Positions 1 to 64,000 of a DNA stretch of 64,000 nucleotides are shown here, in pieces. The first letter of the stretch is position 1. Each line of letters starts with the position of its first letter. The stretch is from contig NZ_QHHQ01000009.1 in assembly GCF_003258595.1 (NCBI RefSeq), positions 62,001 to 126,000 on the forward strand, given 5' to 3'. The stretch comes from Acuticoccus sediminis. Its GTDB lineage: Bacteria; Pseudomonadota; Alphaproteobacteria; Rhizobiales; Amorphaceae. The translations under genes were made by a program, and so were the position numbers. The notes under the pieces are model-generated. The model ran no database searches. It saw only the letters and a list, made by a program, of their open reading frames with translations, and was not told the origin of the DNA.

Positions 1-2
1 TC

Positions 3-746
3 TACGTCAACGCCTGGGTGCCCGAGCAGCAGGTGCCGCCGGTGGTGGACTACCTGAAGAAGGAAGGCGCGACGAAGTACTTCCTCGTCGGCTCCGACTA
101 CGCCTTCGGCCGCGGCATGCTCGAGTTCGCCGGCAAATACATCGGCGAGACCGGCGGCGAGGTCGTCGGCGAGGAGTACCTGCCGATGGACGGGACCGAC
201 TGGACCGCCATCATCTCCCAGCTGAAGAAGTCCGGCGCCGACGCGCTGATCACCTCCACCGCCGGCGGCGCCCCCAACGTGACGCTGACCAAGCAGCTTC
301 GCGGCGCAGGCGTCACCATCCCCTACGCCAACCTCGCGGTGGACGAGGGCACGGCCAAGTCCATGGGCGGCGACGCCGAGGGCATCCTCATCTCCGCCTC
401 GTACATCACCGGCATCGACAGCCCCGAGAACAAGGCGTTCCTCGAGGCGATGGACGCGAAGTTCGGCGAGGACCTGCGCACCCCGAACGACCTCTCGGTG
501 CCGCAGTACGAGGGCGTGTACCTCTACAAGGCGGCCGTCGAGAAGGCCGGTTCGACCGACCCGCGCGACGTCCTCAAGGCGCTCGGCGAGGTCTCCTTCA
601 CGGGTCCGCGCGGCACCATCGAGATGTCCAAGCAGCACCATGCGCCGCTGACGATGTATCTCGGCGAGGTGCAGGCCGACGGCTCGGTGAAGGTGGTCGA
701 GGCGTTCGAGAACGTCGACCCCGGCGAGCAGTGCCCGGATCTCTGA
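3..746 (+). CDS. Urea/short-chain amide-type ABC transporter substrate-binding protein, 5' truncated
   Basis: This is the C-terminal 247 residues of a periplasmic type I binding protein; the reading frame is already open at the window edge, so the N-terminus and signal peptide lie outside. The segment around YFLVGSDYAFGRG and the ending with TIEMSKQHHAPLTMYLGEV follow the UrtA/FmdD pattern (Peripla_BP_6 fold) rather than classical LivK. It would bind a small polar substrate such as urea or an amide and deliver it to the permeases encoded downstream. A GC-rich stem-loop separates it from the permease genes. No urease or amidase gene is adjacent, so the substrate is not fixed by context. Family assignment is confident; specificity is not. 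Confidence 0.85.
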   Translation, partial: YVNAWVPEQQVPPVVDYLKKEGATKYFLVGSDYAFGRGMLEFAGKYIGETGGEVVGEEYLPMDGTDWTAIISQLKKSGADALITSTAGGAPNVTLTKQLRGAGVTIPYANLAVDEGTAKSMGGDAEGILISASYITGIDSPENKAFLEAMDAKFGEDLRTPNDLSVPQYEGVYLYKAAVEKAGSTDPRDVLKALGEVSFTGPRGTIEMSKQHHAPLTMYLGEVQADGSVKVVEAFENVDPGEQCPDL

Positions 747-809
747 TCCGACCACCCGACGCGCCCGGCGCCGGCCGACGGCGACGGGCGGCGGACGACC
801 GCGACGAGT

Positions 810-837
810 GCCGGCGGGGCCCTGCGGCTCCGCCGGC
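810..837 (+). promoter_or_regulatory. Intra-operon stem-loop after the binding-protein gene
   Basis: A 12-pair stem (GCCGGCGGGGCC against GGCTCCGCCGGC, one G-U pair) closes a CTGC loop between the binding-protein stop and the permease start. There is no following T-run. In ABC operons such hairpins typically stabilise the upstream mRNA or attenuate transcription so that binding protein exceeds membrane subunits; that role is inferred here. Confidence 0.5.
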
Positions 838-867
838 CCCCACCGCCTCCACCAGCGGAGCCACACC

Positions 868-1701
868 ATGACCCTCCTCCTCGACGCCGTGACGACCTCG
901 GCCGTCCTCTTCATCGTCGCGACGGGCCTGCTGACGATCTTCGGTGTCCTCAAGATCATCAACTTCGCCCACGGCGCGTGGCTCACGGTCGGCGGCTACT
1001 GCGCGGTCGCGACGGCGCAGATGGGCCTCAACCCCTGGGTGGCGCTGCCCATCGCCTTCGTCGCCGGCAGCGTCCTCGGCCTGCTGACGGAGCGGTTGAT
1101 CGTCCGCCCACTCTATTCCCGCCCGCTCGACGCCATCCTCGCGACCTGGGGCCTCGGCATCGTCATCGGCCAGCTGATCACGCTCACCTTCGGCCGCGAC
1201 GTGCAGTTCACCGCGAGCCTCATCCCCGGGACGGTCGACGTCCTCGGCACCTCATACTCGGCCTACCGCCTGTTCGCGCTGGTCGCCGCGGTGCTCCTCG
1301 GTCTCGGCTTCGCATGGCTGATGGAAGGCACCCGCCTCGGCCTCTCCGCCCGCGCCGTCATCATGAACGAGACGCTGGCGCGGATCCTCGGGCTCGACAC
1401 CTCGAAGATCCGCACCGTGACCTTCATGATCGGCACTGGCCTCGCCGGCCTCGCCGGCGTGCTGCTGACGCCGCTCACCAGCGTCGACCCCAACATGGGC
1501 GTCGCCTGGCTCGTCGGCTCCTTCATGCTGGTGATGGTGGCGGGGCAGTCGTTCGGCGCGCTCGCGCTCGCCTGCCTGCTGCTCGGCGGCGCGCAGGTGG
1601 TCGTCTCCACCTACGTCAGCCCCATCCTCGGCGGCATCACCGTCGCCGTCCTCGCCGCCTTCATCCTCCGCCTCTCGCCGAAAGGGTTCTCCCGTGCCTG
1701 A
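868..1701 (+). CDS. ABC transporter permease, LivH/UrtB-like
   Basis: A 277-residue inner-membrane permease of the BPD_transp_2 family with about eight hydrophobic segments. The motif LKIINFAHGAWLTVGGY near residue 28 and the loop GLSARAVIMNETLARILGL are family hallmarks. It forms one half of the translocation pore for the importer whose binding protein is encoded upstream. The ATG at 868 is preferred over an upstream in-frame codon because the extra residues are proline/glycine-rich and non-membranous. Its last 8 bases overlap the next gene, indicating translational coupling. Confidence 0.88.
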   Translation: MTLLLDAVTTSAVLFIVATGLLTIFGVLKIINFAHGAWLTVGGYCAVATAQMGLNPWVALPIAFVAGSVLGLLTERLIVRPLYSRPLDAILATWGLGIVIGQLITLTFGRDVQFTASLIPGTVDVLGTSYSAYRLFALVAAVLLGLGFAWLMEGTRLGLSARAVIMNETLARILGLDTSKIRTVTFMIGTGLAGLAGVLLTPLTSVDPNMGVAWLVGSFMLVMVAGQSFGALALACLLLGGAQVVVSTYVSPILGGITVAVLAAFILRLSPKGFSRA

Positions 1702-3475
1702 TGCCGTCATGACCGGTGCGGCGCCCGCGGTCCGGCGGCGCCGCGGCCTGGTGCTCCTCGCCCTCGCGATCGTCGCCTGCGCGGTGATGCTCCTCGCCCC
1801 GGCCGTCCTCGACCGCTTCTCGCTCAACGTGCTGACGCGCTCGATGATCTTCGCGATGCTGGCGATCACGGTGGACCTCCTGTGGGGCTTCACCGGCATC
1901 CTCACCTTCGGGCAGGCCGCCTTCTTCGGGATCGGCGCCTACGCCACGGCGATGATCCTCACGCACGTCGGCGATTCCGCGCCCTACCTCGCCCTCGGCC
2001 TGCTCGCGGCGGTGGTGCTGCCGATGATCGTCGGCGCGGCGGTCGGCTGGCTGACCTTCTACCCCGGCTCCTCGGCCTTCTACGCGACGATCATCTCGCT
2101 GGTGGTGCCGATCGTCGTCACCCAGCTCATCTACTCCGGCGGCACGTGGACCGGCTCGTCCTCCGGCCTCGTCGGCTACTGGGGCATGCCGCTGTCGCTG
2201 GAGGGCTACTTCCGCCTCGTCGGCGTCGTCCTGGTGGTGATCACCTTCGCCGCCCTCGTCTTCGTCCGCTCCGACGCGGGCCGGCTCCTCACCGCCATCC
2301 GCAACAACGAGACGCGCTGCGCCTACCTCGGCCTCAACACCCAGCGCATCAAGATCCTGCTGACGGCGGCGCTCGCGGGCGTCACCGGCATCGCCGGCTT
2401 CCTCTACGCCAACGCCTCCGGGGTGGTGGCGCCGGAGAACGCCGGCTTCGTCTTCGGCACCGAGCTCGTCGTGTGGACGGCGCTCGGCGGGCGCGGGACG
2501 ATCGTCGGCCCGGTGCTCGGCGCGGTCGGCATCGGCTACCTCTCGGCGGAGCTCTCCGGGGACCTTCCGTTCCTGTGGCAGCTCCTCATCGGGTCGCTCT
2601 TCGTCCTCGTCATCATCGTCATGCCGAACGGCCTCGCCGCGCTCGCGGCGCCGCTGAAGGCCTGGCGCCGCGCGGCCCCGGTGCCGGCGCTCGTCGCCGT
2701 GCCGACCGCCCCGCGCGAGCGGACCGGCACCGCGCCGCTTCTGGTGATGGAGCAGGTCGCCAAGTCCTACGGCAGCCAGAAGGTGCTCGACGACGTGACC
2801 CTCACCGTGGAGCCGGGCGAGCTCGTCAGCCTCGTCGGCCCGAACGGCGCCGGCAAGACGACGCTGATGCGCTGCATGACCGACGGCTCGGCCGCCAGCG
2901 GCGGGACCGTGAAGATCAACGGCACCTCCATCGCCGGCATGCTGCCGGACGAGATCGTCGCCCGCGGCATCGGCCGCAAGTTCCAGGTCGCCAGCGTGTT
3001 CGAGGACCTCAACGTCGCCGAGTGCCTGCGGATGGCGAGAGCCTCCCACCACGCGCCGAGCCTCGTCACCGCGTCCGACACGCTGGGCCTGCCGCAGTCG
3101 GCGATCGACATCCTGCGCCTCACCGGCCTCGACCGGATGCTGGCGACGCCGGTCTCCCTCCTGTCGCACGGCCAGAAGCAGAGCCTGGAGCTTGCCATGG
3201 TCGTCGCCCTGGAGCCCGAGCTGATCCTGCTCGACGAGCCGACCGCCGGCCTCACCAAGACCGAGCGGACCACCATCGGCACCGTCCTCAGGACGCTGAC
3301 CGCCGAGCGCGGGATGGCCGCCATCCTCGTCGAGCACGACCTCGACTTCGTGCGCGAGATCTCGAGCCGGATCGTCGTGCTCCACCAGGGCCGCCTCGTC
3401 GTCGACGGCACCGTGGAAGAGGCCGTCAACGCCGACATCGTGAAGAAGATCTACTCCGGAGGCGGCCATGACTGA
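1694..3475 (+). CDS. Fused ABC permease-ATPase (UrtC/LivM joined to UrtD/LivG)
   Basis: A single 593-residue frame joins two subunits that are often separate. Residues about 1-320 are a LivM/UrtC-type permease (FTGILTFGQAAFFGIGAYAT near residue 65). After a linker around 320-350 comes a full nucleotide-binding domain with Walker A GPNGAGKTT near 382, signature LSHGQKQ near 490 and Walker B LILLDEPTAGL near 510. The LSHGQKQ signature and GRKFQVASVFEDL are characteristic of UrtD. Translation probably starts at GTG 1694; an ATG five codons later (1709) is the alternative. It overlaps the genes on both sides by 8 bases. No stop or frameshift is visible at the junction, so the fusion appears genuine. 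Confidence 0.88.
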   Translation: MPDAVMTGAAPAVRRRRGLVLLALAIVACAVMLLAPAVLDRFSLNVLTRSMIFAMLAITVDLLWGFTGILTFGQAAFFGIGAYATAMILTHVGDSAPYLALGLLAAVVLPMIVGAAVGWLTFYPGSSAFYATIISLVVPIVVTQLIYSGGTWTGSSSGLVGYWGMPLSLEGYFRLVGVVLVVITFAALVFVRSDAGRLLTAIRNNETRCAYLGLNTQRIKILLTAALAGVTGIAGFLYANASGVVAPENAGFVFGTELVVWTALGGRGTIVGPVLGAVGIGYLSAELSGDLPFLWQLLIGSLFVLVIIVMPNGLAALAAPLKAWRRAAPVPALVAVPTAPRERTGTAPLLVMEQVAKSYGSQKVLDDVTLTVEPGELVSLVGPNGAGKTTLMRCMTDGSAASGGTVKINGTSIAGMLPDEIVARGIGRKFQVASVFEDLNVAECLRMARASHHAPSLVTASDTLGLPQSAIDILRLTGLDRMLATPVSLLSHGQKQSLELAMVVALEPELILLDEPTAGLTKTERTTIGTVLRTLTAERGMAAILVEHDLDFVREISSRIVVLHQGRLVVDGTVEEAVNADIVKKIYSGGGHD

Positions 3476-4196
3476 CGTGCTCGACCGGCCCGCGGCGACG
3501 ACCGCCAAGCTCGCGCTCGAGGACATCACCTCGGGCTACGGCAACGTCGAGATCATCAAGTCGCTCTCGCTCGGCGTGCGCCCCGGCGAGATCTTCGCCC
3601 TCATGGGCAAGAACGGCATGGGCAAGACGACGCTCCTGAAAACGATCGTCGGCCTCCTCCCGGCGCGACGCGGCCGCATCCTCCTCGACGGCGCGGACGT
3701 GACGAAGAAGGGGCCGAAGACGATGGCGGACGCGGGCGTCGCCTACGCCCCGCAGGAGCAGCCGCTCTTCCAGGACCTTTCGATCCGCGACAACCTCCGC
3801 CTCGCCCTGCGCTCCGACCGGGCGCTCGCCGAGGGGCTGGAGCGCGTCTACGGCCACTTCCCGTTCCTCGCGGACCGACTGGCACAGAAGGCGGGCACGC
3901 TCTCGGGCGGCGAGCAGAAGATGCTGATCATCGCCCGCGCCATGATGACGGCGCCGAAGCTCCTCCTCATCGACGAGATCTCCGAGGGGCTCCAGCCCAC
4001 CGTCATCGAGCGGATCGCCGCCGCGCTGCGGGACGAGCGGGCCAACGGCACCACCGTCCTCATCGTCGAGCAGCACCTCGCCTTCGCCCTGTCGATCGCC
4101 GACCGCTGGGCGGTGATGAAGCTCGGCCAGATCGACGACGCCGGCGAGATCGGCCCCGACACGGAGGCGCGCATGCTGGAGCACCTGCGGATCTGA
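3468..4196 (+). CDS. ABC transporter ATPase, LivF/UrtE-like
   Basis: A 242-residue cytoplasmic ATPase with Walker A GKNGMGKTTLL, the LivF/UrtE-type run VAYAPQEQPLFQDLSIRDNL, signature LSGGEQKML and Walker B LLLIDEISEGLQP. It pairs with the ATPase half of the preceding fusion to energise the importer. The ATG at 3468 overlaps the preceding stop by 8 bases. The MGKNGMGKTT form of the P-loop is typical of UrtE. It is the last gene of the transporter operon, followed by a candidate terminator hairpin. Confidence 0.9.
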   Translation: MTDVLDRPAATTAKLALEDITSGYGNVEIIKSLSLGVRPGEIFALMGKNGMGKTTLLKTIVGLLPARRGRILLDGADVTKKGPKTMADAGVAYAPQEQPLFQDLSIRDNLRLALRSDRALAEGLERVYGHFPFLADRLAQKAGTLSGGEQKMLIIARAMMTAPKLLLIDEISEGLQPTVIERIAAALRDERANGTTVLIVEQHLAFALSIADRWAVMKLGQIDDAGEIGPDTEARMLEHLRI

Positions 4197-4230
4197 CGCC
4201 GCCCGGTCGGCACGGTGCGCGCCATTCCGC

Positions 4231-4253
4231 CGCGGCGCGGTTCCGGCGCCGCG
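4231..4253 (+). terminator. Candidate terminator hairpin after the urt-like operon
   Basis: Eight-base arms CGCGGCGC and GCGCCGCG flank a 7-base loop, 35 bases after the ATPase stop. No clear T-tract follows, so termination strength is uncertain. Confidence 0.4.
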
Positions 4254-4475
4254 ATGTTGCACGCTTGCCCGCTTCCGCAGCCGTCGCGCCTCCGTCCCGG
4301 CCGCAGCCGCCGCGCGCCCCTATCCACGCCCCCCCTCAGTCGGCCATCGTGACGGCGGAGAGATACGATGATTCCCTGCCTCGGCCGCACCACCGGGCGA
4401 GCAGGTCGCCAGACCGTCCGCCCGGAATGCGGTCGGTCGGGCCGGGGGGCATCGAACAATGGAGAGCGGGGCGGA

Positions 4476-5027
4476 ATGGGCACTTTGACGCGCAACTGGA
4501 CAACGGCATGGCGGCGGGCGGGCCGCGCCTTGGTTGTCACGATGGTCTCGCTGACCCTCTTCGGCGGCGTCACCGCCCGCGCCCAGAGCCCCGACGCCCT
4601 CACCGAGACCTACCGGGACTGGACCGTCCGGTGCAGCACGACCGACGGCGACGAGCGCCGCTGCTGGATGGTGCAGCGCCTCAACCGCACCGGCACCGAG
4701 GAACGCATCCTCCAGGTCGAGCTGGCGGTGTCGGGCGATACCTCCACGATGGTGTTCCTGCTCCCCTTCGGCATCCTCTTCTCGCCGGGCGTGAAGGTCG
4801 CGATCGACGAGGAGGCGGCGCGCACGCTGGCCTTCCGCACCTGCTACCCCTCCGGCTGCATCGTGCAGGAATCGCCGACCGACGCCGTGCTGAGCGCCAT
4901 GCGGCGCGGTCAGGCGATGACCGTCGGACTGGTGGTGGCGCAGAACGAGGCCGCGCTGAACCTCAGCGTCTCCCTCGCCGGCTTCTCGGCCGCCTACAAC
5001 AGGCTCTCCGAACTCTCCGCCGGCTGA
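4476..5027 (+). CDS. IalB-family (invasion-associated locus B) secreted protein
   Basis: A 183-residue protein with an N-terminal signal peptide (hydrophobic stretch about residues 15-32, cleavage near TARA-QS) followed by an IalB-type domain. Two cysteine pairs, in TVRCSTT/RRCWMVQ and FRTCYPSGCIV, match the disulfides expected of the family. IalB proteins are periplasmic or envelope proteins of unclear biochemical role, common as paralogues in alphaproteobacteria; the name comes from Bartonella and does not imply virulence here. The ATG at 4476 is preceded by purine-rich GGAGAGCGGGGCGGA; upstream in-frame ATG 4368 would add a non-signal-like leader. Confidence 0.75.
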   Translation: MGTLTRNWTTAWRRAGRALVVTMVSLTLFGGVTARAQSPDALTETYRDWTVRCSTTDGDERRCWMVQRLNRTGTEERILQVELAVSGDTSTMVFLLPFGILFSPGVKVAIDEEAARTLAFRTCYPSGCIVQESPTDAVLSAMRRGQAMTVGLVVAQNEAALNLSVSLAGFSAAYNRLSELSAG

Positions 5028-5206
5028 CCGGCGCCGCACCCGGCGGCTCCCCACCCCTCGGGCGGGGGCACCCGGGGGCGGATCACGCTCGTACTCATTC
5101 GGATCAACCCGCGCTTCCGGGCCATCGCTCCGGGCCATCGCGCGGCAAGCGGCGCGCGCCGGCCGCCGGGCGCCGCCTTGTCAGGCCGGGGACCGGCCTC
5201 TACAGG

Positions 5207-5219
5207 TTATCCGAATGAC
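5207..5219 (+). promoter_or_regulatory. Candidate PhnF-type operator upstream of phnF
   Basis: The 13-mer TTATCCGAATGAC ends 64 bases before the phnF start. A copy with one mismatch (TTATTCGAATGAC, minus strand) lies upstream of phnG at 11998-12010, at the same distance from the preferred phnG start. The shared sequence suggests a common regulator, most simply PhnF autoregulation; this is inference. Confidence 0.45.
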
Positions 5220-5282
5220 TGTGGCCCGGGGGAACCGGGAGCATCGCCGCGCCGGTCCGCGCGGAGGACGGGTGGAGCGGCG

Positions 5283-6098
5283 ATGGCGAAGCTGGCACGC
5301 GGGCAGTGGCAGGCGGTCGAGGAGGCCCTCGCGAAGGACATCGCGGGCGGCGCCTTCGGCGACACCATGCAGCTCCCGACCGAGGCGGCGATGATGGAGC
5401 GCTTCGGCGTCGGCCGCCACAGCGTGCGCCGCGCCGTCGCCGAGCTCGAACGGCGCGGCCTGGTCGACGTCCGCCACGGCAAGGGGGTCTTCGTGCGGAC
5501 GGGGCGGCTCGACTACCGCCTGTCCAACCGTACGCGCTTCTCGCAGAACCTCCTCGGTCAGGGCCGCGAGCCCTCCGGCCAGGCCCTGCGCGAGGAGGAG
5601 ATCAACGTGCCCGGCCACGTCGCCGAGGCGCTGCGCCTGCCGCCCGGCGAGCGCGTGTATCACATCGTGCGCCGCGGCCTCGCCGACGACGAGGTGGTGA
5701 ACTACTCCAACGCCTACTACCCGGTGCGCCGCTTTCCCGGCCTCAACGAGGCCCGCCGCGCCGGCCGCGGCACGACGGCCGTCCTCGCCGAGTACGGCGT
5801 GGCGGACTACATCCGCCTGCGCACCGACCTCGTCGTGCGCATGCCCTCGGCCGAGGAGGCGCGCCAGCTCGACCAGCCCCGCACCGTCCCCGTCATCGTC
5901 ACCAAGAAGGTCGACGTCGACATGCGGGGCGTGCCCATCAGCTACTCCGAGACGGCGTGGGCGAGCGAGCGCGTCCAGTTCTCGATCGACAACACTGCCG
6001 AGCTGCTCGACGCCCTCGCCGCCGCCGGCACGGCCGAGGCGGCGGAGCCGCCCGCTGCGCCGTCCGGGCCGCGGGTCAGGGTGCCGCGCGAGTCCTGA
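5283..6098 (+). CDS. phnF: GntR/UTRA transcriptional regulator, PhnF type
   Basis: A 271-residue regulator with an N-terminal GntR winged helix (about residues 8-75, LPTEAAMMERFGVGRHSVRRA) and a UTRA ligand-binding domain (about 95-240). The form RFGVGRHSVRRA and the NYSNAYYP segment resemble PhnF, the repressor encoded beside C-P lyase operons. It is convergent with phnM, 38 bases apart, which supports a role in controlling the phnGHIJKLM operon. Start at ATG 5283 is chosen because the domain begins immediately after it; an in-frame codon at 5178 would add a low-complexity leader and span the candidate operator. The alanine/proline-rich C-terminal tail is unremarkable. Confidence 0.82.
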   Translation: MAKLARGQWQAVEEALAKDIAGGAFGDTMQLPTEAAMMERFGVGRHSVRRAVAELERRGLVDVRHGKGVFVRTGRLDYRLSNRTRFSQNLLGQGREPSGQALREEEINVPGHVAEALRLPPGERVYHIVRRGLADDEVVNYSNAYYPVRRFPGLNEARRAGRGTTAVLAEYGVADYIRLRTDLVVRMPSAEEARQLDQPRTVPVIVTKKVDVDMRGVPISYSETAWASERVQFSIDNTAELLDALAAAGTAEAAEPPAAPSGPRVRVPRES

Positions 6099-6136
6099 CG
6101 GCGGCCCGGTGACGGCGGCCCGACGAGCGCGCGCCG

Positions 6137-7324
6137 TCAGAGGGCGAGGGCCGGCGCTCCCTGCGGCGCGACGGCGAGCGTGCCGTCGCCGTAGACCATC
6201 CGCCCGGCGCTGAAGGTGGCGCGCAGGCGCGGCCGCGGCGCGTGGTCGGCGACCACGAGGTCCGCCCTCAGCCCCGGCGCGATGGCGCCCCGGTCGTGAA
6301 GCCCCGCGGCGCGGGCCGGGTTGAGGCTGGTGAGCGCCGCCGCCTCCGGCAGCCCGCCCCGCAGGTCCGCCAGCAGGAGGATGGACGGCAGGATCGCCGG
6401 CGGGTGGTAGTCCGCGGCGAGGATGTCGAGCATCCCCATCTCGTAGAGCTCGCGGGCCGAGAGGTTGCCCGAGTAGGAGACGCCGCGCAGCGCGTTCGGC
6501 GCCCCCATCGCCGTCCACATCCCCCGCCGCTTGGCCTCGCGCGCGGCCTCGATCGTGACCGGAAACTCGCTGATCCCGGCGCCGAAGTCGCGCATCAGCG
6601 CCACCTTGTCGGCCGTGTCGTCGTCGTGCGAGGCGATGGCGATGCCGTGCTCGGCGGCGATCGCGGTCATCGCGGTGATCGTCGCCGTCGTGGTGCCGGC
6701 GGCGGCGAGACCGTCGGAGATGCGCTTCCTGACCTGCGTGTGCGCGTTCTCGACCGAGATGCCGCGCGCGTTCGCCATGAACGCGGCGTACTTCTCGATG
6801 TCGCGGTACTGGCCCTGCCCCGGGGTGTGGTCCATCAGCGAGACGAGGTCGACCGCGCCGCGCCGCATGAGGTCCTGCACCACCTCCGCCGCGCGCGGGA
6901 ACGTCACCTCGAAGCGGGCGTGGATGCGGTGGTCGACCAGCAGTTCGTCCCGCATGCCGACGATCGCCTCGATGATGCCGCGCGTCGTCTCCTCGGTGCG
7001 CACCTTGCCGGTGATGGGCGAGTTGGGGCTGAAGGAGAGCGAGGCGTAGGCCGTCGTCACGCCCGTCGCGGCGAGCTTCTTGTCGTGCTCCAGGATGGAG
7101 AGCTCGAGCGGCATCCTGACGCCGGGCCGCGGCTCCACCTCGCGCTCCACCATGTCGCCGTGGATGTCGATGAAGCCGGGCATCAGGAGCCGGCCGCCGC
7201 CACGGATCGCGGCCTCGGCGACAGGACCCTCGCGCACCTCGGCGATCCGCCCGTCCTCGATGCGCACGGCCCCGTTCGGGACCACGCGATCGGGGAGGAC
7301 GAGGTCGAACTCACTCAGCCACAT
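6137..7324 (-). CDS. phnM: PhnM-like metal-dependent triphosphate diphosphatase
   Basis: A 395-residue amidohydrolase-superfamily enzyme. In phosphonate degradation PhnM removes pyrophosphate from alpha-D-ribose 1-methylphosphonate 5-triphosphate. The metal motif GFIDIHGD (H55, D57), VSLMDHTPGQGQY, the ASHDDDT segment and MGAPNALRG match the family, as does its length. It is the last gene of the operon and overlaps phnL by 14 bases. All expected metal-site motifs look intact, in contrast to PhnJ in the same operon. If the complex does not make a methylphosphonate sugar, PhnM may act on another ribose 5-triphosphate derivative; that is inference. Confidence 0.9.
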   Translation of the reverse strand: MWLSEFDLVLPDRVVPNGAVRIEDGRIAEVREGPVAEAAIRGGGRLLMPGFIDIHGDMVEREVEPRPGVRMPLELSILEHDKKLAATGVTTAYASLSFSPNSPITGKVRTEETTRGIIEAIVGMRDELLVDHRIHARFEVTFPRAAEVVQDLMRRGAVDLVSLMDHTPGQGQYRDIEKYAAFMANARGISVENAHTQVRKRISDGLAAAGTTTATITAMTAIAAEHGIAIASHDDDTADKVALMRDFGAGISEFPVTIEAAREAKRRGMWTAMGAPNALRGVSYSGNLSARELYEMGMLDILAADYHPPAILPSILLLADLRGGLPEAAALTSLNPARAAGLHDRGAIAPGLRADLVVADHAPRPRLRATFSAGRMVYGDGTLAVAPQGAPALAL

Positions 7325-8087
7325 CGTCAGCCTCTTCGTGTTCGCGGCGTCGCTCCAGCCGGACGTCGCGGTCCACCAGGGGCGCGACGTCCTCGGGATG
7401 GTGGAAAACGCCGATCATCGCAACGCCTGCGGACTTCATGCTCGCGAGGCGCTCGACGAGGGCGGCGCGGGCCGTCCGGTCGAGCGAGGCGGTCGGCTCG
7501 TCGAGGAGGAGCAGCCGGGGCGGGTGGACCAGCGCGCGCGCAAGGTTCACCTTCTGCTGCTCCCCGCCCGAGAAGGTGGACGGATAGGCCGGCCACAGCG
7601 CCCGCTTAAGGCCGAAGGCCCCCAGCATGCGCCGCGCCTCCCGCCGCGCCTCCTCGCGGTCGCTGCCGGCGAGGAGGAGCGGTTCGGCGACCAGCTCCTC
7701 CGCCGAGACGCGCGGGCGGGCGTTGAGGAACTGCGTCACGAAGCCGATCTCGCCCTTGCGCAGCTCGACGATGTCGACGTCGGCGGCGCGGGCGAGGTCG
7801 ATGGACCGCCCGTCGGCCATGGTGAACACCGCCGAGCCCGCGCCGGGCAGGCAGGAGCGGTAGATCGTCCGCAGCAGCGTCGACTTCCCGGCCCCGTTCT
7901 CCCCCGTCAGCAGCAGGAACTCCCCGGCGCCGAGGGTGAAGGTGACGTCCGCGAACCCCGGCAGCAGGCGGCCGAGGTGATGCATCGTGAACGTCTTCGC
8001 GAGTCCCGCGACCGCGAGGACCGTGCCGGCCGGGGCAGGCGAGGGGGACCGGGCCGTGCCCCGGTCGTGGGTCATGTCGATGCTCAT
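7311..8087 (-). CDS. phnL: PhnL-like ABC-type ATPase of the Phn system
   Basis: A 258-residue ATPase with Walker A TGENGAGKSTLL, the Q-loop region IGFVTQFLNARPRVSAEELV, signature FSGGEQQKVNLARAL and Walker B LLLLDEPTASLD. These agree with PhnL, which in E. coli can dimerise with PhnK on the C-P lyase core complex rather than acting in membrane transport. The start ATG at 8087 overlaps the phnK stop (ATGA). A short charged C-terminal extension overlaps phnM. Confidence 0.9.
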   Translation of the reverse strand: MSIDMTHDRGTARSPSPAPAGTVLAVAGLAKTFTMHHLGRLLPGFADVTFTLGAGEFLLLTGENGAGKSTLLRTIYRSCLPGAGSAVFTMADGRSIDLARAADVDIVELRKGEIGFVTQFLNARPRVSAEELVAEPLLLAGSDREEARREARRMLGAFGLKRALWPAYPSTFSGGEQQKVNLARALVHPPRLLLLDEPTASLDRTARAALVERLASMKSAGVAMIGVFHHPEDVAPLVDRDVRLERRREHEEADDVAE

Positions 8088-8899
8088 AGCTTCGCGTGCA
8101 CGAGTTGCTGGGTGTAGGCGTGCTGGGGATCCTGGAACACCTGATCGGCGAGGCCCGCTTCGACGACCTCGCCATGCCGCATCACCATGACACGGTCCGC
8201 CATCGTGCGTATGACACCGAGGTCATGGCTGACGAGGACCATGGTGATCCGCCGTTCGCGCTGCAGCCGCTTCAGGGTGTCGAGCACCAGCGCCTGGACG
8301 CTGACGTCGAGGCCGGTGGTCGGCTCGTCGAGGAGCAGCAGCGTCGGCTCCAGGGCGATCGCCTTGGCGAGCTGCACGCGCTGCTGCATCCCGCCCGACA
8401 GCTCCACCGGCGGCCGGTCCATCCGTGCGATCGGGAAGTCCGAGGCGATGAGCGCGTCCTTCGCCCGCCGCCGCAGCTCGCCGAACCGCCGCTCCCCCGC
8501 GATCACCAGCCGCTCGGCGACGTTGCCGCTGGAGGAGTGGCGCATGCGCAGCCCGGCGTGCGGGTTCTGGTAGACGATGCCGATCTCGCGCGCCCGCAGC
8601 ATCCGTCGCTCGTAGCGGTCGAGTGTGAAGAGATCGGTGCCGCGGTGGGTGGGGATGTCCAGCGTGTAGCGGCCTGCGTCCGGCTCCTCCTCGAGGTTCA
8701 TGGCGCGCAGGAGGGTCGACTTGCCGGAGCCGGATTCGCCGACGATCCCCAGCACCTCGCCCGCGTAGACCGAGACGTCGACGCCCTTGAGCGCCTCGAC
8801 GTCGCCGTAGCGCCTGGCGACGCCCGTCATCGCGAGGAGGGGGGCGGCGGTGACGAGGGCCGGCGGCTCCCGCTGCGGCATGGCCATGGTGAGGCTCAT
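8084..8899 (-). CDS. phnK: PhnK-like ABC-type ATPase of the Phn system
   Basis: A 271-residue ATPase with Walker A GESGSGKSTLLRA, the PhnK-specific run NPHAGLRMRHSSSGNVAERL, signature LSGGMQQRVQLAKA and Walker B LLLLDEPTTGLDVSVQA. PhnK binds the PhnGHIJ core and is required for phosphonate use in E. coli; there it docks onto PhnJ. The ATG at 8899 overlaps the phnJ stop by 4 bases. The retained PhnK shows that the PhnJ-docked ATPase module is still under selection even though PhnJ has lost its cluster cysteines. Confidence 0.9.
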   Translation of the reverse strand: MSLTMAMPQREPPALVTAAPLLAMTGVARRYGDVEALKGVDVSVYAGEVLGIVGESGSGKSTLLRAMNLEEEPDAGRYTLDIPTHRGTDLFTLDRYERRMLRAREIGIVYQNPHAGLRMRHSSSGNVAERLVIAGERRFGELRRRAKDALIASDFPIARMDRPPVELSGGMQQRVQLAKAIALEPTLLLLDEPTTGLDVSVQALVLDTLKRLQRERRITMVLVSHDLGVIRTMADRVMVMRHGEVVEAGLADQVFQDPQHAYTQQLVHAKL

Positions 8900-9810
8900 C
8901 GCGCCATGCTCCCGTTCCTGTAATAGGTATCGCCGAGCGTCACCGGGGCGCCCTCGCGCTTCTGGATGTGCTTGGTGGCGAAGTGGCTGTCGGACATCTC
9001 GTGGAGCGACGCCCCGCCCGCCTGCGGCAGCTCGTTGAGGAAGTAGCCCGTCACGCCGCTGCGCCCGCAGGGGATGCCGGCGTGGTCCTCCACCCGGTAG
9101 GCGATGTCGTCGAAGACGAGCGGCACGACGTCGGTGTGCGGCGGCACCGCGTAGATGCGCTTCTCCCGCCCCGCCGAGAGGATCGTCAGGTTCTCCGCCT
9201 GGTGCAGCTTCGGCACGTCCCAGCGCGGGATCGGCGAGGGGCTCATGACGTGGCGGCCGTTGACGAGGCTCGGGTAGCTCGCGCCCTGCATGATGCGGCC
9301 CGAGCGCACGATCTGCTCGTAGAGCTTCAGCCAGAGGAGGCCGTAGTCGGCGTCCGCGTGGCGGTAGCGCGCCTCCGAGATATCGGGCTCCACCGAGCGC
9401 AGCGGCTCCGGGTCGGGAACCTGAAGCACGAGGATCTGGTCCGCCCGCAGCGTCTCCTCCGGGATCCGGTGGCGGGACTGGATGAGCGTCGCCTCGGTGG
9501 TGTCGAGCGTCTCGCCCGCGCCGCCGACGCGGCGCAGGAACTTGCGGATCGAGGCGGCGTTGACCGAGTCGTCCGCGCCCTGGTCGATGACCTTCACGAC
9601 GGCCGACGGCTTTAGGAGCGTCAGCGTCACCTGCAGGCCGCCGGTGCCCCAGCCGCGCGCCATCGGCACCTCGCGGCTGGCGTACGGCACCTGGTAGCCG
9701 GGGACGGCGATGGCCTTCAGCGTGCGGCGGCGGATCTCGCGCTTCGCCGACTCGTCGAGGAAGCCGTAGTTGAAGGGCCGCCATGGCCTGGTGAGGGTGG
9801 ACAGGCTCAC
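8896..9810 (-). CDS. phnJ: PhnJ-like C-P lyase subunit lacking three of the four catalytic/cluster cysteines
   Basis: A 304-residue protein that follows PhnJ over nearly its whole length: AVPGYQVP with the radical glycine retained (G38), GWGTGG, VIDQGADDSVNAASIR, SRHRIPE, PSPIPRWD and AGREKRIYAVPP. In E. coli PhnJ, Cys241, Cys244 and Cys266 hold the 4Fe-4S cluster and Cys272 forms the thiyl radical. Here the first is kept (C248), the second is Ser251 (PCGRSG in place of PCAICG), and no cysteine exists after residue 248, where EMSDSHFAT replaces the VCSDTDYC segment. The C-terminus is about 17-20 residues longer. A frameshift is unlikely: one alternative frame hits a stop and the other has no cysteine, and the 4-base overlap with phnK is normal. 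It starts at GTG 9810, overlapping phnI. Radical-SAM C-P cleavage is not expected from this protein. Confidence 0.9.
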   Translation of the reverse strand: MSLSTLTRPWRPFNYGFLDESAKREIRRRTLKAIAVPGYQVPYASREVPMARGWGTGGLQVTLTLLKPSAVVKVIDQGADDSVNAASIRKFLRRVGGAGETLDTTEATLIQSRHRIPEETLRADQILVLQVPDPEPLRSVEPDISEARYRHADADYGLLWLKLYEQIVRSGRIMQGASYPSLVNGRHVMSPSPIPRWDVPKLHQAENLTILSAGREKRIYAVPPHTDVVPLVFDDIAYRVEDHAGIPCGRSGVTGYFLNELPQAGGASLHEMSDSHFATKHIQKREGAPVTLGDTYYRNGSMAR

Positions 9811-10922
9811 GACAGCGCCTCCTCGATCTCGGCCCCGGACATCCTGTCCGCCTTCGGCCTGGCCTTCGCCCGGGCGGCGCGGCGGTCGCGGTCGGCGTTG
9901 GCGCCGCGCAGGGCGTCGAGGCTCGACTGGAACGTGACGTAGTGCGGCATCTTGAAGTGGATGCAGAAGCCCGACGCCTCGGTGGGTTCGGTGTGGTAGA
10001 GGACGAACTCCTCGTCGGCGGCGGCGAAGGCGCTTTGCTCCTCCATCGAGAGGTCGAGGGTCGCGCCGGCGATGGTCTTCACCTCGTTCCAGCCGAACGT
10101 CGCGCAGAAGCCGAGCTTCAGCGTGTCCGCCCTCGGGTCCTTCGACACCATCTCCGTCTCGCTGACGCGCACGCGCCCGGCGCTGAAGACCGTGCCGCGC
10201 GGGTGGCGCAGACGCACCTCCGCCTCGCCGAGCCGCAGGTCGTTGACGGCGGGGTGGACGGGGCCGTAGCCGCGCTGGTTGGCGTAGCCGAGGGCCAGCA
10301 TGCCGCCGGTGTCGCCGCGCGCCAGCGTCTGGAGCCGGTGCGCCCGGGGCGGCGGAAAGAGGAGCCCGTCGCGCGTCACGTCGGGAATGTCGTCGAGCGG
10401 GACCTTCGCGGCGCGCTCGGGCGCGACGAGGCCCTGCTCGCGCTGCCAGTCGGCGAGCGCCGGCTGCGTGGCAGGCGCGGAGGTCCTGCCGGGGGTGACG
10501 GGCTCCGGCACGTCCGTCTCGCCGGCGAGGACGCCGACTTTCAGGAGGCGGTGCGAGTAGTCGAGCGTCGGTCCGAGGATCTGCCCGCCGGGAATGTCCT
10601 TGAACGCGGCGGAGATGCGGCGGACGGTGAGGATGTCGCGGTGGGTGACCGGCTCGGCGGTCCACAGGCGCGGCTGCGTCGTGCGGTAGGCGCGCAGGAG
10701 CAGCACCGCCTCGTAGAGCTCGCCGCCCGTCTGCGCCAGCGCCAGCGCCGCGAGGTCCGGCTCGTAGAGCGAGGCTTCGCCCATCACGCGGTCGACGAGG
10801 TAGGGGAGCGCCCGGCGCACCTCGGCGATGCGCCCTGCCGTGAGGGGGCCGAGGTCGTCGCGGTAGAGGCGCTCGGCCTGCGCGATCGCCTCCTCGCCGC
10901 CGCGGGTCGCTGCGTAGGCCAT
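9807..10922 (-). CDS. phnI: PhnI-like nucleosidase/phosphonate transfer subunit
   Basis: A 371-residue PhnI homologue. In E. coli PhnI alone cleaves ATP or GTP to base and ribose 5-triphosphate; with PhnG, PhnH and PhnL it makes the 5'-triphosphoribosyl phosphonate. Conserved stretches include FLLRAYRTT-like LLLRAYRTT, RRISAAFKDIPGGQILGPT, DYSHRLL, LALGYANQRGYG and IHFKMPHYVTF, whose two histidines (H322, H327) correspond to the zinc-binding pair at the PhnI-PhnJ interface. ATG 10922 overlaps the phnH stop by one base, and its stop overlaps phnJ. All visible active-site features are intact. Confidence 0.92.
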   Translation of the reverse strand: MAYAATRGGEEAIAQAERLYRDDLGPLTAGRIAEVRRALPYLVDRVMGEASLYEPDLAALALAQTGGELYEAVLLLRAYRTTQPRLWTAEPVTHRDILTVRRISAAFKDIPGGQILGPTLDYSHRLLKVGVLAGETDVPEPVTPGRTSAPATQPALADWQREQGLVAPERAAKVPLDDIPDVTRDGLLFPPPRAHRLQTLARGDTGGMLALGYANQRGYGPVHPAVNDLRLGEAEVRLRHPRGTVFSAGRVRVSETEMVSKDPRADTLKLGFCATFGWNEVKTIAGATLDLSMEEQSAFAAADEEFVLYHTEPTEASGFCIHFKMPHYVTFQSSLDALRGANADRDRRAARAKARPKADRMSGAEIEEALS

Positions 10923-11467
10923 CAGATCACCTCGATGCGGGTGGAGCGGGGAAGGCCGACGACCTCGTCCTCGGCGACGAGGTAGAGGTCGAAGCCCAGC
11001 GGGTAGCGGATCGCCCTCGCGCGCGCGGCCCAGAACGACGGGTGGACGCCGCCGACCGGGAGGCGGACGGTGCCGCGGATGCCGGGCCCGCCGAGCCGCA
11101 GCGCCGTCCCGCCGCCGCCGAACGTTGCGGGCGCGAAGACGGTGGCAGCGCGGTCCGGGTAGAGCGGATCGCCGACCGACGCCGTCGCCGCCCGCGCCGC
11201 GTCCGCCTCGCCGGCGAGGGAGGTGAAGACGAACTCCGCCGTCTCGAGGGGCGCCGCGCGGGCGCCGGTCGCGGCGAGGGCCGCGGCCATCGTCCCGTCG
11301 CCGGCGTGAACCGTCGTCTCGCGGTCGAGGAGGCTGGCGGCCAGCGGCAGAAGGCCCGGCTCGGCGAGACGCTGGCGCGTGCCGGGGCGGGCGAGCGCCC
11401 ACATCAGCGACTCGAACGCCTCACTCATTCGAATGTCTTCGGGGGTCGGGGTGACGAGTGCGTCCAT
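10922..11467 (-). CDS. phnH: PhnH-like subunit of the Phn complex
   Basis: A 181-residue protein matching PhnH in length and in its landmarks: an N-terminal SEAFESLMWALARPGT helix, LRLGGPGIRGTVRL, and the terminal FDLYLVAEDEVVGLPRSTRIEV. PhnH is a PLP-fold protein without PLP that forms part of the GHIJ core and is needed for the nucleotide-phosphonate step. The start ATG 11467 touches the phnG stop (one-base overlap). Residues 1-13 could be trimmed to an internal ATG, but the overlap favours 11467. Confidence 0.87.
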   Translation of the reverse strand: MDALVTPTPEDIRMSEAFESLMWALARPGTRQRLAEPGLLPLAASLLDRETTVHAGDGTMAAALAATGARAAPLETAEFVFTSLAGEADAARAATASVGDPLYPDRAATVFAPATFGGGGTALRLGGPGIRGTVRLPVGGVHPSFWAARARAIRYPLGFDLYLVAEDEVVGLPRSTRIEVI

Positions 11468-11934
11468 CAGAAGGCCTCCATCTCGACGCGAGTCGCCTCG
11501 ACCTTGGCGAGCCGGGCGGTGTCCTCCGCCGCGTGGCGCGCCGCCTCCCCGGCGACGAAGTCGTGGACGGAGCGCGGCGCGCGGCCGGCCGCGAGCGCGG
11601 CGTCGACCACCGCCATCGCCATCGCCCGCTCCAGGTCGCGGCCGACGACGGCGCCGTACCCCTCGACACCGTCGCCGAGCCGGATGTGCGCCTCCGCGAC
11701 CAGCACCTCGCCGAGATGGAACAGCGTTCCCGTCACGCTGTCCTCGCGCGGCAGCATGGCGAGGCCCGTCCGGCTCGCCAACACCTCGATGTCGCCGAGG
11801 TCCTCCAGCAGCGCTTCGGCGACGCGCTTGAGCGCGCCCGGTTCGGCGCGGGCGAGGGTGCCGAGCGTGTGCGCGTCGGGGCATGCTGGGCCCGCCGCAC
11901 CGGTGGCGGATCCTCCGAGGTCGTTCCCACTCAC
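11467..11934 (-). CDS. phnG: PhnG-like subunit of the Phn complex
   Basis: With the GTG start at 11934 the product has 155 residues, close to E. coli PhnG. Typical features are LGEVLVAEAHIRLGDG, GYGAVVGRDLERAMAMAVVDA and a terminal VEATRVEMEAF. The GTG is preceded by a strong GGAGGGGGA ribosome-binding site, whereas the in-frame ATG at 11982 has only a weak one and would encode a glycine-rich leader; both are possible. First gene of a seven-gene phnGHIJKLM unit in which all junctions overlap. A copy of the 13-base motif also found before phnF lies 64 bases upstream of the GTG. Confidence 0.82.
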   Translation of the reverse strand: MSGNDLGGSATGAAGPACPDAHTLGTLARAEPGALKRVAEALLEDLGDIEVLASRTGLAMLPREDSVTGTLFHLGEVLVAEAHIRLGDGVEGYGAVVGRDLERAMAMAVVDAALAAGRAPRSVHDFVAGEAARHAAEDTARLAKVEATRVEMEAF

Positions 11935-12344
11935 TGTCCGTCCCCCTCCGTCGGGCGCGCCGCAGACGGCACGCAGTGTCATCCGTACTTCTACTATGTC
12001 ATTCGAATAAGTTCTGCCATAGGGAGGCGACAGTATGATGACGGCGCGTGCGATTCCCCGCCGCCCCCGTGCGGCTCGACGGCGCCTCGCCCGTCCGCGG
12101 CGTCCGCCGCGAGTGGCCGGCGCGGCCCTCCGTCGGGTCGTGGCACCTCGTCACGGCGCCGGTTCCCATCGGCGGGCGTTCGGGCGATCCTGCCGCGCGG
12201 AGGCGGGGCGCCGGGGGCACGGCACTACCGAAAGGTGTGCCGCCGGGGCCGGATGGCCCGTGTCCTGCTTCACACCAGAAACGACCGCCTTGCCTCGCCT
12301 GTCGCGCGCCGGCTGACGGGGCGGGGCAAAGAGAGGATACCCGA
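11935..12344. other. Intergenic region between the divergent phn operon and ggt-like gene
   Basis: About 410 bases with no supported gene. It contains the phnG ribosome-binding site, the PhnF-type motif near 12000 inside a locally AT-richer segment (about 11980-12040), and a GC-rich stretch leading to the ggt-like gene. Promoters for both directions presumably lie here, but no convincing -35/-10 pair was found. Confidence 0.5.
11998..12010 (-). promoter_or_regulatory. Candidate PhnF-type operator upstream of phnG
   Basis: Read on the minus strand the site is TTATTCGAATGAC, matching the phnF upstream motif at 12 of 13 positions and containing the palindromic core TTCGAA. It lies within outer arms CTATG/CATAG and 64 bases before the preferred phnG GTG. 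Binding by PhnF is inferred from the shared motif and its position. Confidence 0.45.
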
Positions 12345-13931
12345 ATGACCCGCCGCGACTTCAACGCCGGCCGATCCGCCGTCTATTCCCAGAATGGAGC
12401 AGCCGCGACCGCCCACCCCCTCGCGACACTTACCGCGATCGACGTGCTGCGCTCCGGTGGCAACGCCGTCGACGCGGCGATCGCCGCGATGGCCCAGCTC
12501 TGCGTGATCGAGCCCCACTCGACCGGACTCGGCGGCGACTGCTTCGCGATCTACTGGAAGGCCGGCAGCCCGCGGCCCATCGGCCTCAACGCCTCCGGGC
12601 GCGCCCCGAAGGCCGCGACGCTCGACTGGTACCGCGAGGCGGGCATCGCCGAGATCCAGGTCGAGACGCCCCATGCCGTGACCGTCCCCGGCGCCGTCGA
12701 CGGCTGGTGCCGCCTCGTCGAGGACCACGGCACGAAGTCCATCGAGGAGCTGCTGCAGCCGGCGATCAAGTCGGCGGAGGATGGCTTCCTCCTCGCCCCG
12801 CGGGTTGCGCACGACTGGGCCAGGCTCGCCGGCAAGCTCGCGCTCGATCCCTACACCAAGGCCCGCTTCCTGCCCGGCGGCAAGGCGCCGAGGGCCGGCG
12901 ACCGCCACGTGCAGCCGGAGCTCGCCGAAACGCTCCGCCGGGTGGGCAGGGAAGGCCGCAAGGGCTTCTACGAGGGCCCCGTCGCCGAGGACATCGTCGG
13001 CCGCCTCAAGACGCTGGGCGGCCTCCACACCCTGGAGGACTTCGCCACCAACACGCCGACCTACGTCGACCCGATCAGCGTCAACTACCGCGGCTACGAC
13101 GTCTACGAGATCCCGCCCGCCGGGCAGGGCATCGTGGCTCTCATCATGCTCAACATCCTCTCCGGCTACGCCTACGGGGATCCGGGCTACAGCGAGGCCG
13201 ACCGCATCCACCTCCTCGCGGAGGCCGCCAAGGCCGCGTACGCCCGCCGCAACGCGCTGATCGGCGACCCGGCCTTCGTCGACGTGCCGACCGACCACCT
13301 TCTCTCCGCCGCCGAGGCCGATCGCATCCGCGCCGACATCGACCTGAAGCGCGCCAGGGAACCGGCCCCGGTCGAGCCGATGATGCACTCCGACACGACC
13401 TACCTCACCGTGGTCGACAAGGACCGCAACGCGATCTCGTTCATCAACTCGCTGTTCTCCGGGTTCGGCTCCGGCATCATGGGGCCGCAGAGCGGCGTCA
13501 TGCTGCAGAACCGCGGCACCAGCTTCCGCCTGATCGACGGGCACCCGAACGTCATCGAGCCCGGCAAGCGGCCGATGCACACGATCATCCCGGCGATGCT
13601 CGGCGAGGGAGACCGGATGGTGATGCCGTTCGGCGTCATGGGCGGGCACTACCAGCCCGTCGGCCACTCCACCGTCGTCACCGGCATGCTCGACCTCGCC
13701 CTCGACCCGCAGGACGCGCTCGCCGCCCCGCGCTCCTTCGCCTTCGACGGCGAGCTGCGCCTCGAGGCGACGATCTCCGACGAGGTCGCCGCCGATCTTG
13801 CCGCCCGCGGCCACAAGGTCGTGCGCCAGGACCCGGTCGGCGGCGGCCAGGCCATCTGGTTCGACCATGATCGCGACGTCCTCATCGCCGGATCCGAGCC
13901 GCGCAAGGACGGCTGTGCCCTTGCGTATTGA
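12345..13931 (+). CDS. Gamma-glutamyltransferase-family Ntn hydrolase
   Basis: A 528-residue GGT-family proenzyme. Autocleavage is expected before the nucleophile Thr351 in HSDTTYLTVVD, giving subunits of about 350 and 178 residues. The oxyanion/substrate region FGSGIMGPQSGVMLQNR and PGKRPMHTIIPAM follow the family. No signal peptide is present, so a cytoplasmic enzyme acting on an imported gamma-glutamyl or related amide is likely. Start ATG 12345 has an upstream GAGAGGA. It directly precedes dipeptide importer ATPases on the same strand and is divergent from phnG, suggesting a joint uptake-and-hydrolysis module. The true substrate is unknown; family members include acylases as well as transferases. 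Confidence 0.82.
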   Translation: MTRRDFNAGRSAVYSQNGAAATAHPLATLTAIDVLRSGGNAVDAAIAAMAQLCVIEPHSTGLGGDCFAIYWKAGSPRPIGLNASGRAPKAATLDWYREAGIAEIQVETPHAVTVPGAVDGWCRLVEDHGTKSIEELLQPAIKSAEDGFLLAPRVAHDWARLAGKLALDPYTKARFLPGGKAPRAGDRHVQPELAETLRRVGREGRKGFYEGPVAEDIVGRLKTLGGLHTLEDFATNTPTYVDPISVNYRGYDVYEIPPAGQGIVALIMLNILSGYAYGDPGYSEADRIHLLAEAAKAAYARRNALIGDPAFVDVPTDHLLSAAEADRIRADIDLKRAREPAPVEPMMHSDTTYLTVVDKDRNAISFINSLFSGFGSGIMGPQSGVMLQNRGTSFRLIDGHPNVIEPGKRPMHTIIPAMLGEGDRMVMPFGVMGGHYQPVGHSTVVTGMLDLALDPQDALAAPRSFAFDGELRLEATISDEVAADLAARGHKVVRQDPVGGGQAIWFDHDRDVLIAGSEPRKDGCALAY

Positions 13932-13997
13932 TCGCCCTGCCGGGACGCGCGAGACGGCAGCCGCCGCGGGCCGGGCGGACATCGGGGGGCGGCTCCG

Positions 13998-15056
13998 ATG
14001 TCCGTGATCGAGGAGGCACCCGCGATCGCAGGGGCCGCCGCCACGGCGGCCCCGGTCCTCGCCATCGACGGGCTGAAGACGCAGTTCTTCACCCGCGACG
14101 GCATCGTGCGGGCCGTCGACGGCGTCTCGTTCGACGTGCGCCGCGGCGAGACCGTCGGCGTCGTCGGCGAATCGGGCAGCGGCAAGAGCGTGACCGCGCT
14201 GTCGATCATGCGCCTCCTCTCCAAGCGGACGGGGCGCATCGTGGACGGCACGATCCGCCTCGGCGCGGAGGACATCGTCGGCGCCTCCGAGCCGCGCATG
14301 CGACAGATCCGCGGCAAGGTCGCCTCGATGATCTTCCAGGAGCCGATGACGAGCCTCAACCCGGTGCTCAAGATCGGCTACCAGATCACCGAGACGATCC
14401 GCGTGCACGAGGGGCTCGGCCGCGCCGAGGCCCGCAGGCGCGCCGTCGAGATGCTGCGTCTCGTGCGCATCCCCGAGCCGGAGCGGCGCATCGCGCAGTA
14501 CCCGTTCGAGCTCTCCGGCGGCATGCGCCAGCGCGTCATGATCGCCATGGCGCTTGCCTGCAACCCGCAGCTCCTCATCGCCGACGAGGCGACGACCGCC
14601 CTCGACGTCACCATCCAGGCGCAGATCCTCCAGCTCATCCTGGAGCTGCGCCAGAAGCTCGGCATGGCGGTCATCATGATCACCCACGACCTCGGCGTCG
14701 TCGCCGAGACGTGCGACCGCCTCGTCGTCATGTACGCCGGCAAGGTCGTCGAGCGCGGCACCGTGCGGGAGGTGTTCCGCCGGCCGCTGCACCCGTACAC
14801 GAAGGGGCTCCTCGCCTCGATCCCGCGGCTGCCGCAGAAGGGCGCCGTGCCGAAGGGCCGGCGGGGCAAGCTCGTGGAGCTGCCGGGCTTCGTGCCGTCG
14901 CTGCGCGACGTGCCGGCCGGCTGCCGCTTCGCCCCGCGCTGCGCCCTCGCGACCGACCGCTGCCGTGCGGAGGAACCTCCGCTCATGGAGATGGTCCCCG
15001 GCCGCCTGACCGCCTGCTTCGAGGCGCACCGCCTGATGGAGGGCGCCGATGCCTGA
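13998..15056 (+). CDS. Dipeptide/oligopeptide ABC transporter ATPase, DppD-like
   Basis: A 352-residue ATPase with Walker A GESGSGKSV near residue 57, signature ELSGGMRQRVMIAMAL, Walker B LLIADEATTALD, and the oligopeptide-family C-terminal extension with spaced cysteines (CRFAPRCALATDRC). It powers the importer whose permeases and binding protein are encoded convergently at 16160-19811. The start at ATG 13998 follows a GC-rich gap of 66 bases after the ggt-like gene, and the stop overlaps the next ATPase by 8 bases. Confidence 0.9.
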   Translation: MSVIEEAPAIAGAAATAAPVLAIDGLKTQFFTRDGIVRAVDGVSFDVRRGETVGVVGESGSGKSVTALSIMRLLSKRTGRIVDGTIRLGAEDIVGASEPRMRQIRGKVASMIFQEPMTSLNPVLKIGYQITETIRVHEGLGRAEARRRAVEMLRLVRIPEPERRIAQYPFELSGGMRQRVMIAMALACNPQLLIADEATTALDVTIQAQILQLILELRQKLGMAVIMITHDLGVVAETCDRLVVMYAGKVVERGTVREVFRRPLHPYTKGLLASIPRLPQKGAVPKGRRGKLVELPGFVPSLRDVPAGCRFAPRCALATDRCRAEEPPLMEMVPGRLTACFEAHRLMEGADA

Positions 15057-16011
15057 TCCACGTCCGCTCGTGGTCGACCGGCTGACCAAGCACTATCCGG
15101 TGCGCCGCGGCCTCTTCAACAGCGAGGTCGCCAAGGTCCATGCCGTCGACGGCGTCAGCTTCGAGCTGGGTCACGCCGAGACGCTCGGCCTCGTCGGCGA
15201 GAGCGGCTGCGGCAAGTCCACCGTGGGCCGCTGCATCCTGCGTCTCGTCGAGCCGACGGACGGGACGATCGCGCTCGGCGGGACCGACATCACCCACCTC
15301 GACCGCCACGCGATGCGCCCGCACCGCCAGCGCCTGCAGGCGATCTTCCAGGACCCGTATTCGTCGCTCAACCAGCGCATGAAGGCGGGGGACATCGTCG
15401 CCGAGCCGCTCGTGAACTTCGGCCAGCGCCCCACCCGCGACTATATCGGCGACCTGCTGGAGAAGGTCGGCCTGCGGCGGGAACAGATGGACCACTACCC
15501 GCACGAGTTCTCCGGCGGCCAGCGCCAGCGCCTCGTCATCGCCAAGGCCCTCGCCCTCGAGCCCTCGGTGATCGTCTGCGACGAGGCGGTGTCGGCGCTC
15601 GACGTGTCGGTCCAGGCGCAGGTCATCAACCTGCTGACCGAGCTGCAGGAGCGGCACAGGATCGCCTACCTGTTCATCGCCCACGATCTCGCGGTGGTGG
15701 AGCACATCAGCCACCGCATCGCGGTGATGTACCTGGGGCAGATCGTCGAGCTGGCGGAAAAGCGCGACCTCTTCGAGGAGCCGCTCCACCCGTATACCCG
15801 GGCCCTTCTCGAGGCCGTGCCGATCCCGGACCCCGAGGTGGAGCGGGACAAGACGATCATCTCCGGCGACGTCCCGAGCCCGGTCTCCCCGCCGTCAGGG
15901 TGCCGCTTCCACACCCGCTGCCCGCACGCCTTCGACCGCTGCCGGAGCGAGCCGCCCGCCTACCGAGAGGTGAAGGCCGGACACTTCGCGGCCTGCCACC
16001 TCAACGACTGA
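15049..16011 (+). CDS. Dipeptide/oligopeptide ABC transporter ATPase, DppF-like
   Basis: A 320-residue partner ATPase: Walker [14 protein letters not shown] near residue 50, the DppF/OppF signature run [15 protein letters not shown] signature [15 protein letters not shown], Walker [18 protein letters not shown], and a C-terminal cysteine motif [14 protein letters not shown]. Such proteins heterodimerise with the DppD-like subunit. It closes the plus-strand ggt-dppDF unit and faces the permease operon across a 148-base gap containing a strong hairpin. Confidence 0.9.
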
Positions 16012-16070
16012 GGGGGCGTCGTCAGGGCGGCGCCGGGGGCATCGTCCCCGCATGGCCGGCGGAGGGGCAG

Positions 16071-16095
16071 GCGCGAGGGTGTTCCTCCCTCGCGC
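16071..16095. terminator. Bidirectional terminator hairpin between convergent dpp units
   Basis: Nine-base perfect arms GCGCGAGGG and CCCTCGCGC flank a 7-base loop midway between convergent genes. It can serve either strand; no long T-run is seen. Confidence 0.5.
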
Positions 16096-16159
16096 TCGCG
16101 CCGCCCGTCGCCCGTCGGGAGGGACGGCGCGGCGGTGCCCGGACCGCCGCTCCGGGGCG

Positions 16160-17047
16160 TCAGCGCAGGCCGCGCTGCATCTGCGGGTCGAGGCGGTCGC
16201 GCAGGCCGTCGCCCATGATGTTCACCGCCAGCACGGTCACGGCGAGGAAGATGCTCGGGAAGAGCACCGCGCCCGGCGCCACCGTGAACAGCGACCGTCC
16301 CTCGGCGACGATGTTGCCCCAGCTCGGGATCTCCGGCGGCGTGCCCGCGCCGAGGAAGCTGAGGTACGCCTCCGAGATGATCGACGAGGCGGCGATGTAG
16401 GTCGCCTGCACGATCAGCGGGTTGATCGTCGTCGGCAGGATGTGGCGTGTCAGCAGCGGCAGGTCCTTCGCCCCCGCCGCGACCGCCGCCTCGACGAAGG
16501 GCTGCTCCCGCACGCTCATCACGATGCCCCGCACCAGACGGCTGACCCGCGGGATCTCGGGGATCGTGATCGCGATGATGATGTTGCGGATCGACGAGCC
16601 CGCCAGCGCCATGAAGGCGATCGCCAGCAGCACCGACGGGATCGCCATGAGCCCGTCCATCACCCGCATCACCACCACGTCGACCCACCGCACCAGTCCG
16701 GCGGCGAGGCCGATGGCGAGGCCGATCGCCGTCGCGACCGCGGCCACCGACAGGCCCACCATCAGCGAGACGCGGCTGCCGTAGATGACGCGCGAGAAGA
16801 TGTCCCGTCCCATCATGTCGGTGCCGAAGGGGTGGTCCGCGGTCGGCCCCTTCAGGCGGTTGACGACGTCTAGCGCGATCGGGTCGTAGCGCGTGATGAG
16901 CGGCGCGAAGATCGCCATCGCGCCGAGCAGGGCGAGGATCGCCCCGCCCACCACGAGCGTGGGGTTGCGCCGCGTGAAGGTCCAGCCCCGGGCGAGGAGG
17001 TTCGGCGTCGCCGGCGCTGCGGCCGTGGACAGGGTCGTCATGCTCAC
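16160..17047 (-). CDS. Dipeptide ABC transporter permease, DppC-like
   Basis: A 295-residue inner-membrane permease of the BPD_transp_1 family with an N-terminal cytoplasmic tail, about six membrane segments and the coupling EAA-type motif EAAVAAGAKDLPLLTRHIL. The DppC-specific run HPFGTDMMGRDIFSRVIYG lies near residue 90. It pairs with the DppB-like protein encoded 10 bases upstream. GTG 17047 is favoured by GAGGA at good spacing; ATG 17041 is only two codons downstream. Confidence 0.9.
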   Translation of the reverse strand: MSMTTLSTAAAPATPNLLARGWTFTRRNPTLVVGGAILALLGAMAIFAPLITRYDPIALDVVNRLKGPTADHPFGTDMMGRDIFSRVIYGSRVSLMVGLSVAAVATAIGLAIGLAAGLVRWVDVVVMRVMDGLMAIPSVLLAIAFMALAGSSIRNIIIAITIPEIPRVSRLVRGIVMSVREQPFVEAAVAAGAKDLPLLTRHILPTTINPLIVQATYIAASSIISEAYLSFLGAGTPPEIPSWGNIVAEGRSLFTVAPGAVLFPSIFLAVTVLAVNIMGDGLRDRLDPQMQRGLR

Positions 17048-17057
17048 GGGCCGGTCC

Positions 17058-18005
<948 letters not shown>

Positions 18006-18160
18006 GGTGGGCCTCGGAGCGATCGGGCCCTGCGGACCCTTGGGGTGACGGGCGGTCCGGTCAGGAACCGCTGTGCGGCCGCCTCGGAGTGCTGCGGGCC
18101 GTCGCGGCGCCGCTCGAGCGGAAGGCCGTCCCTCCGGCGGGGCCGAGGCGGTCGGATCGT

Positions 18161-18177
18161 GCGGCCGGAACGGCCGC
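18161..18177 (-). promoter_or_regulatory. Intra-operon stem-loop between dppA-like and dppB-like genes
   Basis: Perfect 7-base arms GCGGCCG and CGGCCGC around a 3-base loop, in the 234-base gap after the binding-protein gene; a second hairpin (CCGCC/GGCGG arms) lies nearby at about 18187-18203. The placement mirrors hairpins after the other ABC binding-protein genes in the window. Confidence 0.4.
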
Positions 18178-18239
18178 GACCCTCCGCCACCGTGCGGCGG
18201 CGGGGGGCCGGATGGCGATGCGGGCGGGTCGCCGCCGGG

Positions 18240-19811
18240 TCAGTCGACCGACACGTTCCAGAAGCCGAGCACGGCGCCCTTCACGACGCCCGACACGTTC
18301 GAGCGCCAGGCGGACGGCATCTGGTACTGGCCGAGCATCACGAACGGGGCGTAGTCCATCATCTCGACCTGGAGCTCGTCCATGATCTCGGCGCGCTTCT
18401 CGGGATCGGGCTCCTTGCCCCAGGCGATGCGCAGCTCCTCGATCTTCTCGTTGCTGGGCCAGCCGAACCAGGCGGTCTCGCCGGCCGCGATGCCGAGGTG
18501 GGTCACGGGCGAGGCCGAGCCGACGCCGGTGCGGGTGTGGAAGATCGACCAGCCGCCGTTGGACGGCTCGTTCTTCGATGCCCGCCGCGAGGTGAGCGTC
18601 GCCCAGTCCATCGCCTGCAGCTCGACGTTGACGCCGAGCTCGCGGAGCTTGGCGGCGGTGATCAGCGCCGCCGGGCCGGACGGGTGGTCGGTCGGGTGCA
18701 TGACGACCACGGTCTCGCCGTCATAGGCCTTGTCCATCAGCTCCTTGGCCTTGGCCATGTCGCCCTTGACCATGATCTCGGCGTTGCCGGCGCTCGTCTC
18801 GCCCGGCGTGTTGCACATCATCAGCGAGGCGCAGGTCTGCCAGTACTTCGGGTTGCCGACCATGGCGGTCATGTACTCGGTCTGGTCGACCATGTACTGC
18901 AGCGCCTGGCGGGCCTCCTTCTTGTCGAACGGCGGGTAGAGGTGGTTCGGGCGCAGGATGATGATGAGCCCGAACGGGTCCTGCGTGTCGACGGCGACGT
19001 CGGGGTTGGCCTCCAGCACCGGAACGAGGTCGACCGGCGGCGCCTCCCAGTAGTCGACCTCGCCGTTCATCAGCGCGGCCATCGCCGTGCCGGGGTCCGG
19101 CAGGTAGAGCCACTCGACGCGGTCGACCTTGGCGACCTTGCCGCCGGCGGCGCCGCTCGGCGGCTCGTCACGCGGCACGTAGTCCTCGAACTTGTCGTAG
19201 ACGACGCGGTTGCCGGGGACCCACTCCGCCTCGTTGAACACGAACGGACCGGAGCCGATGTAGCTCTTCACCTGCTCGAACGGGTCGGTCTCGGCGACCG
19301 CCTTCGGCATGATGAACGGGCCGGTGAGCGAGGCCAGCGTGTCGAGCACAAGGCCGTAGGGCTCGGAGAGCTTCAGCTCGAAGGTGTCCTCGTCGACGGG
19401 GGACAGCGATTCGGTCACGCCCTGAAGGGCCCCGCCGCCGTTGTCGCGCGCCTCCCAGCGCACGATCGAGGCGACCGCGTCCTCGGCCGTCACCGGCGAG
19501 CCGTCGTGGAACTTCAGCCCGTCGCGCAGCGTGAAGGTGTAGGTGAGGCCGTCGTCGCTGACCGAGTAGTCGCCCACCATCTGCGGCTGCGGATTGAGGT
19601 CGACGTCGTAGCTGAACAGCGTGTCGTAGATCATGTAGGCGTGGTGCTGCGTGATCATCGCAGTGGTCCACACCGGGTCGAGGTTGCGCAGGTCGGCGTA
19701 GGGCACGACACGCAGAACCGACTGCGCCTGCGCCGCCGTGACCGACATCGTTGCGCCTGCCGCCAGCAGCATGGCGGCAAGGGTGGACCTTGCGAGTTGA
19801 GCTTTCAGCAT
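18240..19811 (-). CDS. Dipeptide/peptide ABC transporter substrate-binding protein, DppA-like
   Basis: A 523-residue SBP_bac_5 periplasmic protein with a clear signal peptide (LARSTLAAMLLAAGATM, cleavage near AQAQS). Family landmarks include YTFTLRDGLKFHDGSPVTAEDAV, YIGSGPFVF and RQALQYMVDQ. It determines specificity of the importer; the family covers dipeptides, opines, glutathione and metal chelates, so the ligand cannot be read from sequence alone. ATG 19811 is preceded by AGGACG. Its promoter region contains a near-perfect 20-base palindrome. Confidence 0.9.
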   Translation of the reverse strand: MLKAQLARSTLAAMLLAAGATMSVTAAQAQSVLRVVPYADLRNLDPVWTTAMITQHHAYMIYDTLFSYDVDLNPQPQMVGDYSVSDDGLTYTFTLRDGLKFHDGSPVTAEDAVASIVRWEARDNGGGALQGVTESLSPVDEDTFELKLSEPYGLVLDTLASLTGPFIMPKAVAETDPFEQVKSYIGSGPFVFNEAEWVPGNRVVYDKFEDYVPRDEPPSGAAGGKVAKVDRVEWLYLPDPGTAMAALMNGEVDYWEAPPVDLVPVLEANPDVAVDTQDPFGLIIILRPNHLYPPFDKKEARQALQYMVDQTEYMTAMVGNPKYWQTCASLMMCNTPGETSAGNAEIMVKGDMAKAKELMDKAYDGETVVVMHPTDHPSGPAALITAAKLRELGVNVELQAMDWATLTSRRASKNEPSNGGWSIFHTRTGVGSASPVTHLGIAAGETAWFGWPSNEKIEELRIAWGKEPDPEKRAEIMDELQVEMMDYAPFVMLGQYQMPSAWRSNVSGVVKGAVLGFWNVSVD

Positions 19812-20277
19812 AGACGTCGTCCTGTTCGTGGGCGTTCGAAGGGCCGTGCGGCAGGCGGGACCTGTCGGCACAAGGGCGGCGGTGCCTGATCGCTGCGTGG
19901 AGGCGCTGTCGGTTCGACCAACGCTGAATTTATCGCCACTGGATCAACCATATGGATGATCTTGCAGGCTCTGTGCCACCTGAACGCGCTTTGGACGAGT
20001 TGCATGCCATTTCAGCGTGCCGCCGTTCCGGTGTGCGGGCATCGCGGCGGGGCCGGCCGGCGCCGCTGGACGGGGCAGCGCGGGCGGTATGGCGAGGAGG
20101 GTGTCCGCCGGGCCGGGCGAGCGACGGCGGCGCGGTCGCTCGCGGCGCGCGTCCGTTCGGCGGCGCATTGGGCTGGCGGGGGCGGCCGGGCGGGCGCGCG
20201 GGCGGCGCCGCCCGTCATTCGCCGCGCGCGGCAGGCACGGCAGGCACGGCAGGCGCGGGCAGATGCGGGTGGGGGCG
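19812..20277. other. Intergenic region between fdsD and the dppA-like gene
   Basis: About 466 bases without a supported gene. The dppA-proximal part is unusually AT-rich and holds the palindrome at 19942-19961. The fdsD-proximal part is very GC-rich and includes a short tandem run (about 20230-20258) of a 9-base unit similar to GCAGGCACG, possibly part of the fds terminator. Confidence 0.5.
19942..19961 (-). promoter_or_regulatory. Candidate operator upstream of the dppA-like gene
   Basis: GATCAACCATATGGATGATC is palindromic at 18 of 20 positions and sits 131 bases before the dppA-like start in an AT-rich island. No regulator gene is adjacent, so the binding protein is unknown. Confidence 0.45.
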
Positions 20278-20481
20278 CTAGAGGCGCTCGGCGGCCTGGC
20301 GGACGAGCGTGTCGAGCCCCGCGCCGCCGTGGGCGACGTGGTCGAGGAGCTGCTCGCGCATCCTCGGGTCCCAGAAGTCGCGCAGATGGTGCGCGACGCG
20401 CTCGACCTGGTCGTCGCCCGGCTGGGTGCGGAAGAAGGTGGCGATCTGGTTCGCCATGCGGACCATCTTGTCAGGCGACAT
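20278..20481 (-). CDS. fdsD: NAD-dependent formate dehydrogenase delta subunit
   Basis: A 67-residue small subunit. The pattern MVRMANQIATFFRTQP, VAHHLRDFWDPRMREQL and a terminal leucine-rich helix is characteristic of FdsD, the small subunit of soluble molybdenum formate dehydrogenases. Family knowledge links it to enzyme stability or maturation. It overlaps fdhD by 11 bases and is the last gene of the fds operon. Confidence 0.88.
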   Translation of the reverse strand: MSPDKMVRMANQIATFFRTQPGDDQVERVAHHLRDFWDPRMREQLLDHVAHGGAGLDTLVRQAAERL

Positions 20482-21310
20482 CGGGGACTGCCGTGAGCTC
20501 GGGGACGGACGCGAGGATGCGTTCGGGGTGGCTGAAGACGTCGAAGGCGCCGTCGCGCGCGAATGCGGCGAGGGTGATGCCGGCGGCCTCGGCGCGGCGC
20601 AGGGCGAGCGCCGTCGGCGCGGACACGGCGATCAGCGCCGGGCAGCCCGCCATGGCGCACTTCTGGACCAGCTCGACCGAGACGCGGCTCGTCATCACGA
20701 AGGCGCCGGACGCGGCGTCGATCCCGGCCCGCGCCATCGCGCCGACGAGCTTGTCGAGGGCGTTGTGGCGGCCGACGTCCTCGCGCGCCAGGACGATGCC
20801 CCGCCCGGGCAGGAGGAAGCCGGCGGCATGGGCGGCGTGGGTCTCGTCGTGGAGCGGCTGGCAGGCCCGCAGCCGCTCCGTCGCGGCGGCGACGTCCTCG
20901 GCTCCGAGGAGGAGGGGCGAGCGCACCGCCGGCAGCTCGGCGAGCGCGGCGGCGATGCTGTCGATGCCGCACAGGCCGCAGCCGACCGGGCCGGCGAGCG
21001 TCCGCCGCCGCGCCATGAGCGCCGCGCTCCGGTCGCCGGCGAGCCACATGCGCGCCTCGACGCCCTCGCCGTGGGCGACCTCCTCGTAGTCGGCGATGTC
21101 GTCCGGGCTCGCGATGATGCCCTCGGTGAGGGAGAAGCCGGTCGCGAGATCACGGATCCGGTCGGGGCTCGCCATCATCACCGCGTGCGTGGTGCCGTCG
21201 TAGACGAGGGCGACGGGCGCTTCCTCCGGCAGGGTGCGCCAGACGGGGGCCTCGCCCTCCGCGCGCACGGCGCGGCCCGCCAGCGTGTGGACGAGGGGGT
21301 GCGCGGTCAT
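20471..21310 (-). CDS. fdhD: Formate dehydrogenase accessory sulfurtransferase FdhD
   Basis: A 279-residue FdhD/FdsC-type protein. The sulfur-transfer cysteines lie in VGCGLCGID (C111, C114). Other landmarks are ATGFSLTEGII and GREDVGRHNALDK-like LAREDVGRHNALDKL. It passes sulfur from a cysteine desulfurase to the molybdenum cofactor and chaperones insertion into FdsA. It begins one base after the fdsA stop, showing coupled translation. Confidence 0.92.
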   Translation of the reverse strand: MTAHPLVHTLAGRAVRAEGEAPVWRTLPEEAPVALVYDGTTHAVMMASPDRIRDLATGFSLTEGIIASPDDIADYEEVAHGEGVEARMWLAGDRSAALMARRRTLAGPVGCGLCGIDSIAAALAELPAVRSPLLLGAEDVAAATERLRACQPLHDETHAAHAAGFLLPGRGIVLAREDVGRHNALDKLVGAMARAGIDAASGAFVMTSRVSVELVQKCAMAGCPALIAVSAPTALALRRAEAAGITLAAFARDGAFDVFSHPERILASVPELTAVPDVA

Positions 21311-21311
21311 A

Positions 21312-24260
21312 TCATTCCGCCGGGGTCAGGATGCGGCGGGAGCGCTCGGCCTGGGCGGCGTAGTCCTCCTGCCAGTCGGTGGGTCCGTTGGAGAGGCCCA
21401 CCTGCACCGCCGTCACCTTGTACTCGGGGCAGTTGGTCGCCCAGTCCGAATAGTCGGTGGTGATGACGTTGGCCTGCGTGTTCGGGTGGTGGAACGTCGT
21501 GTAGACGACGCCGGGGCTGACGCGGTCGGTGATCCGCGCGCGCAGGGTCGTCTCGCCGGCGCGGGAGGCGAGCTTGACCCAGTCCCCGTCCTTGAGGCCG
21601 CGCACCTCGGCGTCGTGCGGGTGGATCTCCAGCCGGTCCTCGTCGTGCCACACGACATTGGCCGTCCGGCGGGTCTGCGCACCGACGTTGTACTGCGACA
21701 GGATCCGCCCCGTCGTGAGCAGGAGCGGGAAGCGCGGGCCCGTCCGCTCGTCGGTGGCCACGTACTCGGTGACGATGAAGCGGCCCCTGCCGCGCACGAA
21801 GCTGTCGACGTGCATCAGGGGTGTGCCCTCGGGCGCGGCGTCGTTGCAGGGCCACTGCACCGAGCCCTTCTCGTCCAGGAGATCATAGGTGACGCCGGCG
21901 AAGGAGGGGGTGGTCGCGGCGATCTCGGCCATGATTTCGGACGGGTGGGCGTAGTCCCAGCCGGCGCCCATGGCATTGGCAAGGAGCTGCGTCACCTCCC
22001 AGTCCGCGTAGCCGGCGCGCGGCTTCATCACCTCGCGGACGCGGTTGATGCGGCGCTCGGCATTGGTGAACGTGCCGTCCTTCTCCAGGAAGGTGGAGCC
22101 GGGGAGGAAGACGTGCGCGTAGTTGGCGGTCTCGTTGAGGAAGAGGTCGTGGACGATGACGCACTCCATCGCCGCGAGACCCGCCGCGACGTGCCTGGTG
22201 TCGGGGTCGGACTGGAGGATGTCCTCGCCCTGGCAGTAGAGGCCCTTGAAGGTCCCGTGGACCGCCGCGTCCAGCATGTTGGGGATGCGAAGGCCCGGCT
22301 CGGGGTCGAGGGTCACGCCCCACGCCTTCTCGAAGATCTCGCGCACGTCGGCGTTCTTGACGTGGCGGTAGCCGGGCAGCTCGTGCGGGAAGGAGCCCAT
22401 GTCGCACGAGCCCTGAACGTTGTTCTGGCCGCGCAGCGGGTTCACGCCGACGCCGGTGCGGCCGATGTTGCCGGTCAGCATCGCGAGGTTGGCGATGCCC
22501 ATGACCGTGGTCGAGCCCTGGCTGTGCTCGGTGACGCCGAGGCCGTAGTAGATCGCCCCGTTGCCGCCGGTCGCATAGAGCCGGGCGGCCGCGCGCAGGG
22601 CCTCGGCCGGGACGCCGGTGAGGAGGGCGTTCGCCTCCGGGCTGTGGCGCGGCTCGGAGACGAACTCGGCGTAGTGCAGGAACTCGTCCCAGTCGCACCG
22701 CTCGCGGATGAAGGCCTCGTCGTAGAGGCCCTCGGTGACGATGACGTGGGCCATCGCCGTGACCACGGCGACGTTGGTGCCGGGTCGCAGAGCGAGATGA
22801 TGCGCCGCCTCGACGTGGGCGGAGCGCACGAGGTCGATGCGGCGCGGGTCGATGACGATGAGCTTCGCCCCTGCCCGGAGGCGCTTCTTGAGGCGCGAGC
22901 CGAACACCGGATGCCCGTCCGTCGGGTTGGCGCCGATGACGACGACGACGTCGGCATGCTCGACCGAGTCGAAGTCCTGGGTGCCGGCGGAGGTGCCGAA
23001 GGTCTGGCCGAGGCCGTAGCCGGTCGGCGAGTGGCAGACGCGGGCGCAGGTGTCGGTGTTGTTGTTGCCGAAGACGGCGCGGGTGAGCTTCTGGACGAGG
23101 AAGGTCTCCTCGTTGGTGCAGCGGCTCGAGGTGATGACGCCGATGCTCTTCTGCCCGTAGCGCGCCTGGATGCCGCGCATGCGGTCCGCCGCGAAGGCGA
23201 TCGCCTCGTCCCAGGACACGACGCGCCAGGGCTCGTCGACGCTCTCGCGGATCATCGGGTCGAGGATGCGGTCGCCGTGGTGGGCGTAGCCGTAGGCGAA
23301 GCGCCCCTTCACGCACGAGTGGCCGCGGTTCGCCTTGCCGTTCCTGTCCGGCACCATTCGCACCAGCGTGTCGCCGGAGAGCTCGGCCTTGAAGGTGCAG
23401 CCGACGCCGCAGTAGGCGCAGGTGGTGGCGACGGAGCGGGTGGGGGTGCCGAACGCGGCGACCGACGTTTCCTGCAGGGTGGCGGTCGGGCAGGCGGCGA
23501 CGCATGCGCCGCAGCTCACGCAGTCGGACGAGAAGAAGTCGTCCGCCCCGGCGCCGGCCTTCACGCGGCTGTCGAAGCCGCGCCCCTCGATGGTGAGGGC
23601 GAAGGTGCCCTGGACCTCCTCGCACGCGCGCACGCAGCGGCTGCAGACGATGCACTTGGAGGGGTCGTAGGTGAAGTAGGGGTTGGACGTGTCCTTCGGC
23701 GCGTAGCGGGCGTTCGCCTCGCCGACGGGCATGCGCAGCCGCGCCTCGGCCTGGGAGCGGGCGCCGGTGGCGGAGGGGTCGAAGTGGTTGTCGCCGGGGG
23801 TGTAGCGCACGTCCCGGAGGCCGACGGCCCCGGCCATGTCCTGCAGCTCGCAGTCGCCGTTGGCCGAGCAGGTGAGGCAGTCGAGCGGGTGGTCGGAGAC
23901 GTAGAGCTCCATCACGCCCTTGCGGATCCTGCGGACCCGGTCGGACTGGGTGTGGACCACCATCCCCTCGGCGACCGGGGTGGTGCAGGAGGCGGGCGTG
24001 CCGCGCCGGCCCTCGATCTCGACCACGCACAGGCGGCAGGAGCCGAACGCGTCGAGGGTGTCGGTCGCGCACAGCCTGGGGATCTGGTTGTCCAGCTCGG
24101 CCGCAGCGCGCATCACCGAGGTGCCGGCGGGCACCGTGACGGCGAAACCGTCGATGGTGAGGGTGACGGGGGCGCCCTCGCGGGCCGGGGTCCCCATGTC
24201 GCGGTCGTCGCGGCCCGCGCCCGTGGCGGGGGTGGCGCCGTGCGTCGTGGACGCGCTCAT
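21312..24260 (-). CDS. fdsA: NAD-dependent formate dehydrogenase catalytic alpha subunit
   Basis: A 982-residue molybdopterin oxidoreductase. N-terminally it has a 2Fe-2S ferredoxin domain (about residues 32-110, GSCRLCVVEI), then a His/Cys cluster region, two 4Fe-4S sites (CIVCSRCVRACE and CVSCGACVAACP), and the Mo-bisMGD domain opened by CAYCGVGC. The Mo ligand is cysteine (C409 in ARVCHSPTG), not selenocysteine. It oxidises formate to CO2 and feeds electrons to FdsB/FdsG and NAD+. The ATG at 24260 overlaps the fdsB stop by 4 bases. Length and cluster content match FdsA/FdhF of soluble alphaproteobacterial enzymes. Confidence 0.95.
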   Translation of the reverse strand: MSASTTHGATPATGAGRDDRDMGTPAREGAPVTLTIDGFAVTVPAGTSVMRAAAELDNQIPRLCATDTLDAFGSCRLCVVEIEGRRGTPASCTTPVAEGMVVHTQSDRVRRIRKGVMELYVSDHPLDCLTCSANGDCELQDMAGAVGLRDVRYTPGDNHFDPSATGARSQAEARLRMPVGEANARYAPKDTSNPYFTYDPSKCIVCSRCVRACEEVQGTFALTIEGRGFDSRVKAGAGADDFFSSDCVSCGACVAACPTATLQETSVAAFGTPTRSVATTCAYCGVGCTFKAELSGDTLVRMVPDRNGKANRGHSCVKGRFAYGYAHHGDRILDPMIRESVDEPWRVVSWDEAIAFAADRMRGIQARYGQKSIGVITSSRCTNEETFLVQKLTRAVFGNNNTDTCARVCHSPTGYGLGQTFGTSAGTQDFDSVEHADVVVVIGANPTDGHPVFGSRLKKRLRAGAKLIVIDPRRIDLVRSAHVEAAHHLALRPGTNVAVVTAMAHVIVTEGLYDEAFIRERCDWDEFLHYAEFVSEPRHSPEANALLTGVPAEALRAAARLYATGGNGAIYYGLGVTEHSQGSTTVMGIANLAMLTGNIGRTGVGVNPLRGQNNVQGSCDMGSFPHELPGYRHVKNADVREIFEKAWGVTLDPEPGLRIPNMLDAAVHGTFKGLYCQGEDILQSDPDTRHVAAGLAAMECVIVHDLFLNETANYAHVFLPGSTFLEKDGTFTNAERRINRVREVMKPRAGYADWEVTQLLANAMGAGWDYAHPSEIMAEIAATTPSFAGVTYDLLDEKGSVQWPCNDAAPEGTPLMHVDSFVRGRGRFIVTEYVATDERTGPRFPLLLTTGRILSQYNVGAQTRRTANVVWHDEDRLEIHPHDAEVRGLKDGDWVKLASRAGETTLRARITDRVSPGVVYTTFHHPNTQANVITTDYSDWATNCPEYKVTAVQVGLSNGPTDWQEDYAAQAERSRRILTPAE

Positions 24261-25774
24261 TCGGCGGCCTCCTTCATCGTCGCGAAGTCTGCGGGGAAGT
24301 GGGTGAGCGCGGACATGACGGGGTAGGGCGTGAAGCCGCCCAGCGCGCAGAGGGAGCCGTCCTTCATGGTCTCGCAGAGGTCGGTGAGGAGGGCGGCCGC
24401 GCGGGGGTCACCGGCGGCGATGCGGTCGATGGTCTCGACCCCGCGCACGGCACCGATGCGGCAGGGGGTGCACTTGCCGCAGCTCTCGACGGCGCAGAAC
24501 TCCATCGCGAAGCGGGCGAGCTTCAGCATGTCGGCGGTGTCGTCGAAGACGACGAGGCCGGCGTGGCCGATGAGGCCGCCCGCGGCGTCGAAGTCCTCGT
24601 AGCCGAGGGGCGTGTCGAACCGGTCGCGGGGCATGTAGGCGCCGAGCGGGCCGCCGACCTGCACGGCCTTGACCGGACGGCCGCTCGCGGTGCCGCCGGC
24701 GATCTCCTCCACCGCCTCGCCCAGCGTCATGCCGAACGCCGTCTCGAAGAGGCCGCCGCGCTTCACGTTGCCGGCGATCTGGAGGGTGACGGTCCCGCGC
24801 GAGCGGCCGAGCCCGAACGCCTCGTAGTGCGCGGCGCCCTTCTCGAAGATCACCGGCACGGTGGCGAGGGAGATGACGTTGTTGACGACGGTCGGGCAGC
24901 CGAGGAAGCCCTCGAGCGCCGGGAGCGGCGGCTTGGCGCGCACGGTGCCGCGCTTGCCCTCCAGCGAGTTGAGGAGCGAGGTCTCCTCGCCGCAGACGTA
25001 GGCGCCGGCGCCGACGCGGACCTCCATGTCGAAGGCGCGGCCGGAACCCACGACGTCGGGACCGAGGACGCCGCGGCGGCGGGCGACGGCGACGGCCTCG
25101 CGCATCACCGCGATGGCGACCGGATACTCGGAGCGGATATAGACGTAGCCGCGGGTGGCGCCGACGCCGAGGCCGGCGATCGCCATGCCCTCGATGAGGC
25201 TGAAGGGGTCGCCCTCCATCAGCATGCGGTCGGCGAATGTGCCGCTGTCGCCCTCGTCGGCGTTGCAGACGATGTACTTCCGGTCCGCCGCCGCCTGCTG
25301 GACGGTCTTCCACTTGATACCGGTCGGGAAGCCGGCGCCGCCGCGGCCGCGCAGGCCGGAGGCGGTCACCTCGGCGACGATCTCCGGCCCGCTCATCGCG
25401 GCGGCGCGGCGGAGGCCGGCGAGGCCGCCGTGCGCGGCGTAGTCGTCGAGGTCGGTCGGGTCGACGAGGCCGCAGCGCTGGAAGGTGAGGCGCGTCTGGC
25501 GCGCGAAGAAGGGAATGTCCTCGACCCGGCCATGGCCTTTCAGCGTACCGTCGAGCAGGGCCGGGACGTCGGCGGCGGTGACGGGGCCGTAGGCGGCCCG
25601 GCCGTCGCCGCGATCCACCTCGACGAGGGGCTCCAGCCAGACCATGCCGCGCGAGCCGTTGCGCACGATGGTGACGTCGATGCCGCGCCGGTCCGCCTCG
25701 GCGCGGATGGCGGCCGCGACCGCGTCGGCGCCGAGGGCCCTGGCGGCGCTGTCGAGCGGGACGTAGACCTTCAC
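24257..25774 (-). CDS. fdsB: NAD-dependent formate dehydrogenase beta subunit (NADH/FMN, 4Fe-4S)
   Basis: A 505-residue NuoF-like diaphorase subunit. Residues about 1-100 are a thioredoxin-like region without cluster cysteines; then come the FMN/NADH site (RGRGGAGFPTGIKW, CNADEGDSGTFADR, GAGAYVCGEETSLLNSLEG) and a C-terminal 4Fe-4S site SCGKCTPCRIG. It transfers electrons from FdsA to NAD+. The GTG start at 25774 overlaps the fdsG stop and gives the normal family length; an extended open frame upstream is discounted because it lies inside fdsG. Confidence 0.94.
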   Translation of the reverse strand: MKVYVPLDSAARALGADAVAAAIRAEADRRGIDVTIVRNGSRGMVWLEPLVEVDRGDGRAAYGPVTAADVPALLDGTLKGHGRVEDIPFFARQTRLTFQRCGLVDPTDLDDYAAHGGLAGLRRAAAMSGPEIVAEVTASGLRGRGGAGFPTGIKWKTVQQAAADRKYIVCNADEGDSGTFADRMLMEGDPFSLIEGMAIAGLGVGATRGYVYIRSEYPVAIAVMREAVAVARRRGVLGPDVVGSGRAFDMEVRVGAGAYVCGEETSLLNSLEGKRGTVRAKPPLPALEGFLGCPTVVNNVISLATVPVIFEKGAAHYEAFGLGRSRGTVTLQIAGNVKRGGLFETAFGMTLGEAVEEIAGGTASGRPVKAVQVGGPLGAYMPRDRFDTPLGYEDFDAAGGLIGHAGLVVFDDTADMLKLARFAMEFCAVESCGKCTPCRIGAVRGVETIDRIAAGDPRAAALLTDLCETMKDGSLCALGGFTPYPVMSALTHFPADFATMKEAAE

Positions 25775-26232
25775 GCGGCGGCCTCCGCGAGGACCCGCTC
25801 GGCGTCCGCCCGGCCGATGAGCGTGTCGTCGACCATCGCGGCGGGACCGCAGGCGCACAGGCCCAGGCAGTAGACCGGCTCGATCGTCACCGCGCCGTCG
25901 GCGGTGGTGCCGTGCCAGTCGATGCCGAGGCGGGCGAGGACCCGCTCCGACAGCGCCTCGCTGCCCACCGCCTGGCACGCCTCCGCGCGGCACAGCTTGA
26001 TGACGCGCCGTCCGGCGGGCGCCTCGCGGAAGTCGTGGTAGAAGCTGACGACGCCGTGCACCTCCGCCTTGCCGAGGTTCAGCGCCTCGGCGATCGCCGG
26101 GACGGCCTCGGCCGGGATGCGGCCGAACGCCTCCTGGATGGCATGGAGGATCGGGAGCATCGGCCCTTCGAGGTGCCGGTGTTCGGCGACGATGGCGCGG
26201 ATGGTGTCGAGGGTCGGGGAGGCGACAGGCAT
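25771..26232 (-). CDS. fdsG: NAD-dependent formate dehydrogenase gamma subunit (2Fe-2S)
   Basis: A 153-residue NuoE-like subunit with the four 2Fe-2S ligands in LCRAEACQAVG and VYCLGLCACGPA. It works with FdsB as the diaphorase module. It is the first gene of fdsGBA-fdhD-fdsD; the 108-base gap upstream carries a perfect inverted repeat that fits a LysR-type site. Confidence 0.93.
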   Translation of the reverse strand: MPVASPTLDTIRAIVAEHRHLEGPMLPILHAIQEAFGRIPAEAVPAIAEALNLGKAEVHGVVSFYHDFREAPAGRRVIKLCRAEACQAVGSEALSERVLARLGIDWHGTTADGAVTIEPVYCLGLCACGPAAMVDDTLIGRADAERVLAEAAA

Positions 26233-26321
26233 TCTATGCCTTTGTTGTGCATGGCTGGGTTGCGAACCTAGAGTTCGACCATGTCGCCGGCCTTTCCTTG
26301 AATCAATATAGAGATGCCGTT

Positions 26322-26346
26322 GCTTGATAGAACTTTTCTATCAAGC
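26322..26346 (-). promoter_or_regulatory. Inverted repeat, candidate LysR-type operator before fdsG
   Basis: Perfect 11-base arms GCTTGATAGAA and TTCTATCAAGC flank 3 bases. The inner ATAG-N7-CTAT satisfies the T-N11-A rule for LysR regulators. It lies about 90 bases upstream of fdsG and overlaps the lysR stop codon. AT-rich arms and no T-run make it more like an operator than a terminator, though either is possible. Confidence 0.5.
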
Positions 26347-27225
26347 GTTCGCCAACCGCCGCGCTTCCGACAGCAGGGTCGCGAGCATCGGCGTGTGCGG
26401 CTCGCGGTACGGGGCTACGAGGCCGACGCGGTGCCGCGCGACCTGGCCGGAGAGCGGTACCGCGCTGAGCGGCTTGCCCTCGGCGAGGAAGAGGGCGATG
26501 TCCGTCGGCAGGATCGTGTGCCAGGCGCCGGAGAGGACGCTCTGGATGAGCACGACGGTCGAGTTCGATTCGATCACCGCGGTCGGGGTGACGTTCGCGG
26601 CGGCGAAGTTCTCGTTGACGATGCGCCGGTTCTGCATGTCGGGCGTGAGGAGGCAGAGCCGGGTGTCGGCCAGCTCCGCCCACGGGATCGAGGCGCGTTC
26701 GGCGAGCGGCGAGCCGGCGGCGCAGACCAGCACGAAGTCCTCCTCGTAGAGCGGCTCGGTGCTGACGCGCCCCATCGGCTCGTGGTCGAGGTAGGAAATG
26801 CCGGCGTCGATCTCGAGGTTGTCGAGCATCGACAGGATCTGCGTCGAGGGGCGCGACAGGACGGTGAAGCGCACGTTCGGGTGGTCCTGGGCGAAGCGGG
26901 CGGCGAGGGTGGCGGCCCAGGTGAGCGCCGTCGGAATCACGCCGAGGCGGAGCTGGCCGGAGAGGCCGTGGCGGGCGAAGCGCATCTCGTCCCGGAGCTG
27001 GCGCGCGTCGCCGACGATGCGCCGGGCCCAGACCAGCGCACGCTGGCCCTCCGGGGTCAGCCCGCCGAAGCGCGAGCCGCGGAAGATGAGCTGGACGCCG
27101 AGCTGCTCCTCGAGCTGCTTGATGCCGGCCGAGAGCGTCGGCTGGGTGATGCCGAGCGACTCGGCCGCGCGGCCGAAGTGCCCCTCGTTGGCGACCATGA
27201 TGAACATTTCGAGCTTGTTGAGCAC
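26341..27225 (-). CDS. LysR-family regulator, probable activator of fds genes
   Basis: A 294-residue LTTR with an N-terminal winged helix (about residues 3-62, FGRAAESLGITQPTLSAGIKQLEEQLG) and a LysR substrate-binding domain (about 90-290). It lies immediately upstream of, and codirectional with, fdsG, the usual place of an FdsR-like regulator that responds to formate. The inverted repeat between the two genes supports control of the operon. FdsR identity is inferred from position. Confidence 0.8.
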   Translation of the reverse strand: MLNKLEMFIMVANEGHFGRAAESLGITQPTLSAGIKQLEEQLGVQLIFRGSRFGGLTPEGQRALVWARRIVGDARQLRDEMRFARHGLSGQLRLGVIPTALTWAATLAARFAQDHPNVRFTVLSRPSTQILSMLDNLEIDAGISYLDHEPMGRVSTEPLYEEDFVLVCAAGSPLAERASIPWAELADTRLCLLTPDMQNRRIVNENFAAANVTPTAVIESNSTVVLIQSVLSGAWHTILPTDIALFLAEGKPLSAVPLSGQVARHRVGLVAPYREPHTPMLATLLSEARRLANA

Positions 27226-27330
27226 GGGCCGCCTTCCGTCGGGGTCACGGCCCGGAGCCTAGCGCGAACGCTCCGTGGGCGGCGAGACCGCCGGTCTGAT
27301 TGTCGCCTCCGGCGCGTTCCGGGCGGTGCC

Positions 27331-28023
27331 TCAGCCCTTCGGGGCCAGCATGGCGAGCACGTCGTCGGTGCGGCGGACGTCGCCGAAGGCCTGGAGGAAG
27401 GTGGTGAGGGCGGCGATGTGGGCCTCGTCCGTGCGCGCCGCGTTGGCGTCCTCCACCATGATGGTCCTGAAGTCGGTCATCGCGGCGTCGCGGGCGGAGC
27501 TGTCGCAGCACACGTTGGTCATGCAGCCGGCGATGAGGATCGTGTCGATGCCGGCGGTGCGCAGCAGGATGGGCAGGTTCGACGCGCCCGGCAGGAAGGC
27601 CGACAGGCGGTACTTGTTGACGATCATGTCGCCCTTGCGCACGTCGAGGCCGCTGTAGAGGGCGTGGAGCTCCGCCCCCTCCTGAAGGGCGTCGAGGATG
27701 CGGCCGGAAAGGGCAGGATTGACGAGGTTGTCGAAGAAGATCGGCCAGCCCGCCTCGTCGAACGTCGCGCGGATCCACACGACGCGGCCGCCGGCGGCGC
27801 GCATCGCCGCGGCGAGGCGGTTGACGTTGGGGACGATGGTGCGGGCCTGTCTGACCTCGGAGGGCGCGCCCTCGTCCATGAAGGCGCGCTGCAGGTCGAT
27901 GACGACGAGCGCGGACGTCGCCGGGTCGATGTCGGGGAAGACGTGGGGGCGGCCGCGCCGCTCGGCGGCGGCCTTCGTCACGGCCTCGGGGAGGAGGGGG
28001 TGCAGGGGGAGGGGCTCGGTCAT
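27331..28023 (-). CDS. Isochorismatase-like cysteine hydrolase
   Basis: A 230-residue cysteine hydrolase. The catalytic triad is visible as Asp in LVVIDLQRAF, Lys in IVNKYRLSAF and Cys in MTNVCCDSS. Relatives hydrolyse amides such as maleamate, N-carbamoylsarcosine, biuret or ureidoacrylate. The ATG at 28023 follows GAGG and lies 26 bases after the upstream ThDP-enzyme gene, so the two are probably cotranscribed. The substrate is unknown; context suggests a step in a small-molecule catabolic route served by the Liv-type importer nearby. Confidence 0.82.
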   Translation of the reverse strand: MTEPLPLHPLLPEAVTKAAAERRGRPHVFPDIDPATSALVVIDLQRAFMDEGAPSEVRQARTIVPNVNRLAAAMRAAGGRVVWIRATFDEAGWPIFFDNLVNPALSGRILDALQEGAELHALYSGLDVRKGDMIVNKYRLSAFLPGASNLPILLRTAGIDTILIAGCMTNVCCDSSARDAAMTDFRTIMVEDANAARTDEAHIAALTTFLQAFGDVRRTDDVLAMLAPKG

Positions 28024-28049
28024 GGTGGCCTCGTTCCGGGGCGTGTCGG

Positions 28050-29741
28050 TCAGCCGGCGCAACGCACGTCGAGGACGGCGGAGCGGCCGTTCCCGCGCAC
28101 CTCGGCGAAGGCACGCTCGAGGGCGGCGGGGAGGAGCGCCGGGTCCTCCACCGTGTCGCCCCAGAGGCCGCAGGCGCGGGCGACGGCGGCGAAATCGGGC
28201 GCGGGCTCGAACCTCGTCAGCGGCATGCGGTTCGCGCGGGCGGCGTGCCCGTCCGGGTACATGGCGCGCGTGGCGCGGGCGACGGCGCCCCAGCCGGCGT
28301 TGTTGAAGATCATCACGAGGATGGCGATCCCCTCGGCCGCGGCGATCTGGTGGCAGGCGATGGGGTTGGCGAAGAGGTGGCTGCCGTCGCCGACCGCCGC
28401 GATCACCTCGCGCTCGGGCGCGGCGAGCTTGGCGCCCATCGCCGCCGGGAGCCCCCAGCCGAGGCCGCCGGAGGGGGAGCTGCCGTAGAACTCGCCCGGT
28501 TCCGTCGTCGTCATCGCCGAGCGCACGAGCGGGTATTCGTTGACGAGGATGGAGCCCGGCGCGCGGGCGCGGTCGAGGCAGGCGGAGGCCCAGGCCATGG
28601 TGATCTCGCGCGGCTGGATCTGCGCGCCGGCGCGGGCTTCGTCGCGCATCCCGGCGCAACGGGCGCGAACCGTGGCCGCGCGCTCGTCCCCGGCGTCGTC
28701 GGGGGGAGCGCCGAGCTCGGCGAGCATCGCCTCGATGAAGAGGCGGGGCGCGGAGCGGATCGTCAGGTCCGAGTGGAAGCCGCGCATCGGGTAGCGGGCC
28801 TGCAGCGGGTCGATGCCGACCTGGATGACGGTGAGGTCCTCGGCGGGGTGGTTGTAGGCCGGGATCCACGGGACGTCGCATTCCATGACGAGGACGACGT
28901 CCGCCGCGGCGAGCCAGGGCGCGATCTCGAAGCCGCCGTGGAAGGGATCATCGCTGGAGAGGTTGAGGTGGCGCGGGCGGTACTCGACCACCGGCGCGCC
29001 GATCCGCGCGGCGAGCCTGGAGAGGAGCGCCGGGACCTGCTTGTCCGCCCCGGCGCGGGCCGTGACGATGACGGGCGACTTCGCCCCCGCGAGCGCCTCG
29101 GCGGCGGCGGCGATGCCGGCCGGGTCGGGCGCGCCGGCGAGCGCGGGGCGCATCACCGGCGCCGCGGGGATCTCGGGCGAGGCGGGCGCCATCGCCAAGA
29201 CCTCGCGGGGAAGGGTCATGTAGACCGGGCCCGCGGGCTCGGAATGGGCGATGGCGAGGGCGCGGTCGGTGGCGGTGACGAGCTGGCCGGGGTGGCGGAT
29301 CTCGTAGTCCCAGCGCACGCTTTCGCGCACCATCCCGGCCTGGTCGAACATTTCCTGTGCCCAGTGGATGTTGAGCGAGCGGGCGCCGGGCTCGCCCGCC
29401 TCCAGGAAGGGCGTGCGGCCGGCCGCGAGCAGCAGCGGGACGTAGTCGCGGTCCGCGTTGATGAGGCCATTCAACGCGTTGGCGGTGCCGACGTTGACGT
29501 GGACCATCGCGGCCTGGGCGCGGCCGGACACCATCGCGTGGCCGTGCGCCATGGAGATCGCCGCGTTCTCATGGCCGCAGACGACGGGCCGGGGGATTTC
29601 GGCGCCCGTCTGGCCGGCCCGCGCGATGGCTTCGACGATGGAGGGAAAGTCCGTTCCGGCGTTGGCGAACAGGAAGTCGACCCCCCGCGCCTTGAGCAGC
29701 CAAAGCCATGTTTCACCGACGGATTCGGGCGCAAAATTCAC
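28050..29741 (-). CDS. Thiamine diphosphate-dependent enzyme (acetolactate synthase/benzoylformate decarboxylase superfamily)
   Basis: A 563-residue ThDP enzyme with three domains: PYR (about 1-170, catalytic Glu58 in CGHENAAISMAHG), central (190-330) and PP (370-550, VGDGSHLFANPIACHQ with NNAGWG metal/ThDP motif). It probably decarboxylates or ligates a 2-oxo acid. It lacks the features that would mark it as biosynthetic AHAS, and no regulatory-subunit gene is adjacent. GTG 29741 is chosen because AAGGAAG precedes it; ATG 29777 would add 12 residues. It is divergent from the amidohydrolase gene across a 73-base AT-rich promoter gap. Confidence 0.82.
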   Translation of the reverse strand: MNFAPESVGETWLWLLKARGVDFLFANAGTDFPSIVEAIARAGQTGAEIPRPVVCGHENAAISMAHGHAMVSGRAQAAMVHVNVGTANALNGLINADRDYVPLLLAAGRTPFLEAGEPGARSLNIHWAQEMFDQAGMVRESVRWDYEIRHPGQLVTATDRALAIAHSEPAGPVYMTLPREVLAMAPASPEIPAAPVMRPALAGAPDPAGIAAAAEALAGAKSPVIVTARAGADKQVPALLSRLAARIGAPVVEYRPRHLNLSSDDPFHGGFEIAPWLAAADVVLVMECDVPWIPAYNHPAEDLTVIQVGIDPLQARYPMRGFHSDLTIRSAPRLFIEAMLAELGAPPDDAGDERAATVRARCAGMRDEARAGAQIQPREITMAWASACLDRARAPGSILVNEYPLVRSAMTTTEPGEFYGSSPSGGLGWGLPAAMGAKLAAPEREVIAAVGDGSHLFANPIACHQIAAAEGIAILVMIFNNAGWGAVARATRAMYPDGHAARANRMPLTRFEPAPDFAAVARACGLWGDTVEDPALLPAALERAFAEVRGNGRSAVLDVRCAG

Positions 29742-29814
29742 GGCGAAACTTCCTTGCCAGCTTTGTCTTATTCCCATAACAATATATCAGATTACAACGG
29801 GGTACGACACCGGA

Positions 29815-30672
29815 ATGTCATTCGAAGCCATCGACATCGTGGTGAACCCCCTGACGCCGCAGATCGTCGCGGCGCGGCCGGAGTGGACACGCACGTTCCA
29901 CACCAAAAAGATCGGCCGGGCGGACGCGGACGTCGCGTCGGTGACGCACGAGGACATGATCCGGCAGATGGACGAGGCCGGGATCGAACGGTCCTTCCTC
30001 ATCGCCTGCAAGCTCGGCCAGGAGGGCACGCCCGGTGCCTGGCACATGCCCTACGAGTGGGTGGCCGAGGCGGTCGCCGCCTATCCGGACCGCTTCTGCG
30101 GCCTCGCGGGTGTCGACCCGACCGAGGGGATGGCCGGGGTGCGCCGCCTCGAGGCGGCGGTGCGGGACATGGGTTTCATCGGCGCGCATACGTACCCGCA
30201 CTGGTTCGAGCTCGAGCCGAACCACCGCAAGTACTACCCGTTCTACGCCAAGTGCGTGGAGCTCGGCATTCCGATCCAGATGCAGGTGGGCCAGTCGCTC
30301 GTCTACTATGACAAGCGCCCGCTGCGCAGCGTCGCGCGGCCGTACCTGCTCGACGATATCGCGTGTGACTTCCCAGAGCTGAAGCTCATCGGCATCCACA
30401 TCGGCATCCCGTGGGTGGACGAGATGATCGCCATGGCGTGGAAGCACGAGAACGTCTTCATCGGGTCGGACGCCCACAGTCCGAAATACTGGCCGCAGTC
30501 GTTCACGCATTACATCAACACCTACGGCCGTGAGAAAGTGATGTTCGGCACCGACTTCCCGGTGCTGGCCTTCAAGAGGACGATGGACGAGATCGACGGT
30601 CTCGGCCTTCGCGATACCGCCAAGCGCCTGTTCCTGCGGGACAACGCATTGCGCGTCTATGGACTGAGCTGA
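29815..30672 (+). CDS. Amidohydrolase-2 family protein without the N-terminal HxH metal motif
   Basis: A 285-residue TIM-barrel protein of the amidohydrolase-related family (ACMSD/decarboxylase-like). It keeps AHTYPHW, IGIHIGIPWVDEM and FGTDFP, which supply the later metal or catalytic residues, but the first strand reads IDIVVNP where the metal-binding D/HxH motif is usual. Relatives catalyse decarboxylation or lactone/amide hydrolysis. It immediately precedes the livK-like gene (19 bases) and is likely cotranscribed. A second, related gene lies at 38428-39276. Confidence 0.8.
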   Translation: MSFEAIDIVVNPLTPQIVAARPEWTRTFHTKKIGRADADVASVTHEDMIRQMDEAGIERSFLIACKLGQEGTPGAWHMPYEWVAEAVAAYPDRFCGLAGVDPTEGMAGVRRLEAAVRDMGFIGAHTYPHWFELEPNHRKYYPFYAKCVELGIPIQMQVGQSLVYYDKRPLRSVARPYLLDDIACDFPELKLIGIHIGIPWVDEMIAMAWKHENVFIGSDAHSPKYWPQSFTHYINTYGREKVMFGTDFPVLAFKRTMDEIDGLGLRDTAKRLFLRDNALRVYGLS

Positions 30673-30691
30673 TCAGGGGGACGACAGAGCA

Positions 30692-31849
30692 ATGATGAAG
30701 CGAATGTTGACGGCCGCGCTCGCCACCGCGCTGATGGCGTCGGCGGCGTATGCGCAGGATGAGACGGTGACGTTCGGGATCGTCACCGCGCAGACGGGCC
30801 CCCTCGCCGCGCCCGGCAAGTTCCAGATGAACGGCTTCGAGCTCGCCGTCGAGCAGATCAACGGGGCCGGCGGCTTCCAGGTCGGCGACACGACCTACAA
30901 GCTGGCGCTTCAGGTCTACGACACGCGCTGCAATGCCGCCGAGGGCGCCTCGGCGATGCAGCGCCTCGTGACCGTCGACCAGGTGCCGGTGGTGCTGGGC
31001 GAGCTGTGCAGCCCGGTCGCCGCGGCCGAGGGACCGATCGCGCAGGACTTCGGCGTGCCGCTGATCACGACGGTGCCGACCGCCGCCAGCCTGACCGAGC
31101 AGGACAACCCGTATTATTTCCGCATCAACGCCAACAGCAACCAGCTGAACGCCGCGCTGGCGCAATACATCCAGTCGATCGACGGCGCGCCGCTGTCCTT
31201 CATCGCCTGGAACAACGACGCCGGCCGCGGCGGCGCCAACGGCATCCAGAAGCTGCTCGGCGACAACTACGAGATCGGCTACGTCGGATTCTTCAACGTC
31301 GGCGAGGTCGACTTCGCCAACCACATCACCAACATCCGCAACGCCGGCAGCAAGTCGGTCATGCTGCTGATGGACGAGGAGCCGGGCGCGCTGGCGATCC
31401 GCCAGATCCGCGACGCGGGCCTCGAGGTGCAGCTCGTCGGCACCCTGGCGATGGGCTCGAACCGCTTCCTCGACCGCCTGAACGCCGAGTATCTGGGCGG
31501 CATGGTGCAGTACAGCGCCTTCCCGCCGAACGCCCCGATCGAGCGCATCAAGACCTTCTCGGACGCCTACAAGGCGAAGTACGGCGAGGAATCGCACGGC
31601 TTCGCGGCGCAGTCCTATGACGGCATCTTCGCCGCGGTCGAGGCGATGAAGGCCGCCGGGACCACCACCGATCCCGAGGCGATCCGCGACGCGCTCTCCG
31701 AAATCTCCTTCGACGGCGTCATCGGCCCGATCAAGTTCGACGAGACGGGCCAGGCCTCGCCGCCGGTCTACATCACCGAGTGGTGCGACGACGGCACGCG
31801 CAAGATCATCGCCCCGGCCGACCTCGCCGCCGAGTGCGGCGCGGGCTGA
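30692..31849 (+). CDS. Branched-chain amino-acid-type ABC transporter substrate-binding protein
   Basis: A 385-residue Peripla_BP_6 protein with a signal peptide (LTAALATALMASAAYAQD). The N-terminal FGIVTAQTGPLAAPGKFQM and VVLGELCSPVAAAEGPIAQD follow LivK-like proteins. In catabolic clusters these often bind aromatic or aliphatic carboxylates rather than amino acids. The ATG at 30692 starts the transporter part of the operon; a 9-base-pair UUCG-capped hairpin follows the stop. Confidence 0.88.
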   Translation: MMKRMLTAALATALMASAAYAQDETVTFGIVTAQTGPLAAPGKFQMNGFELAVEQINGAGGFQVGDTTYKLALQVYDTRCNAAEGASAMQRLVTVDQVPVVLGELCSPVAAAEGPIAQDFGVPLITTVPTAASLTEQDNPYYFRINANSNQLNAALAQYIQSIDGAPLSFIAWNNDAGRGGANGIQKLLGDNYEIGYVGFFNVGEVDFANHITNIRNAGSKSVMLLMDEEPGALAIRQIRDAGLEVQLVGTLAMGSNRFLDRLNAEYLGGMVQYSAFPPNAPIERIKTFSDAYKAKYGEESHGFAAQSYDGIFAAVEAMKAAGTTTDPEAIRDALSEISFDGVIGPIKFDETGQASPPVYITEWCDDGTRKIIAPADLAAECGAG

Positions 31850-31858
31850 TCCGCTGAC

Positions 31859-31880
31859 CGGCCGCTCTTCGGAGCGGCCG
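31859..31880 (+). promoter_or_regulatory. UUCG tetraloop hairpin after the livK-like gene
   Basis: Perfect 9-base arms CGGCCGCTC and GAGCGGCCG close a TTCG tetraloop 10 bases after the stop. Such extra-stable hairpins at the end of binding-protein genes protect upstream mRNA from 3' decay; function here is inferred. Confidence 0.55.
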
Positions 31881-31911
31881 ACCCACCCGTCCGCTCACAC
31901 CCGGATCGGCC

Positions 31912-32787
31912 ATGACGACAGCCATCTTCGAACAATTCATCAACGGCACCATGATGGGCTCGATCTACGTGCTCATGGCGCTGGGCATGGTGCTGATCTA
32001 CGGCGTCATGCACGTCCTCAACTTCGCGCATGGCGTGTTGTTCATGGTCGGGGGCTACTTGGCCCACCTGTTCTTCTTCAACCTGACGGGCAGCTATCCG
32101 CTCGCGATCCTCGGCGCGATGGTCTCCCTCGCGCTGATCGGCGTCCTGCTCGAGCGGGCCGTCTTCCGGGCGCTGCGCGACAACCTGCGCATGCAGATCG
32201 TCGCCTCGCTCGGCCTCATCATGATCATCCAGAACGGTGTCGTGCAGATCTGGGGGCCGCACGCGCTGCAGATGCGCCCGCCTCCGGTCGAGGCGCTGGT
32301 GCGCATCGGCCAGCTCTCGTTCACGGTGCAGCACTTCGTCATCATCGGCGTCGTCGCGGTGTCGGTCGCCGCGCTCTACCTCTTCCTGACGCGCACGCGG
32401 CTCGGCACCGCGATGCGCGCGACGAGCCAGCACCCCGAGGCGGCCGTCGTCGTCGGGATCGACCCGAACCGGGTCTACACGCTCACCTTCATGATCGCCT
32501 CGGCGCTCGCCGGACTCGGCGGGGCGCTGCTCGGCCCGCTGTTCCTGATCTTCCCGCAGATGGGCGACGCGCCGATGCTGAAGGCGCTCTCGGCCATCAT
32601 CATCGGCGGCATGGGGAGCGTGCCGGGCGCCATCGTCGGCGGGCTCGGCATCGGCATCGTGGAGTCGCTGTCCACGCTCGTGGTGCCGACGGACTACCGC
32701 GACACGATCGTCTTCGGGGTCCTGATCCTCATGCTGCTCATCCGCCCCTGGGGCATCTTCGGCGTTCGGGTGCGCGGGGAGCACTGA
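31912..32787 (+). CDS. ABC transporter permease, LivH-like
   Basis: A 291-residue inner-membrane permease with the LivH motif HVLNFAHGVLFMVGGYLAH near residue 40 and RATSQHPEAAVVVGIDPNRV in the coupling loop. It forms the channel with the LivM-like protein that starts 3 bases after its stop. Part of a livKHMGF operon. Confidence 0.9.
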   Translation: MTTAIFEQFINGTMMGSIYVLMALGMVLIYGVMHVLNFAHGVLFMVGGYLAHLFFFNLTGSYPLAILGAMVSLALIGVLLERAVFRALRDNLRMQIVASLGLIMIIQNGVVQIWGPHALQMRPPPVEALVRIGQLSFTVQHFVIIGVVAVSVAALYLFLTRTRLGTAMRATSQHPEAAVVVGIDPNRVYTLTFMIASALAGLGGALLGPLFLIFPQMGDAPMLKALSAIIIGGMGSVPGAIVGGLGIGIVESLSTLVVPTDYRDTIVFGVLILMLLIRPWGIFGVRVRGEH

Positions 32788-32789
32788 CG

Positions 32790-33776
32790 ATGACACGATC
32801 CTTCTCGAACCTCGCGGCGCTCGCGTGCCTGGTGCTGGGCGCGCTGGCTCCGCTGATCTTCGGCGGCCAGCCGTACGTCCTCTACGTGCTGACCCTCGCG
32901 CTCTGCTACACGATCCCCGCGATCGGCGTGAACATCCTCTACGGCTACACCGGCCTCGTCTCGCTCGGCCACATGGGCTTCGCCGGGGTCGGCGCGTACA
33001 CGACGGCGCTGCTGATGAAGGACGTCGGGGTGCCGTTCGTGCCGGCGCTGCTGGGCGGGGCGCTGGCGGCGGGCGTCCTCGGTGTCCTGGTGGGGATCCC
33101 GTGCCTGCGCCTGCGCAGCCACTTCTTCATCGTCGTGACGCTGGCGGTGGGGATGATCCTGTTCACGCTCTTCAACAACCTCGACGCGCTCACCGGCGGG
33201 GCGGAGGGCCTGCCCGGCATCCCGCGTCCCGCCCCGTTCAGCATCGGCCCGATCGACTTCGAGTTCCGCTCGCTGACGGGTTTCTACATGCTCACCTTCG
33301 TCGTCACGGCGCTGATCTTCGCGCTGCAGTTCGTGCTGGTCCGCTCCGACTTCGGCCGCTCGCTCTCCTCGGTGCGGCAGGACGAGGCGCTCGCCTCGGC
33401 GCGGGGCGTCAACGTCTTCGGCCACAAGCTGATGGCGTTCGCGCTGTCGACCGCGATTGCCGGCGCCGGCGGGGCGATGAAGGTGCTCTTCCTGCGCGCC
33501 GCGGCGCCGATGTCGTTCGACATGCACGAGAGCATCAACCTGATGATGATGCTCATCCTCGGCGGCGCGGGCTACCTCGTCGGACCGGTCGTCGGCGCGA
33601 TCACCTTCATCGCGGTGCCGGAGTTCCTGCGCATCGCGGCGGAGATGCGCTTCATCTTCTTCGGCTTCGTGTTGCTGGTGCTCGCCCGGTTCGCGCCGCG
33701 CGGCATCTGCGGCCTCGCCGAGAGCGCCTACAAGAAGCTGGGACGCAGGGAGAAGACCGTTGTCGGCTATTCTTGA
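32790..33776 (+). CDS. ABC transporter permease, LivM-like
   Basis: A 328-residue permease with YGYTGLVSLGHMGFAGVGAY near residue 50 and the coupling segment SVRQDEALASARGVNVFGHK. Unlike the 5'-end importer of this window, this LivM is not fused to an ATPase; its 3' end overlaps the livG-like gene by 17 bases in a different frame. Confidence 0.9.
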   Translation: MTRSFSNLAALACLVLGALAPLIFGGQPYVLYVLTLALCYTIPAIGVNILYGYTGLVSLGHMGFAGVGAYTTALLMKDVGVPFVPALLGGALAAGVLGVLVGIPCLRLRSHFFIVVTLAVGMILFTLFNNLDALTGGAEGLPGIPRPAPFSIGPIDFEFRSLTGFYMLTFVVTALIFALQFVLVRSDFGRSLSSVRQDEALASARGVNVFGHKLMAFALSTAIAGAGGAMKVLFLRAAAPMSFDMHESINLMMMLILGGAGYLVGPVVGAITFIAVPEFLRIAAEMRFIFFGFVLLVLARFAPRGICGLAESAYKKLGRREKTVVGYS

Positions 33777-34512
33777 GGTCTCCGGCATCGTCAAGACGTT
33801 CGGCGGCATCCGCGCCATCGACGGGGCGAATTTCACGCTCGACCATGCCGGCATCTACGGGCTGATCGGCCCGAACGGGGCCGGCAAGACGACGATGTTC
33901 GACATCATCTGCGGCCGGCAGATCCCGGACGCGGGCTCGGTCCGCTTCCATGCCGAGCGGATCGACGGGGTCGCGCCCTACAGGCTGGCCCGTGAGGGGC
34001 TGGCGCGCACCTTCCAGGAGTGCCGCGTGCTCCCGGAGGAGACCTGCCTCGACAACGTGCTCTTCGCCGCGCAGGACAAGCACATCGGCACCGAACTGCT
34101 GCAGGCCTTCACCCGCAACACGCGCCGGCGCCGGGAGGCGGAGGCCGAGGCGCGCCGCATGCTGAAGCTGATCAACCTGGAGCAGTACGCGGACAGTCCC
34201 GCCGGCGCGCTCTCCTACGGGCAGCGGCGCCTGCTGGAGATCGTCTCCTGCCTGATGTCGAAGCCCCGCATCCTGCTGCTCGACGAGCCCGCGTCCGGCA
34301 TCAACCCGACGCTCCTCAACACGCTGCACGACTTCCTCAAGGAGATCTACGCGGAAACGAAGATCATCTTCCTGATCGTCGAGCACAACATGGAGTTCAT
34401 CATGTCGCTGGCGCAGGAGATCGTCGTGATGCACCAGGGCCAGGTGCTGATGCAGGGCGCGCCCGACGCGGTCCAGGCGAACGAGCGCGTCATCGACGCG
34501 TATCTGGGGTAG
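33760..34512 (+). CDS. ABC transporter ATPase, LivG-like
   Basis: A 250-residue ATPase with Walker A GPNGAGKTTMFD, LARTFQECRVLPEETCLDNV, signature LSYGQRRLLEIV and Walker B ILLLDEPASGINP. Start is a TTG at 33760 preceded by AGGGAGA and lying inside the end of the livM-like gene; no better start codon exists before the core domain. Confidence 0.9.
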   Translation: MSAILEVSGIVKTFGGIRAIDGANFTLDHAGIYGLIGPNGAGKTTMFDIICGRQIPDAGSVRFHAERIDGVAPYRLAREGLARTFQECRVLPEETCLDNVLFAAQDKHIGTELLQAFTRNTRRRREAEAEARRMLKLINLEQYADSPAGALSYGQRRLLEIVSCLMSKPRILLLDEPASGINPTLLNTLHDFLKEIYAETKIIFLIVEHNMEFIMSLAQEIVVMHQGQVLMQGAPDAVQANERVIDAYLG

Positions 34513-34516
34513 GCGC

Positions 34517-35233
34517 ATGAGCATGCTGAAGGTTCGCGGGCTCAAGGGCGGGTACGGCGGGCGGCTCATCGTCGACGGCATCGACCTTGACGTCGCCGCG
34601 GGCGAGATCGTCACCGTGATCGGCCAGAACGGCGCCGGCAAGTCGACGATGCTGAAGAGCATCTTCAACATGGTGCCGGTGCGCGGCGGCGCGGTGGCGC
34701 TGGACGGGGCGGATATCATGTCCGTCAGCCCGTACAGGATGCTGACGGTGGGCCTGGCCTACATCCCGCAGCATCACAGCGTCTTTCCCAAGCTGACGAT
34801 CGCGGAAAACCTGCGCATGGGCGGCTACCTGCTCGACGACAAGGCGCTCCTCCACGAGCGGACGGCAATGGTGGAGGAGATGTTCCCGATCCTGAAGGCG
34901 CGCCGGGCCGAGTATGCGGCGAGCCTCTCGGGCGGGGAGCAGCGCATGCTGGAGATCGCCCGCACGCTGATCATGGACCCCAAGGTGGTGATGCTGGACG
35001 AGCCGTCCATCGGCCTCGCGCCGAAGATGGTGGACCTCGTCTTCTCCACGGCGCGCCGCCTCGCCGAGGCCGGCAAGGGGATCCTGATGGTGGAGCAGAA
35101 CGTGAAGAAGGCGCTGATGGCCTCGGACCGCGGCTATGTCCTGGAGCTCGGCCAGGTGCGCATCCAGGACGAGGCGCGGGCGCTGATCGCCGACGAGCGC
35201 GTCTCGCGCCTCTACATGGGGGTGCGCGGCTAG
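34517..35233 (+). CDS. ABC transporter ATPase, LivF-like
   Basis: A 238-residue ATPase with Walker A GQNGAGKSTML, LAYIPQHHSVFPKLTIAENL, signature LSGGEQRMLEIARTL and Walker B VVMLDEPSIGLAP. It completes the livKHMGF-type importer and is followed after 105 bases by the codirectional GntR regulator. Confidence 0.9.
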   Translation: MSMLKVRGLKGGYGGRLIVDGIDLDVAAGEIVTVIGQNGAGKSTMLKSIFNMVPVRGGAVALDGADIMSVSPYRMLTVGLAYIPQHHSVFPKLTIAENLRMGGYLLDDKALLHERTAMVEEMFPILKARRAEYAASLSGGEQRMLEIARTLIMDPKVVMLDEPSIGLAPKMVDLVFSTARRLAEAGKGILMVEQNVKKALMASDRGYVLELGQVRIQDEARALIADERVSRLYMGVRG

Positions 35234-35338
35234 ACCGGGGCGCCGGCGGAGCGCCCTGGCGTGGAACGGGCGGGGAACGGGCGCGGGACGCCGATCGATG
35301 GGCCGACGACGAGAGAGAACACCGGGGGGAGCCGCGGG

Positions 35339-36124
35339 ATGCGCAAGGACATCAGCTTGAACAACGGCGTCGTTCCGCTCCACCATCAGGTCTACCTCGT
35401 CCTGCGCCAGCAGATCGAGGAGGAGCAGTTCGCCGCCGACACGCCGATCCCGTCGGAGCACGAGCTCTCCCACCTCTTCAACGTCTCGCGGATCACGATC
35501 CGCCGCGCGATGGACCGGCTGAAGCAGGAGGGCTGGGTCAGCCGCAGCCGCGGCCGCGGGACCTTCGCCCGCCGGCCGGCCGCACCGCAGGCGATCTCGG
35601 CCAACCTGCGCGGCATCTTCGAGAACCTGGTGGCGATGGGGCTGCGCACCCGCGTCAGGCTCGAGGAGTTCGGCTACGTGCCCGCGCCGCCGGCCGTCGC
35701 CGAGAAGCTGAAGCTGGCGCCGGGCGCCACGGTGCAGCGCGCCGTCCGCGTGCGCTTCCACGAGAACGTCCCGTTCTCGCATCTCACGACCTACCTGCCG
35801 GAGGATGTCGGCCGTCAGTACGAGGAGCGCGAGCTCTCCGAGACGCCGCTCCTGATGCTGATGGAGCGCGCCGGGGTGAAGATCTCCGCGGCGGACCAGT
35901 CGGTCTCCGCCAAGCTCGCCGACACGATGGTCGCGCCGCTCCTCGGCGTCGAGACGGGCTCGCCGCTCCTCTGGGTCAAGCGCACGGTGTTCGACCAGAA
36001 CGACCGTCCGATCGAGTACCTCAACGCGCTCTACCGGCCCGACGTCTACGAGTACCACATGACCATGTCGCGGGTGGAAGGGGAGAACGCCGCGCTGTGG
36101 AGCCCGGACAGCCCGCGCTCCTGA
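35339..36124 (+). CDS. GntR/UTRA (HutC subfamily) transcriptional regulator
   Basis: A 261-residue regulator: GntR winged helix at about residues 10-78 (PSEHELSHLFNVSRITIRRAM) and a UTRA domain at about 95-240. HutC-type regulators sense small metabolites of the pathway they control. ATG 35339 is preceded by GGGGGAG; an earlier in-frame start at 35261 would add an arginine/glycine-rich leader. It lies between the Liv-type importer and the CoA-ligase-like gene, making it a likely local regulator. Confidence 0.85.
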   Translation: MRKDISLNNGVVPLHHQVYLVLRQQIEEEQFAADTPIPSEHELSHLFNVSRITIRRAMDRLKQEGWVSRSRGRGTFARRPAAPQAISANLRGIFENLVAMGLRTRVRLEEFGYVPAPPAVAEKLKLAPGATVQRAVRVRFHENVPFSHLTTYLPEDVGRQYEERELSETPLLMLMERAGVKISAADQSVSAKLADTMVAPLLGVETGSPLLWVKRTVFDQNDRPIEYLNALYRPDVYEYHMTMSRVEGENAALWSPDSPRS

Positions 36125-36163
36125 TGGCCGCCTTCCTCACCCGTCCCCGCCAGGAGTAGCCCA

Positions 36164-37528
36164 TTGGCCGACGACCTCACCTTCCAGACCCCCGAGGACC
36201 TGACGCGGGCCCGCGACGAGGTGTTCGGCGCGACTCTCGACCGGATCTTCGACTGCCACCCGCACTACCGGGCGCTGTTCGCGGAGCGGGGCATCCGCCG
36301 GGCGGACATCGCCGGCGTCGCCGACCTGCCGCGCCTGCCGGTGACGGGCAAGTCGGACTATGTCGGCAACCCGGCGGGGTTCACGCTCGACCTGCCGGCG
36401 AGCGTCGACGCCGAGGAGCGCATCGTCTGGGACGTGATGTACACGACCGGGTCGACGGGGGACCCGACCCCGTTCACATCGACGTCCTACGACTTCCTCA
36501 ACGTGCTGGCGCTCAACCGGAACATGCTGCGGCTGCGCGGGGTGACGGCGGACGACACGATCCTCAACCTCTTCCCGCTGACGCGTCATCCGCACGGTGC
36601 CTTCGCAAGGGCGATGAACGCGGCGGCGGCCTACGGCATCCCCGTGGTCGCAGCGATGCCGGGCTCGCCGAGCCCGCGCCACCCTGACCTCGGCAACCGC
36701 ATGGACGAGGTGTGTGCGCTGGCGGGCCGGTCCGGCGCGACCATCCTCTGGGGCGTGCCGTCGTACATCCGCAAGATGCTGGGCCGCGCGGAGGAGATGG
36801 GGGTCCGCCTGCCGTCGGTCCGGCTCGTGTTCGTGACCGGCGAGGGGTTCGGCGAGGAGGCGCGGCGCGACCTCGTGGAGCGGCTGAAGCGGCTCGGCGC
36901 GCCGGACCCCAGGGTCAGCGTCTCCTACGGCGCGACGGAGATGCAGGGCGGCATGGTCGAGTGCGTGCCCGGCGCCGGTTACCACAATCCCGCGCCGCTC
37001 CAGTTCGCCTTCGAGGCCGTCGACCCGGAGACGCACGAGCCGGTGGCCGACGGCGAGGAGGGCCTCATCCTCCTCACCCATCTCGACCGTCGCGGCACCA
37101 CGATGCTGCGCTACGCGCTCGGCGACACCGCCCGCCTCACCCGCGAGCGTTGCCCCCACTGCGGCGCGCTGACGGAGCGGCTCGTGAGTGTCCCGGTCCG
37201 GCGCGACGGGTTCGTGAAGATCAAGGGCATGCTGGTGAACCCGCAGGCGCTGGTGGACGGACTGGCCGCTGAGGCCGGCATCGCCGCATTCCAGGCCTAC
37301 GTGGACAAGGAGGACGCCGCCGATGCGCTGTCGATGGACCGGCTCGTCATCAGGCTGTCCCCGCGCGGGGTGGCGGACGATGCGCTCGTGCGGCGCGTTG
37401 CCGACAAGGTGAAGGCGACCGTCGGCGTCAGTCCGGTCGTGGAACTGGTCGCCGCCGACGACGCGGCGCTCGGCGGCGGGAACTGGAAGGCGAAGCCGAT
37501 CATCGACCTGCGCAGACGGCCGGACTGA
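36164..37528 (+). CDS. Phenylacetate-CoA ligase (PaaK)-like adenylate-forming protein
   Basis: A 454-residue adenylate-forming enzyme related to PaaK. The phosphate-binding loop is MYTTGSTGDPTPF near residue 100, the A5-like motif is SYGATEMQGG near 270, and a C-terminal subdomain carries GFVKIKGMLVNPQALVDGL. A CPHCG pair near residue 330 may bind zinc, as in some family members. It is expected to activate a carboxylic acid to acyl-AMP and acyl-CoA. Start TTG 36164 has AGGAG six bases upstream. Its acid substrate is presumably supplied by the nearby importer and hydrolases. Confidence 0.78.
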   Translation: MADDLTFQTPEDLTRARDEVFGATLDRIFDCHPHYRALFAERGIRRADIAGVADLPRLPVTGKSDYVGNPAGFTLDLPASVDAEERIVWDVMYTTGSTGDPTPFTSTSYDFLNVLALNRNMLRLRGVTADDTILNLFPLTRHPHGAFARAMNAAAAYGIPVVAAMPGSPSPRHPDLGNRMDEVCALAGRSGATILWGVPSYIRKMLGRAEEMGVRLPSVRLVFVTGEGFGEEARRDLVERLKRLGAPDPRVSVSYGATEMQGGMVECVPGAGYHNPAPLQFAFEAVDPETHEPVADGEEGLILLTHLDRRGTTMLRYALGDTARLTRERCPHCGALTERLVSVPVRRDGFVKIKGMLVNPQALVDGLAAEAGIAAFQAYVDKEDAADALSMDRLVIRLSPRGVADDALVRRVADKVKATVGVSPVVELVAADDAALGGGNWKAKPIIDLRRRPD

Positions 37529-37612
37529 GGCGCCGCGCGGACCGGGCAGGTGGTTCGGGGATGTGATGCGCCGGAGCCCGGGACGGGGCTGCCGGCGGGG
37601 ACGGACGGAACG

Positions 37613-38404
37613 ATGGCGACGGACGAGGGCGATACGGCGGATCCGGTCAGGGGAACGACGGCGGCCGACCGGGTCGCCGACGTGCTCCTCGCCTTCTCGG
37701 CCGGCGAGCCGCGCCTCGGGGTGACGGCGCTCTCCCGCCAGCTCGGCCTCAGCAAGGCGGTGGTGCACCGGATCCTGCAGTCGCTGGTCGCCAAGGGCCT
37801 GCTGCAGTACGCGGCGGGCACGCGCGCCTACGACCTCGGCCCGGCGGCCGCGATGCTGGGCGCCCGGATGCTCTCGCAGATGGATATCCGCGACATCTCC
37901 CGGCCGGAGCTGATCGAGCTGCGCAGCGCGACCGGCGAGACGACGACGCTCTCGCTGCTGGTCAACGACGGCCGGGCGTACGTGGAGCAGTACGTCTCCC
38001 CGCAGGAGATCACGATGACGGTGGAGCTGGGGCGCAGCTACCCGCTCCATGCCGGCGCGTCCAGTCAGGCGATTCTGGCCAATCTCGACGGGCGGGACCG
38101 CGACAGGGTGCTCGACGGCGCGCTGCCGGCGCTGACCGCGGGCACGATCACCGACCGCGGGACGCTGCTGGCCGCGCTGGAGGAGGTCCGGAGGCGGGGC
38201 TACGCGGCGACGCGGGGCGAGCGGCAGCCCGGCGCGGCGTCGGTCGCCGCGCCGATCTTCGCCGCCGGCGGCCGGGTGGCGGGCGCGATCAGCGTCTGCG
38301 GGCCACTGTACCGGTTCGACGACCCGGTGATCGCGCGCCTCGTGCCGATGGTCGTGGCGGTCGCCCGGCGGATCAGCCGCCACTTCGCGGGCGCGGACCG
38401 CTGA
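37613..38404 (+). CDS. IclR-family transcriptional regulator
   Basis: A 263-residue regulator with an N-terminal winged helix (about residues 15-75, GVTALSRQLGLSKAVVHRILQSL) and an IclR effector domain (about 85-255). Family members control aromatic and short-chain acid catabolism. It is convergent with the second amidohydrolase gene, 23 bases apart. ATG 37613 is used since residues before it in the open frame are not domain-like. Confidence 0.87.
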   Translation: MATDEGDTADPVRGTTAADRVADVLLAFSAGEPRLGVTALSRQLGLSKAVVHRILQSLVAKGLLQYAAGTRAYDLGPAAAMLGARMLSQMDIRDISRPELIELRSATGETTTLSLLVNDGRAYVEQYVSPQEITMTVELGRSYPLHAGASSQAILANLDGRDRDRVLDGALPALTAGTITDRGTLLAALEEVRRRGYAATRGERQPGAASVAAPIFAAGGRVAGAISVCGPLYRFDDPVIARLVPMVVAVARRISRHFAGADR

Positions 38405-38427
38405 ACGGCGCGGCCCGCGCGGCGCGG

Positions 38428-39276
38428 TCAGCCGAGGTTCATGACCCGGAGCGCGTTGAGGCCCATCAGGTTGTCGTAGGCTTCGGGCGAGATCGGCAGC
38501 TCTTTGGCCTCGTTGAGGGACGTCTTGATGTCCTGGATCGGCCAGTCGGAGCCCCAGATGATCTTCTGGATGCCGTCGAGGTTCTGGCGGCCGCCGCCGT
38601 TGAGGTACTGGACGAGCTGCGGCTCCCACGTCGACGGGTGGTGGGCGTCGGCGATCATGTAGACGTTCTCGTAGTTGCGGCACATCATGATCATCTCGTC
38701 GGCCCAGGGCGTGCCGATGTGGATGCCGAGGATGGTCAGCTCCGGGAAGTCGAAGGCGACGGGGTCGAGCCAGCTCGGCCTGGCCGCGATCGTGGCGCGG
38801 TTGCGCGGTGTCGGCGAGCCGACCTGCAGCATGATGGGGGCCTGCAGCTCCTCGCACTTGGCGTAGAGCGGCCAGTAGCTCCGGTCGTCGATGCGGATGC
38901 CCCACCAGTGCGGGTAGACGTGCGCGCCGCGGAATCCGAGCTCGCCGATGGCGTAGTCGAGGTAGCGCAGGTTCTCCCGGATCGGCAGCGTCGGATTGAG
39001 GCCGACGTAGCCGTAGAGCCGGTCCGGTGCCTTGAGGAGTGCCGGGTAGACTTCGTCGGCGTGGATCGCGTCGGGTTCGCCACCGACGCCCGCGGCGGCG
39101 ATGCTCGACAGCAGGACGGCCTTGTCGACGCCCGCGTCGTCGAGCACGGGAAGGAGCGTCTCCGCCGTCCACGGGCGCGAGGCGCGTTCGCGCGCGGGCC
39201 GGCGCAGTTCCGACTGGTAGAAGGGCAGCTTGGTATGCCCGCGATAGTTGATCGAAGAGTCGACGACCGTTGCCAT
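38428..39276 (-). CDS. Amidohydrolase-2 family protein, second copy
   Basis: A 282-residue TIM-barrel protein related to the one encoded at 29815-30672: shared features are GAHVYPHWW, ILGIHIGTPWADEM and WGSDWP. The N-terminus reads VVDSSINYRG, so the usual first-strand HxH is again absent. The two proteins may catalyse related decarboxylation or hydrolysis steps or form a heteromer; this is inference. It is divergent from the ADC-like gene across a 325-base gap with an AT-rich palindrome. Confidence 0.78.
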   Translation of the reverse strand: MATVVDSSINYRGHTKLPFYQSELRRPARERASRPWTAETLLPVLDDAGVDKAVLLSSIAAAGVGGEPDAIHADEVYPALLKAPDRLYGYVGLNPTLPIRENLRYLDYAIGELGFRGAHVYPHWWGIRIDDRSYWPLYAKCEELQAPIMLQVGSPTPRNRATIAARPSWLDPVAFDFPELTILGIHIGTPWADEMIMMCRNYENVYMIADAHHPSTWEPQLVQYLNGGGRQNLDGIQKIIWGSDWPIQDIKTSLNEAKELPISPEAYDNLMGLNALRVMNLG

Positions 39277-39601
39277 GAAGGCTCCTTCCTATCCGTCCCG
39301 GACCGCACGGCACGACCTGTTCCGATGGGCGGAACAGACGACGTGTATTCACGCGTGCGTCCGGCCGGTATTCTCGGGCAATGCAGCCAGAGTGCAAGAC
39401 GAAGCGGTCACAAAAATCTGTCTCGATTTGAAAATATTCAACAACGATGGATGAGACACTTGCTCGGTCCGGTGCAGGACTTTACGCTCGGAGACGTGCC
39501 ACATGTTTCTCTTGGCGGAACACTGGGGCCGGGCGTGACGGTCGGCGGCAGCGCGGCGGCGTGCCGCCGGTGCCCGAGGGGCGGAAAGGGATGAGGACGG
39601 T
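39277..39601. other. Divergent promoter region between amidohydrolase and ADC-like genes
   Basis: About 325 bases with no supported gene. The stretch 39400-39450 is markedly AT-rich for this window and includes the 14-base inverted repeat at 39428-39441. It probably holds promoters for both directions. Confidence 0.5.
39428..39441. promoter_or_regulatory. Candidate operator, TTGAA-N4-TTCAA
   Basis: TTGAAAATATTCAA is an inverted repeat with 5-base arms in the AT-rich centre of the divergent region. Its form resembles IclR/KdgR-type sites, and an IclR gene lies 1 kb away; binding is inferred. Confidence 0.35.
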
Positions 39602-40435
39602 ATGACGTCGAGTGGAAAGTTGATCGGCGCTTCGGCCCCGTTCGGGGTGGATGTCCTGTCCAGCTACCGGATGGCGGACGAGCGCTACATCGGCCGCGTG
39701 ATCTATCTGACCTTCACCACGCCGGTGGACCTCGGCCGCTGGCTGCCGGCGCCGCTCAGGCCCGTCGACCCGCACTCGGCGTTCCTGAAGCTCTACCACC
39801 TCACGCGCAATCCGGTCGGCGAGCCGGCGCGCGACATCGGCTACAACGCCTACCACGAGGTCTGCGTGACCGTGGCGGTGACGATCCCCGGCGACCCCGC
39901 CGAGCGGCACTTCAATCTCGGCATGTGGCTCGACCGGGACTGGGCGGTCTACAAGGCGCGCGAGGTGCTCGGCTGGCCGAAGAAGATGGCCGACATCGAC
40001 ATCGTCTGGCCGATCGTTCCCGATCCCGGCGTGCGCCACGCCCCGGTCGGGACGCGCAAGACCTTCGGCGCCCGCATCAGCCGCTACGGCCAGTCCATCA
40101 TCGAGGTCGAGGGGACGCTGAGCGACGACATCGCACCGTCGCGGATCCCGCCCTTCGACGGGTTCTACTCCGTCCGCCATCTCGTCGCGCCGGACGGCGA
40201 CCCGCGCCACCGCATCCGCCAGCTCCTCAGGATCGAGCCGCACAGCGGGTGGGCGTCCGAGCCGATGTTCGCCGAGGCGAAGCTGTCGTTCGGGTCCTGC
40301 GGGGACGAACGGCTCGACGCCTTCGGCGAGGTCACTGTGACGGGCTGCTCCATCCGCGAGACCGGGTGGGTCCTGCCGGCCTATCCGGCGACCGTCCTCG
40401 ACGAGGATCTCGACTTCGAGCCCGAGGTCGGCTGA
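39602..40435 (+). CDS. Acetoacetate decarboxylase-family protein
   Basis: A 277-residue ADC-fold protein. The Schiff-base lysine pair is retained in EVLGWPKKMADI (K127, K128), matching the YPKK of clostridial acetoacetate decarboxylase. It could decarboxylate a 3-oxo acid or act as an aldolase-dehydratase, since the family is functionally diverse. The ATG at 39602 is expressed divergently from the second amidohydrolase. Together with the ThDP enzyme and the CoA-ligase-like protein it supports a carboxylate catabolic pathway. Confidence 0.82.
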   Translation: MTSSGKLIGASAPFGVDVLSSYRMADERYIGRVIYLTFTTPVDLGRWLPAPLRPVDPHSAFLKLYHLTRNPVGEPARDIGYNAYHEVCVTVAVTIPGDPAERHFNLGMWLDRDWAVYKAREVLGWPKKMADIDIVWPIVPDPGVRHAPVGTRKTFGARISRYGQSIIEVEGTLSDDIAPSRIPPFDGFYSVRHLVAPDGDPRHRIRQLLRIEPHSGWASEPMFAEAKLSFGSCGDERLDAFGEVTVTGCSIRETGWVLPAYPATVLDEDLDFEPEVG

Positions 40436-40450
40436 GCCGGCGGCGCGCCC

Positions 40451-41500
40451 TCACGCGGTGTGGGTGACCTTGGCGAGGTGCGGCGGCGCCTCCGGGTCGC
40501 GACCGCGCGCGAGGGCGACCGCGTGGACGAGCCGGTAGAAGGCCGGCATCGCGGCGAGGGCGTCGATCGCCGCCGCGCCGGTGCGCGGCATCGGCAGCGT
40601 GCGGCCGGGCAGCAGCGCGGGGGAGAAGGTGGCGAGGTTGGCGCCCGCTTCCGCCAGCCGCTCCAGCGCCGCCCGGCCCAGCGACAGCGCGTCGTCCTCC
40701 GGGACGAAGCCGAGCACGGGGAAACCGGGGCGCACGAGGCCGAGCGGGCCGTGCATGACCTCCGCCAGCGAGAACGCCTCGGCGTGGAGCGCCGCGAGCT
40801 CCTTGAACTTCAACGCTGCCTCGGCGGCGAGGCCGAGCGCCGGGCCGCGGCCGACGCAGAAGAGGCTCGTCGTCGACGCAAGGGCGGCGACGAGAGCGGG
40901 GTCCGGCAGGGCCTGCGATCCGTCGAGCGCCTCGGGCAGCGCGGCGAGGGCAGCCTCGAGGGACGCGTCGGCGGCGATCGCGGCGGCAACGGCGGCGAGG
41001 GCCGCGGCTGAGGCGATGAACGTCTTCGTCGCGGCGATGCTGCGCTCCGGTCCGGCGCAGATGTCGACGACGATGTCCGCGCCGGCCGCGACCGGGCTGC
41101 CGGGCGTATTGACCACCGCCAGGGTGAGCGCGCCGCCCGCCTTCGCCGCATCCTGGAGCGCGACGAGGTCCGGGCTCTGGCCGGACTGCGAGACCGTGAC
41201 ATGGAGCGCGTCCGAAAGGCGCAGGGGGCGCGCGTAGACCGAGGCGATGGACGGGCCGATCGAGGCGACCGGGATCCCGGCGCCGAGCTCCACCAGGTAC
41301 TTGAAGACGCTCGCGGCATGGTCGGAGGAGCCGCGCGCCGCGGTGGTGATCACCGGCGGCGGACGGGCGGCGACGCGGCGGGCGAGGTCGGCGAGCGCGC
41401 CCTCGGCGCGGGGGAGCATCGTGGCGACGGCGCCGGCGGCCTGACCGGCTTCGGCCAGCATTCCGGCAGGGGGCGGGCCTGGAGGGGGCGGGGACGCCAA
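40451..41500 (-). CDS. SIS-domain sugar-phosphate isomerase/deaminase (GlmS C-terminal/NagB-II-like)
   Basis: A 349-residue protein with two SIS domains (about 40-170 and 195-335). Motifs TTAARGSSDHAA, VSQSGQSPDL, GPERSIAATKTF and AEAALKFKEL match the isomerase half of glucosamine-6-phosphate synthase. Without a glutaminase domain it is most likely a glucosamine-6-phosphate-type deaminase (NagB-II/AgaS group). The best start is TTG 41500 with GAGG upstream; ATG 41461 is the alternative. It is divergent from the carbohydrate importer operon and shares its control region, so it probably acts on the imported (amino) sugar after phosphorylation. Confidence 0.82.
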   Translation of the reverse strand: MASPPPPGPPPAGMLAEAGQAAGAVATMLPRAEGALADLARRVAARPPPVITTAARGSSDHAASVFKYLVELGAGIPVASIGPSIASVYARPLRLSDALHVTVSQSGQSPDLVALQDAAKAGGALTLAVVNTPGSPVAAGADIVVDICAGPERSIAATKTFIASAAALAAVAAAIAADASLEAALAALPEALDGSQALPDPALVAALASTTSLFCVGRGPALGLAAEAALKFKELAALHAEAFSLAEVMHGPLGLVRPGFPVLGFVPEDDALSLGRAALERLAEAGANLATFSPALLPGRTLPMPRTGAAAIDALAAMPAFYRLVHAVALARGRDPEAPPHLAKVTHTA

Positions 41501-41590
41501 GGGAACCTCGCTTTCGCCTCAATTGGCAAATTTTCTGACGAATAGCGCGATGATTGCGCCATCGGGCCGTGAGGTAGCGCTCAAATATCC

Positions 41591-41619
41591 TTGACACAAG
41601 TCGAAGTCGTCCATTTAGT
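41591..41619 (+). promoter_or_regulatory. Sigma70-type promoter of the carbohydrate operon
   Basis: A perfect -35 TTGACA (41591-41596), a 17-base spacer and -10 TTTAGT (41614-41619) precede the MBL gene start by 29 bases. The -10 lies inside the left arm of the inverted repeat, suggesting repression. Confidence 0.6.
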
Positions 41620-41639
41620 TCCATTGCAGAACTAAATGG
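41611..41639 (+). promoter_or_regulatory. Inverted repeat, candidate ROK-regulator operator
   Basis: Perfect 11-base arms CCATTTAGTTC and GAACTAAATGG are separated by 7 bases and overlap the -10 element. The inner TTAGTT/AACTAA resembles the XylR (ROK family) operator of Bacillus. The same operon ends with a ROK regulator gene at 48246. Binding is inferred. Confidence 0.6.
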
Positions 41640-41648
41640 GAGGGGCCC

Positions 41649-42545
41649 TTGCCGCCCTTGGACCTCGGTCGGATCACGGTTCATCCCCTGATCGACGCCG
41701 TGCCGGATCCGGTGGCGGTGACCTGGTCCTTTCCGGCCGTCGACGCGGCCGAGTGGGCGTCGGTGACCCTGCCGGGGCTCGACCCCGCGGGCCGCTTCCA
41801 GCCGAGCCTCGGCGCCTTCCTGGTGACGATCGGCGCGACGCGCGTCCTGTGCGACGCCGGCATCGGTCGGGGCCCGAACGCCTACCTCGGCGGGCTCGAG
41901 GGCCGGCTGCCGCCGCTGCTGGCGGCGGCGGGCCTGACGACGGACGACGTCGACGCGGTCGTCTTCACCCACCTCCACATGGACCACGTCGGCTGGGCGA
42001 GCGACGGCGGCGCGCCGGTGTTCGGCCGTGCCAGGTACTTCGTGCCCGCGGCGGACGCGGCCTTCTTCGCCGCCGGCGCGCCGGGGATGGGAGCCCACCA
42101 CGCCGAGGCCTTCGAGGCCTCGATCCGGCCCCTGATCGCGGCAGGGCGCGTCACGCCGCTCGCCGGCGGGGCGGAGATCCTGCCGGGCGTCAGCTACCGC
42201 GCGACGCCGGGGCACACGCCCGGCCACCAGGCGATCCTCTTCACGGCGGACGGGCGGACGCTCGCGGTGTGCGGCGACGTCTTCCACGCACCGGCGCAGG
42301 TGGAGCGGCCGGACTGGTCCCACCGCGCCGACCACGACGCGGCCCGCGCCCGCATCTCCCGCCGCGCCTTCATCGACGCGGCGGCGCGGGAGGGCTGGAT
42401 CCTGGCCGCGGGCCACTTCCGCGACGGCCTCCAGTTCGGCCGCATCGCGGCGGGGCCGGACCGCGCGCTGTGGCGGCCGCTCGCCACGGACGGTCACGAC
42501 GGAGGGCCCGCCGCACGGGCCGCAGACCTTACCACTGGAGGGTAG
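41649..42545 (+). CDS. MBL-fold metallohydrolase
   Basis: A 298-residue metallo-beta-lactamase-fold hydrolase with the dinuclear metal motif THLHMDHVG (H108, H110, D112, H113), GHTPGH and CGDVFH. The family contains lactonases, so it may open a sugar-acid or amino-sugar lactone in this pathway; this is speculative. It is the first gene of the importer operon; the TTG at 41649 is favoured by GGGAGG just upstream and lies only 10 bases after the operator. The following binding-protein gene begins 3 bases after its stop. Confidence 0.8.
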   Translation: MPPLDLGRITVHPLIDAVPDPVAVTWSFPAVDAAEWASVTLPGLDPAGRFQPSLGAFLVTIGATRVLCDAGIGRGPNAYLGGLEGRLPPLLAAAGLTTDDVDAVVFTHLHMDHVGWASDGGAPVFGRARYFVPAADAAFFAAGAPGMGAHHAEAFEASIRPLIAAGRVTPLAGGAEILPGVSYRATPGHTPGHQAILFTADGRTLAVCGDVFHAPAQVERPDWSHRADHDAARARISRRAFIDAAAREGWILAAGHFRDGLQFGRIAAGPDRALWRPLATDGHDGGPAARAADLTTGG

Positions 42546-42547
42546 TG

Positions 42548-43798
42548 ATGACGTTGAAAACGGCGATCGCATCGGCCGCGCTGGGCGCGGCGCTTCTGTC
42601 CACCCCTGCGGTGGCGGTCGAGATCGAGTACTGGCAGTACTACTTCGAGGGGCGCGTCCAGGCGATCGACCAGCTGATCGAGGCGTTCGAGGCCGAGAAC
42701 CCCGACATCACCGTCAAGCACACGCACTTTCCCTACGCGCAGTACCGCACCAAGATCGCCGCGGCGGTGATGGCGGGGCAGGGGCCGGACGTCGTCCAGC
42801 TCTACTACGGCTGGCTGCCGGACTTCCTGAAGGCGGGCCTCCTCGAGCCGCTGCCGGCCGAGACCTTCGACCCCGCGACGATCGACGCGGAGTACTTCCC
42901 CATCGTCAAGCGCATGAAGGTCGACGGGCAGTATTACGGCCTGCCGACCGCGGTGCGCTCGCTGGCGATGTTCTACAACAAGGACCTCTTCACGAAGGCC
43001 GGGCTCGACCCGGAGAGCCCGCCCGCCACGTACGAGGAGCTGGTCACCGCGGCCAAGGCCATCGCCGAGCACGACGGCAGCGGCAACCTCCTCGTCGCCG
43101 GCATCACCGCGACGCCGGTCGCCCAGGACGCGCACTGGTGGCGCGAGGTGCTGATCCGCCAGCACGGCGGCGCACCGTACTCCGACGACGGCCGAACCGT
43201 CACCTACGACACGCCAGAGGGCGCGGCCGCGCTGCACGACTACACCGACATGTTCATGGTCCACGACGCCACCGAATACGGCTTCATGAACGAGTCGCAG
43301 GCGTCCTTCGCGGCGCAGCGCGCCGGCATCCTCATCGACGGCTCGTTCCGCATCGGCGCCGTCCAGGCGATGGAGGGGCTGAACTGGGGCGTCGCGCCGC
43401 TCCCCACGCAGAACGGCGTCTCGTCCAACTACGCCTCCTACTGGGTGAACGGGATCACGCGCGGCACCGAGGGCGAAGAGCTCGAGGCGTCGCTGAAGTT
43501 CCTGGAGTTCATCACCCGCCCCGAGGCGATGCAGCTCTGGCTCGAGGTGGTGGGCGAGCTTCCCGCCCGCCCGTCGGTCGCGCTGACCGAGGAGAACCTC
43601 GCCGACCCGGTCTACGGCCCGTTCCTCGCCGGCCTCGACGGCGCGCAGACGACCGAGTTCGTCAACGAATCGGCGCAGCGGCAGATCTGGCTCGACATGA
43701 TCGACCGGATCAACATCGGCGGCGTCTCGGTGGAGGACTCGCTCGCCGAGGCCGCGACGGCCGAGCAGAAGCTCCTCGACGAGTTCTACGCCGAGTAG
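42548..43798 (+). CDS. Carbohydrate ABC transporter substrate-binding protein (UgpB/MalE-type)
   Basis: A 416-residue SBP_bac_1 protein with a signal peptide (TAIASAALGAALLSTPAVAV). Typical segments are YWQYYFEGRVQAIDQLIEAF, AAAVMAGQGPDVVQLYYG, YYGLPTAVRSLAMFYNKDLF and LKFLEFITRPEAMQLWL. It selects a sugar, oligosaccharide, glycerophosphodiester or related solute for the two permeases downstream. The stop is followed by a strong hairpin. Confidence 0.9.
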   Translation: MTLKTAIASAALGAALLSTPAVAVEIEYWQYYFEGRVQAIDQLIEAFEAENPDITVKHTHFPYAQYRTKIAAAVMAGQGPDVVQLYYGWLPDFLKAGLLEPLPAETFDPATIDAEYFPIVKRMKVDGQYYGLPTAVRSLAMFYNKDLFTKAGLDPESPPATYEELVTAAKAIAEHDGSGNLLVAGITATPVAQDAHWWREVLIRQHGGAPYSDDGRTVTYDTPEGAAALHDYTDMFMVHDATEYGFMNESQASFAAQRAGILIDGSFRIGAVQAMEGLNWGVAPLPTQNGVSSNYASYWVNGITRGTEGEELEASLKFLEFITRPEAMQLWLEVVGELPARPSVALTEENLADPVYGPFLAGLDGAQTTEFVNESAQRQIWLDMIDRINIGGVSVEDSLAEAATAEQKLLDEFYAE

Positions 43799-43812
43799 GC
43801 CGCACCCGCGGC

Positions 43813-43837
43813 GGCCCGGCGGCACCGTCGCCGGGCC
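43813..43837 (+). promoter_or_regulatory. Intra-operon stem-loop after the sugar-binding-protein gene
   Basis: Perfect 9-base arms GGCCCGGCG and CGCCGGGCC around 7 bases, in the 58-base gap before the permease gene. Placement matches the hairpins after three other binding-protein genes in this window. Confidence 0.5.
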
Positions 43838-43856
43838 ACGGAGGCGAGGAGGCCCC

Positions 43857-44750
43857 ATGCGCGCCATCGACAGTCTGACGATCCACCAGAAGCAGGCGCT
43901 CTGGGCGTGGGTGTTCCTCGCCGTGCCGATCGTCTTCTTCGTGGTGGTCCGCTTCTACCCGACGCTCGATTCCGCCTGGATCTCGCTCACCAACTGGAGC
44001 CTGTTCCGCGAGCCGAAGTTCATCGGATTCGCCAACTATCGGAAGATGTTCGCCGATCCCGTCTTCTGGAAGGTGTTCGCCAACACGTTCAAGTACCTCG
44101 CGCTGGGGCTCCCGATCAGCCTGCTGATCTCCTTCACCGTCGCCTACTTCCTCGACCGCGTGCGGGTGATGCACGGGCTGATCCGCGGGCTCTACTTCGT
44201 GCCCTACCTCACCACGGCGGTGGCGATGGCGTGGGTCTGGCGCTGGTTCTACGAGCCGGTGCCGATCGGCCTCTTCAACGACGTCCTGTCGAGCCTCGGT
44301 CTGCCGCAGCAGCCGTTCCTGCGCTCGGTCGACCAGGCGCTGCCGTCGGTGCTCGCGCCGGCGATCTGGGCCGGCCTCGGCTTCCAGGTCATCATCTTCC
44401 TCGCCGGCCTGCGCGCCATTCCGGAGACCTACTACGAGGCCGCGCGCATCGACGGCGTCGGGAGCTGGACGATCCTGCGGGAGATCACGCTGCCGCTGCT
44501 GCGGCCGACGCTCCTCTTCCTGATCGTCATCTCCTCCATCGGCTTCCTGAGGATCTTCGACCAGGTCTACAACATGACCGTCGACGGCCAGGGCGGGCCG
44601 CTCAACGCGACACGGCCCCTCGTCCTCAACATCTACAACTCCGCCTTCGTCGACTACGACATGGGCTACGCGACGGCGCAGACGATGGTGCTCTTCCTGG
44701 TGCTCCTCGTGATCACCGTAGTGCAGCTCCGGCTGCTGCGGTCGTCATGA
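43857..44750 (+). CDS. Carbohydrate ABC transporter permease, UgpA/MalF-like
   Basis: A 297-residue permease with six membrane segments and the EAA coupling motif YYEAARIDGVGSWTILREITL. The N-terminal QALWAWVFLAVPIVFFVV segment is the first membrane helix. The stop overlaps the next permease start (ATGA). Confidence 0.92.
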   Translation: MRAIDSLTIHQKQALWAWVFLAVPIVFFVVVRFYPTLDSAWISLTNWSLFREPKFIGFANYRKMFADPVFWKVFANTFKYLALGLPISLLISFTVAYFLDRVRVMHGLIRGLYFVPYLTTAVAMAWVWRWFYEPVPIGLFNDVLSSLGLPQQPFLRSVDQALPSVLAPAIWAGLGFQVIIFLAGLRAIPETYYEAARIDGVGSWTILREITLPLLRPTLLFLIVISSIGFLRIFDQVYNMTVDGQGGPLNATRPLVLNIYNSAFVDYDMGYATAQTMVLFLVLLVITVVQLRLLRSS

Positions 44751-45595
44751 GCGCCGCCATGAGCCAGGCGCTGCACCGCCCCCGCATCCGGCCCGGCAGG
44801 ATCGTCGTTTGGACGCTCCTGATGCTCGGCGGGATCGTCATGATCATGCCGTTCGCCTACATGATCTCGACGTCGCTGAAGACGCCGGAGCAGGTCTACG
44901 ACCTCCGCCTCATCCCGGTTCGTCCGACGCTGAAGAACTACGCGGCGCTGCTGGCGGACGCGCGCTTCCTCGACTGGTTCGTCAACTCGCTGGTGACGTC
45001 GACGCTGGTCACGGTGTCGGTGCTCTTCTTCGACAGTCTGGTGGGCTACACGCTCGCCAAGTACCGCTTCCGCGGGCGCGGCGTCGTCTTCATCGCGATC
45101 CTGTCGACCCTGATGATCCCGACCGAGATGCTCGTCATCCCCTGGTACCTGATGAGCGCCAGCCTCGGCTGGCTCGACACCTACTGGGGGATCATGTTCC
45201 CGGGCCTCATCACCGGATTCGGCGTCTTCATGATGCGCCAGTTCTTCATGACGGTGCCGGACGAGCTGATCGACGCGGCGCGCATCGACGGGCTGTCGGA
45301 ATTCCGCATCTGGTGGGAGATCGCGATGCCGCTGGTGACGCCGGCCCTTTCGGCGCTGGCGATCTTCACCTTCCTCGGCAACTGGACGGCGTTCCTTTGG
45401 CCGCTCATCGCGACGTCGGAGTCGACGCTCTTCACGGTGCCGGTGGGCCTGTCGTCCTTCGCCAGCGAGAACCTGACGCGATGGGAGATGGTGATGACGG
45501 GCGCCGCCGTGTCGACCATCCCGACGCTGATCGTCTTCATCCTCTTCCAGAAGTACATCATCCGCGGCGTCGTCCTCTCCGGACTCAAAGGCTGA
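44747..45595 (+). CDS. Carbohydrate ABC transporter permease, UgpE/MalG-like
   Basis: A 282-residue permease, partner of the preceding protein. MPFAYMISTSLKTPEQVY near residue 35 and the EAA-type motif ELIDAARIDGLSEFRIWWEI are characteristic of the MalG/UgpE side. ATG 44747 overlaps the preceding stop; ATG 44759 is an alternative four codons later. Confidence 0.92.
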   Translation: MSAAMSQALHRPRIRPGRIVVWTLLMLGGIVMIMPFAYMISTSLKTPEQVYDLRLIPVRPTLKNYAALLADARFLDWFVNSLVTSTLVTVSVLFFDSLVGYTLAKYRFRGRGVVFIAILSTLMIPTEMLVIPWYLMSASLGWLDTYWGIMFPGLITGFGVFMMRQFFMTVPDELIDAARIDGLSEFRIWWEIAMPLVTPALSALAIFTFLGNWTAFLWPLIATSESTLFTVPVGLSSFASENLTRWEMVMTGAAVSTIPTLIVFILFQKYIIRGVVLSGLKG

Positions 45596-45596
45596 C

Positions 45597-47108
45597 ATGA
45601 CCGATCGTCCGACCTCGACCGACACGACAACCTTCCCGGATCCGGTCTACGCGCGGACCGTGCTGGCGCCGCTCTACGGGCACGCCAAGACGGTGTTCGC
45701 GGAGCCGCTGATGCGCATCAACCGGGCGCACTGCGTGATGCTGGCGGAGACGGGGATCCTCGCCGGGGACGAGGCACGGCAGATCGCGTCAGCGCTCGCC
45801 GCGATCGAGGCGTCCGACATCCTCGCCCCCTCGCCCTACACCGGCGCGCACGAGGACCTCTTCTTCGAGGTGGAGGGCGCGCTGAAGGCCCGCGTCGGCA
45901 ACGAGCTGGGCGGCAAGCTCCACACCGGGCGGAGCCGCAACGACCTCGACCACGCGATCTTCCGCCTGCGCCTCAAGGCGGTCATCGACGCCATGCTCGA
46001 CGTCGCGCGCACCACGGCGTGGACGATGCTGGACGCGGCGCGGGCCAACAAGGGCGAGATCATCGTCGCCTACACGCACGGCCAGCCGGCCCAGCCGACC
46101 ACGTACGGCCACTACCTCGCCGGCGCGCTGGAGACGCTGCTCGCCGATATCGGCAGGCTCGACGCGGCGCGGGCGCTGGTCGACCGCTCGCCGATGGGCG
46201 CGGCGGCGATCACCACGACAGGCTTTCCCGTCGACCGGGCGCGGATGGCCGGGCTGTTGGGCTTTGCCGAACCGACGCTCAACTCCTACGCCTCGATCGC
46301 CGGCGTCGACTACGTGACGGCGCCCTATTCGGCGCTGGCGCTGATGATGCTGCACCTCGGGCGCGTGGTGCAGGACCTCCAGTTCTGGACGAGCTTCGAG
46401 GTCGGCCAGCTCTACGTCGCCAACAGCCTCGTGCAGATCTCATCGATCATGCCGCAGAAGCGCAATCCGGTGCCCATCGAGCATATGCGCCACCTCGCCT
46501 CGACGGCGCTCGGCCAGGCCGAGACCGTGGTGCGCACGATGCACAACACGCCGTTCACCGACATGAACGACAGCGAGGCGGAGGTGCAGGTGACGGGCCT
46601 CGCGGCGTTCGCGACGGCCGGGCGCGTCCTCGACCTGCTCGCGGCGGTGCTCGGCGGGGCGCGGGTCGAGCCGGAGAACGTGCGGCGAAACATCGACCGC
46701 TCCTGCATCACCATCACCGAGCTTGCGGACACGCTGGTGCGCGACGAGGGCCTGTCCTTCCGCGAGGGGCACGAGATCGCGTCGGCCGTCGCGACGGCGG
46801 TGGTCGCCGGAAAGGGCGTGCTGAGCGACGCGTACCCAGCCTTCGCGGCCGCGTTCGAGCGGCTCGCGGGGCGGCCGAGCCGGCTCGACGAGGACGCCTT
46901 CCGCGCCGCCGTCGGTCCGGAGCACTTCGTCGCCGTGCGCGAGCGGCACGGCGGGCCGGGGCCGGCCGCGATGGCCGCCGCGCTGGAGACCTATCGTGCC
47001 CGCCTCGGCGCGCTGGAGGAGGCGGCGGTCCACCACGCCGAGCGGGAGGCCGTCGCCGCGGCGGCGCTGTCGGAGGCGTTCGGCGCGCTCAGCGGGGCGG
47101 GGGGCTGA
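45597..47108 (+). CDS. Argininosuccinate lyase-like enzyme of the fumarase/aspartase superfamily
   Basis: A 503-residue superfamily lyase inside a sugar-importer operon. Conserved motifs are HTGRSRND (around 109-116), YTHGQPAQPT with His161, and the signature SSIMPQKRNP whose Ser282/Ser283 includes the catalytic base. All key residues appear intact. Its location, with no arg genes nearby, argues against housekeeping arginine synthesis. It more likely releases fumarate from an N-succinyl or aspartyl-type compound; EDDS lyase is a known relative with such a role. It starts one base after the permease stop and is followed 3 bases later by the ATPase gene, so it is firmly part of the operon. Confidence 0.8.
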   Translation: MTDRPTSTDTTTFPDPVYARTVLAPLYGHAKTVFAEPLMRINRAHCVMLAETGILAGDEARQIASALAAIEASDILAPSPYTGAHEDLFFEVEGALKARVGNELGGKLHTGRSRNDLDHAIFRLRLKAVIDAMLDVARTTAWTMLDAARANKGEIIVAYTHGQPAQPTTYGHYLAGALETLLADIGRLDAARALVDRSPMGAAAITTTGFPVDRARMAGLLGFAEPTLNSYASIAGVDYVTAPYSALALMMLHLGRVVQDLQFWTSFEVGQLYVANSLVQISSIMPQKRNPVPIEHMRHLASTALGQAETVVRTMHNTPFTDMNDSEAEVQVTGLAAFATAGRVLDLLAAVLGGARVEPENVRRNIDRSCITITELADTLVRDEGLSFREGHEIASAVATAVVAGKGVLSDAYPAFAAAFERLAGRPSRLDEDAFRAAVGPEHFVAVRERHGGPGPAAMAAALETYRARLGALEEAAVHHAEREAVAAAALSEAFGALSGAGG

Positions 47109-47111
47109 TCC

Positions 47112-48188
47112 GTGGCGGACGTTTCCATCCGAAAGCTCGTCAAGCGCTACGGACAGGTCGAGGTGCTGCACGGCATCGACCTCGAGATCGCGCACGGGGA
47201 GTTCATCGTCCTCGTCGGGCCGTCGGGCTGCGGCAAGTCGACGACCCTGCGCATGCTCGCCGGCCTCGAGGAGGTGTCGGGCGGCGAGATCGCCATCGGC
47301 GGGCGCGTCGTCAACAACGTGGAGCCGAAGGCGCGCAACATCGCGATGGTGTTCCAGAACTATGCGATCTACCCGCACTTCACCGTCTACAGGAACATCG
47401 GCTTCGGCCTGCGGACGGCGAAGCTCGACAAGCGCGAGAAGGACAAGCGGATCCGCGAGGCGGCCGCGATCCTCGACCTGACGCCGCTCCTGGAGCGCAA
47501 GCCCTCGCAGCTCTCCGGCGGGCAGCGCCAGCGCGTGGCGATCGGCCGTGCGATGGTGCGCGACCCCGCCGTCTTCCTGTTCGACGAGCCGCTCTCCAAC
47601 CTAGACGCCCAGCTCCGCGCCCAGATGCGCCTCGAGGTGAAGCGCCTTCACCAGCGGCTCGGGTCGACGATCGTCTTCGTCACCCACGACCAGGTGGAGG
47701 CGATGACGCTCGCCGACCGGATCGCCATCATGCGTGACGGGCACATCGAGCAGCTCGGCACCCCGGACGACCTCTACGAGCGGCCGGTGAACACGTTCGT
47801 GGCGCAGTTCGTCGGCAGCCCGTCGATGAACCTCGTGCCGGGCGCGCTCGGCGCGGACGGGCGCGTGACGCTCGACGGGCTGTCCGGTTTCACCGCCGCC
47901 TGGGCCGGCGGCGGGGCGGCCGGGCCGGTCACGGTGGGGCTGAGGCCGGACGAGCTTCGCGTCGGACCCGCCGGCGAGGGCGACGGCGCGATCACCGGCG
48001 AGGTCGAGATCGTCGAGCGGCTGGGGCACGACGCTCTTGTCTATCTGAAGGCGGGCGGGCAGGCGCTGGTCGCCAAGGCGGAGGCGGCGAACGGCCTTGC
48101 GCCCGGCGGTCCGGTAACGGTCGCCGCATCGCCCCGCGCCCTGCACCTTTTCGACCGCGAGAGCGGCCTCGCGCTGCCGCGGCACTGA
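47112..48188 (+). CDS. Carbohydrate ABC transporter ATPase, UgpC/MsmK/MalK-like
   Basis: A 358-residue ATPase: Walker [14 protein letters not shown] near residue 37, signature [15 protein letters not shown] near 135, Walker [17 protein letters not shown], and a C-terminal TOBE/OB domain (about 240-358). The [20 protein letters not shown] run is typical of carbohydrate ATPases. Start is GTG 47112. It energises the importer encoded at 42548-45595. Confidence 0.92.
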
Positions 48189-48245
48189 TCCGGGCATCCG
48201 TCCGGACCGGCGCCGCGCGCGACGCACACAAGATTGGCTGTTGGA

Positions 48246-49460
48246 ATGAACGAGCACCTACTTCGCTTTCCGGCGCACTCGCACAGCCGTCGCAGCTCCC
48301 TGCGAACGGTTCTGCGGGAGGTGGTGCGGGCCGGCGCGATCTCGCGCGCGGAGCTGTCGCGCCGCACGGGACTGTCGAAGCAGACGATGTCCGACATCGT
48401 GCGCGACCTGCTGGAGGAGGACTGGCTGCGCGCGGTGGGCCAGCAGCGCGGCGCCGTCGGCCGCAGCGCCACCAACTACGAACTCAACCCGTCGCGCTGC
48501 CACGTGTGGGGCGGCGACCTCGGCGGCACGAGCCTCCGCGTCTGCATTGCCGACCTCACCGGCAGGACGGTCGCCGAGGCGCGCGAGCCCACCGAACCGG
48601 CCGGCGGCGAGGCGGTGGTGAACCAGATCGTCGCGCTGGTCGGGCGTCTGGCGGCGAGCCGCGGCCTGCCGCTGGAGCGGATCGCCTGCGGCGCGATCGG
48701 CGTACCCGGCGCCTACGACCGGCAGAGCCGCCGTCTCAGCCTCGTGACCAACGTCGCCGGGCTCGACCGGATGGACCTCGAGGCGGTGCTGGGCGCGCGG
48801 CTCGGCATGACGGTCTTCGCCGAGAACGACGTGACGCTGGCGGCCAACGGCGAATTGAGCCGGGGGAGCCCCTGGTCGACCGGCACCTTCGCCTTCCTGG
48901 CGATGGGGACCGGCGTCGGCCTCGGCCTCGTCTCGGAGGGGCAGATCGTGCGCGGCGCCCGCGGTGCGGCGGGCGAGATCGCGTGGCTCCCGCTGGGCGG
49001 GGACCCGTTCGACAGCCGCAACTTTCACGCCGGCACGCTGGAGCGGGCGATCTCCAGCGTTGCCATCCTCGAGCGCTACCGGGCGTACGGCGGCCCGAAG
49101 GACGCGTCGATGATCGCCCTCTTCGATGCCTACAACGCCGGCGCGCCTGCCGCCGCGCGGGTGCTCGACGAGGTGGCGCGCACGCTGGCAGTGGTGATCG
49201 TCGCGATCCGGGCGCTGCTCGACCCGGAGGCGGTGGTGTTCGGCGGCAGCATCGGCGTGCGGCCGGAGCTTCTGGCGCTGGTGCGCGCCCAGCTCGCGCG
49301 GTGCATGCCCGACCCCGTGCCGGTGGAGGCGAGCCGTCTCGGCGGCAAGGCGGCCGAGGTGGGCGCCGTCGCCATGGCGATCAGCCACGTGCACGACCTC
49401 CTCCTCAGCGACCTCCCGGCGACGCCCGAGGCGTTCGACCCCGCCGGCGCCCGGGACTGA
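48246..49460 (+). CDS. ROK-family transcriptional regulator
   Basis: A 404-residue NagC/XylR-type repressor: winged helix at about residues 18-80 (SRAELSRRTGLSKQTMSDIV) and a ROK sugar-kinase-like domain from about 85 (GGDLGGTSLRVCIADL, GTGVGLGL). The usual zinc motif CxCGxxGC after GEI is absent; the segment reads GEIAWLPLGGDPFDSRN. It is the last gene of the carbohydrate operon, and the inverted repeat at the operon promoter fits a ROK operator, so pathway-specific autorepression is likely. Confidence 0.87.
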   Translation: MNEHLLRFPAHSHSRRSSLRTVLREVVRAGAISRAELSRRTGLSKQTMSDIVRDLLEEDWLRAVGQQRGAVGRSATNYELNPSRCHVWGGDLGGTSLRVCIADLTGRTVAEAREPTEPAGGEAVVNQIVALVGRLAASRGLPLERIACGAIGVPGAYDRQSRRLSLVTNVAGLDRMDLEAVLGARLGMTVFAENDVTLAANGELSRGSPWSTGTFAFLAMGTGVGLGLVSEGQIVRGARGAAGEIAWLPLGGDPFDSRNFHAGTLERAISSVAILERYRAYGGPKDASMIALFDAYNAGAPAAARVLDEVARTLAVVIVAIRALLDPEAVVFGGSIGVRPELLALVRAQLARCMPDPVPVEASRLGGKAAEVGAVAMAISHVHDLLLSDLPATPEAFDPAGARD

Positions 49461-49482
49461 CGCGCCGCGGCCTGACGCCCGC

Positions 49483-51804
49483 TCAGCTCCGCTTCATCTC
49501 GACGAGGAAGGAGTCGGATTCGCGGCCGAGGTTGTCGTTCGCCTCGCTGAGCTCGGACGTCGCCGTCGACAGGAGCTGGGCGGCGGTGAGGTTGCCCTTG
49601 GAAAGGTCCTCCACGTTGCGCAGCGTGTCCGACGCGGTCGAGACGCCGCTCGCCGCGTACTGGGCGTTGACGGTGATCTCGTGCGTGGCGGCCTGCTGCT
49701 CCTCCACCGCGGCGGCGACCCCGCTGAAGGTCTCGCGCATCGACTCGATGGTCTGCGACACCTCCGTGATGCCGCCGACCACGGTCTCGACCTGCTTCTG
49801 GATCGCGTCGATCTGCTGGGTGACCTCCTGCGTCGCCTCGGCGGTCTGGGTGGCGAGGTCCTTCACCTCATGCGCCACGACCGCGAAGCCCTTGCCGGCC
49901 TCCCCGGCGCTCGCGGCCTCGATGGTCGCGTTGAGGGCGAGGAGGTTGGTCTTCCCGGCGATGTCGGAGATCGTCTCCACCACCTTGCTGATCCGCCCGC
50001 TGACGGCGAGGAGCTCGTTGGCCTGCGCAGCCACAGACTGCGTGTCGTGCGACGCCCGCCGGATCCGCTCGGACGAGCTCGAGATCCGCTGCGTGATCTC
50101 GGTGATGGAAGACGACAGCTCCTCCGCGGCGGACGCGACCATCTGGACGCTGGCGGCCGCCTGGCCGACGGCGCCGACGCCGGCCGTCAGCTCGCCCTGC
50201 GTGGTGCGCACGCTGCCGACGATCCCGTCGACCTGATGGCGCATGCCGGTGAAGGTCGCCGCCATCTGGTCCATTGTCGCCTTCACCGTCGTCTCGAAGA
50301 CGCGGGTGCTGCGGACCTTCTGGCTGACGATCTCCCACGACAGCAGCGTGCCAGAGTAGCGGCCCGCCCGGTCGCGCACCTCCGAGCAGGTGAGGTGCAG
50401 GTGCTCCTCCCCGGCGAGGTTGATCGTCGTTGAATAGGGAAGCATGGACGGGTTCGCGAGGATCGCCCGCTGATGCGCCGGGTTCTTGTGGAAGCGGTCG
50501 ATCGAGGCGCCCTCCATTTCGTCCACCCGGATCGGCAGTAGGTGCTCGATGAGGCCGAGCTGCTTGCGCGTCGCCTTGTTCATGTAGGTGATGCGGAAAT
50601 CGTCGTTGGGGTCCGCCACCATGACGGGCATCGGCACCTGATCGATCATCTGCGCCCGGCTGAAGGCGTCCTCGGTGGTGGTGCGCATCTTGGCGAGGGC
50701 GGTCCACATCTGGCCGAACTCGTCCCGGCTGTTGTCCGGCCGGACGGCGAAGTCGGTGTCCCCGTCGGCGAGGCGGTTCATCACGCCGGTCAGGGCGCGG
50801 ATCGGCCGTCCGACGGTAATCACGATGGCAAACCCGGCGGCGACGGCGACGAGGACGGCGACGATCGACAGCAGGAACGTCGTCGACTGCGTCGAGGCGA
50901 CGGCGGACGGGGCTTCGGCGTCGAGGGTGCGCTGCGCCGCCTCCTGCGCCTCGGCGAGGTGCTGGACGTCGGCGAGGATCCGGGTCTCCAGCGGGATGAT
51001 CTCGTCCCGGAGGAGCGCGTTGCGGCGCACGATGACGGTCTCGATGGCGTCGAAGGTCTCGCGGTAGGCACCGAGGGCGGAGAGGACGCTCTCGGTCTGG
51101 CGGATCCGCTGCGGGTTGGTGTTGCGGTAGCGCTCGATGCCTGTCGTCGCCTCGCCGAACTCCCGGCGCGCGGCGGCGGCGGGCTCCGGCTTGAAGTCGA
51201 CGAGGAACCGCAGCGCCTCCACCTCGCCGAGGAGGGCGTGTTCCTCGAAGGTGGCGACCTCGCGCTCGGCATCGCCGTCCGCGCCGGTGAAGACCGAGCG
51301 GATCAGCCCCTCCAGCGCGACCTTGAGCGCCTGCCCTTCGCTTTCGAGTTCGGCGAAGAGGTCGTCATAGCGCCGCTGCTCGGCCGCGAGACGATCGAAG
51401 AGCGCGGCATAGGTGTCCGCGCGCCCGAGGATGTCGCGCACGGCCGGGAGGACGGCGGGGTCCCCCTCGAACAGGGCCTCGGCGCGCGCGGCCGTGGCGT
51501 CGTCGCTGATGGCGTTGACGGTGACGGCGGCGTCCGCGGCCGAGACCTCACCGTTCCGGCCGACGAAGTTGGCGACGGCAAGGTTCGCGCGCATCACCCG
51601 CGTGCGCAGCCCCGACAGGAAGATGTCGGCGTGGGCGCTCCGGCGGTAGTGGGAGAACATCCCGTCGATCTCGCCGACGCCGCGGTGCCCGAAGCCCCAG
51701 ACGGCGAGCAGCAGGGCGAGAACGACAGACACCGAGGCGATCAGCTTCAGCGACAGCGCGATGTTGTTGAGCGCATTGGGTGCGCGTCCCAGGATCTTGC
51801 TCAC
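49483..51804 (-). CDS. Methyl-accepting chemotaxis protein with PAS domain
   Basis: A 773-residue chemoreceptor. A first membrane helix (about 17-37) and a second (about 306-328) enclose a helical periplasmic sensor of about 270 residues. Then come HAMP (about 330-383), a PAS region (about 395-505, [20 protein letters not shown]) and the signalling domain (about 520-740) with the hairpin tip [20 protein letters not shown]-like sequence. It would relay a chemical stimulus to CheA/CheW, encoded elsewhere. GTG start at 51804 follows a purine-rich site. It is convergent with the ROK gene. Confidence 0.9.
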
Positions 51805-51929
51805 TCTTCCGGACCTCTCCCACGCGTGGTGGCGGGAAGCCTACCGGCGGCAGCTTGCGCAACCCTGCGGACGGCGCCCGCCCGTGCCGGGGCCCCGCGA
51901 CGGGCGGAGCGTTCCGGACCGGCCCGGGG

Positions 51930-52676
51930 TCAGCCGCGACGCAGGAGGAGCGTGGCGCTGGTGCGGAGCTGGTCGGGATGGCCGGCGGTGTCGAGGAGGA
52001 CGTAGGCGGAGTGGCCCTGCTCGAACATGGCGACGGCGTTGTCGGCGTATTCGAACGCCGTCAGAGGGTCCAGGGTGTCGTCCGCGGCGCGGGCGGTCGA
52101 GAACAGGAGCACGCGGCCGAGCTCGGGCACGTCGAACGCGATGGCGACGGCGGGCCGGTCCGGCGCGGCCACGACCTGGACGTCGCGCACGATCCATCCG
52201 GCCGGGATCTGCGGCACCTCGACGCCGAGGGCGGCGCCGATCTCCTCGACGTCGAGGACGGCGCTCTCCGCCTGGGACAGCATCGCGTGGCGCCGGTCGA
52301 GCGCGGCCTGCGCGTCGAGGGCCGCCTCGACGACCGGCGGCACGCCCGGCGGCGCCGCGGTCCGGAGGAGGCCGTGGCCGAGCCATCCGGCGCCGAACAG
52401 CATGGCGCCCAGGAGGACGGGTGCGAGGCGCCTGATGCGGCGGCGGCGGCGGAACGAGCCTTCCAGGCGGCGCGCCTCGGCGACGAGAGCCTGCGGGGTC
52501 GGCGCCTGCCCGGCGTCGAGGGCGAGCCGCAGGGCCTCGGCGTGGCGTGCGTCCACCAGGACGTCGGCGGCCCGGTCGGGGTGCGCGGCGAAGTAGTCGG
52601 CCATGGCGAAGACGGCCTCGGCGTCCGTCCCCGCGGAACTCCGGCCGCCGGGCTCCGGCGGTCCAGGCTCAGTCAT
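51930..52676 (-). CDS. Membrane anti-sigma factor-like protein
   Basis: A 248-residue protein with an acidic cytoplasmic N-terminal part (about 1-80), an arginine-rich stop, one membrane helix (about 84-105) and a periplasmic C-terminal domain (about 110-248). It lacks the HxxxCxxC zinc motif of ZAS anti-sigma factors. The gene starts inside the end of the ECF sigma gene (8-base overlap), the classical arrangement for a cognate anti-sigma factor, which is the basis for the call; sequence alone is weak. Confidence 0.68.
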   Translation of the reverse strand: MTEPGPPEPGGRSSAGTDAEAVFAMADYFAAHPDRAADVLVDARHAEALRLALDAGQAPTPQALVAEARRLEGSFRRRRRIRRLAPVLLGAMLFGAGWLGHGLLRTAAPPGVPPVVEAALDAQAALDRRHAMLSQAESAVLDVEEIGAALGVEVPQIPAGWIVRDVQVVAAPDRPAVAIAFDVPELGRVLLFSTARAADDTLDPLTAFEYADNAVAMFEQGHSAYVLLDTAGHPDQLRTSATLLLRRG

Positions 52677-53199
52677 GGCGCCCGCCGACGATCCTGAGCG
52701 CCCGGGGCGGTGCCGGCCGGGCACCGTCCTCGAAGGTGCGCAGCGCGGCGCGGGCACGGCCGACGCGGGACATCACGGTTCCGGCCGGAAGGTCGAGCAC
52801 GGCGGCGGCTGCGGCAATGTCGAGCCCCTCGACGGCGACGAGGTGGAGCGCCTCGCGCTGCTCGCCCGACAGCGACAGGAAGGCGGTCATGAGTTGTGAC
52901 AGCCGGGCGGCGGCCTCGCCGGCCGGCGCGACGGGCCGCTGGTGAAGCTCCGCCCAGGCCTGCTCGCGGGCCTCGGCGGCGAGTGTGCTGCGCCGCTCGT
53001 CGACGAAGAGGTTGTGCATGATCGACATCAGCCATACGCGCACGTCGCCGCCCTCCCGGAACGACGACCGGCGCTCGTGCGCGCGCAGCAGCGTCGCCTG
53101 GACGAGATCGTCCGCGCCCTCCGGATCGCGGGTCAGGACGCGCGCGTAGCGGCGCAGCGCGTCGAGCTGACCGACGATGTCGATGTCCTCTGCGCTCAT
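52669..53199 (-). CDS. ECF (group 4) RNA polymerase sigma factor
   Basis: A 176-residue sigma factor with region 2 (about 10-75, DPEGADDLVQATLLRAHERR and VRVWLMSIMHNLFVDERR) and region 4 (about 110-160, LSGEQREALHLVAVEGLDIAAAAAVLDLPAGTVMSRVGRAR). It lies downstream of the redoxin-2OG oxygenase gene and upstream of the anti-sigma gene on the same strand. It probably controls its own operon; the inducing signal is unknown. Confidence 0.88.
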   Translation of the reverse strand: MSAEDIDIVGQLDALRRYARVLTRDPEGADDLVQATLLRAHERRSSFREGGDVRVWLMSIMHNLFVDERRSTLAAEAREQAWAELHQRPVAPAGEAAARLSQLMTAFLSLSGEQREALHLVAVEGLDIAAAAAVLDLPAGTVMSRVGRARAALRTFEDGARPAPPRALRIVGGRHD

Positions 53200-53240
53200 C
53201 TCGTCTCCGGCTCGGGCTCCCCGTTGCTGGCGCGCCCCGC

Positions 53241-54413
53241 TTAGGCCTCGGGCTCGGCGGCGGGCTTCGCCGCGGCGCCGTCCTGGCCCTCCTGCGTGCC
53301 GAGGTAGCGCATGTTCGCCTCCCGGATCCTGGCCGCCTGATCGTCGTAGAGGAAGGGCAGGAACGCATAGCGGCGGCCCCGCCTCACCCGGCTCACCTTG
53401 TGCAGCAGCGAGCAGGAGAAGACCACCGCGCCGCCCGGCGGAGCCTTGAATGACCGTGGGCCGTACTCGGGGAAGTTCACCTCGCCGCCGTCGAAGTCGT
53501 CGTTGAGGTTGACCGACACGGCGAAGCGGCGGTGCGCCGTCCCCTTCGTGGTGTTGTCGCGATGGGCGGAGAAGTGGCCCCCGTCCTCGGCCGCATAGCA
53601 GGAGACGATGTAGCGCTCCATCCGCGTCGCCTTGAACTGGTGCACCTTGGCGATCTCCGGGATGACGCGGCGCAGGAAGCGCCCCTGGAGCTGGCCGATC
53701 AGGGCGCGGTCGGCGATGTTGTAGTCCTTGCGGCGCTTGAAGCTCGCGTCGGTGACGCCGACGGTGCGGCCGTCGACCTCGCGCATGAAGCCGCTCTCCT
53801 CGCCGCCCTGCTCCTCGTAGAGGCCGATCAGGTGACGGCAGAGCTCGGGCTCGAACACGCGCGGCAGGAAGATGATGGGCGCCTGCAGGTCGATGCCGGC
53901 GAACCGCTCCGGCGGCGGCAGGTCGTCGAGGACGGCCATCACCTCGGCGATGTCGCCCCGGTCGGCGCGGAACGGGACGGCGGCGATCACCCGCATGGTC
54001 GGGTCGATCACGAACCAGTGGCGGGCGAGGGCGATGGGGCCGCTGCCGGGCGCGGCGTCCTTCGGCACGACCCCGTAGAGGCGGGAGGCGACGAGGTCGA
54101 AGTCCCAGAAGTGGCGGTAGCCGGGCATGCGGTTGGCGACGCGCCCCTCCGCCTCGTCCCTCGGATCGACGCTGACGCCGAAGAAGCATGCGCGGGCGTC
54201 GTCGAAGTGGTCCGTCCTGGCGTAGGCGGCCTGCAGCGCCGCGTCGGTGTGGGCGTCGGAGGCGCTGCCGTAGAAGCAGAGCACAAGGTAGCGGCCGGCG
54301 GCGGAGTCGAAGGCGTAGCGGGGATTGGCGACGCTGCGCTGGATGAACCCCGGGGCGGGGTCGCCGGGCAGCAGTCGCACGGGCTCGCTCGCGGCGGGAT
54401 CGGGTGAGGACAT
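53241..54413 (-). CDS. Redoxin-like domain fused to a prolyl 4-hydroxylase-type 2OG-Fe(II) oxygenase
   Basis: A 390-residue two-domain protein. Residues about 10-165 look like a peroxiredoxin/AhpC fold (LLPGDPAPGFIQ, FFGVSVDP), but the PxxxTxxC site is missing: the segment reads YGSASDAHTDA, so peroxidase activity is unlikely. Residues about 175-365 are a 2OG-Fe(II) domain with iron ligands H284 and D286 (AHRDN) and H338 (LLHKV), and the 2-oxoglutarate arginine near R348. It may hydroxylate a protein or small molecule; substrate unknown. It heads a minus-strand unit with the sigma/anti-sigma pair and is divergent from the next gene. Confidence 0.82.
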   Translation of the reverse strand: MSSPDPAASEPVRLLPGDPAPGFIQRSVANPRYAFDSAAGRYLVLCFYGSASDAHTDAALQAAYARTDHFDDARACFFGVSVDPRDEAEGRVANRMPGYRHFWDFDLVASRLYGVVPKDAAPGSGPIALARHWFVIDPTMRVIAAVPFRADRGDIAEVMAVLDDLPPPERFAGIDLQAPIIFLPRVFEPELCRHLIGLYEEQGGEESGFMREVDGRTVGVTDASFKRRKDYNIADRALIGQLQGRFLRRVIPEIAKVHQFKATRMERYIVSCYAAEDGGHFSAHRDNTTKGTAHRRFAVSVNLNDDFDGGEVNFPEYGPRSFKAPPGGAVVFSCSLLHKVSRVRRGRRYAFLPFLYDDQAARIREANMRYLGTQEGQDGAAAKPAAEPEA

Positions 54414-54420
54414 GTCGGTC

Positions 54421-54453
54421 GGCTCCGCTATCGTTCGTCATGTTTACGGAGCC
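54421..54453. promoter_or_regulatory. Inverted repeat in the promoter region of the redoxin-oxygenase gene
   Basis: Arms GGCTCCG and CGGAGCC (7 bases, perfect) are 19 bases apart, starting 8 bases upstream of the oxygenase ATG, with an AT-richer centre. It could be an operator or 5' UTR hairpin. A separate 16-base perfect palindrome, GCGGCCGATCGGCCGC, lies at 54544-54559 and may be a chance GC-rich sequence. Confidence 0.3.
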
Positions 54454-54649
54454 ATCGGCGGGTGTCATCCCCGTGGCGGACGGCGCCGGGTGACGGCAAC
54501 GTGATCGGCGGCGGTCGCGGCCCTTTGCGCGGACCGGGAGGCGGCGGCCGATCGGCCGCGAAACGCCGACTCTGCGTCACGTGTCCCGCTGGGGATCGCC
54601 CGCGCACGTGCTAGTGTCCCGGCAAAACAAGACCAGTGGGAGGATTGCG

Positions 54650-55966
54650 ATGTTCCTTTATCGGCAGCTCTTGGAGCGCGCGAAGGAGAGGCCGGTGCGG
54701 GTCTGCCTCATCGGCGCGGGCAAGTTCGGCTCGATGTTCCTCAGCCAGGTGCCGACGACGCCGGGGCTCGAGGTGGCGGTGATCGCGGACCTGCGCGTCG
54801 ACGCGGCGAGGGCCGCCTGCCGCGCCGTCGGCTGGAGCGCCGAGACCGTCGCCGGGACGGATTTCACCGACGACAGCCTCGCCGCGCTGGCCCGGGACGA
54901 CGTCGACGTGGTGATCGAGGCGACGGGCCATCCGCGCGCCGGCATCACCCACGCGAGGGCCGCGTTCGCGGCCGGCAAGCACATCGTCATGGTGAACGTG
55001 GAGGCGGACGTCCTCGCCGGCGTCGCCCTCGCCCGCGAGGCGGCCGCGGCCGGCACCGTCTACTCCATGGCCTACGGCGACCAGCCCGCCCTCGTCGCCG
55101 AGATGGTGGAGTGGGCGCGCTGCTGCGGCTTCGAGGTCGCGGCGGCCGGCAAGGGCACGAAGCACATGGCCCACTACCACCAGTCCACCCCGGACACGGT
55201 CTGGAGCCACTACAACATTACCCCCGAGGCCGCGCGCGTCGCAGGGATGAACCCCAAGATGTTCAACTCCTTCGTGGACGGCACGAAGTCGAGCATCGAG
55301 ATGGCGGCGATCGCCAACGCGTGCGGCCTCGCGGTGCCGTCGGACGGCCTGCTGTTCCCGCCGGCGGGCGCGCACGACCTCGCCCACATCCTCCGTCCGA
55401 AGGCGATCGGGGGCGTCCTTGAGCGGGAGGGTGTCACCGAGGTCGTCACCTCGATGGAGCCGGACGGGCGGCAGGTCGCCGGGGACCTGCGCTGGGGCGT
55501 CTACGTCGTGGTGAAGGCGCCGAACGACTATGCGGCCGCCTGCTTCCGCCAGTACGGGATGCCGACCGACTCCACCGGCCAGTACGCCGCGATGTACCGG
55601 CCGTTCCACATGATCGGGCTGGAGCTCAACATGTCGGTGCTGCTCGCGGCGCTGGAAGGGAAGGCGACCGGCTCCGCGCGCGCCTTCACCGGCGACACGG
55701 TGGCGTGCGCCAAGCGCGACCTCGCGGCGGGCGAGACGCTGGACGGCGAGGGCGGCTACTGCGTGTGGGGCAAGGTGATCCCGGCCGAGCGGTCGCTGCG
55801 TGAGGGTGCGCTGCCGATCGGCCTCGCGCAGGACGTCACGCTGACCCGCGCCGTGAAGATGGGCGAGATCGTCGGCTGGAGCGACGTGGCCCTGAAGGAC
55901 GGCGACGCGGCCGTCGCCTACCGCCGCGCGATGGAGGACGCCGAGCGACCGAAGCTCGCGGCCTGA
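54650..55966 (+). CDS. NAD(P)-dependent oxidoreductase with C-terminal SAF domain (homoserine dehydrogenase-like fold)
   Basis: A 438-residue protein. A Rossmann domain opens with VCLIGAGKFGSMFL near residue 20 and continues through VIEATGHPRAGITHA. The middle part (KGTKHMAHYHQSTPDTVW) is family-specific, and a SAF-like beta-clip domain lies at about 355-420 (AKRDLAAGETLDGEG). Related proteins are annotated as homoserine dehydrogenase-like or SAF-domain oxidoreductases and occur in sugar/polyol catabolism. GGGAGGA precedes ATG 54650. It is a single-gene unit, convergent with the polyamine-type operon; substrate unknown. Confidence 0.75.
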   Translation: MFLYRQLLERAKERPVRVCLIGAGKFGSMFLSQVPTTPGLEVAVIADLRVDAARAACRAVGWSAETVAGTDFTDDSLAALARDDVDVVIEATGHPRAGITHARAAFAAGKHIVMVNVEADVLAGVALAREAAAAGTVYSMAYGDQPALVAEMVEWARCCGFEVAAAGKGTKHMAHYHQSTPDTVWSHYNITPEAARVAGMNPKMFNSFVDGTKSSIEMAAIANACGLAVPSDGLLFPPAGAHDLAHILRPKAIGGVLEREGVTEVVTSMEPDGRQVAGDLRWGVYVVVKAPNDYAAACFRQYGMPTDSTGQYAAMYRPFHMIGLELNMSVLLAALEGKATGSARAFTGDTVACAKRDLAAGETLDGEGGYCVWGKVIPAERSLREGALPIGLAQDVTLTRAVKMGEIVGWSDVALKDGDAAVAYRRAMEDAERPKLAA

Positions 55967-56060
55967 TCCACCCGGCGCGCATTCCCCCACGCGCATCTCC
56001 GGACTCGCACCCCGCCGCGCCGGTCCGGACGGCGGGACCGGGCCGCGGTTAGCGAGGACC

Positions 56061-56098
56061 GCCTCGGGACCTGACGGGGCGGGAGCCCATCCCGAGGC
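56061..56098. terminator. Candidate bidirectional terminator hairpin
   Basis: Nine-base perfect arms GCCTCGGGA and TCCCGAGGC with a 20-base loop lie in the 183-base gap between convergent genes. GC-rich flanks and no T-run leave termination efficiency uncertain. Confidence 0.4.
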
Positions 56099-56149
56099 CT
56101 GATCCCGGCCCCGCCCCCGCGCGGGGCACGACGGGGAGGCGCGGCCGCC

Positions 56150-57235
56150 TCACGCCGCGGGCCGGGTCTTCCGGCCGGGGTCTTGCGGGAAGATCATCAC
56201 CCGGTCCACCGGCCAGGTGACGTGGACCGTCTCGCCCGTCGCTGGCGGCGCGCCGGCGATGGGGAGCGTCGCCTCGATCTCGGCAGAACCGGCGGGGGCC
56301 GACGGGAGCCCCAGCCAGACCGAGGCGCGTGTGCCCTGGTAGATGGAGCGACGCACCGTCAGCGCCCAGCCGGCGTCGGTTTCGCACCGGCATGCGTCCT
56401 CCGGCCGGAGGGCGACGGTCACGCGCTCGCCCTGCGAAAGCGGGACGGCGGCCTCGATCGCGCAGTCGGGAAAGTCGTCGAGCCGGAGCCGCCCGTCGCC
56501 CTCCGCCATGGCCGGAAAGAGGTTCGACACGCCCATGAAGGCCGCCACGAACGGCGTCGCTGGCCGGCGGAACACCTCTTGCGGGCTGCCGAACTGCTCG
56601 ATGGCGCCGTCGTTCATCACGGCGATGCGGTCGCTCAGCGCCATCGCCTCGGCCTGGTCGTGGGTCACGAAGACCGACGTGATTCCGAGGCGCTGGGTCA
56701 GGTCGCGAATTTCCACCTGCATCGCCTCGCGCAGGTTGCGGTCGAGCGCGCTGAGCGGCTCGTCGAGCAGCATGACCGGCGGCTCGATCACGAACGCCCG
56801 GGCGAGCGCCACCCGCTGCTGCTGGCCGCCGGACAGCTGCTGCGGGAGCTTGTCCCGGTGGGCCGAGAGCCGGACGAGGTCGAGCGCGCGCGTCGTCCGC
56901 TCGGCGATGTCGCGACGGGGCACGCCCCGCATCCTCAGGCCGAAGGCGACGTTCTCCGTCACCGTGCGGTGCGGGAACAGGGCGAGGCTCTGGAAGACGA
57001 AGCCGATGCCGCGCCGATTGACCGGCACGCGGCTGACGTCCCTGGCTCCGAGGCGGATGCTGCCGGCGTCCGGCGCCTCGATGCCCGCGATGAGCTTGAG
57101 CGTCGTCGTCTTGCCGCAGCCGGAGGGGCCGAGCAGCGTGAGGAAGTCGCCGGAATTCAGCGAGAGGTCGATGTCGCGAACGGCGACGTGGCTGCCGTAG
57201 CGCTTGCGCAGGTTGAGGAGTGCGAGGTCGGCCAT
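56150..57235 (-). CDS. Spermidine/putrescine-type ABC transporter ATPase, PotA-like
   Basis: A 361-residue ATPase with Walker A GPSGCGKTTTLKL near residue 36, signature LSGGQQQRVALARAF, Walker B VMLLDEPLSALDRNLR and a TOBE domain (about 280-350). The RGIGFVFQSLALFPHRTVTENV run is typical of Pot/Fbp ATPases. It is the distal gene of the SBP-hydrolase-permease operon, 6 bases after the PotC-like stop. Confidence 0.9.
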   Translation of the reverse strand: MADLALLNLRKRYGSHVAVRDIDLSLNSGDFLTLLGPSGCGKTTTLKLIAGIEAPDAGSIRLGARDVSRVPVNRRGIGFVFQSLALFPHRTVTENVAFGLRMRGVPRRDIAERTTRALDLVRLSAHRDKLPQQLSGGQQQRVALARAFVIEPPVMLLDEPLSALDRNLREAMQVEIRDLTQRLGITSVFVTHDQAEAMALSDRIAVMNDGAIEQFGSPQEVFRRPATPFVAAFMGVSNLFPAMAEGDGRLRLDDFPDCAIEAAVPLSQGERVTVALRPEDACRCETDAGWALTVRRSIYQGTRASVWLGLPSAPAGSAEIEATLPIAGAPPATGETVHVTWPVDRVMIFPQDPGRKTRPAA

Positions 57236-57241
57236 GGGGAC

Positions 57242-58027
57242 TCAACTTGTCGACAGGACGCGCCGGAGACCGGCGATCCGTTCGAGGATCAGGGACAGCG
57301 CCAGCATGACGAGGATGATGATGGTCGAGATGGCCGCGACCGACGGGTCGAAGTTGTATTCGAGGTAGGACATGATCGCGAGCGGCAGCGTCGTCGTGTC
57401 GGCGCTGACGAGGAACACCGAGACCGGCACGTTGTCGAACGACATGACGAAGGCGAAGAGCGCGCCGGCGATGATGCCGGGCCGGATCAGGGGCAGCGTG
57501 ATCTCGAAGAAGATGCGCGCGCGGCTGGCGCCCAGCGTTTCGGCGGCGCTCGCCAGCGCGGGGTCGAGCCGCTGCAGCGAGATGAGCACGGTGCGGACCG
57601 AGTAGGGCAGCGTCAGCAGGACGTGCGCCAGGAGGAGGCGCGGCCACGCTCCGCGCGGGCCGAATTCGGAGAAACTCGTCAGCAGCGCGATGCCGATGAC
57701 CACGCCCGGGACGATGAGGGGCGACAGCAGGATGAGCTCGAGCGCCTGCCGGCCGCGGAACTCGGCGGAGGCGAGGCCCATGGCGGAGAGGACGCCGAGC
57801 ACGCTGCTGCCGACCGCGGCGGCGATGCCGAGGAGGATCGAGGTCGTCAGGCCGCCGGTGAACAGCGCCTTGGAGAGCGCCTCCCCGTACCAGCGCAGCG
57901 AGAACCCCTGCGGCGGGAACGTGACGATGTCGCCGCTGCTGAACGAGGCGGCGACCACCACGATCAGCGGGCACAAGAGGAAGGCGTAGATCGCCGTCAC
58001 CAGGAGAGCGAAGAGGACGCGTGTCAC
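57242..58027 (-). CDS. Spermidine/putrescine-type ABC transporter permease, PotC-like
   Basis: A 261-residue permease with six membrane segments and the coupling motif ASAAETLGASRARIFFEITL. SFSSGDIVTFPPQGFSLRWY follows the first helix as in PotC-like proteins. The GTG at 58027 overlaps the PotB-like stop by 4 bases. Confidence 0.9.
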   Translation of the reverse strand: MTRVLFALLVTAIYAFLLCPLIVVVAASFSSGDIVTFPPQGFSLRWYGEALSKALFTGGLTTSILLGIAAAVGSSVLGVLSAMGLASAEFRGRQALELILLSPLIVPGVVIGIALLTSFSEFGPRGAWPRLLLAHVLLTLPYSVRTVLISLQRLDPALASAAETLGASRARIFFEITLPLIRPGIIAGALFAFVMSFDNVPVSVFLVSADTTTLPLAIMSYLEYNFDPSVAAISTIIILVMLALSLILERIAGLRRVLSTS

Positions 58028-58929
58028 GGGTGCGGTGCTCCCGTCTCTCGGCCGGCGCGACGTTCGCGCCGGACAGACGGCAGCAGCCCCGCGGCCTGCG
58101 TCATGAGGACGACGCCGACCAGAGATGCGACCGAGAGGACGGCGGCGAGCGCGGCGCCGAGAGGCCAGTTGAAGCCGGACATGAACTGTCCGTAGATCAG
58201 CGTGGTCATGACCTGCGAGCCGGTGCCGCCGAGAAGCTGCGGAGTGACGAACGCGGTCATGCAGAGCGTGAAGACGAGCGTCGCGCCGCCCAGAATGCCG
58301 GGAAACGAGAGCGGCAGCAGGACTTCGACGATCGCCCTCAGGCGGGAGGCGGAGAGGGTCTCGGCCGCCTTCAGGAGGGTCGGGTCGATCCGCTCCATCG
58401 CGGCGAGGATGGAGAGCACCATGAACGGCATCTGCACGTGGATGAGGCCGATGACGACCGCGGGCATGCCGTAGAGGAGATGGAGCGGGGCGTCGGTGAG
58501 GCCGAGGCCGATGAGCAGGCGGTTGAGGAGGCCGCTGTCGCCGAGCAGGACCATCCAGCCGTAGGCGCGCACGACGAGGCTGATGAGGAGCGGTGCCACG
58601 ACGAGAAGGACGAGAACGCCCTTCCAGCGCTTCGGGGCCGACCACAGGAAGTAGGCGAGCGGAAAGCCGAGGGCGGCGCAGGCCGCGGTCACCGCGAAGG
58701 CGACGAGCAGCGTCCGCCCGAGGATGCGCAAGTGGAAGAGGTCGCCGAGCGCGCGGCCGTAGCTGGCGAGCGTGAAGCCCGGGTCGACGGAGAGCCGGCC
58801 CGGCAGGATCTGGTGGAAGCTCAGCTCGAAGAGCCGCGCCAGGGAACCTCCCAGCAGGACCGCGACGAGCAGCAGCGCCGGCGCCAGCAGTATCAGTCGC
58901 AGATGCCAGGGGAGGGCCGACTGCCTCAT
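58024..58929 (-). CDS. Spermidine/putrescine-type ABC transporter permease, PotB-like
   Basis: A 301-residue permease with an N-terminal helix (LILLAPALLLVAVLLGGSL), the coupling motif LLKAAETLSASRLRAIVEVL and PQLLGGTGSQVMTTLIYGQF, typical of PotB-like subunits. ATG 58929 overlaps the preceding hydrolase stop by 4 bases, so the hydrolase and transporter are translationally coupled. Confidence 0.9.
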   Translation of the reverse strand: MRQSALPWHLRLILLAPALLLVAVLLGGSLARLFELSFHQILPGRLSVDPGFTLASYGRALGDLFHLRILGRTLLVAFAVTAACAALGFPLAYFLWSAPKRWKGVLVLLVVAPLLISLVVRAYGWMVLLGDSGLLNRLLIGLGLTDAPLHLLYGMPAVVIGLIHVQMPFMVLSILAAMERIDPTLLKAAETLSASRLRAIVEVLLPLSFPGILGGATLVFTLCMTAFVTPQLLGGTGSQVMTTLIYGQFMSGFNWPLGAALAAVLSVASLVGVVLMTQAAGLLPSVRRERRAGRETGAPHP

Positions 58930-60263
58930 GCAGCGGTCTTCGCCGGCGCCAGCGCGGATTCGATCCGGTCGATCGGGCAGACCTCCGCGAAATAGAGACC
59001 CATCACCTCCAGCGAGGCGTCGTGCAGGTGGCGCATGCGCCCGCGCGCCCCGCAGGCATCGCTCGCCACGACGACGAAATAGTCCCTGAGCGCCGCATCG
59101 CGCACCGTCGATTCGACGCAGCACTGGGTGGCGACGCCGCCGACGATGAGCGTGCGGATCCCGTTGGAGCGGAGCATCAGTTCCAGCCGCGTGTCCACGA
59201 AGCCGGAGAAGCGGCGCTTCACGACTTCCCATTCCCCCTCGACGGGCGCCACCTCGGGCAGGATGCGCGCACCGCTGGTTCCCGGGCGGCAACAGCTCAT
59301 GCCGTCGACGTCCGCGCTGGCGAAGATGCTGACGGGCGAGGCGTCCGCCTCGCCGTACTCGGCGCGCAGGTGGATCACCTGAAGGCCGGCCGCGCGCGCG
59401 ATGCCGAGGAGGCGCTGGCAGCCCTTCACGGCGCGCGCGATGTCGGAGAGATCCTCGGCGTTGCGCCCCATCACGCCTTCGGTGGCGCAGAAGTCTTCCT
59501 GGAGATCGATGAGCAGGAGCGCCGTGTGGGCCGGATCGATCCGGTCGGCGAGCGTCCCGGGGATCCGCGCCGCCTTCGCCGCGATGGAGAGGTCGGCGCC
59601 CGGGCCGTTGGCGGCCAGCCAGAGCCCGGCGATGGCGGCGGCGGGGCGCACTTCGCCGAAGGCCTGGCCGATCTTGTGGAGCGAGGCGCGGTGGCGCTCG
59701 GGCGAGGCCTCGGTCATCGCGTCCTCCGCAGCCACGACGTAGTAGTCGCGGAAGAAGGCGTCGCGCAGGCTCGATTCCACGCAGCCGCTGGTCACGACTC
59801 CGGCGAACACCACGGTCCGGATGCCGTTGGCGCGCAGGTAGAGGTCGATCTCGGTGCCCTGGAAGACGCTGAAGCGATGCTTCGTGACGACGATGTCCGC
59901 CGCCCGCTCGGGATCGGGCGACAGGCCGTCGTACCAGTCCGCGCCCCAGCTTCCCTCCGGGCACTGGCCGTCGCTGAAGCCTCTCCGGGCGTAGGTCTCG
60001 GCGAGCGGGGCGCCCAGCACCTCGGGGTCGTAGGTCGCGCGGACGTAGAAGGTCACGATGCCGCGGTCGCGGGCGCTGTCACGCAGCCGACGCGCCTCGC
60101 GGGCCATCGCCGGCATCATCGAAAGGTCGCTGCCGATGCGGCCGAACGCGCCGTCGGGGTGGCAGAAGTCGTTCTGGATGTCGATCAGCACCAGCGCGGT
60201 GTGCGCCGGGTCGAGCCGCTCGACGTCGTCGAGCGACCGGGTCCTGTCGTCGAGAGAGATCAA
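58926..60263 (-). CDS. Tandem isochorismatase-like cysteine hydrolase (two complete catalytic domains)
   Basis: A 445-residue protein made of two complete cysteine-hydrolase domains. Domain 1 (about 15-225) has D28 in LVLIDIQNDF, K128 in VVTKHRFS and C161 in VTSGCVES. Domain 2 (about 238-440) has D253 in LLLIDLQEDF, K349 in VVKRRFS and C382 in TQCCVES. Both triads appear functional. It starts at TTG 60263, overlapping the binding-protein stop, with GGGAGA upstream, and overlaps the PotB-like gene at its other end. Hydrolysis of an imported amide or carbamoyl compound is the likely role; one domain may act on each of two amide bonds. The domains are similar but clearly diverged, so the duplication is not recent. 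Confidence 0.85.
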   Translation of the reverse strand: MISLDDRTRSLDDVERLDPAHTALVLIDIQNDFCHPDGAFGRIGSDLSMMPAMAREARRLRDSARDRGIVTFYVRATYDPEVLGAPLAETYARRGFSDGQCPEGSWGADWYDGLSPDPERAADIVVTKHRFSVFQGTEIDLYLRANGIRTVVFAGVVTSGCVESSLRDAFFRDYYVVAAEDAMTEASPERHRASLHKIGQAFGEVRPAAAIAGLWLAANGPGADLSIAAKAARIPGTLADRIDPAHTALLLIDLQEDFCATEGVMGRNAEDLSDIARAVKGCQRLLGIARAAGLQVIHLRAEYGEADASPVSIFASADVDGMSCCRPGTSGARILPEVAPVEGEWEVVKRRFSGFVDTRLELMLRSNGIRTLIVGGVATQCCVESTVRDAALRDYFVVVASDACGARGRMRHLHDASLEVMGLYFAEVCPIDRIESALAPAKTAA

Positions 60264-61339
60264 CTGGTGATCTCCCGGTTCCAGCGGTCCTGCCACTCGC
60301 CGATGCGGGGCACGATGCCGAACCAGTCGAGCTGCTTCAGGCTGGACAGCGGCGGGACGCGCTCGGCGGCCTGGCCCGTCAGCACGGCGGTCGTGTTGAC
60401 CGGCCCGTACTGCATCATGTTGCAGAAGGCTTCCTGCGCCTCCTTCGAGATCGCGTAGTTGATGAACGCCTTGCAGACCTCGGGATCCCGCGCGTTGGTC
60501 GGGATGTGGTAGGAGACCATGGCGGCCGAGGCGCCCTCGCTCGGCGCGACCCACTTCATCGGCACGCCCTTGTCGGCAAGGCCCCAGCTGCGACCGTCGA
60601 ACCAGGCGGCGACCGCCACCTCGCCGCGCTCCAGGAGCTGGGTGGCCTCGGGGTTGGACTTGTAGAACTTGCGCACCCGGGGCTTGAGCTCCTTCAGCGC
60701 CTCGAAGCCGGGGTCGATGTTCTCGATCGAGCCGCCGTGTGCGATCGCGGCCATCACGAGCAGCTGGTAGCCGCCCGACGCGGTGATGTCGGGCAGCGTG
60801 ATCTTGCCGGCATATTCCTCGTTCCAGAGGTCCTTCCACGACGTCGGCTCGGTTTCGACCATGTCGGTGCGGTAGCCGATGCCGAAGGAGGCGTAGTCGA
60901 GGCCGACGCCCATCTTGCGGAAGCCGTCATACCAGGGGGCGGCGATCTCGGTGAGGTTGGGGATGTCGTCCGGCGTCAGCTCGATGCAGAGGCCCTCGTT
61001 GATCGCCTGGATGTTCTGCGGGTAGGGCAGCCAGAGGAGGTCGATCTCCGGATTGTTCCGGTTGATCACGGCATTGGTGAGCCACTCGGAGCCGTTGCCG
61101 TACTTGAGCGTCACCTCGACTCCGGTCTCCGCAGTGAACGGCTCGACGATCGACTTGCGGTAGGCGTCCTCGAAGCTGCCGCCGAAGATGCAGGAGACGA
61201 TGCTCTTGCCCTGCGCCGTCGCCCATTTCGGCATCGACAGCCCCAATGCAATGCCGCCGGATCCGGCCAGAAATCCGCGCCGCGAGACCATTGGAGCGCT
61301 AAGGCGCTTCATGCCGCTGCCGCTCATGAGAGACTCCAT
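60260..61339 (-). CDS. Spermidine/putrescine-type ABC transporter substrate-binding protein (Tat-exported)
   Basis: A 359-residue PotD/AfuA-like periplasmic binding protein. The N-terminus carries a twin-arginine signal (SRRGFLAG, residues about 19-26) and cleavage near ATAQG. The body includes CIFGGSFEDAYRKSIVEPF and WKDLWNEEYAGKITLPD, common in this family. Its cargo may be a polyamine-like, opine-like or amide compound, given the coupled cysteine hydrolase. A LacI-type palindrome lies 30 bases upstream. Confidence 0.87.
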   Translation of the reverse strand: MESLMSGSGMKRLSAPMVSRRGFLAGSGGIALGLSMPKWATAQGKSIVSCIFGGSFEDAYRKSIVEPFTAETGVEVTLKYGNGSEWLTNAVINRNNPEIDLLWLPYPQNIQAINEGLCIELTPDDIPNLTEIAAPWYDGFRKMGVGLDYASFGIGYRTDMVETEPTSWKDLWNEEYAGKITLPDITASGGYQLLVMAAIAHGGSIENIDPGFEALKELKPRVRKFYKSNPEATQLLERGEVAVAAWFDGRSWGLADKGVPMKWVAPSEGASAAMVSYHIPTNARDPEVCKAFINYAISKEAQEAFCNMMQYGPVNTTAVLTGQAAERVPPLSSLKQLDWFGIVPRIGEWQDRWNREITS

Positions 61340-61368
61340 GTCGAGGGTTGAGGGACGCTGTTTCGCGC

Positions 61369-61386
61369 TAGTGTAGCGTTACACTA
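61369..61386 (-). promoter_or_regulatory. Candidate LacI-family operator
   Basis: TAGTGTAGCGTTACACTA has perfect 7-base arms and a central CG, the typical layout for LacI-family operators. It lies 30 bases upstream of the binding-protein gene, directly downstream of the lacI-type regulator gene. Autologous regulation is inferred. Confidence 0.6.
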
Positions 61387-61473
61387 ACCCAATTTGACCG
61401 ATTTTCGGCGTCTCACAAGCCTCCGGCCGGCGTTTGCAGTCAAAACGGACACAACGCTCAGCGATTGAGCGGT

Positions 61474-62532
61474 CTAGGCTCGCCGTGTGGAATTTCCGGG
61501 CAGGAGTTGCACCGGGAGCGTGATCTCCGGTGCGGCGAACGAGCCTGTTTGCAATCGAGCCAACAGGCTCTCGGCGCCGGCGACGCCGAGCTGGTAGGCG
61601 GCGGAGGCGACCGACGTCAGCGTCGGTTGCTGAAGGTCGCGGGGGTCGAAGCCGTTGAACCCCGTGACGCGGATGTCGTCCGGGACCGTCAGCCCGTTCT
61701 TGGCGACCGTGTTGAGGACGGCGATGGCGATCCGGTCGTTGGTGCCGAGGATGGCGTCCGGCCGGGGGGCGCTCGCGAGCCTCCGGTCGAGCGCTGTGGC
61801 GACCGCGAGGCCCGATTCGTCCCCGCAGGGAAGGAGCTCGACCCGCGCGTCCGGCACCTTCGCGATGGCGTCGCGCATCCCCCGCACGCGCTCGTCGACG
61901 GAGTACCAGGACTGGGCCGGCAGGGCGATGACGATGGTCCGGGCGCCGGACTGCAGGACATCCTCGGCGATCATGCGGCCGCCCTCCCGGTCCATCTGCC
62001 GGATGACGCAGCAATCGGACAGGTCCCGGCGCGGGCGCTCCTGGAATAGGACGATCGGGACCCCGAGAGACCCGAAGGACTCGATCGCCCGGTCGCGCTC
62101 GTCCTCCTTGCCGGAGAGGAGGAGGCACAGCCCGTCGGCCTGGGCGTAGCGCTCGCTGTGCGCCTGCGTCATCTGGTCGGGCTGGATGCCCTGGAGGGTG
62201 AGCGACTGCCCTTCAGCGGACAGGCGGTTGCACAGCCCGGCGACGAGATGGGCGGTGAACGGCGCGCCCATGAAGGCGGGCGAATTGTCCATCACGACGA
62301 TCGCCACCGTGACCCCGCGGGAGAACCGCAGGTCCCGCGCGGCCTTGTTCGGCCGGTAGTTGAGGTGGCGGATGGCATCCTCGATGCGATGGCGCGTTTC
62401 GGGTCGCAGGCGCTGGGCGGTCCCGTTCACGACCATCGAGACGCTGGTCCGCGAGACCTCCGCCTGGCGTGCCACGTCGTCGAGTGTCGGCGCTCGGCGC
62501 GGCCGGACCGCTTGCATCGTCTTCTTCGTCAA
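61474..62532 (-). CDS. LacI-family transcriptional regulator
   Basis: A 352-residue regulator: LacI helix-turn-helix at about residues 15-62 (TLDDVARQAEVSRTSVSMVV, hinge NKAARDLRFSRG) and a periplasmic-binding-protein-like effector domain (about 75-345). It precedes the SBP-hydrolase-PotBCA operon on the same strand, and a LacI-style palindrome lies between them. TTG 62532 has GGAAG upstream; ATG 62517 is an equally possible start giving 347 residues. Confidence 0.88.
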   Translation of the reverse strand: MTKKTMQAVRPRRAPTLDDVARQAEVSRTSVSMVVNGTAQRLRPETRHRIEDAIRHLNYRPNKAARDLRFSRGVTVAIVVMDNSPAFMGAPFTAHLVAGLCNRLSAEGQSLTLQGIQPDQMTQAHSERYAQADGLCLLLSGKEDERDRAIESFGSLGVPIVLFQERPRRDLSDCCVIRQMDREGGRMIAEDVLQSGARTIVIALPAQSWYSVDERVRGMRDAIAKVPDARVELLPCGDESGLAVATALDRRLASAPRPDAILGTNDRIAIAVLNTVAKNGLTVPDDIRVTGFNGFDPRDLQQPTLTSVASAAYQLGVAGAESLLARLQTGSFAAPEITLPVQLLPGNSTRRA

Positions 62533-62831
62533 GGGTGGGCTTCCGTTGGCAGTTGAGGGCGTCGACCACCGGGCGCGGTTGAACGGGTCAACGTTGCACG
62601 CGATGGCAAAGGATACCTCAACACGAGGAGGTCATTGGCCCTTTGCGGGACAGGAAACGCTTGCCCGCGGCCGTCGCGGGGATCACAGTGAGGGCCGGTA
62701 CCGCCATGGCGAGCACCGTCCGGTGCACCGACCGAAGCGCCCTGTCACCTCCCGATTCCGGCCATAGCTCGATCGCGACCCCGGCACATCCCGCGCTGCG
62801 ATGATGCGAGCGACCAGCACGAGACCCCTCC

Positions 62832-63569
62832 ATGGACCAACCCCTCTCCGATGCGACTGAACTCGGCCTCCGGACCGATCTCGCCGCCGCCTACCGCCTG
62901 CTGGCACACTACGGCTTGGACGACACGATCTACACGCACACGTCCGTCCGCCTTCCGGGCGCGTCGCACCGATTCCTCATCAACCCCTACGGCATGACGT
63001 TCGACGAGATCCGGGCCAGCGACCTCGTGGTGGTGGACCCGGACGGCTATTCGGTCGACGGCGCGGACGACGTGAACCCGGCCGGCTTCACCATCCACAG
63101 CGCGATCCACATGGCGCGCGAGGACGCGATCTGTGTCATGCACACGCACACGCTCGCGGGGATGGCCGTCGCGGCGCTCCAGGGCGAGCTCCTGATGGTC
63201 AACCAGATGAGCATGGAGTTCTACGGCCGCCTCGCCTACCACGCCTACGAAGGCATCGCGCTCGACCTCTCGGAGCGCGAGCGGCTCCAGGCCGACCTCG
63301 GCGACAAGCCGGCCATGATACTGAAAAACCACGGACTTCTCACCGTGGGTCGGACCGTCGCGGAGGCCTTCTACTACATGTACTACCTGGAGATGGCCTG
63401 CCGCATCCAGATCGAGGCGCAGACGACCGGTGCGCCGCTCTCGCTCCCGTCGGACGAGACCGTCCGGCATGCGGCCCAACAGTTTTCATCGAAGTCGGTG
63501 AAGGGGACGCGGATGTGGCCGGCGATGCTTCGCAAACTGGACCGGATCGACAGCAGCTACCGGGACTGA
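62832..63569 (+). CDS. Class II aldolase/adducin-family protein
   Basis: A 245-residue Aldolase_II domain protein. Zinc ligands are visible in MHTHTLAG (H104, H106) and LKNHGLLTVG. NPAGFTIHSAIHMAREDA resembles the adducin-like subset rather than fuculose-phosphate aldolase, so aldolase, decarboxylase or epimerase activity is possible. It is divergent from the lacI-type gene across a 299-base gap in which no further gene was seen, and is followed by a codirectional LysR gene. Confidence 0.8.
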   Translation: MDQPLSDATELGLRTDLAAAYRLLAHYGLDDTIYTHTSVRLPGASHRFLINPYGMTFDEIRASDLVVVDPDGYSVDGADDVNPAGFTIHSAIHMAREDAICVMHTHTLAGMAVAALQGELLMVNQMSMEFYGRLAYHAYEGIALDLSERERLQADLGDKPAMILKNHGLLTVGRTVAEAFYYMYYLEMACRIQIEAQTTGAPLSLPSDETVRHAAQQFSSKSVKGTRMWPAMLRKLDRIDSSYRD

Positions 63570-63711
63570 GGGTTGTCGCATCCGCCGGGCCGGTCCCGGT
63601 CCCTCAGGTCGCGAATGTCGCGGTGCGGCTCCATGGCACTGAAATTGCTGAATGATTCGAACTGCCCCGAGTTGATGTCGGAGCAGCCTGGTCCGCCGTG
63701 CGGGGGTCCTC

Positions 63712-64000
63712 GTGAATCTTCGGCAAATCGAGGTGTTTTGTGCAGTCATGCGATGCCGCACGGTGGTGGCGGCGTCGCACGAGCTCGGTATCAGCCAGCC
63801 GGCCGTCAGCAACTCGATCAAGCATCTGGAGGCGCAGCTCGGATTTCCGCTGTTCGAGCGTGTGTCCAACCGGCTCGTGCCGACGAACGACGCCCGCACG
63901 CTCTACAGTGATGCCGAGCCGGTCGAGGCGATGGCCCGCGCCCTCGCCTCGCGCGTCTCCGACATGCGGACGCTGCGCCGCGGAAGCCTCCGTGTGCTGA
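63712..64000 (+). CDS. LysR-family transcriptional regulator, 3' truncated by window end
   Basis: The first 96 residues of a LysR-type regulator starting at GTG 63712 (GGGGGT upstream). The winged helix occupies residues about 2-60: NLRQIEVFCAVMRCRTVV, then SHELGISQPAVSNSIKHLEA, and QLGFPLFERVSNRLVPT. The frame remains open to the end of the window. Its position downstream of the aldolase-like gene suggests it regulates that gene or one beyond the window. Confidence 0.85.
   Translation, partial: MNLRQIEVFCAVMRCRTVVAASHELGISQPAVSNSIKHLEAQLGFPLFERVSNRLVPTNDARTLYSDAEPVEAMARALASRVSDMRTLRRGSLRVL

Follow-up and report, generated by a model that had tools for sequence, protein, structure and literature searches.

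A conserved, cluster-free C-P lyase variant whose PhnJ lacks three of the four conserved cysteines

Introduction

In the canonical thiyl mechanism of C-P lyase, as given in passages of PMC11978286 and PMC9947105, the PhnJ subunit acts through Cys272 and the radical glycine Gly32. Passages of the latter source call the mechanism of the complex an unresolved conundrum and place the Fe-S site about 30 Å from the radical glycine, with a separate zinc site that holds a product-like ligand. The locus considered here lies in a window of 64,000 nucleotides from Acuticoccus sediminis (contig NZ_QHHQ01000009.1, positions 62,001 to 126,000) and encodes a PhnJ from which three of the four cysteines 241, 244, 266 and 272 are missing (these positions and G32 follow E. 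coli PhnJ numbering). Is such a protein a decaying remnant, a sequencing error or a functional subunit, and if functional, what might its complex do? We show that it belongs to a C-P lyase variant that is conserved and cluster-free, and that neither decay nor a sequencing error accounts for it. Members of such operons, marked by an asterisk in our annotation, are here called Cys-less PhnJ, Cys-less-operon PhnI and so on.

Results

A PhnJ with a single remaining cysteine

The genes and residues of interest in the window are as follows.

5283 to 6098, plus strand: phnF-type GntR/UTRA regulator (TIGR02325, 202 bits, cut-off 156.8)
6137 to 7324, minus strand: phnM, RPnTP diphosphatase (NF011988, 560 bits, and TIGR02318, 444 bits, both above cut-off)
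7311 to 8087, minus strand: phnL, ABC ATPase (top NCBIfam match TIGR02324 PhnL, 231 bits, under the cut-off of 256.3)
8084 to 8899, minus strand: phnK, ABC ATPase (top NCBIfam match TIGR02323 PhnK, 221 bits, under the cut-off of 302.85)
8896 to 9810, minus strand: Cys-less phnJ, 304 amino acids, GTG start (Pfam PF06007, 391 bits)
8896 to 9075, minus strand: C-terminal domain of Cys-less PhnJ, with a tail longer than that of E. coli
9697 to 9699, minus strand: codon of Gly38, the retained radical glycine G32 (from residue columns)
9807 to 10922, minus strand: phnI, nucleosidase subunit (PF05861, 361 bits)
10922 to 11479, minus strand: phnH, start approximate (PF05845 and TIGR03292 above cut-off)
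11467 to 11982, minus strand: phnG, start approximate (PF06754 and TIGR03293 above cut-off)

These phn genes form a complete core operon, tightly packed in the order phnG-H-I-J-K-L-M, on which the phnF-type regulator gene converges; no phnCDE genes adjoin it within positions 1-24000 of the window. A GTGA overlap joins phnJ to phnI and an ATGA overlap joins it to phnK, whose ATG overlaps the phnJ stop. The PF06007 match, far over the cut-off of 25 bits, spans the whole domain (residues 13-282 on profile positions 3-273 of 275). As determined from aligned columns, only C241 of the four cysteines is retained, as Cys248 (codon 9067-9069), and no cysteine follows it in the 304-residue translation; C244 is replaced by Ser251 (9058-9060), C266 by Met272 (8995-8997) and C272 by Ala278 (8977-8979). 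The columns thus bear out a preliminary description of this DNA, which had noted Gly38, the change of C-x-x-C to C-x-x-S and the lack of any later cysteine. Its statement that the Fe-S and thiyl cysteines are lost holds for three of them, including the proposed thiyl residue C272, but not for C241. It had also considered a frameshift unlikely, in agreement with the sound GTGA and ATGA overlaps and with a relative of 88% identity (L003) that carries identical replacements. The gene is a paralogue: the host genome also encodes a four-cysteine PhnJ (G000:C1:1362523, L001).

Two further features flank the operon. An IalB-family protein gene (4368-5027, plus strand) lies between an ABC transporter and phnF, and divergent from the phn operon (12048-16011, plus strand) stand a gamma-glutamyltranspeptidase gene and then two genes for oligopeptide-type ABC ATPases. 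Genes of the same peptide-transporter clusters also accompany the Cys-less operons of L005 (a permease gene), L006 (permease and ATPase genes) and L020 (an ATPase gene), which may point to peptide-borne phosphonates.

The structure model of Cys-less PhnJ has a mean pLDDT of 67.7, with values of 80-91 in the block of residues 241-300; being weak at the pocket (residues 28-55 below 50), it was used for the fold and the C-terminal domain alone. A prediction for PhnI was discarded (mean pLDDT 51.9). The top Foldseek match of the PhnJ model is E. coli PhnJ (7z19_D, E = 1.5e-27). With E. coli PhnJ (PDB 4xb6, 7z15-7z19) the protein shares about 50% identity and the fold over 267-274 columns in six PhnJ chains, whereas C244, C266 and C272 are present only in the E. 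coli protein and Cys-less PhnJ has conserved C-terminal residues and a longer tail of its own. PhnH chains were also matched in this search. PhnH, a PhnJ-homologous subunit of C-P lyase that has no C-terminal domain, resembles Cys-less PhnJ in having a PhnJ-related fold without a cluster. It differs in being encoded by a separate gene of the same operon, and Cys-less PhnJ still has the PhnJ pocket as well as the C-terminal domain.

Cys-less PhnJ proteins form one clade under purifying selection

We aligned 203 PhnJ proteins that differ in a central stretch, taken from the best 80 relatives plus further genome draws. All four cysteines are present in 142, C244, C266 and C272 are lost together in 61, and partial sets occur in none of the 203. 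C241 is the sole remaining cysteine of the four in 59 of the 61 Cys-less proteins, and in the other two, where it is replaced by Asp, none remains. An N-terminal PhnJ fragment with undecidable cysteines (L151 in G620) was excluded from these counts, and L176 and L177 were counted as four-cysteine proteins from the alignment. Among the best 80 relatives, Cys-less PhnJ is found in 28 loci (L003-L029 and one of the two PhnJ in L037), the rest being four-cysteine proteins. By locus, the hosts of the 61 are Alphaproteobacteria in 39 cases and Chloroflexota-type in 22, many of them metagenome-assembled genomes (MAGs); two of the Chloroflexota-type hosts bear the titles 'Bacteroidetes bacterium' and 'bacterium' (L024, L028).

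A PhnJ tree was computed with the C-terminal domain removed, from 34 Cys-less and 54 four-cysteine rows (88 after thinning). One branch, supported at 100/100, separates all 34 Cys-less rows from the others, which corresponds to a single change of state. A quick PhnI tree of 67 rows, from which column 326 was removed, likewise has a branch (SH-aLRT 100) that sets the 23 rows from Cys-less operons apart. For 12 close Cys-less pairs dN/dS is 0.02-0.24 over the whole phnJ gene, and for 11 pairs it is 0.07-0.57 over the C-terminal domain (one pair was saturated), showing purifying selection. The domain that lost the cysteines has a signature of its own: in 38 Cys-less proteins E235, E265, a Pro after NE(I/L), a Lys after the lost C272 column and a GxT.Y...G tail are conserved, all of them absent from four-cysteine PhnJ. 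In the full set of 61, E235 does not vary and E265 is kept in 53.

The loss of three residues considered essential might be read as decay, a pseudogene or a sequencing error, and remnants do lie near some relatives (PhnJ fragments in G003, broken DUF1045 genes in L005 and L218). This explanation, to which we give a negligible probability, is refuted because the Cys-less forms make a clade: 61 distinct sequences, one supported branch, clade-specific conserved C-terminal residues and the low dN/dS of the whole gene all speak against it. The preliminary description had favoured a cluster-free clade over decay and had asked for the cysteine columns to be compared across the family; the 203 PhnJ include no intermediates, the Cys-less rows sampled for the tree form one clade on a 100/100 branch rather than scattered losses, and selection is purifying.

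Distribution and copy number

In three draws of proteobacterial genomes, a Cys-less copy was recognised by at least 69% identity to the window protein and was read where its locus was returned; matches of at most 61% identity went mostly unread, and Cys-less forms that distant would be missed by the following counts. PhnJ was found in 65 of 385 genomes of Alphaproteobacteria (Cys-less in 2), in 83 of 398 of the phylum (Cys-less in 5, all from the window's class) and in 119 of 248 of the Haematobacter family (Cys-less in 14). From the class of an Anaerolineae MAG, 9 of 298 genomes encode PhnJ, and all nine main copies are Cys-less, one genome having the undecidable fragment L151 in addition; from the phylum of that MAG, 27 of 301 genomes encode PhnJ and 9 of these 27 the Cys-less form, with no second copy found in the nine. 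The draws overlap, G000, G050 and G023 being counted twice.

A set of 29 genomes with a Cys-less gene (23 Alphaproteobacteria and six Chloroflexota-type MAGs) was used for copy numbers. A four-cysteine PhnJ is also present in 19 of the 23 Alphaproteobacteria, and in G017 a second copy is broken across two contigs, leaving its cysteine state unread. Within the Haematobacter family, 12 of the 14 Cys-less genomes contain another match, 48-53% identical to the window protein, a count by identity alone, with cysteines unread. The two types may even be neighbours: three cases of a Cys-less operon and a divergent four-cysteine phn operon on the same locus or contig resemble phosphonate islands (L037; G1394:C103 with L218 and L219; G1283:C1 with L220 and L221).

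This frequent co-occurrence, to which G017 and the Haematobacter matches may add, would suit a feeder or scaffold, in which Cys-less PhnJ merely holds PhnK and PhnL and closes the pocket, the reaction ends at 5-phosphoribosyl phosphonate, and this product is then cleaved by a canonical PhnJ complex of the same cell. We regard this as unlikely, for the Cys-less protein is the only PhnJ found in all six Chloroflexota-type MAGs of the set, in four Alphaproteobacteria (G001, G008, G012, G1051) and in all nine Cys-less genomes of the Chloroflexota draw. As many of these genomes are MAGs, a second copy may have been missed in each of them; in at least two of the four Alphaproteobacteria, the MAGs G001 and G012, a canonical operon may have dropped out during assembly. 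The invariant ligand pocket (see below) and the Cys-less copy as the sole PhnJ found in several Chloroflexota speak against a purely structural role, which the preliminary description had also entertained.

Operon partners and neighbourhood

The neighbourhoods of 29 Cys-less genes were compared (positions 1-24000 of the window and the 28 loci from the best 80 relatives). phnF, G, H, I, J, K, L and M, phnC, phnD and two phnE recur. phnG, H, I, K and L are kept, and phnM is recognised in 25 of the 29 loci; it was not seen near the Cys-less gene in L003, L005, L028 (at a contig end) and L037, nor in L224. The intact phnGHIJKLM operon claimed before is real in the window, but no phnM is recognised in four of the 29 stretches. 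Transporter genes of phnCDE type lie beside the operon at 17 of the 23 alphaproteobacterial loci; at 5 of the 6 Chloroflexota-type loci they stand ahead of phnG. A hexapeptide-repeat transferase is encoded near 13 of the 29 genes (TIGR03308 above cut-off in both cases tested), and beyond these phn, phnCDE and hexapeptide-repeat genes no cluster occurs in more than five of the 29 neighbourhoods, the clusters being only partly annotated.

The preliminary description proposed a test of whether Cys-less PhnJ always occurs without phnP. This gene does not discriminate and was ruled out as a marker, because the PhnP cut-off is reached by none of 30 and none of 26 genomes, whichever PhnJ they encode, and full-length sub-threshold matches above 80 bits occur with both types (8/8 Cys-less and 10/18 four-cysteine Chloroflexota). 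BLAST with E. coli PhnP finds matches in 7 of 52 canonical loci, all Gamma- or Betaproteobacteria by title, and in none of 27 Cys-less loci, a contrast that is mostly a lineage effect.

DUF1045, proposed in passages of PMC8235418 as a phosphodiesterase for the cyclic ribose phosphate PRcP, is encoded in all four Alphaproteobacteria in which only the Cys-less PhnJ was found, and PhnN in the three of them tested; both counts cover PhnJ-bearing genomes alone. Close to the operon both are less common: DUF1045 is found near 6 of 24 alphaproteobacterial Cys-less stretches (two copies broken) versus 24 of 52 canonical loci, and PhnN near 5 of 24 versus 29 of 52. The broken DUF1045 remnants (L005, 7476-7826; L218, 4318-4996 and 17406-18124) suggest that some hosts lost a local copy. 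In Chloroflexota-type genomes with only the Cys-less PhnJ, PhnN is over its cut-off in none of 14; this absence is uninformative, with 0 of 26 over cut-off for either PhnJ type.

Some neighbourhoods hold additional phosphorus-related genes. L024 and L025 carry a PhnX-type phosphonatase and a TIGR03364 FAD oxidoreductase (models run on L024). Directly after phnL in L224 (Chloroflexota; 6054-7570, minus strand) lie an endonuclease/exonuclease/phosphatase-family gene and a 2H-phosphoesterase-like gene, the latter a weak DUF1045/TIGR03223 relative under cut-off. Upstream of phnF in L021 and L023 are genes for a sugar/glycerol-phosphate type ABC transporter and a metallophosphodiesterase (SpdA-like, 187 bits, under cut-off, tested in L023 only).

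The ligand pocket and zinc site are retained

In the E. coli structure, according to passages of PMC9947105, modelled PRcP contacts PhnJ R107, Q124, H108 and loop 47-50, and the zinc is bound by PhnI H328 and H333, joined in the open state by H219. The same passages state that PRcP was built into the zinc site even though phosphonate had not been added, and that mass spectrometry left its identity unconfirmed. The Cys-less system resembles E. coli C-P lyase in its operon partners and in G32 and the ligand-pocket residues. G32, R40, G47, G49, T50, G51, R107, H108 and Q124 are identical in all 61 Cys-less PhnJ, and W48 is retained in all 38 in which it was compared. PhnI H219, H328 and H333 are kept in 28 of 28 Cys-less operons; in the window PhnI, H322 and H327 correspond to H328 and H333.

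The window PhnI has an additional cysteine, C320 (codon 9963-9965), at the position of Val326 in E. coli. This C326 stands two residues before the zinc ligand H328 in all 61 Cys-less systems (motif GFCIH-K-PHY) and, from this sequence spacing, would lie close to the zinc. Among four-cysteine systems it occurs in 3 of the 134 with a readable motif, eight more being unreadable. The three carriers (the second copy of L037, L193 and L214) belong to a divergent four-cysteine PhnJ group from Gamma- and Betaproteobacteria and some Rhodobacterales, which shares C326 with the Cys-less systems and, in L037, the locus as well. They differ from Cys-less PhnJ in having all four cysteines; in the PhnJ tree the L037 copy falls outside the Cys-less branch, and in the PhnI tree all three do so. 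C326 is therefore not exclusive, and its use as an exclusive marker of Cys-less systems is weakened by these three carriers.

Could the complex still be a radical C-P lyase that draws its cluster or thiyl cysteine from another place, such as PhnI C326 or a cysteine at PhnJ position 33, beside G32? The constancy of C326 and G32 fits this idea, and Cys33 is found in 33 of the 61 Cys-less PhnJ, many of them alphaproteobacterial, but the other 28 have Tyr, Phe or His there (Tyr in the window). No replacement cysteine set was found in another subunit, each having at most one column with Cys in at least half of the Cys-less operons, and no extra gene cluster recurs in more than five of the 29 partly annotated neighbourhoods. 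Together these data make a still-radical enzyme distinctly unlikely.

Other subunits and the transporter protein PhnD

No canonical-invariant column is altered in 25 PhnM compared, Cys-less-operon PhnM, PhnK and PhnL retain nearly all family-invariant columns, and PhnK Q90, D170, E171 and H204 are kept in 28 of 28 operons. PhnI alters 18 canonical-invariant columns by majority, among these E252, which is Gln in 26 of 28 Cys-less operons (the window and L003 retain Glu), and D318, which is Glu in all 28.

In PhnD, the phosphate-head residues Y47, Y93, S127, T128 and H157 are retained in all 24 aligned proteins linked to Cys-less operons, and no clear substrate shift is evident from the alignment. 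The amine clamp for 2-AEP, E177/D205 (passages of PMC12718374), is missing from these PhnD, and for this reason a GpxB-like glycerol-phosphate transporter was considered. It was rejected because the GpxB pair R/T is unseen in the larger alignment (a smaller one has Arg at the first clamp site in three rows out of 23) and because GG, the most frequent pair, is found in canonical operons as well (14/24 Cys-less-linked versus 16/33 canonical).

These data bear on the idea that the nucleosidase reaction itself is wanted, whether to make a ribosyl or PRPP-like compound or to serve an acceptor without phosphorus, and that the phosphorus-bond step is irrelevant. PhnM, PhnK, PhnL and the PhnI zinc histidines are kept and only PhnJ has lost known catalytic residues, which would accord with such a purpose, although PhnI does have its 18 altered columns, E252 and D318 included; the adjoining phnCDE-type genes in most loci of both host groups and the intact phosphate head of PhnD argue against it, and we consider it quite improbable.

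Discussion

The Cys-less complex is very probably a cluster-free enzyme under selection. Its PhnJ lacks the combination of 4Fe-4S cysteines and thiyl cysteine that marks a radical SAM C-P lyase, and from the missing cluster ligands and C272 it is predicted to be unable to perform the standard radical-SAM reaction. With the presumed driving cysteines of that reaction gone from its central subunit, the complex probably carries out different chemistry.

Our leading proposal, tentative and somewhat short of probable, is heterolysis at the PhnI/PhnJ zinc site, where the ribosylated intermediate would lose the bond between phosphorus and its substituent. PhnGHI(L) would still exchange the base of a purine nucleotide for the organophosphorus substrate, and PhnM would still trim the triphosphate to the 5-phosphoribosyl-1-organophosphorus intermediate. 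PhnJ would form no thiyl radical; instead, the ribose 2'-OH would displace the leaving group at the zinc site and yield PRcP without Fe-S cluster or SAM. The leaving group would depart as an anion, through cleavage of a P-O, P-N or activated P-C bond, and suited substrates may be phosphate esters, phosphoramidates and activated phosphonates.

Heterolytic cleavage agrees with the PRcP modelled at the E. coli zinc site without phosphonate supply, and with DUF1045 and PhnN in every tested Alphaproteobacterium that has only the Cys-less copy. We also count in its favour the absence of partial cysteine sets, the invariant pocket, the zinc histidines, C326, the unaltered PhnM columns and the dN/dS values. 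Against it we count that DUF1045 and PhnN lie near only a minority of operons, that at least two of the four Alphaproteobacteria with only the Cys-less copy are MAGs, that phnM was not seen near some operons, that PhnN is below cut-off in Chloroflexota with either PhnJ type, that PhnD shows no clear shift and that C326 is not exclusive. The more specific picture of a radical-free, cluster-free route to organic phosphorus, in which the 2'-OH expels the group in the manner of an RNase at a C326-supplemented zinc site to give PRcP, the cyclic product that C-P lyase also forms, is in our view doubtful; being free of radical and cluster, such a route would possibly be oxygen-tolerant.

We found no description of a PhnJ without these cysteines in the open-licence PubMed Central literature, a scope outside which subscription papers and preprints lie, and the novelty of the variant is therefore provisional. 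The clade also raises an annotation issue. According to passages of PMC9381506 and PMC11978286, surveys take phnJ to stand for C-P lyase and methane release; the Pfam PhnJ model also accepts members of the Cys-less clade. In a recent study the presence of the four cysteines served as its own check of functional PhnJ (passages of PMC11978286); by that check, as given there, Cys-less genes fail.

A natural lineage has dropped Fe-S and thiyl residues, kept the zinc site and added a cysteine that may lie nearby. The two sites are thereby separated genetically, and the question of the C-P lyase mechanism therefore becomes testable. If the radical-free, cluster-free route is real, the zinc site, rather than the distant Fe-S site, would be where the phosphorus chemistry of C-P lyase occurs. 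The Cys-less complex, carried by some soil and water bacteria, is a natural test of how C-P lyase works.
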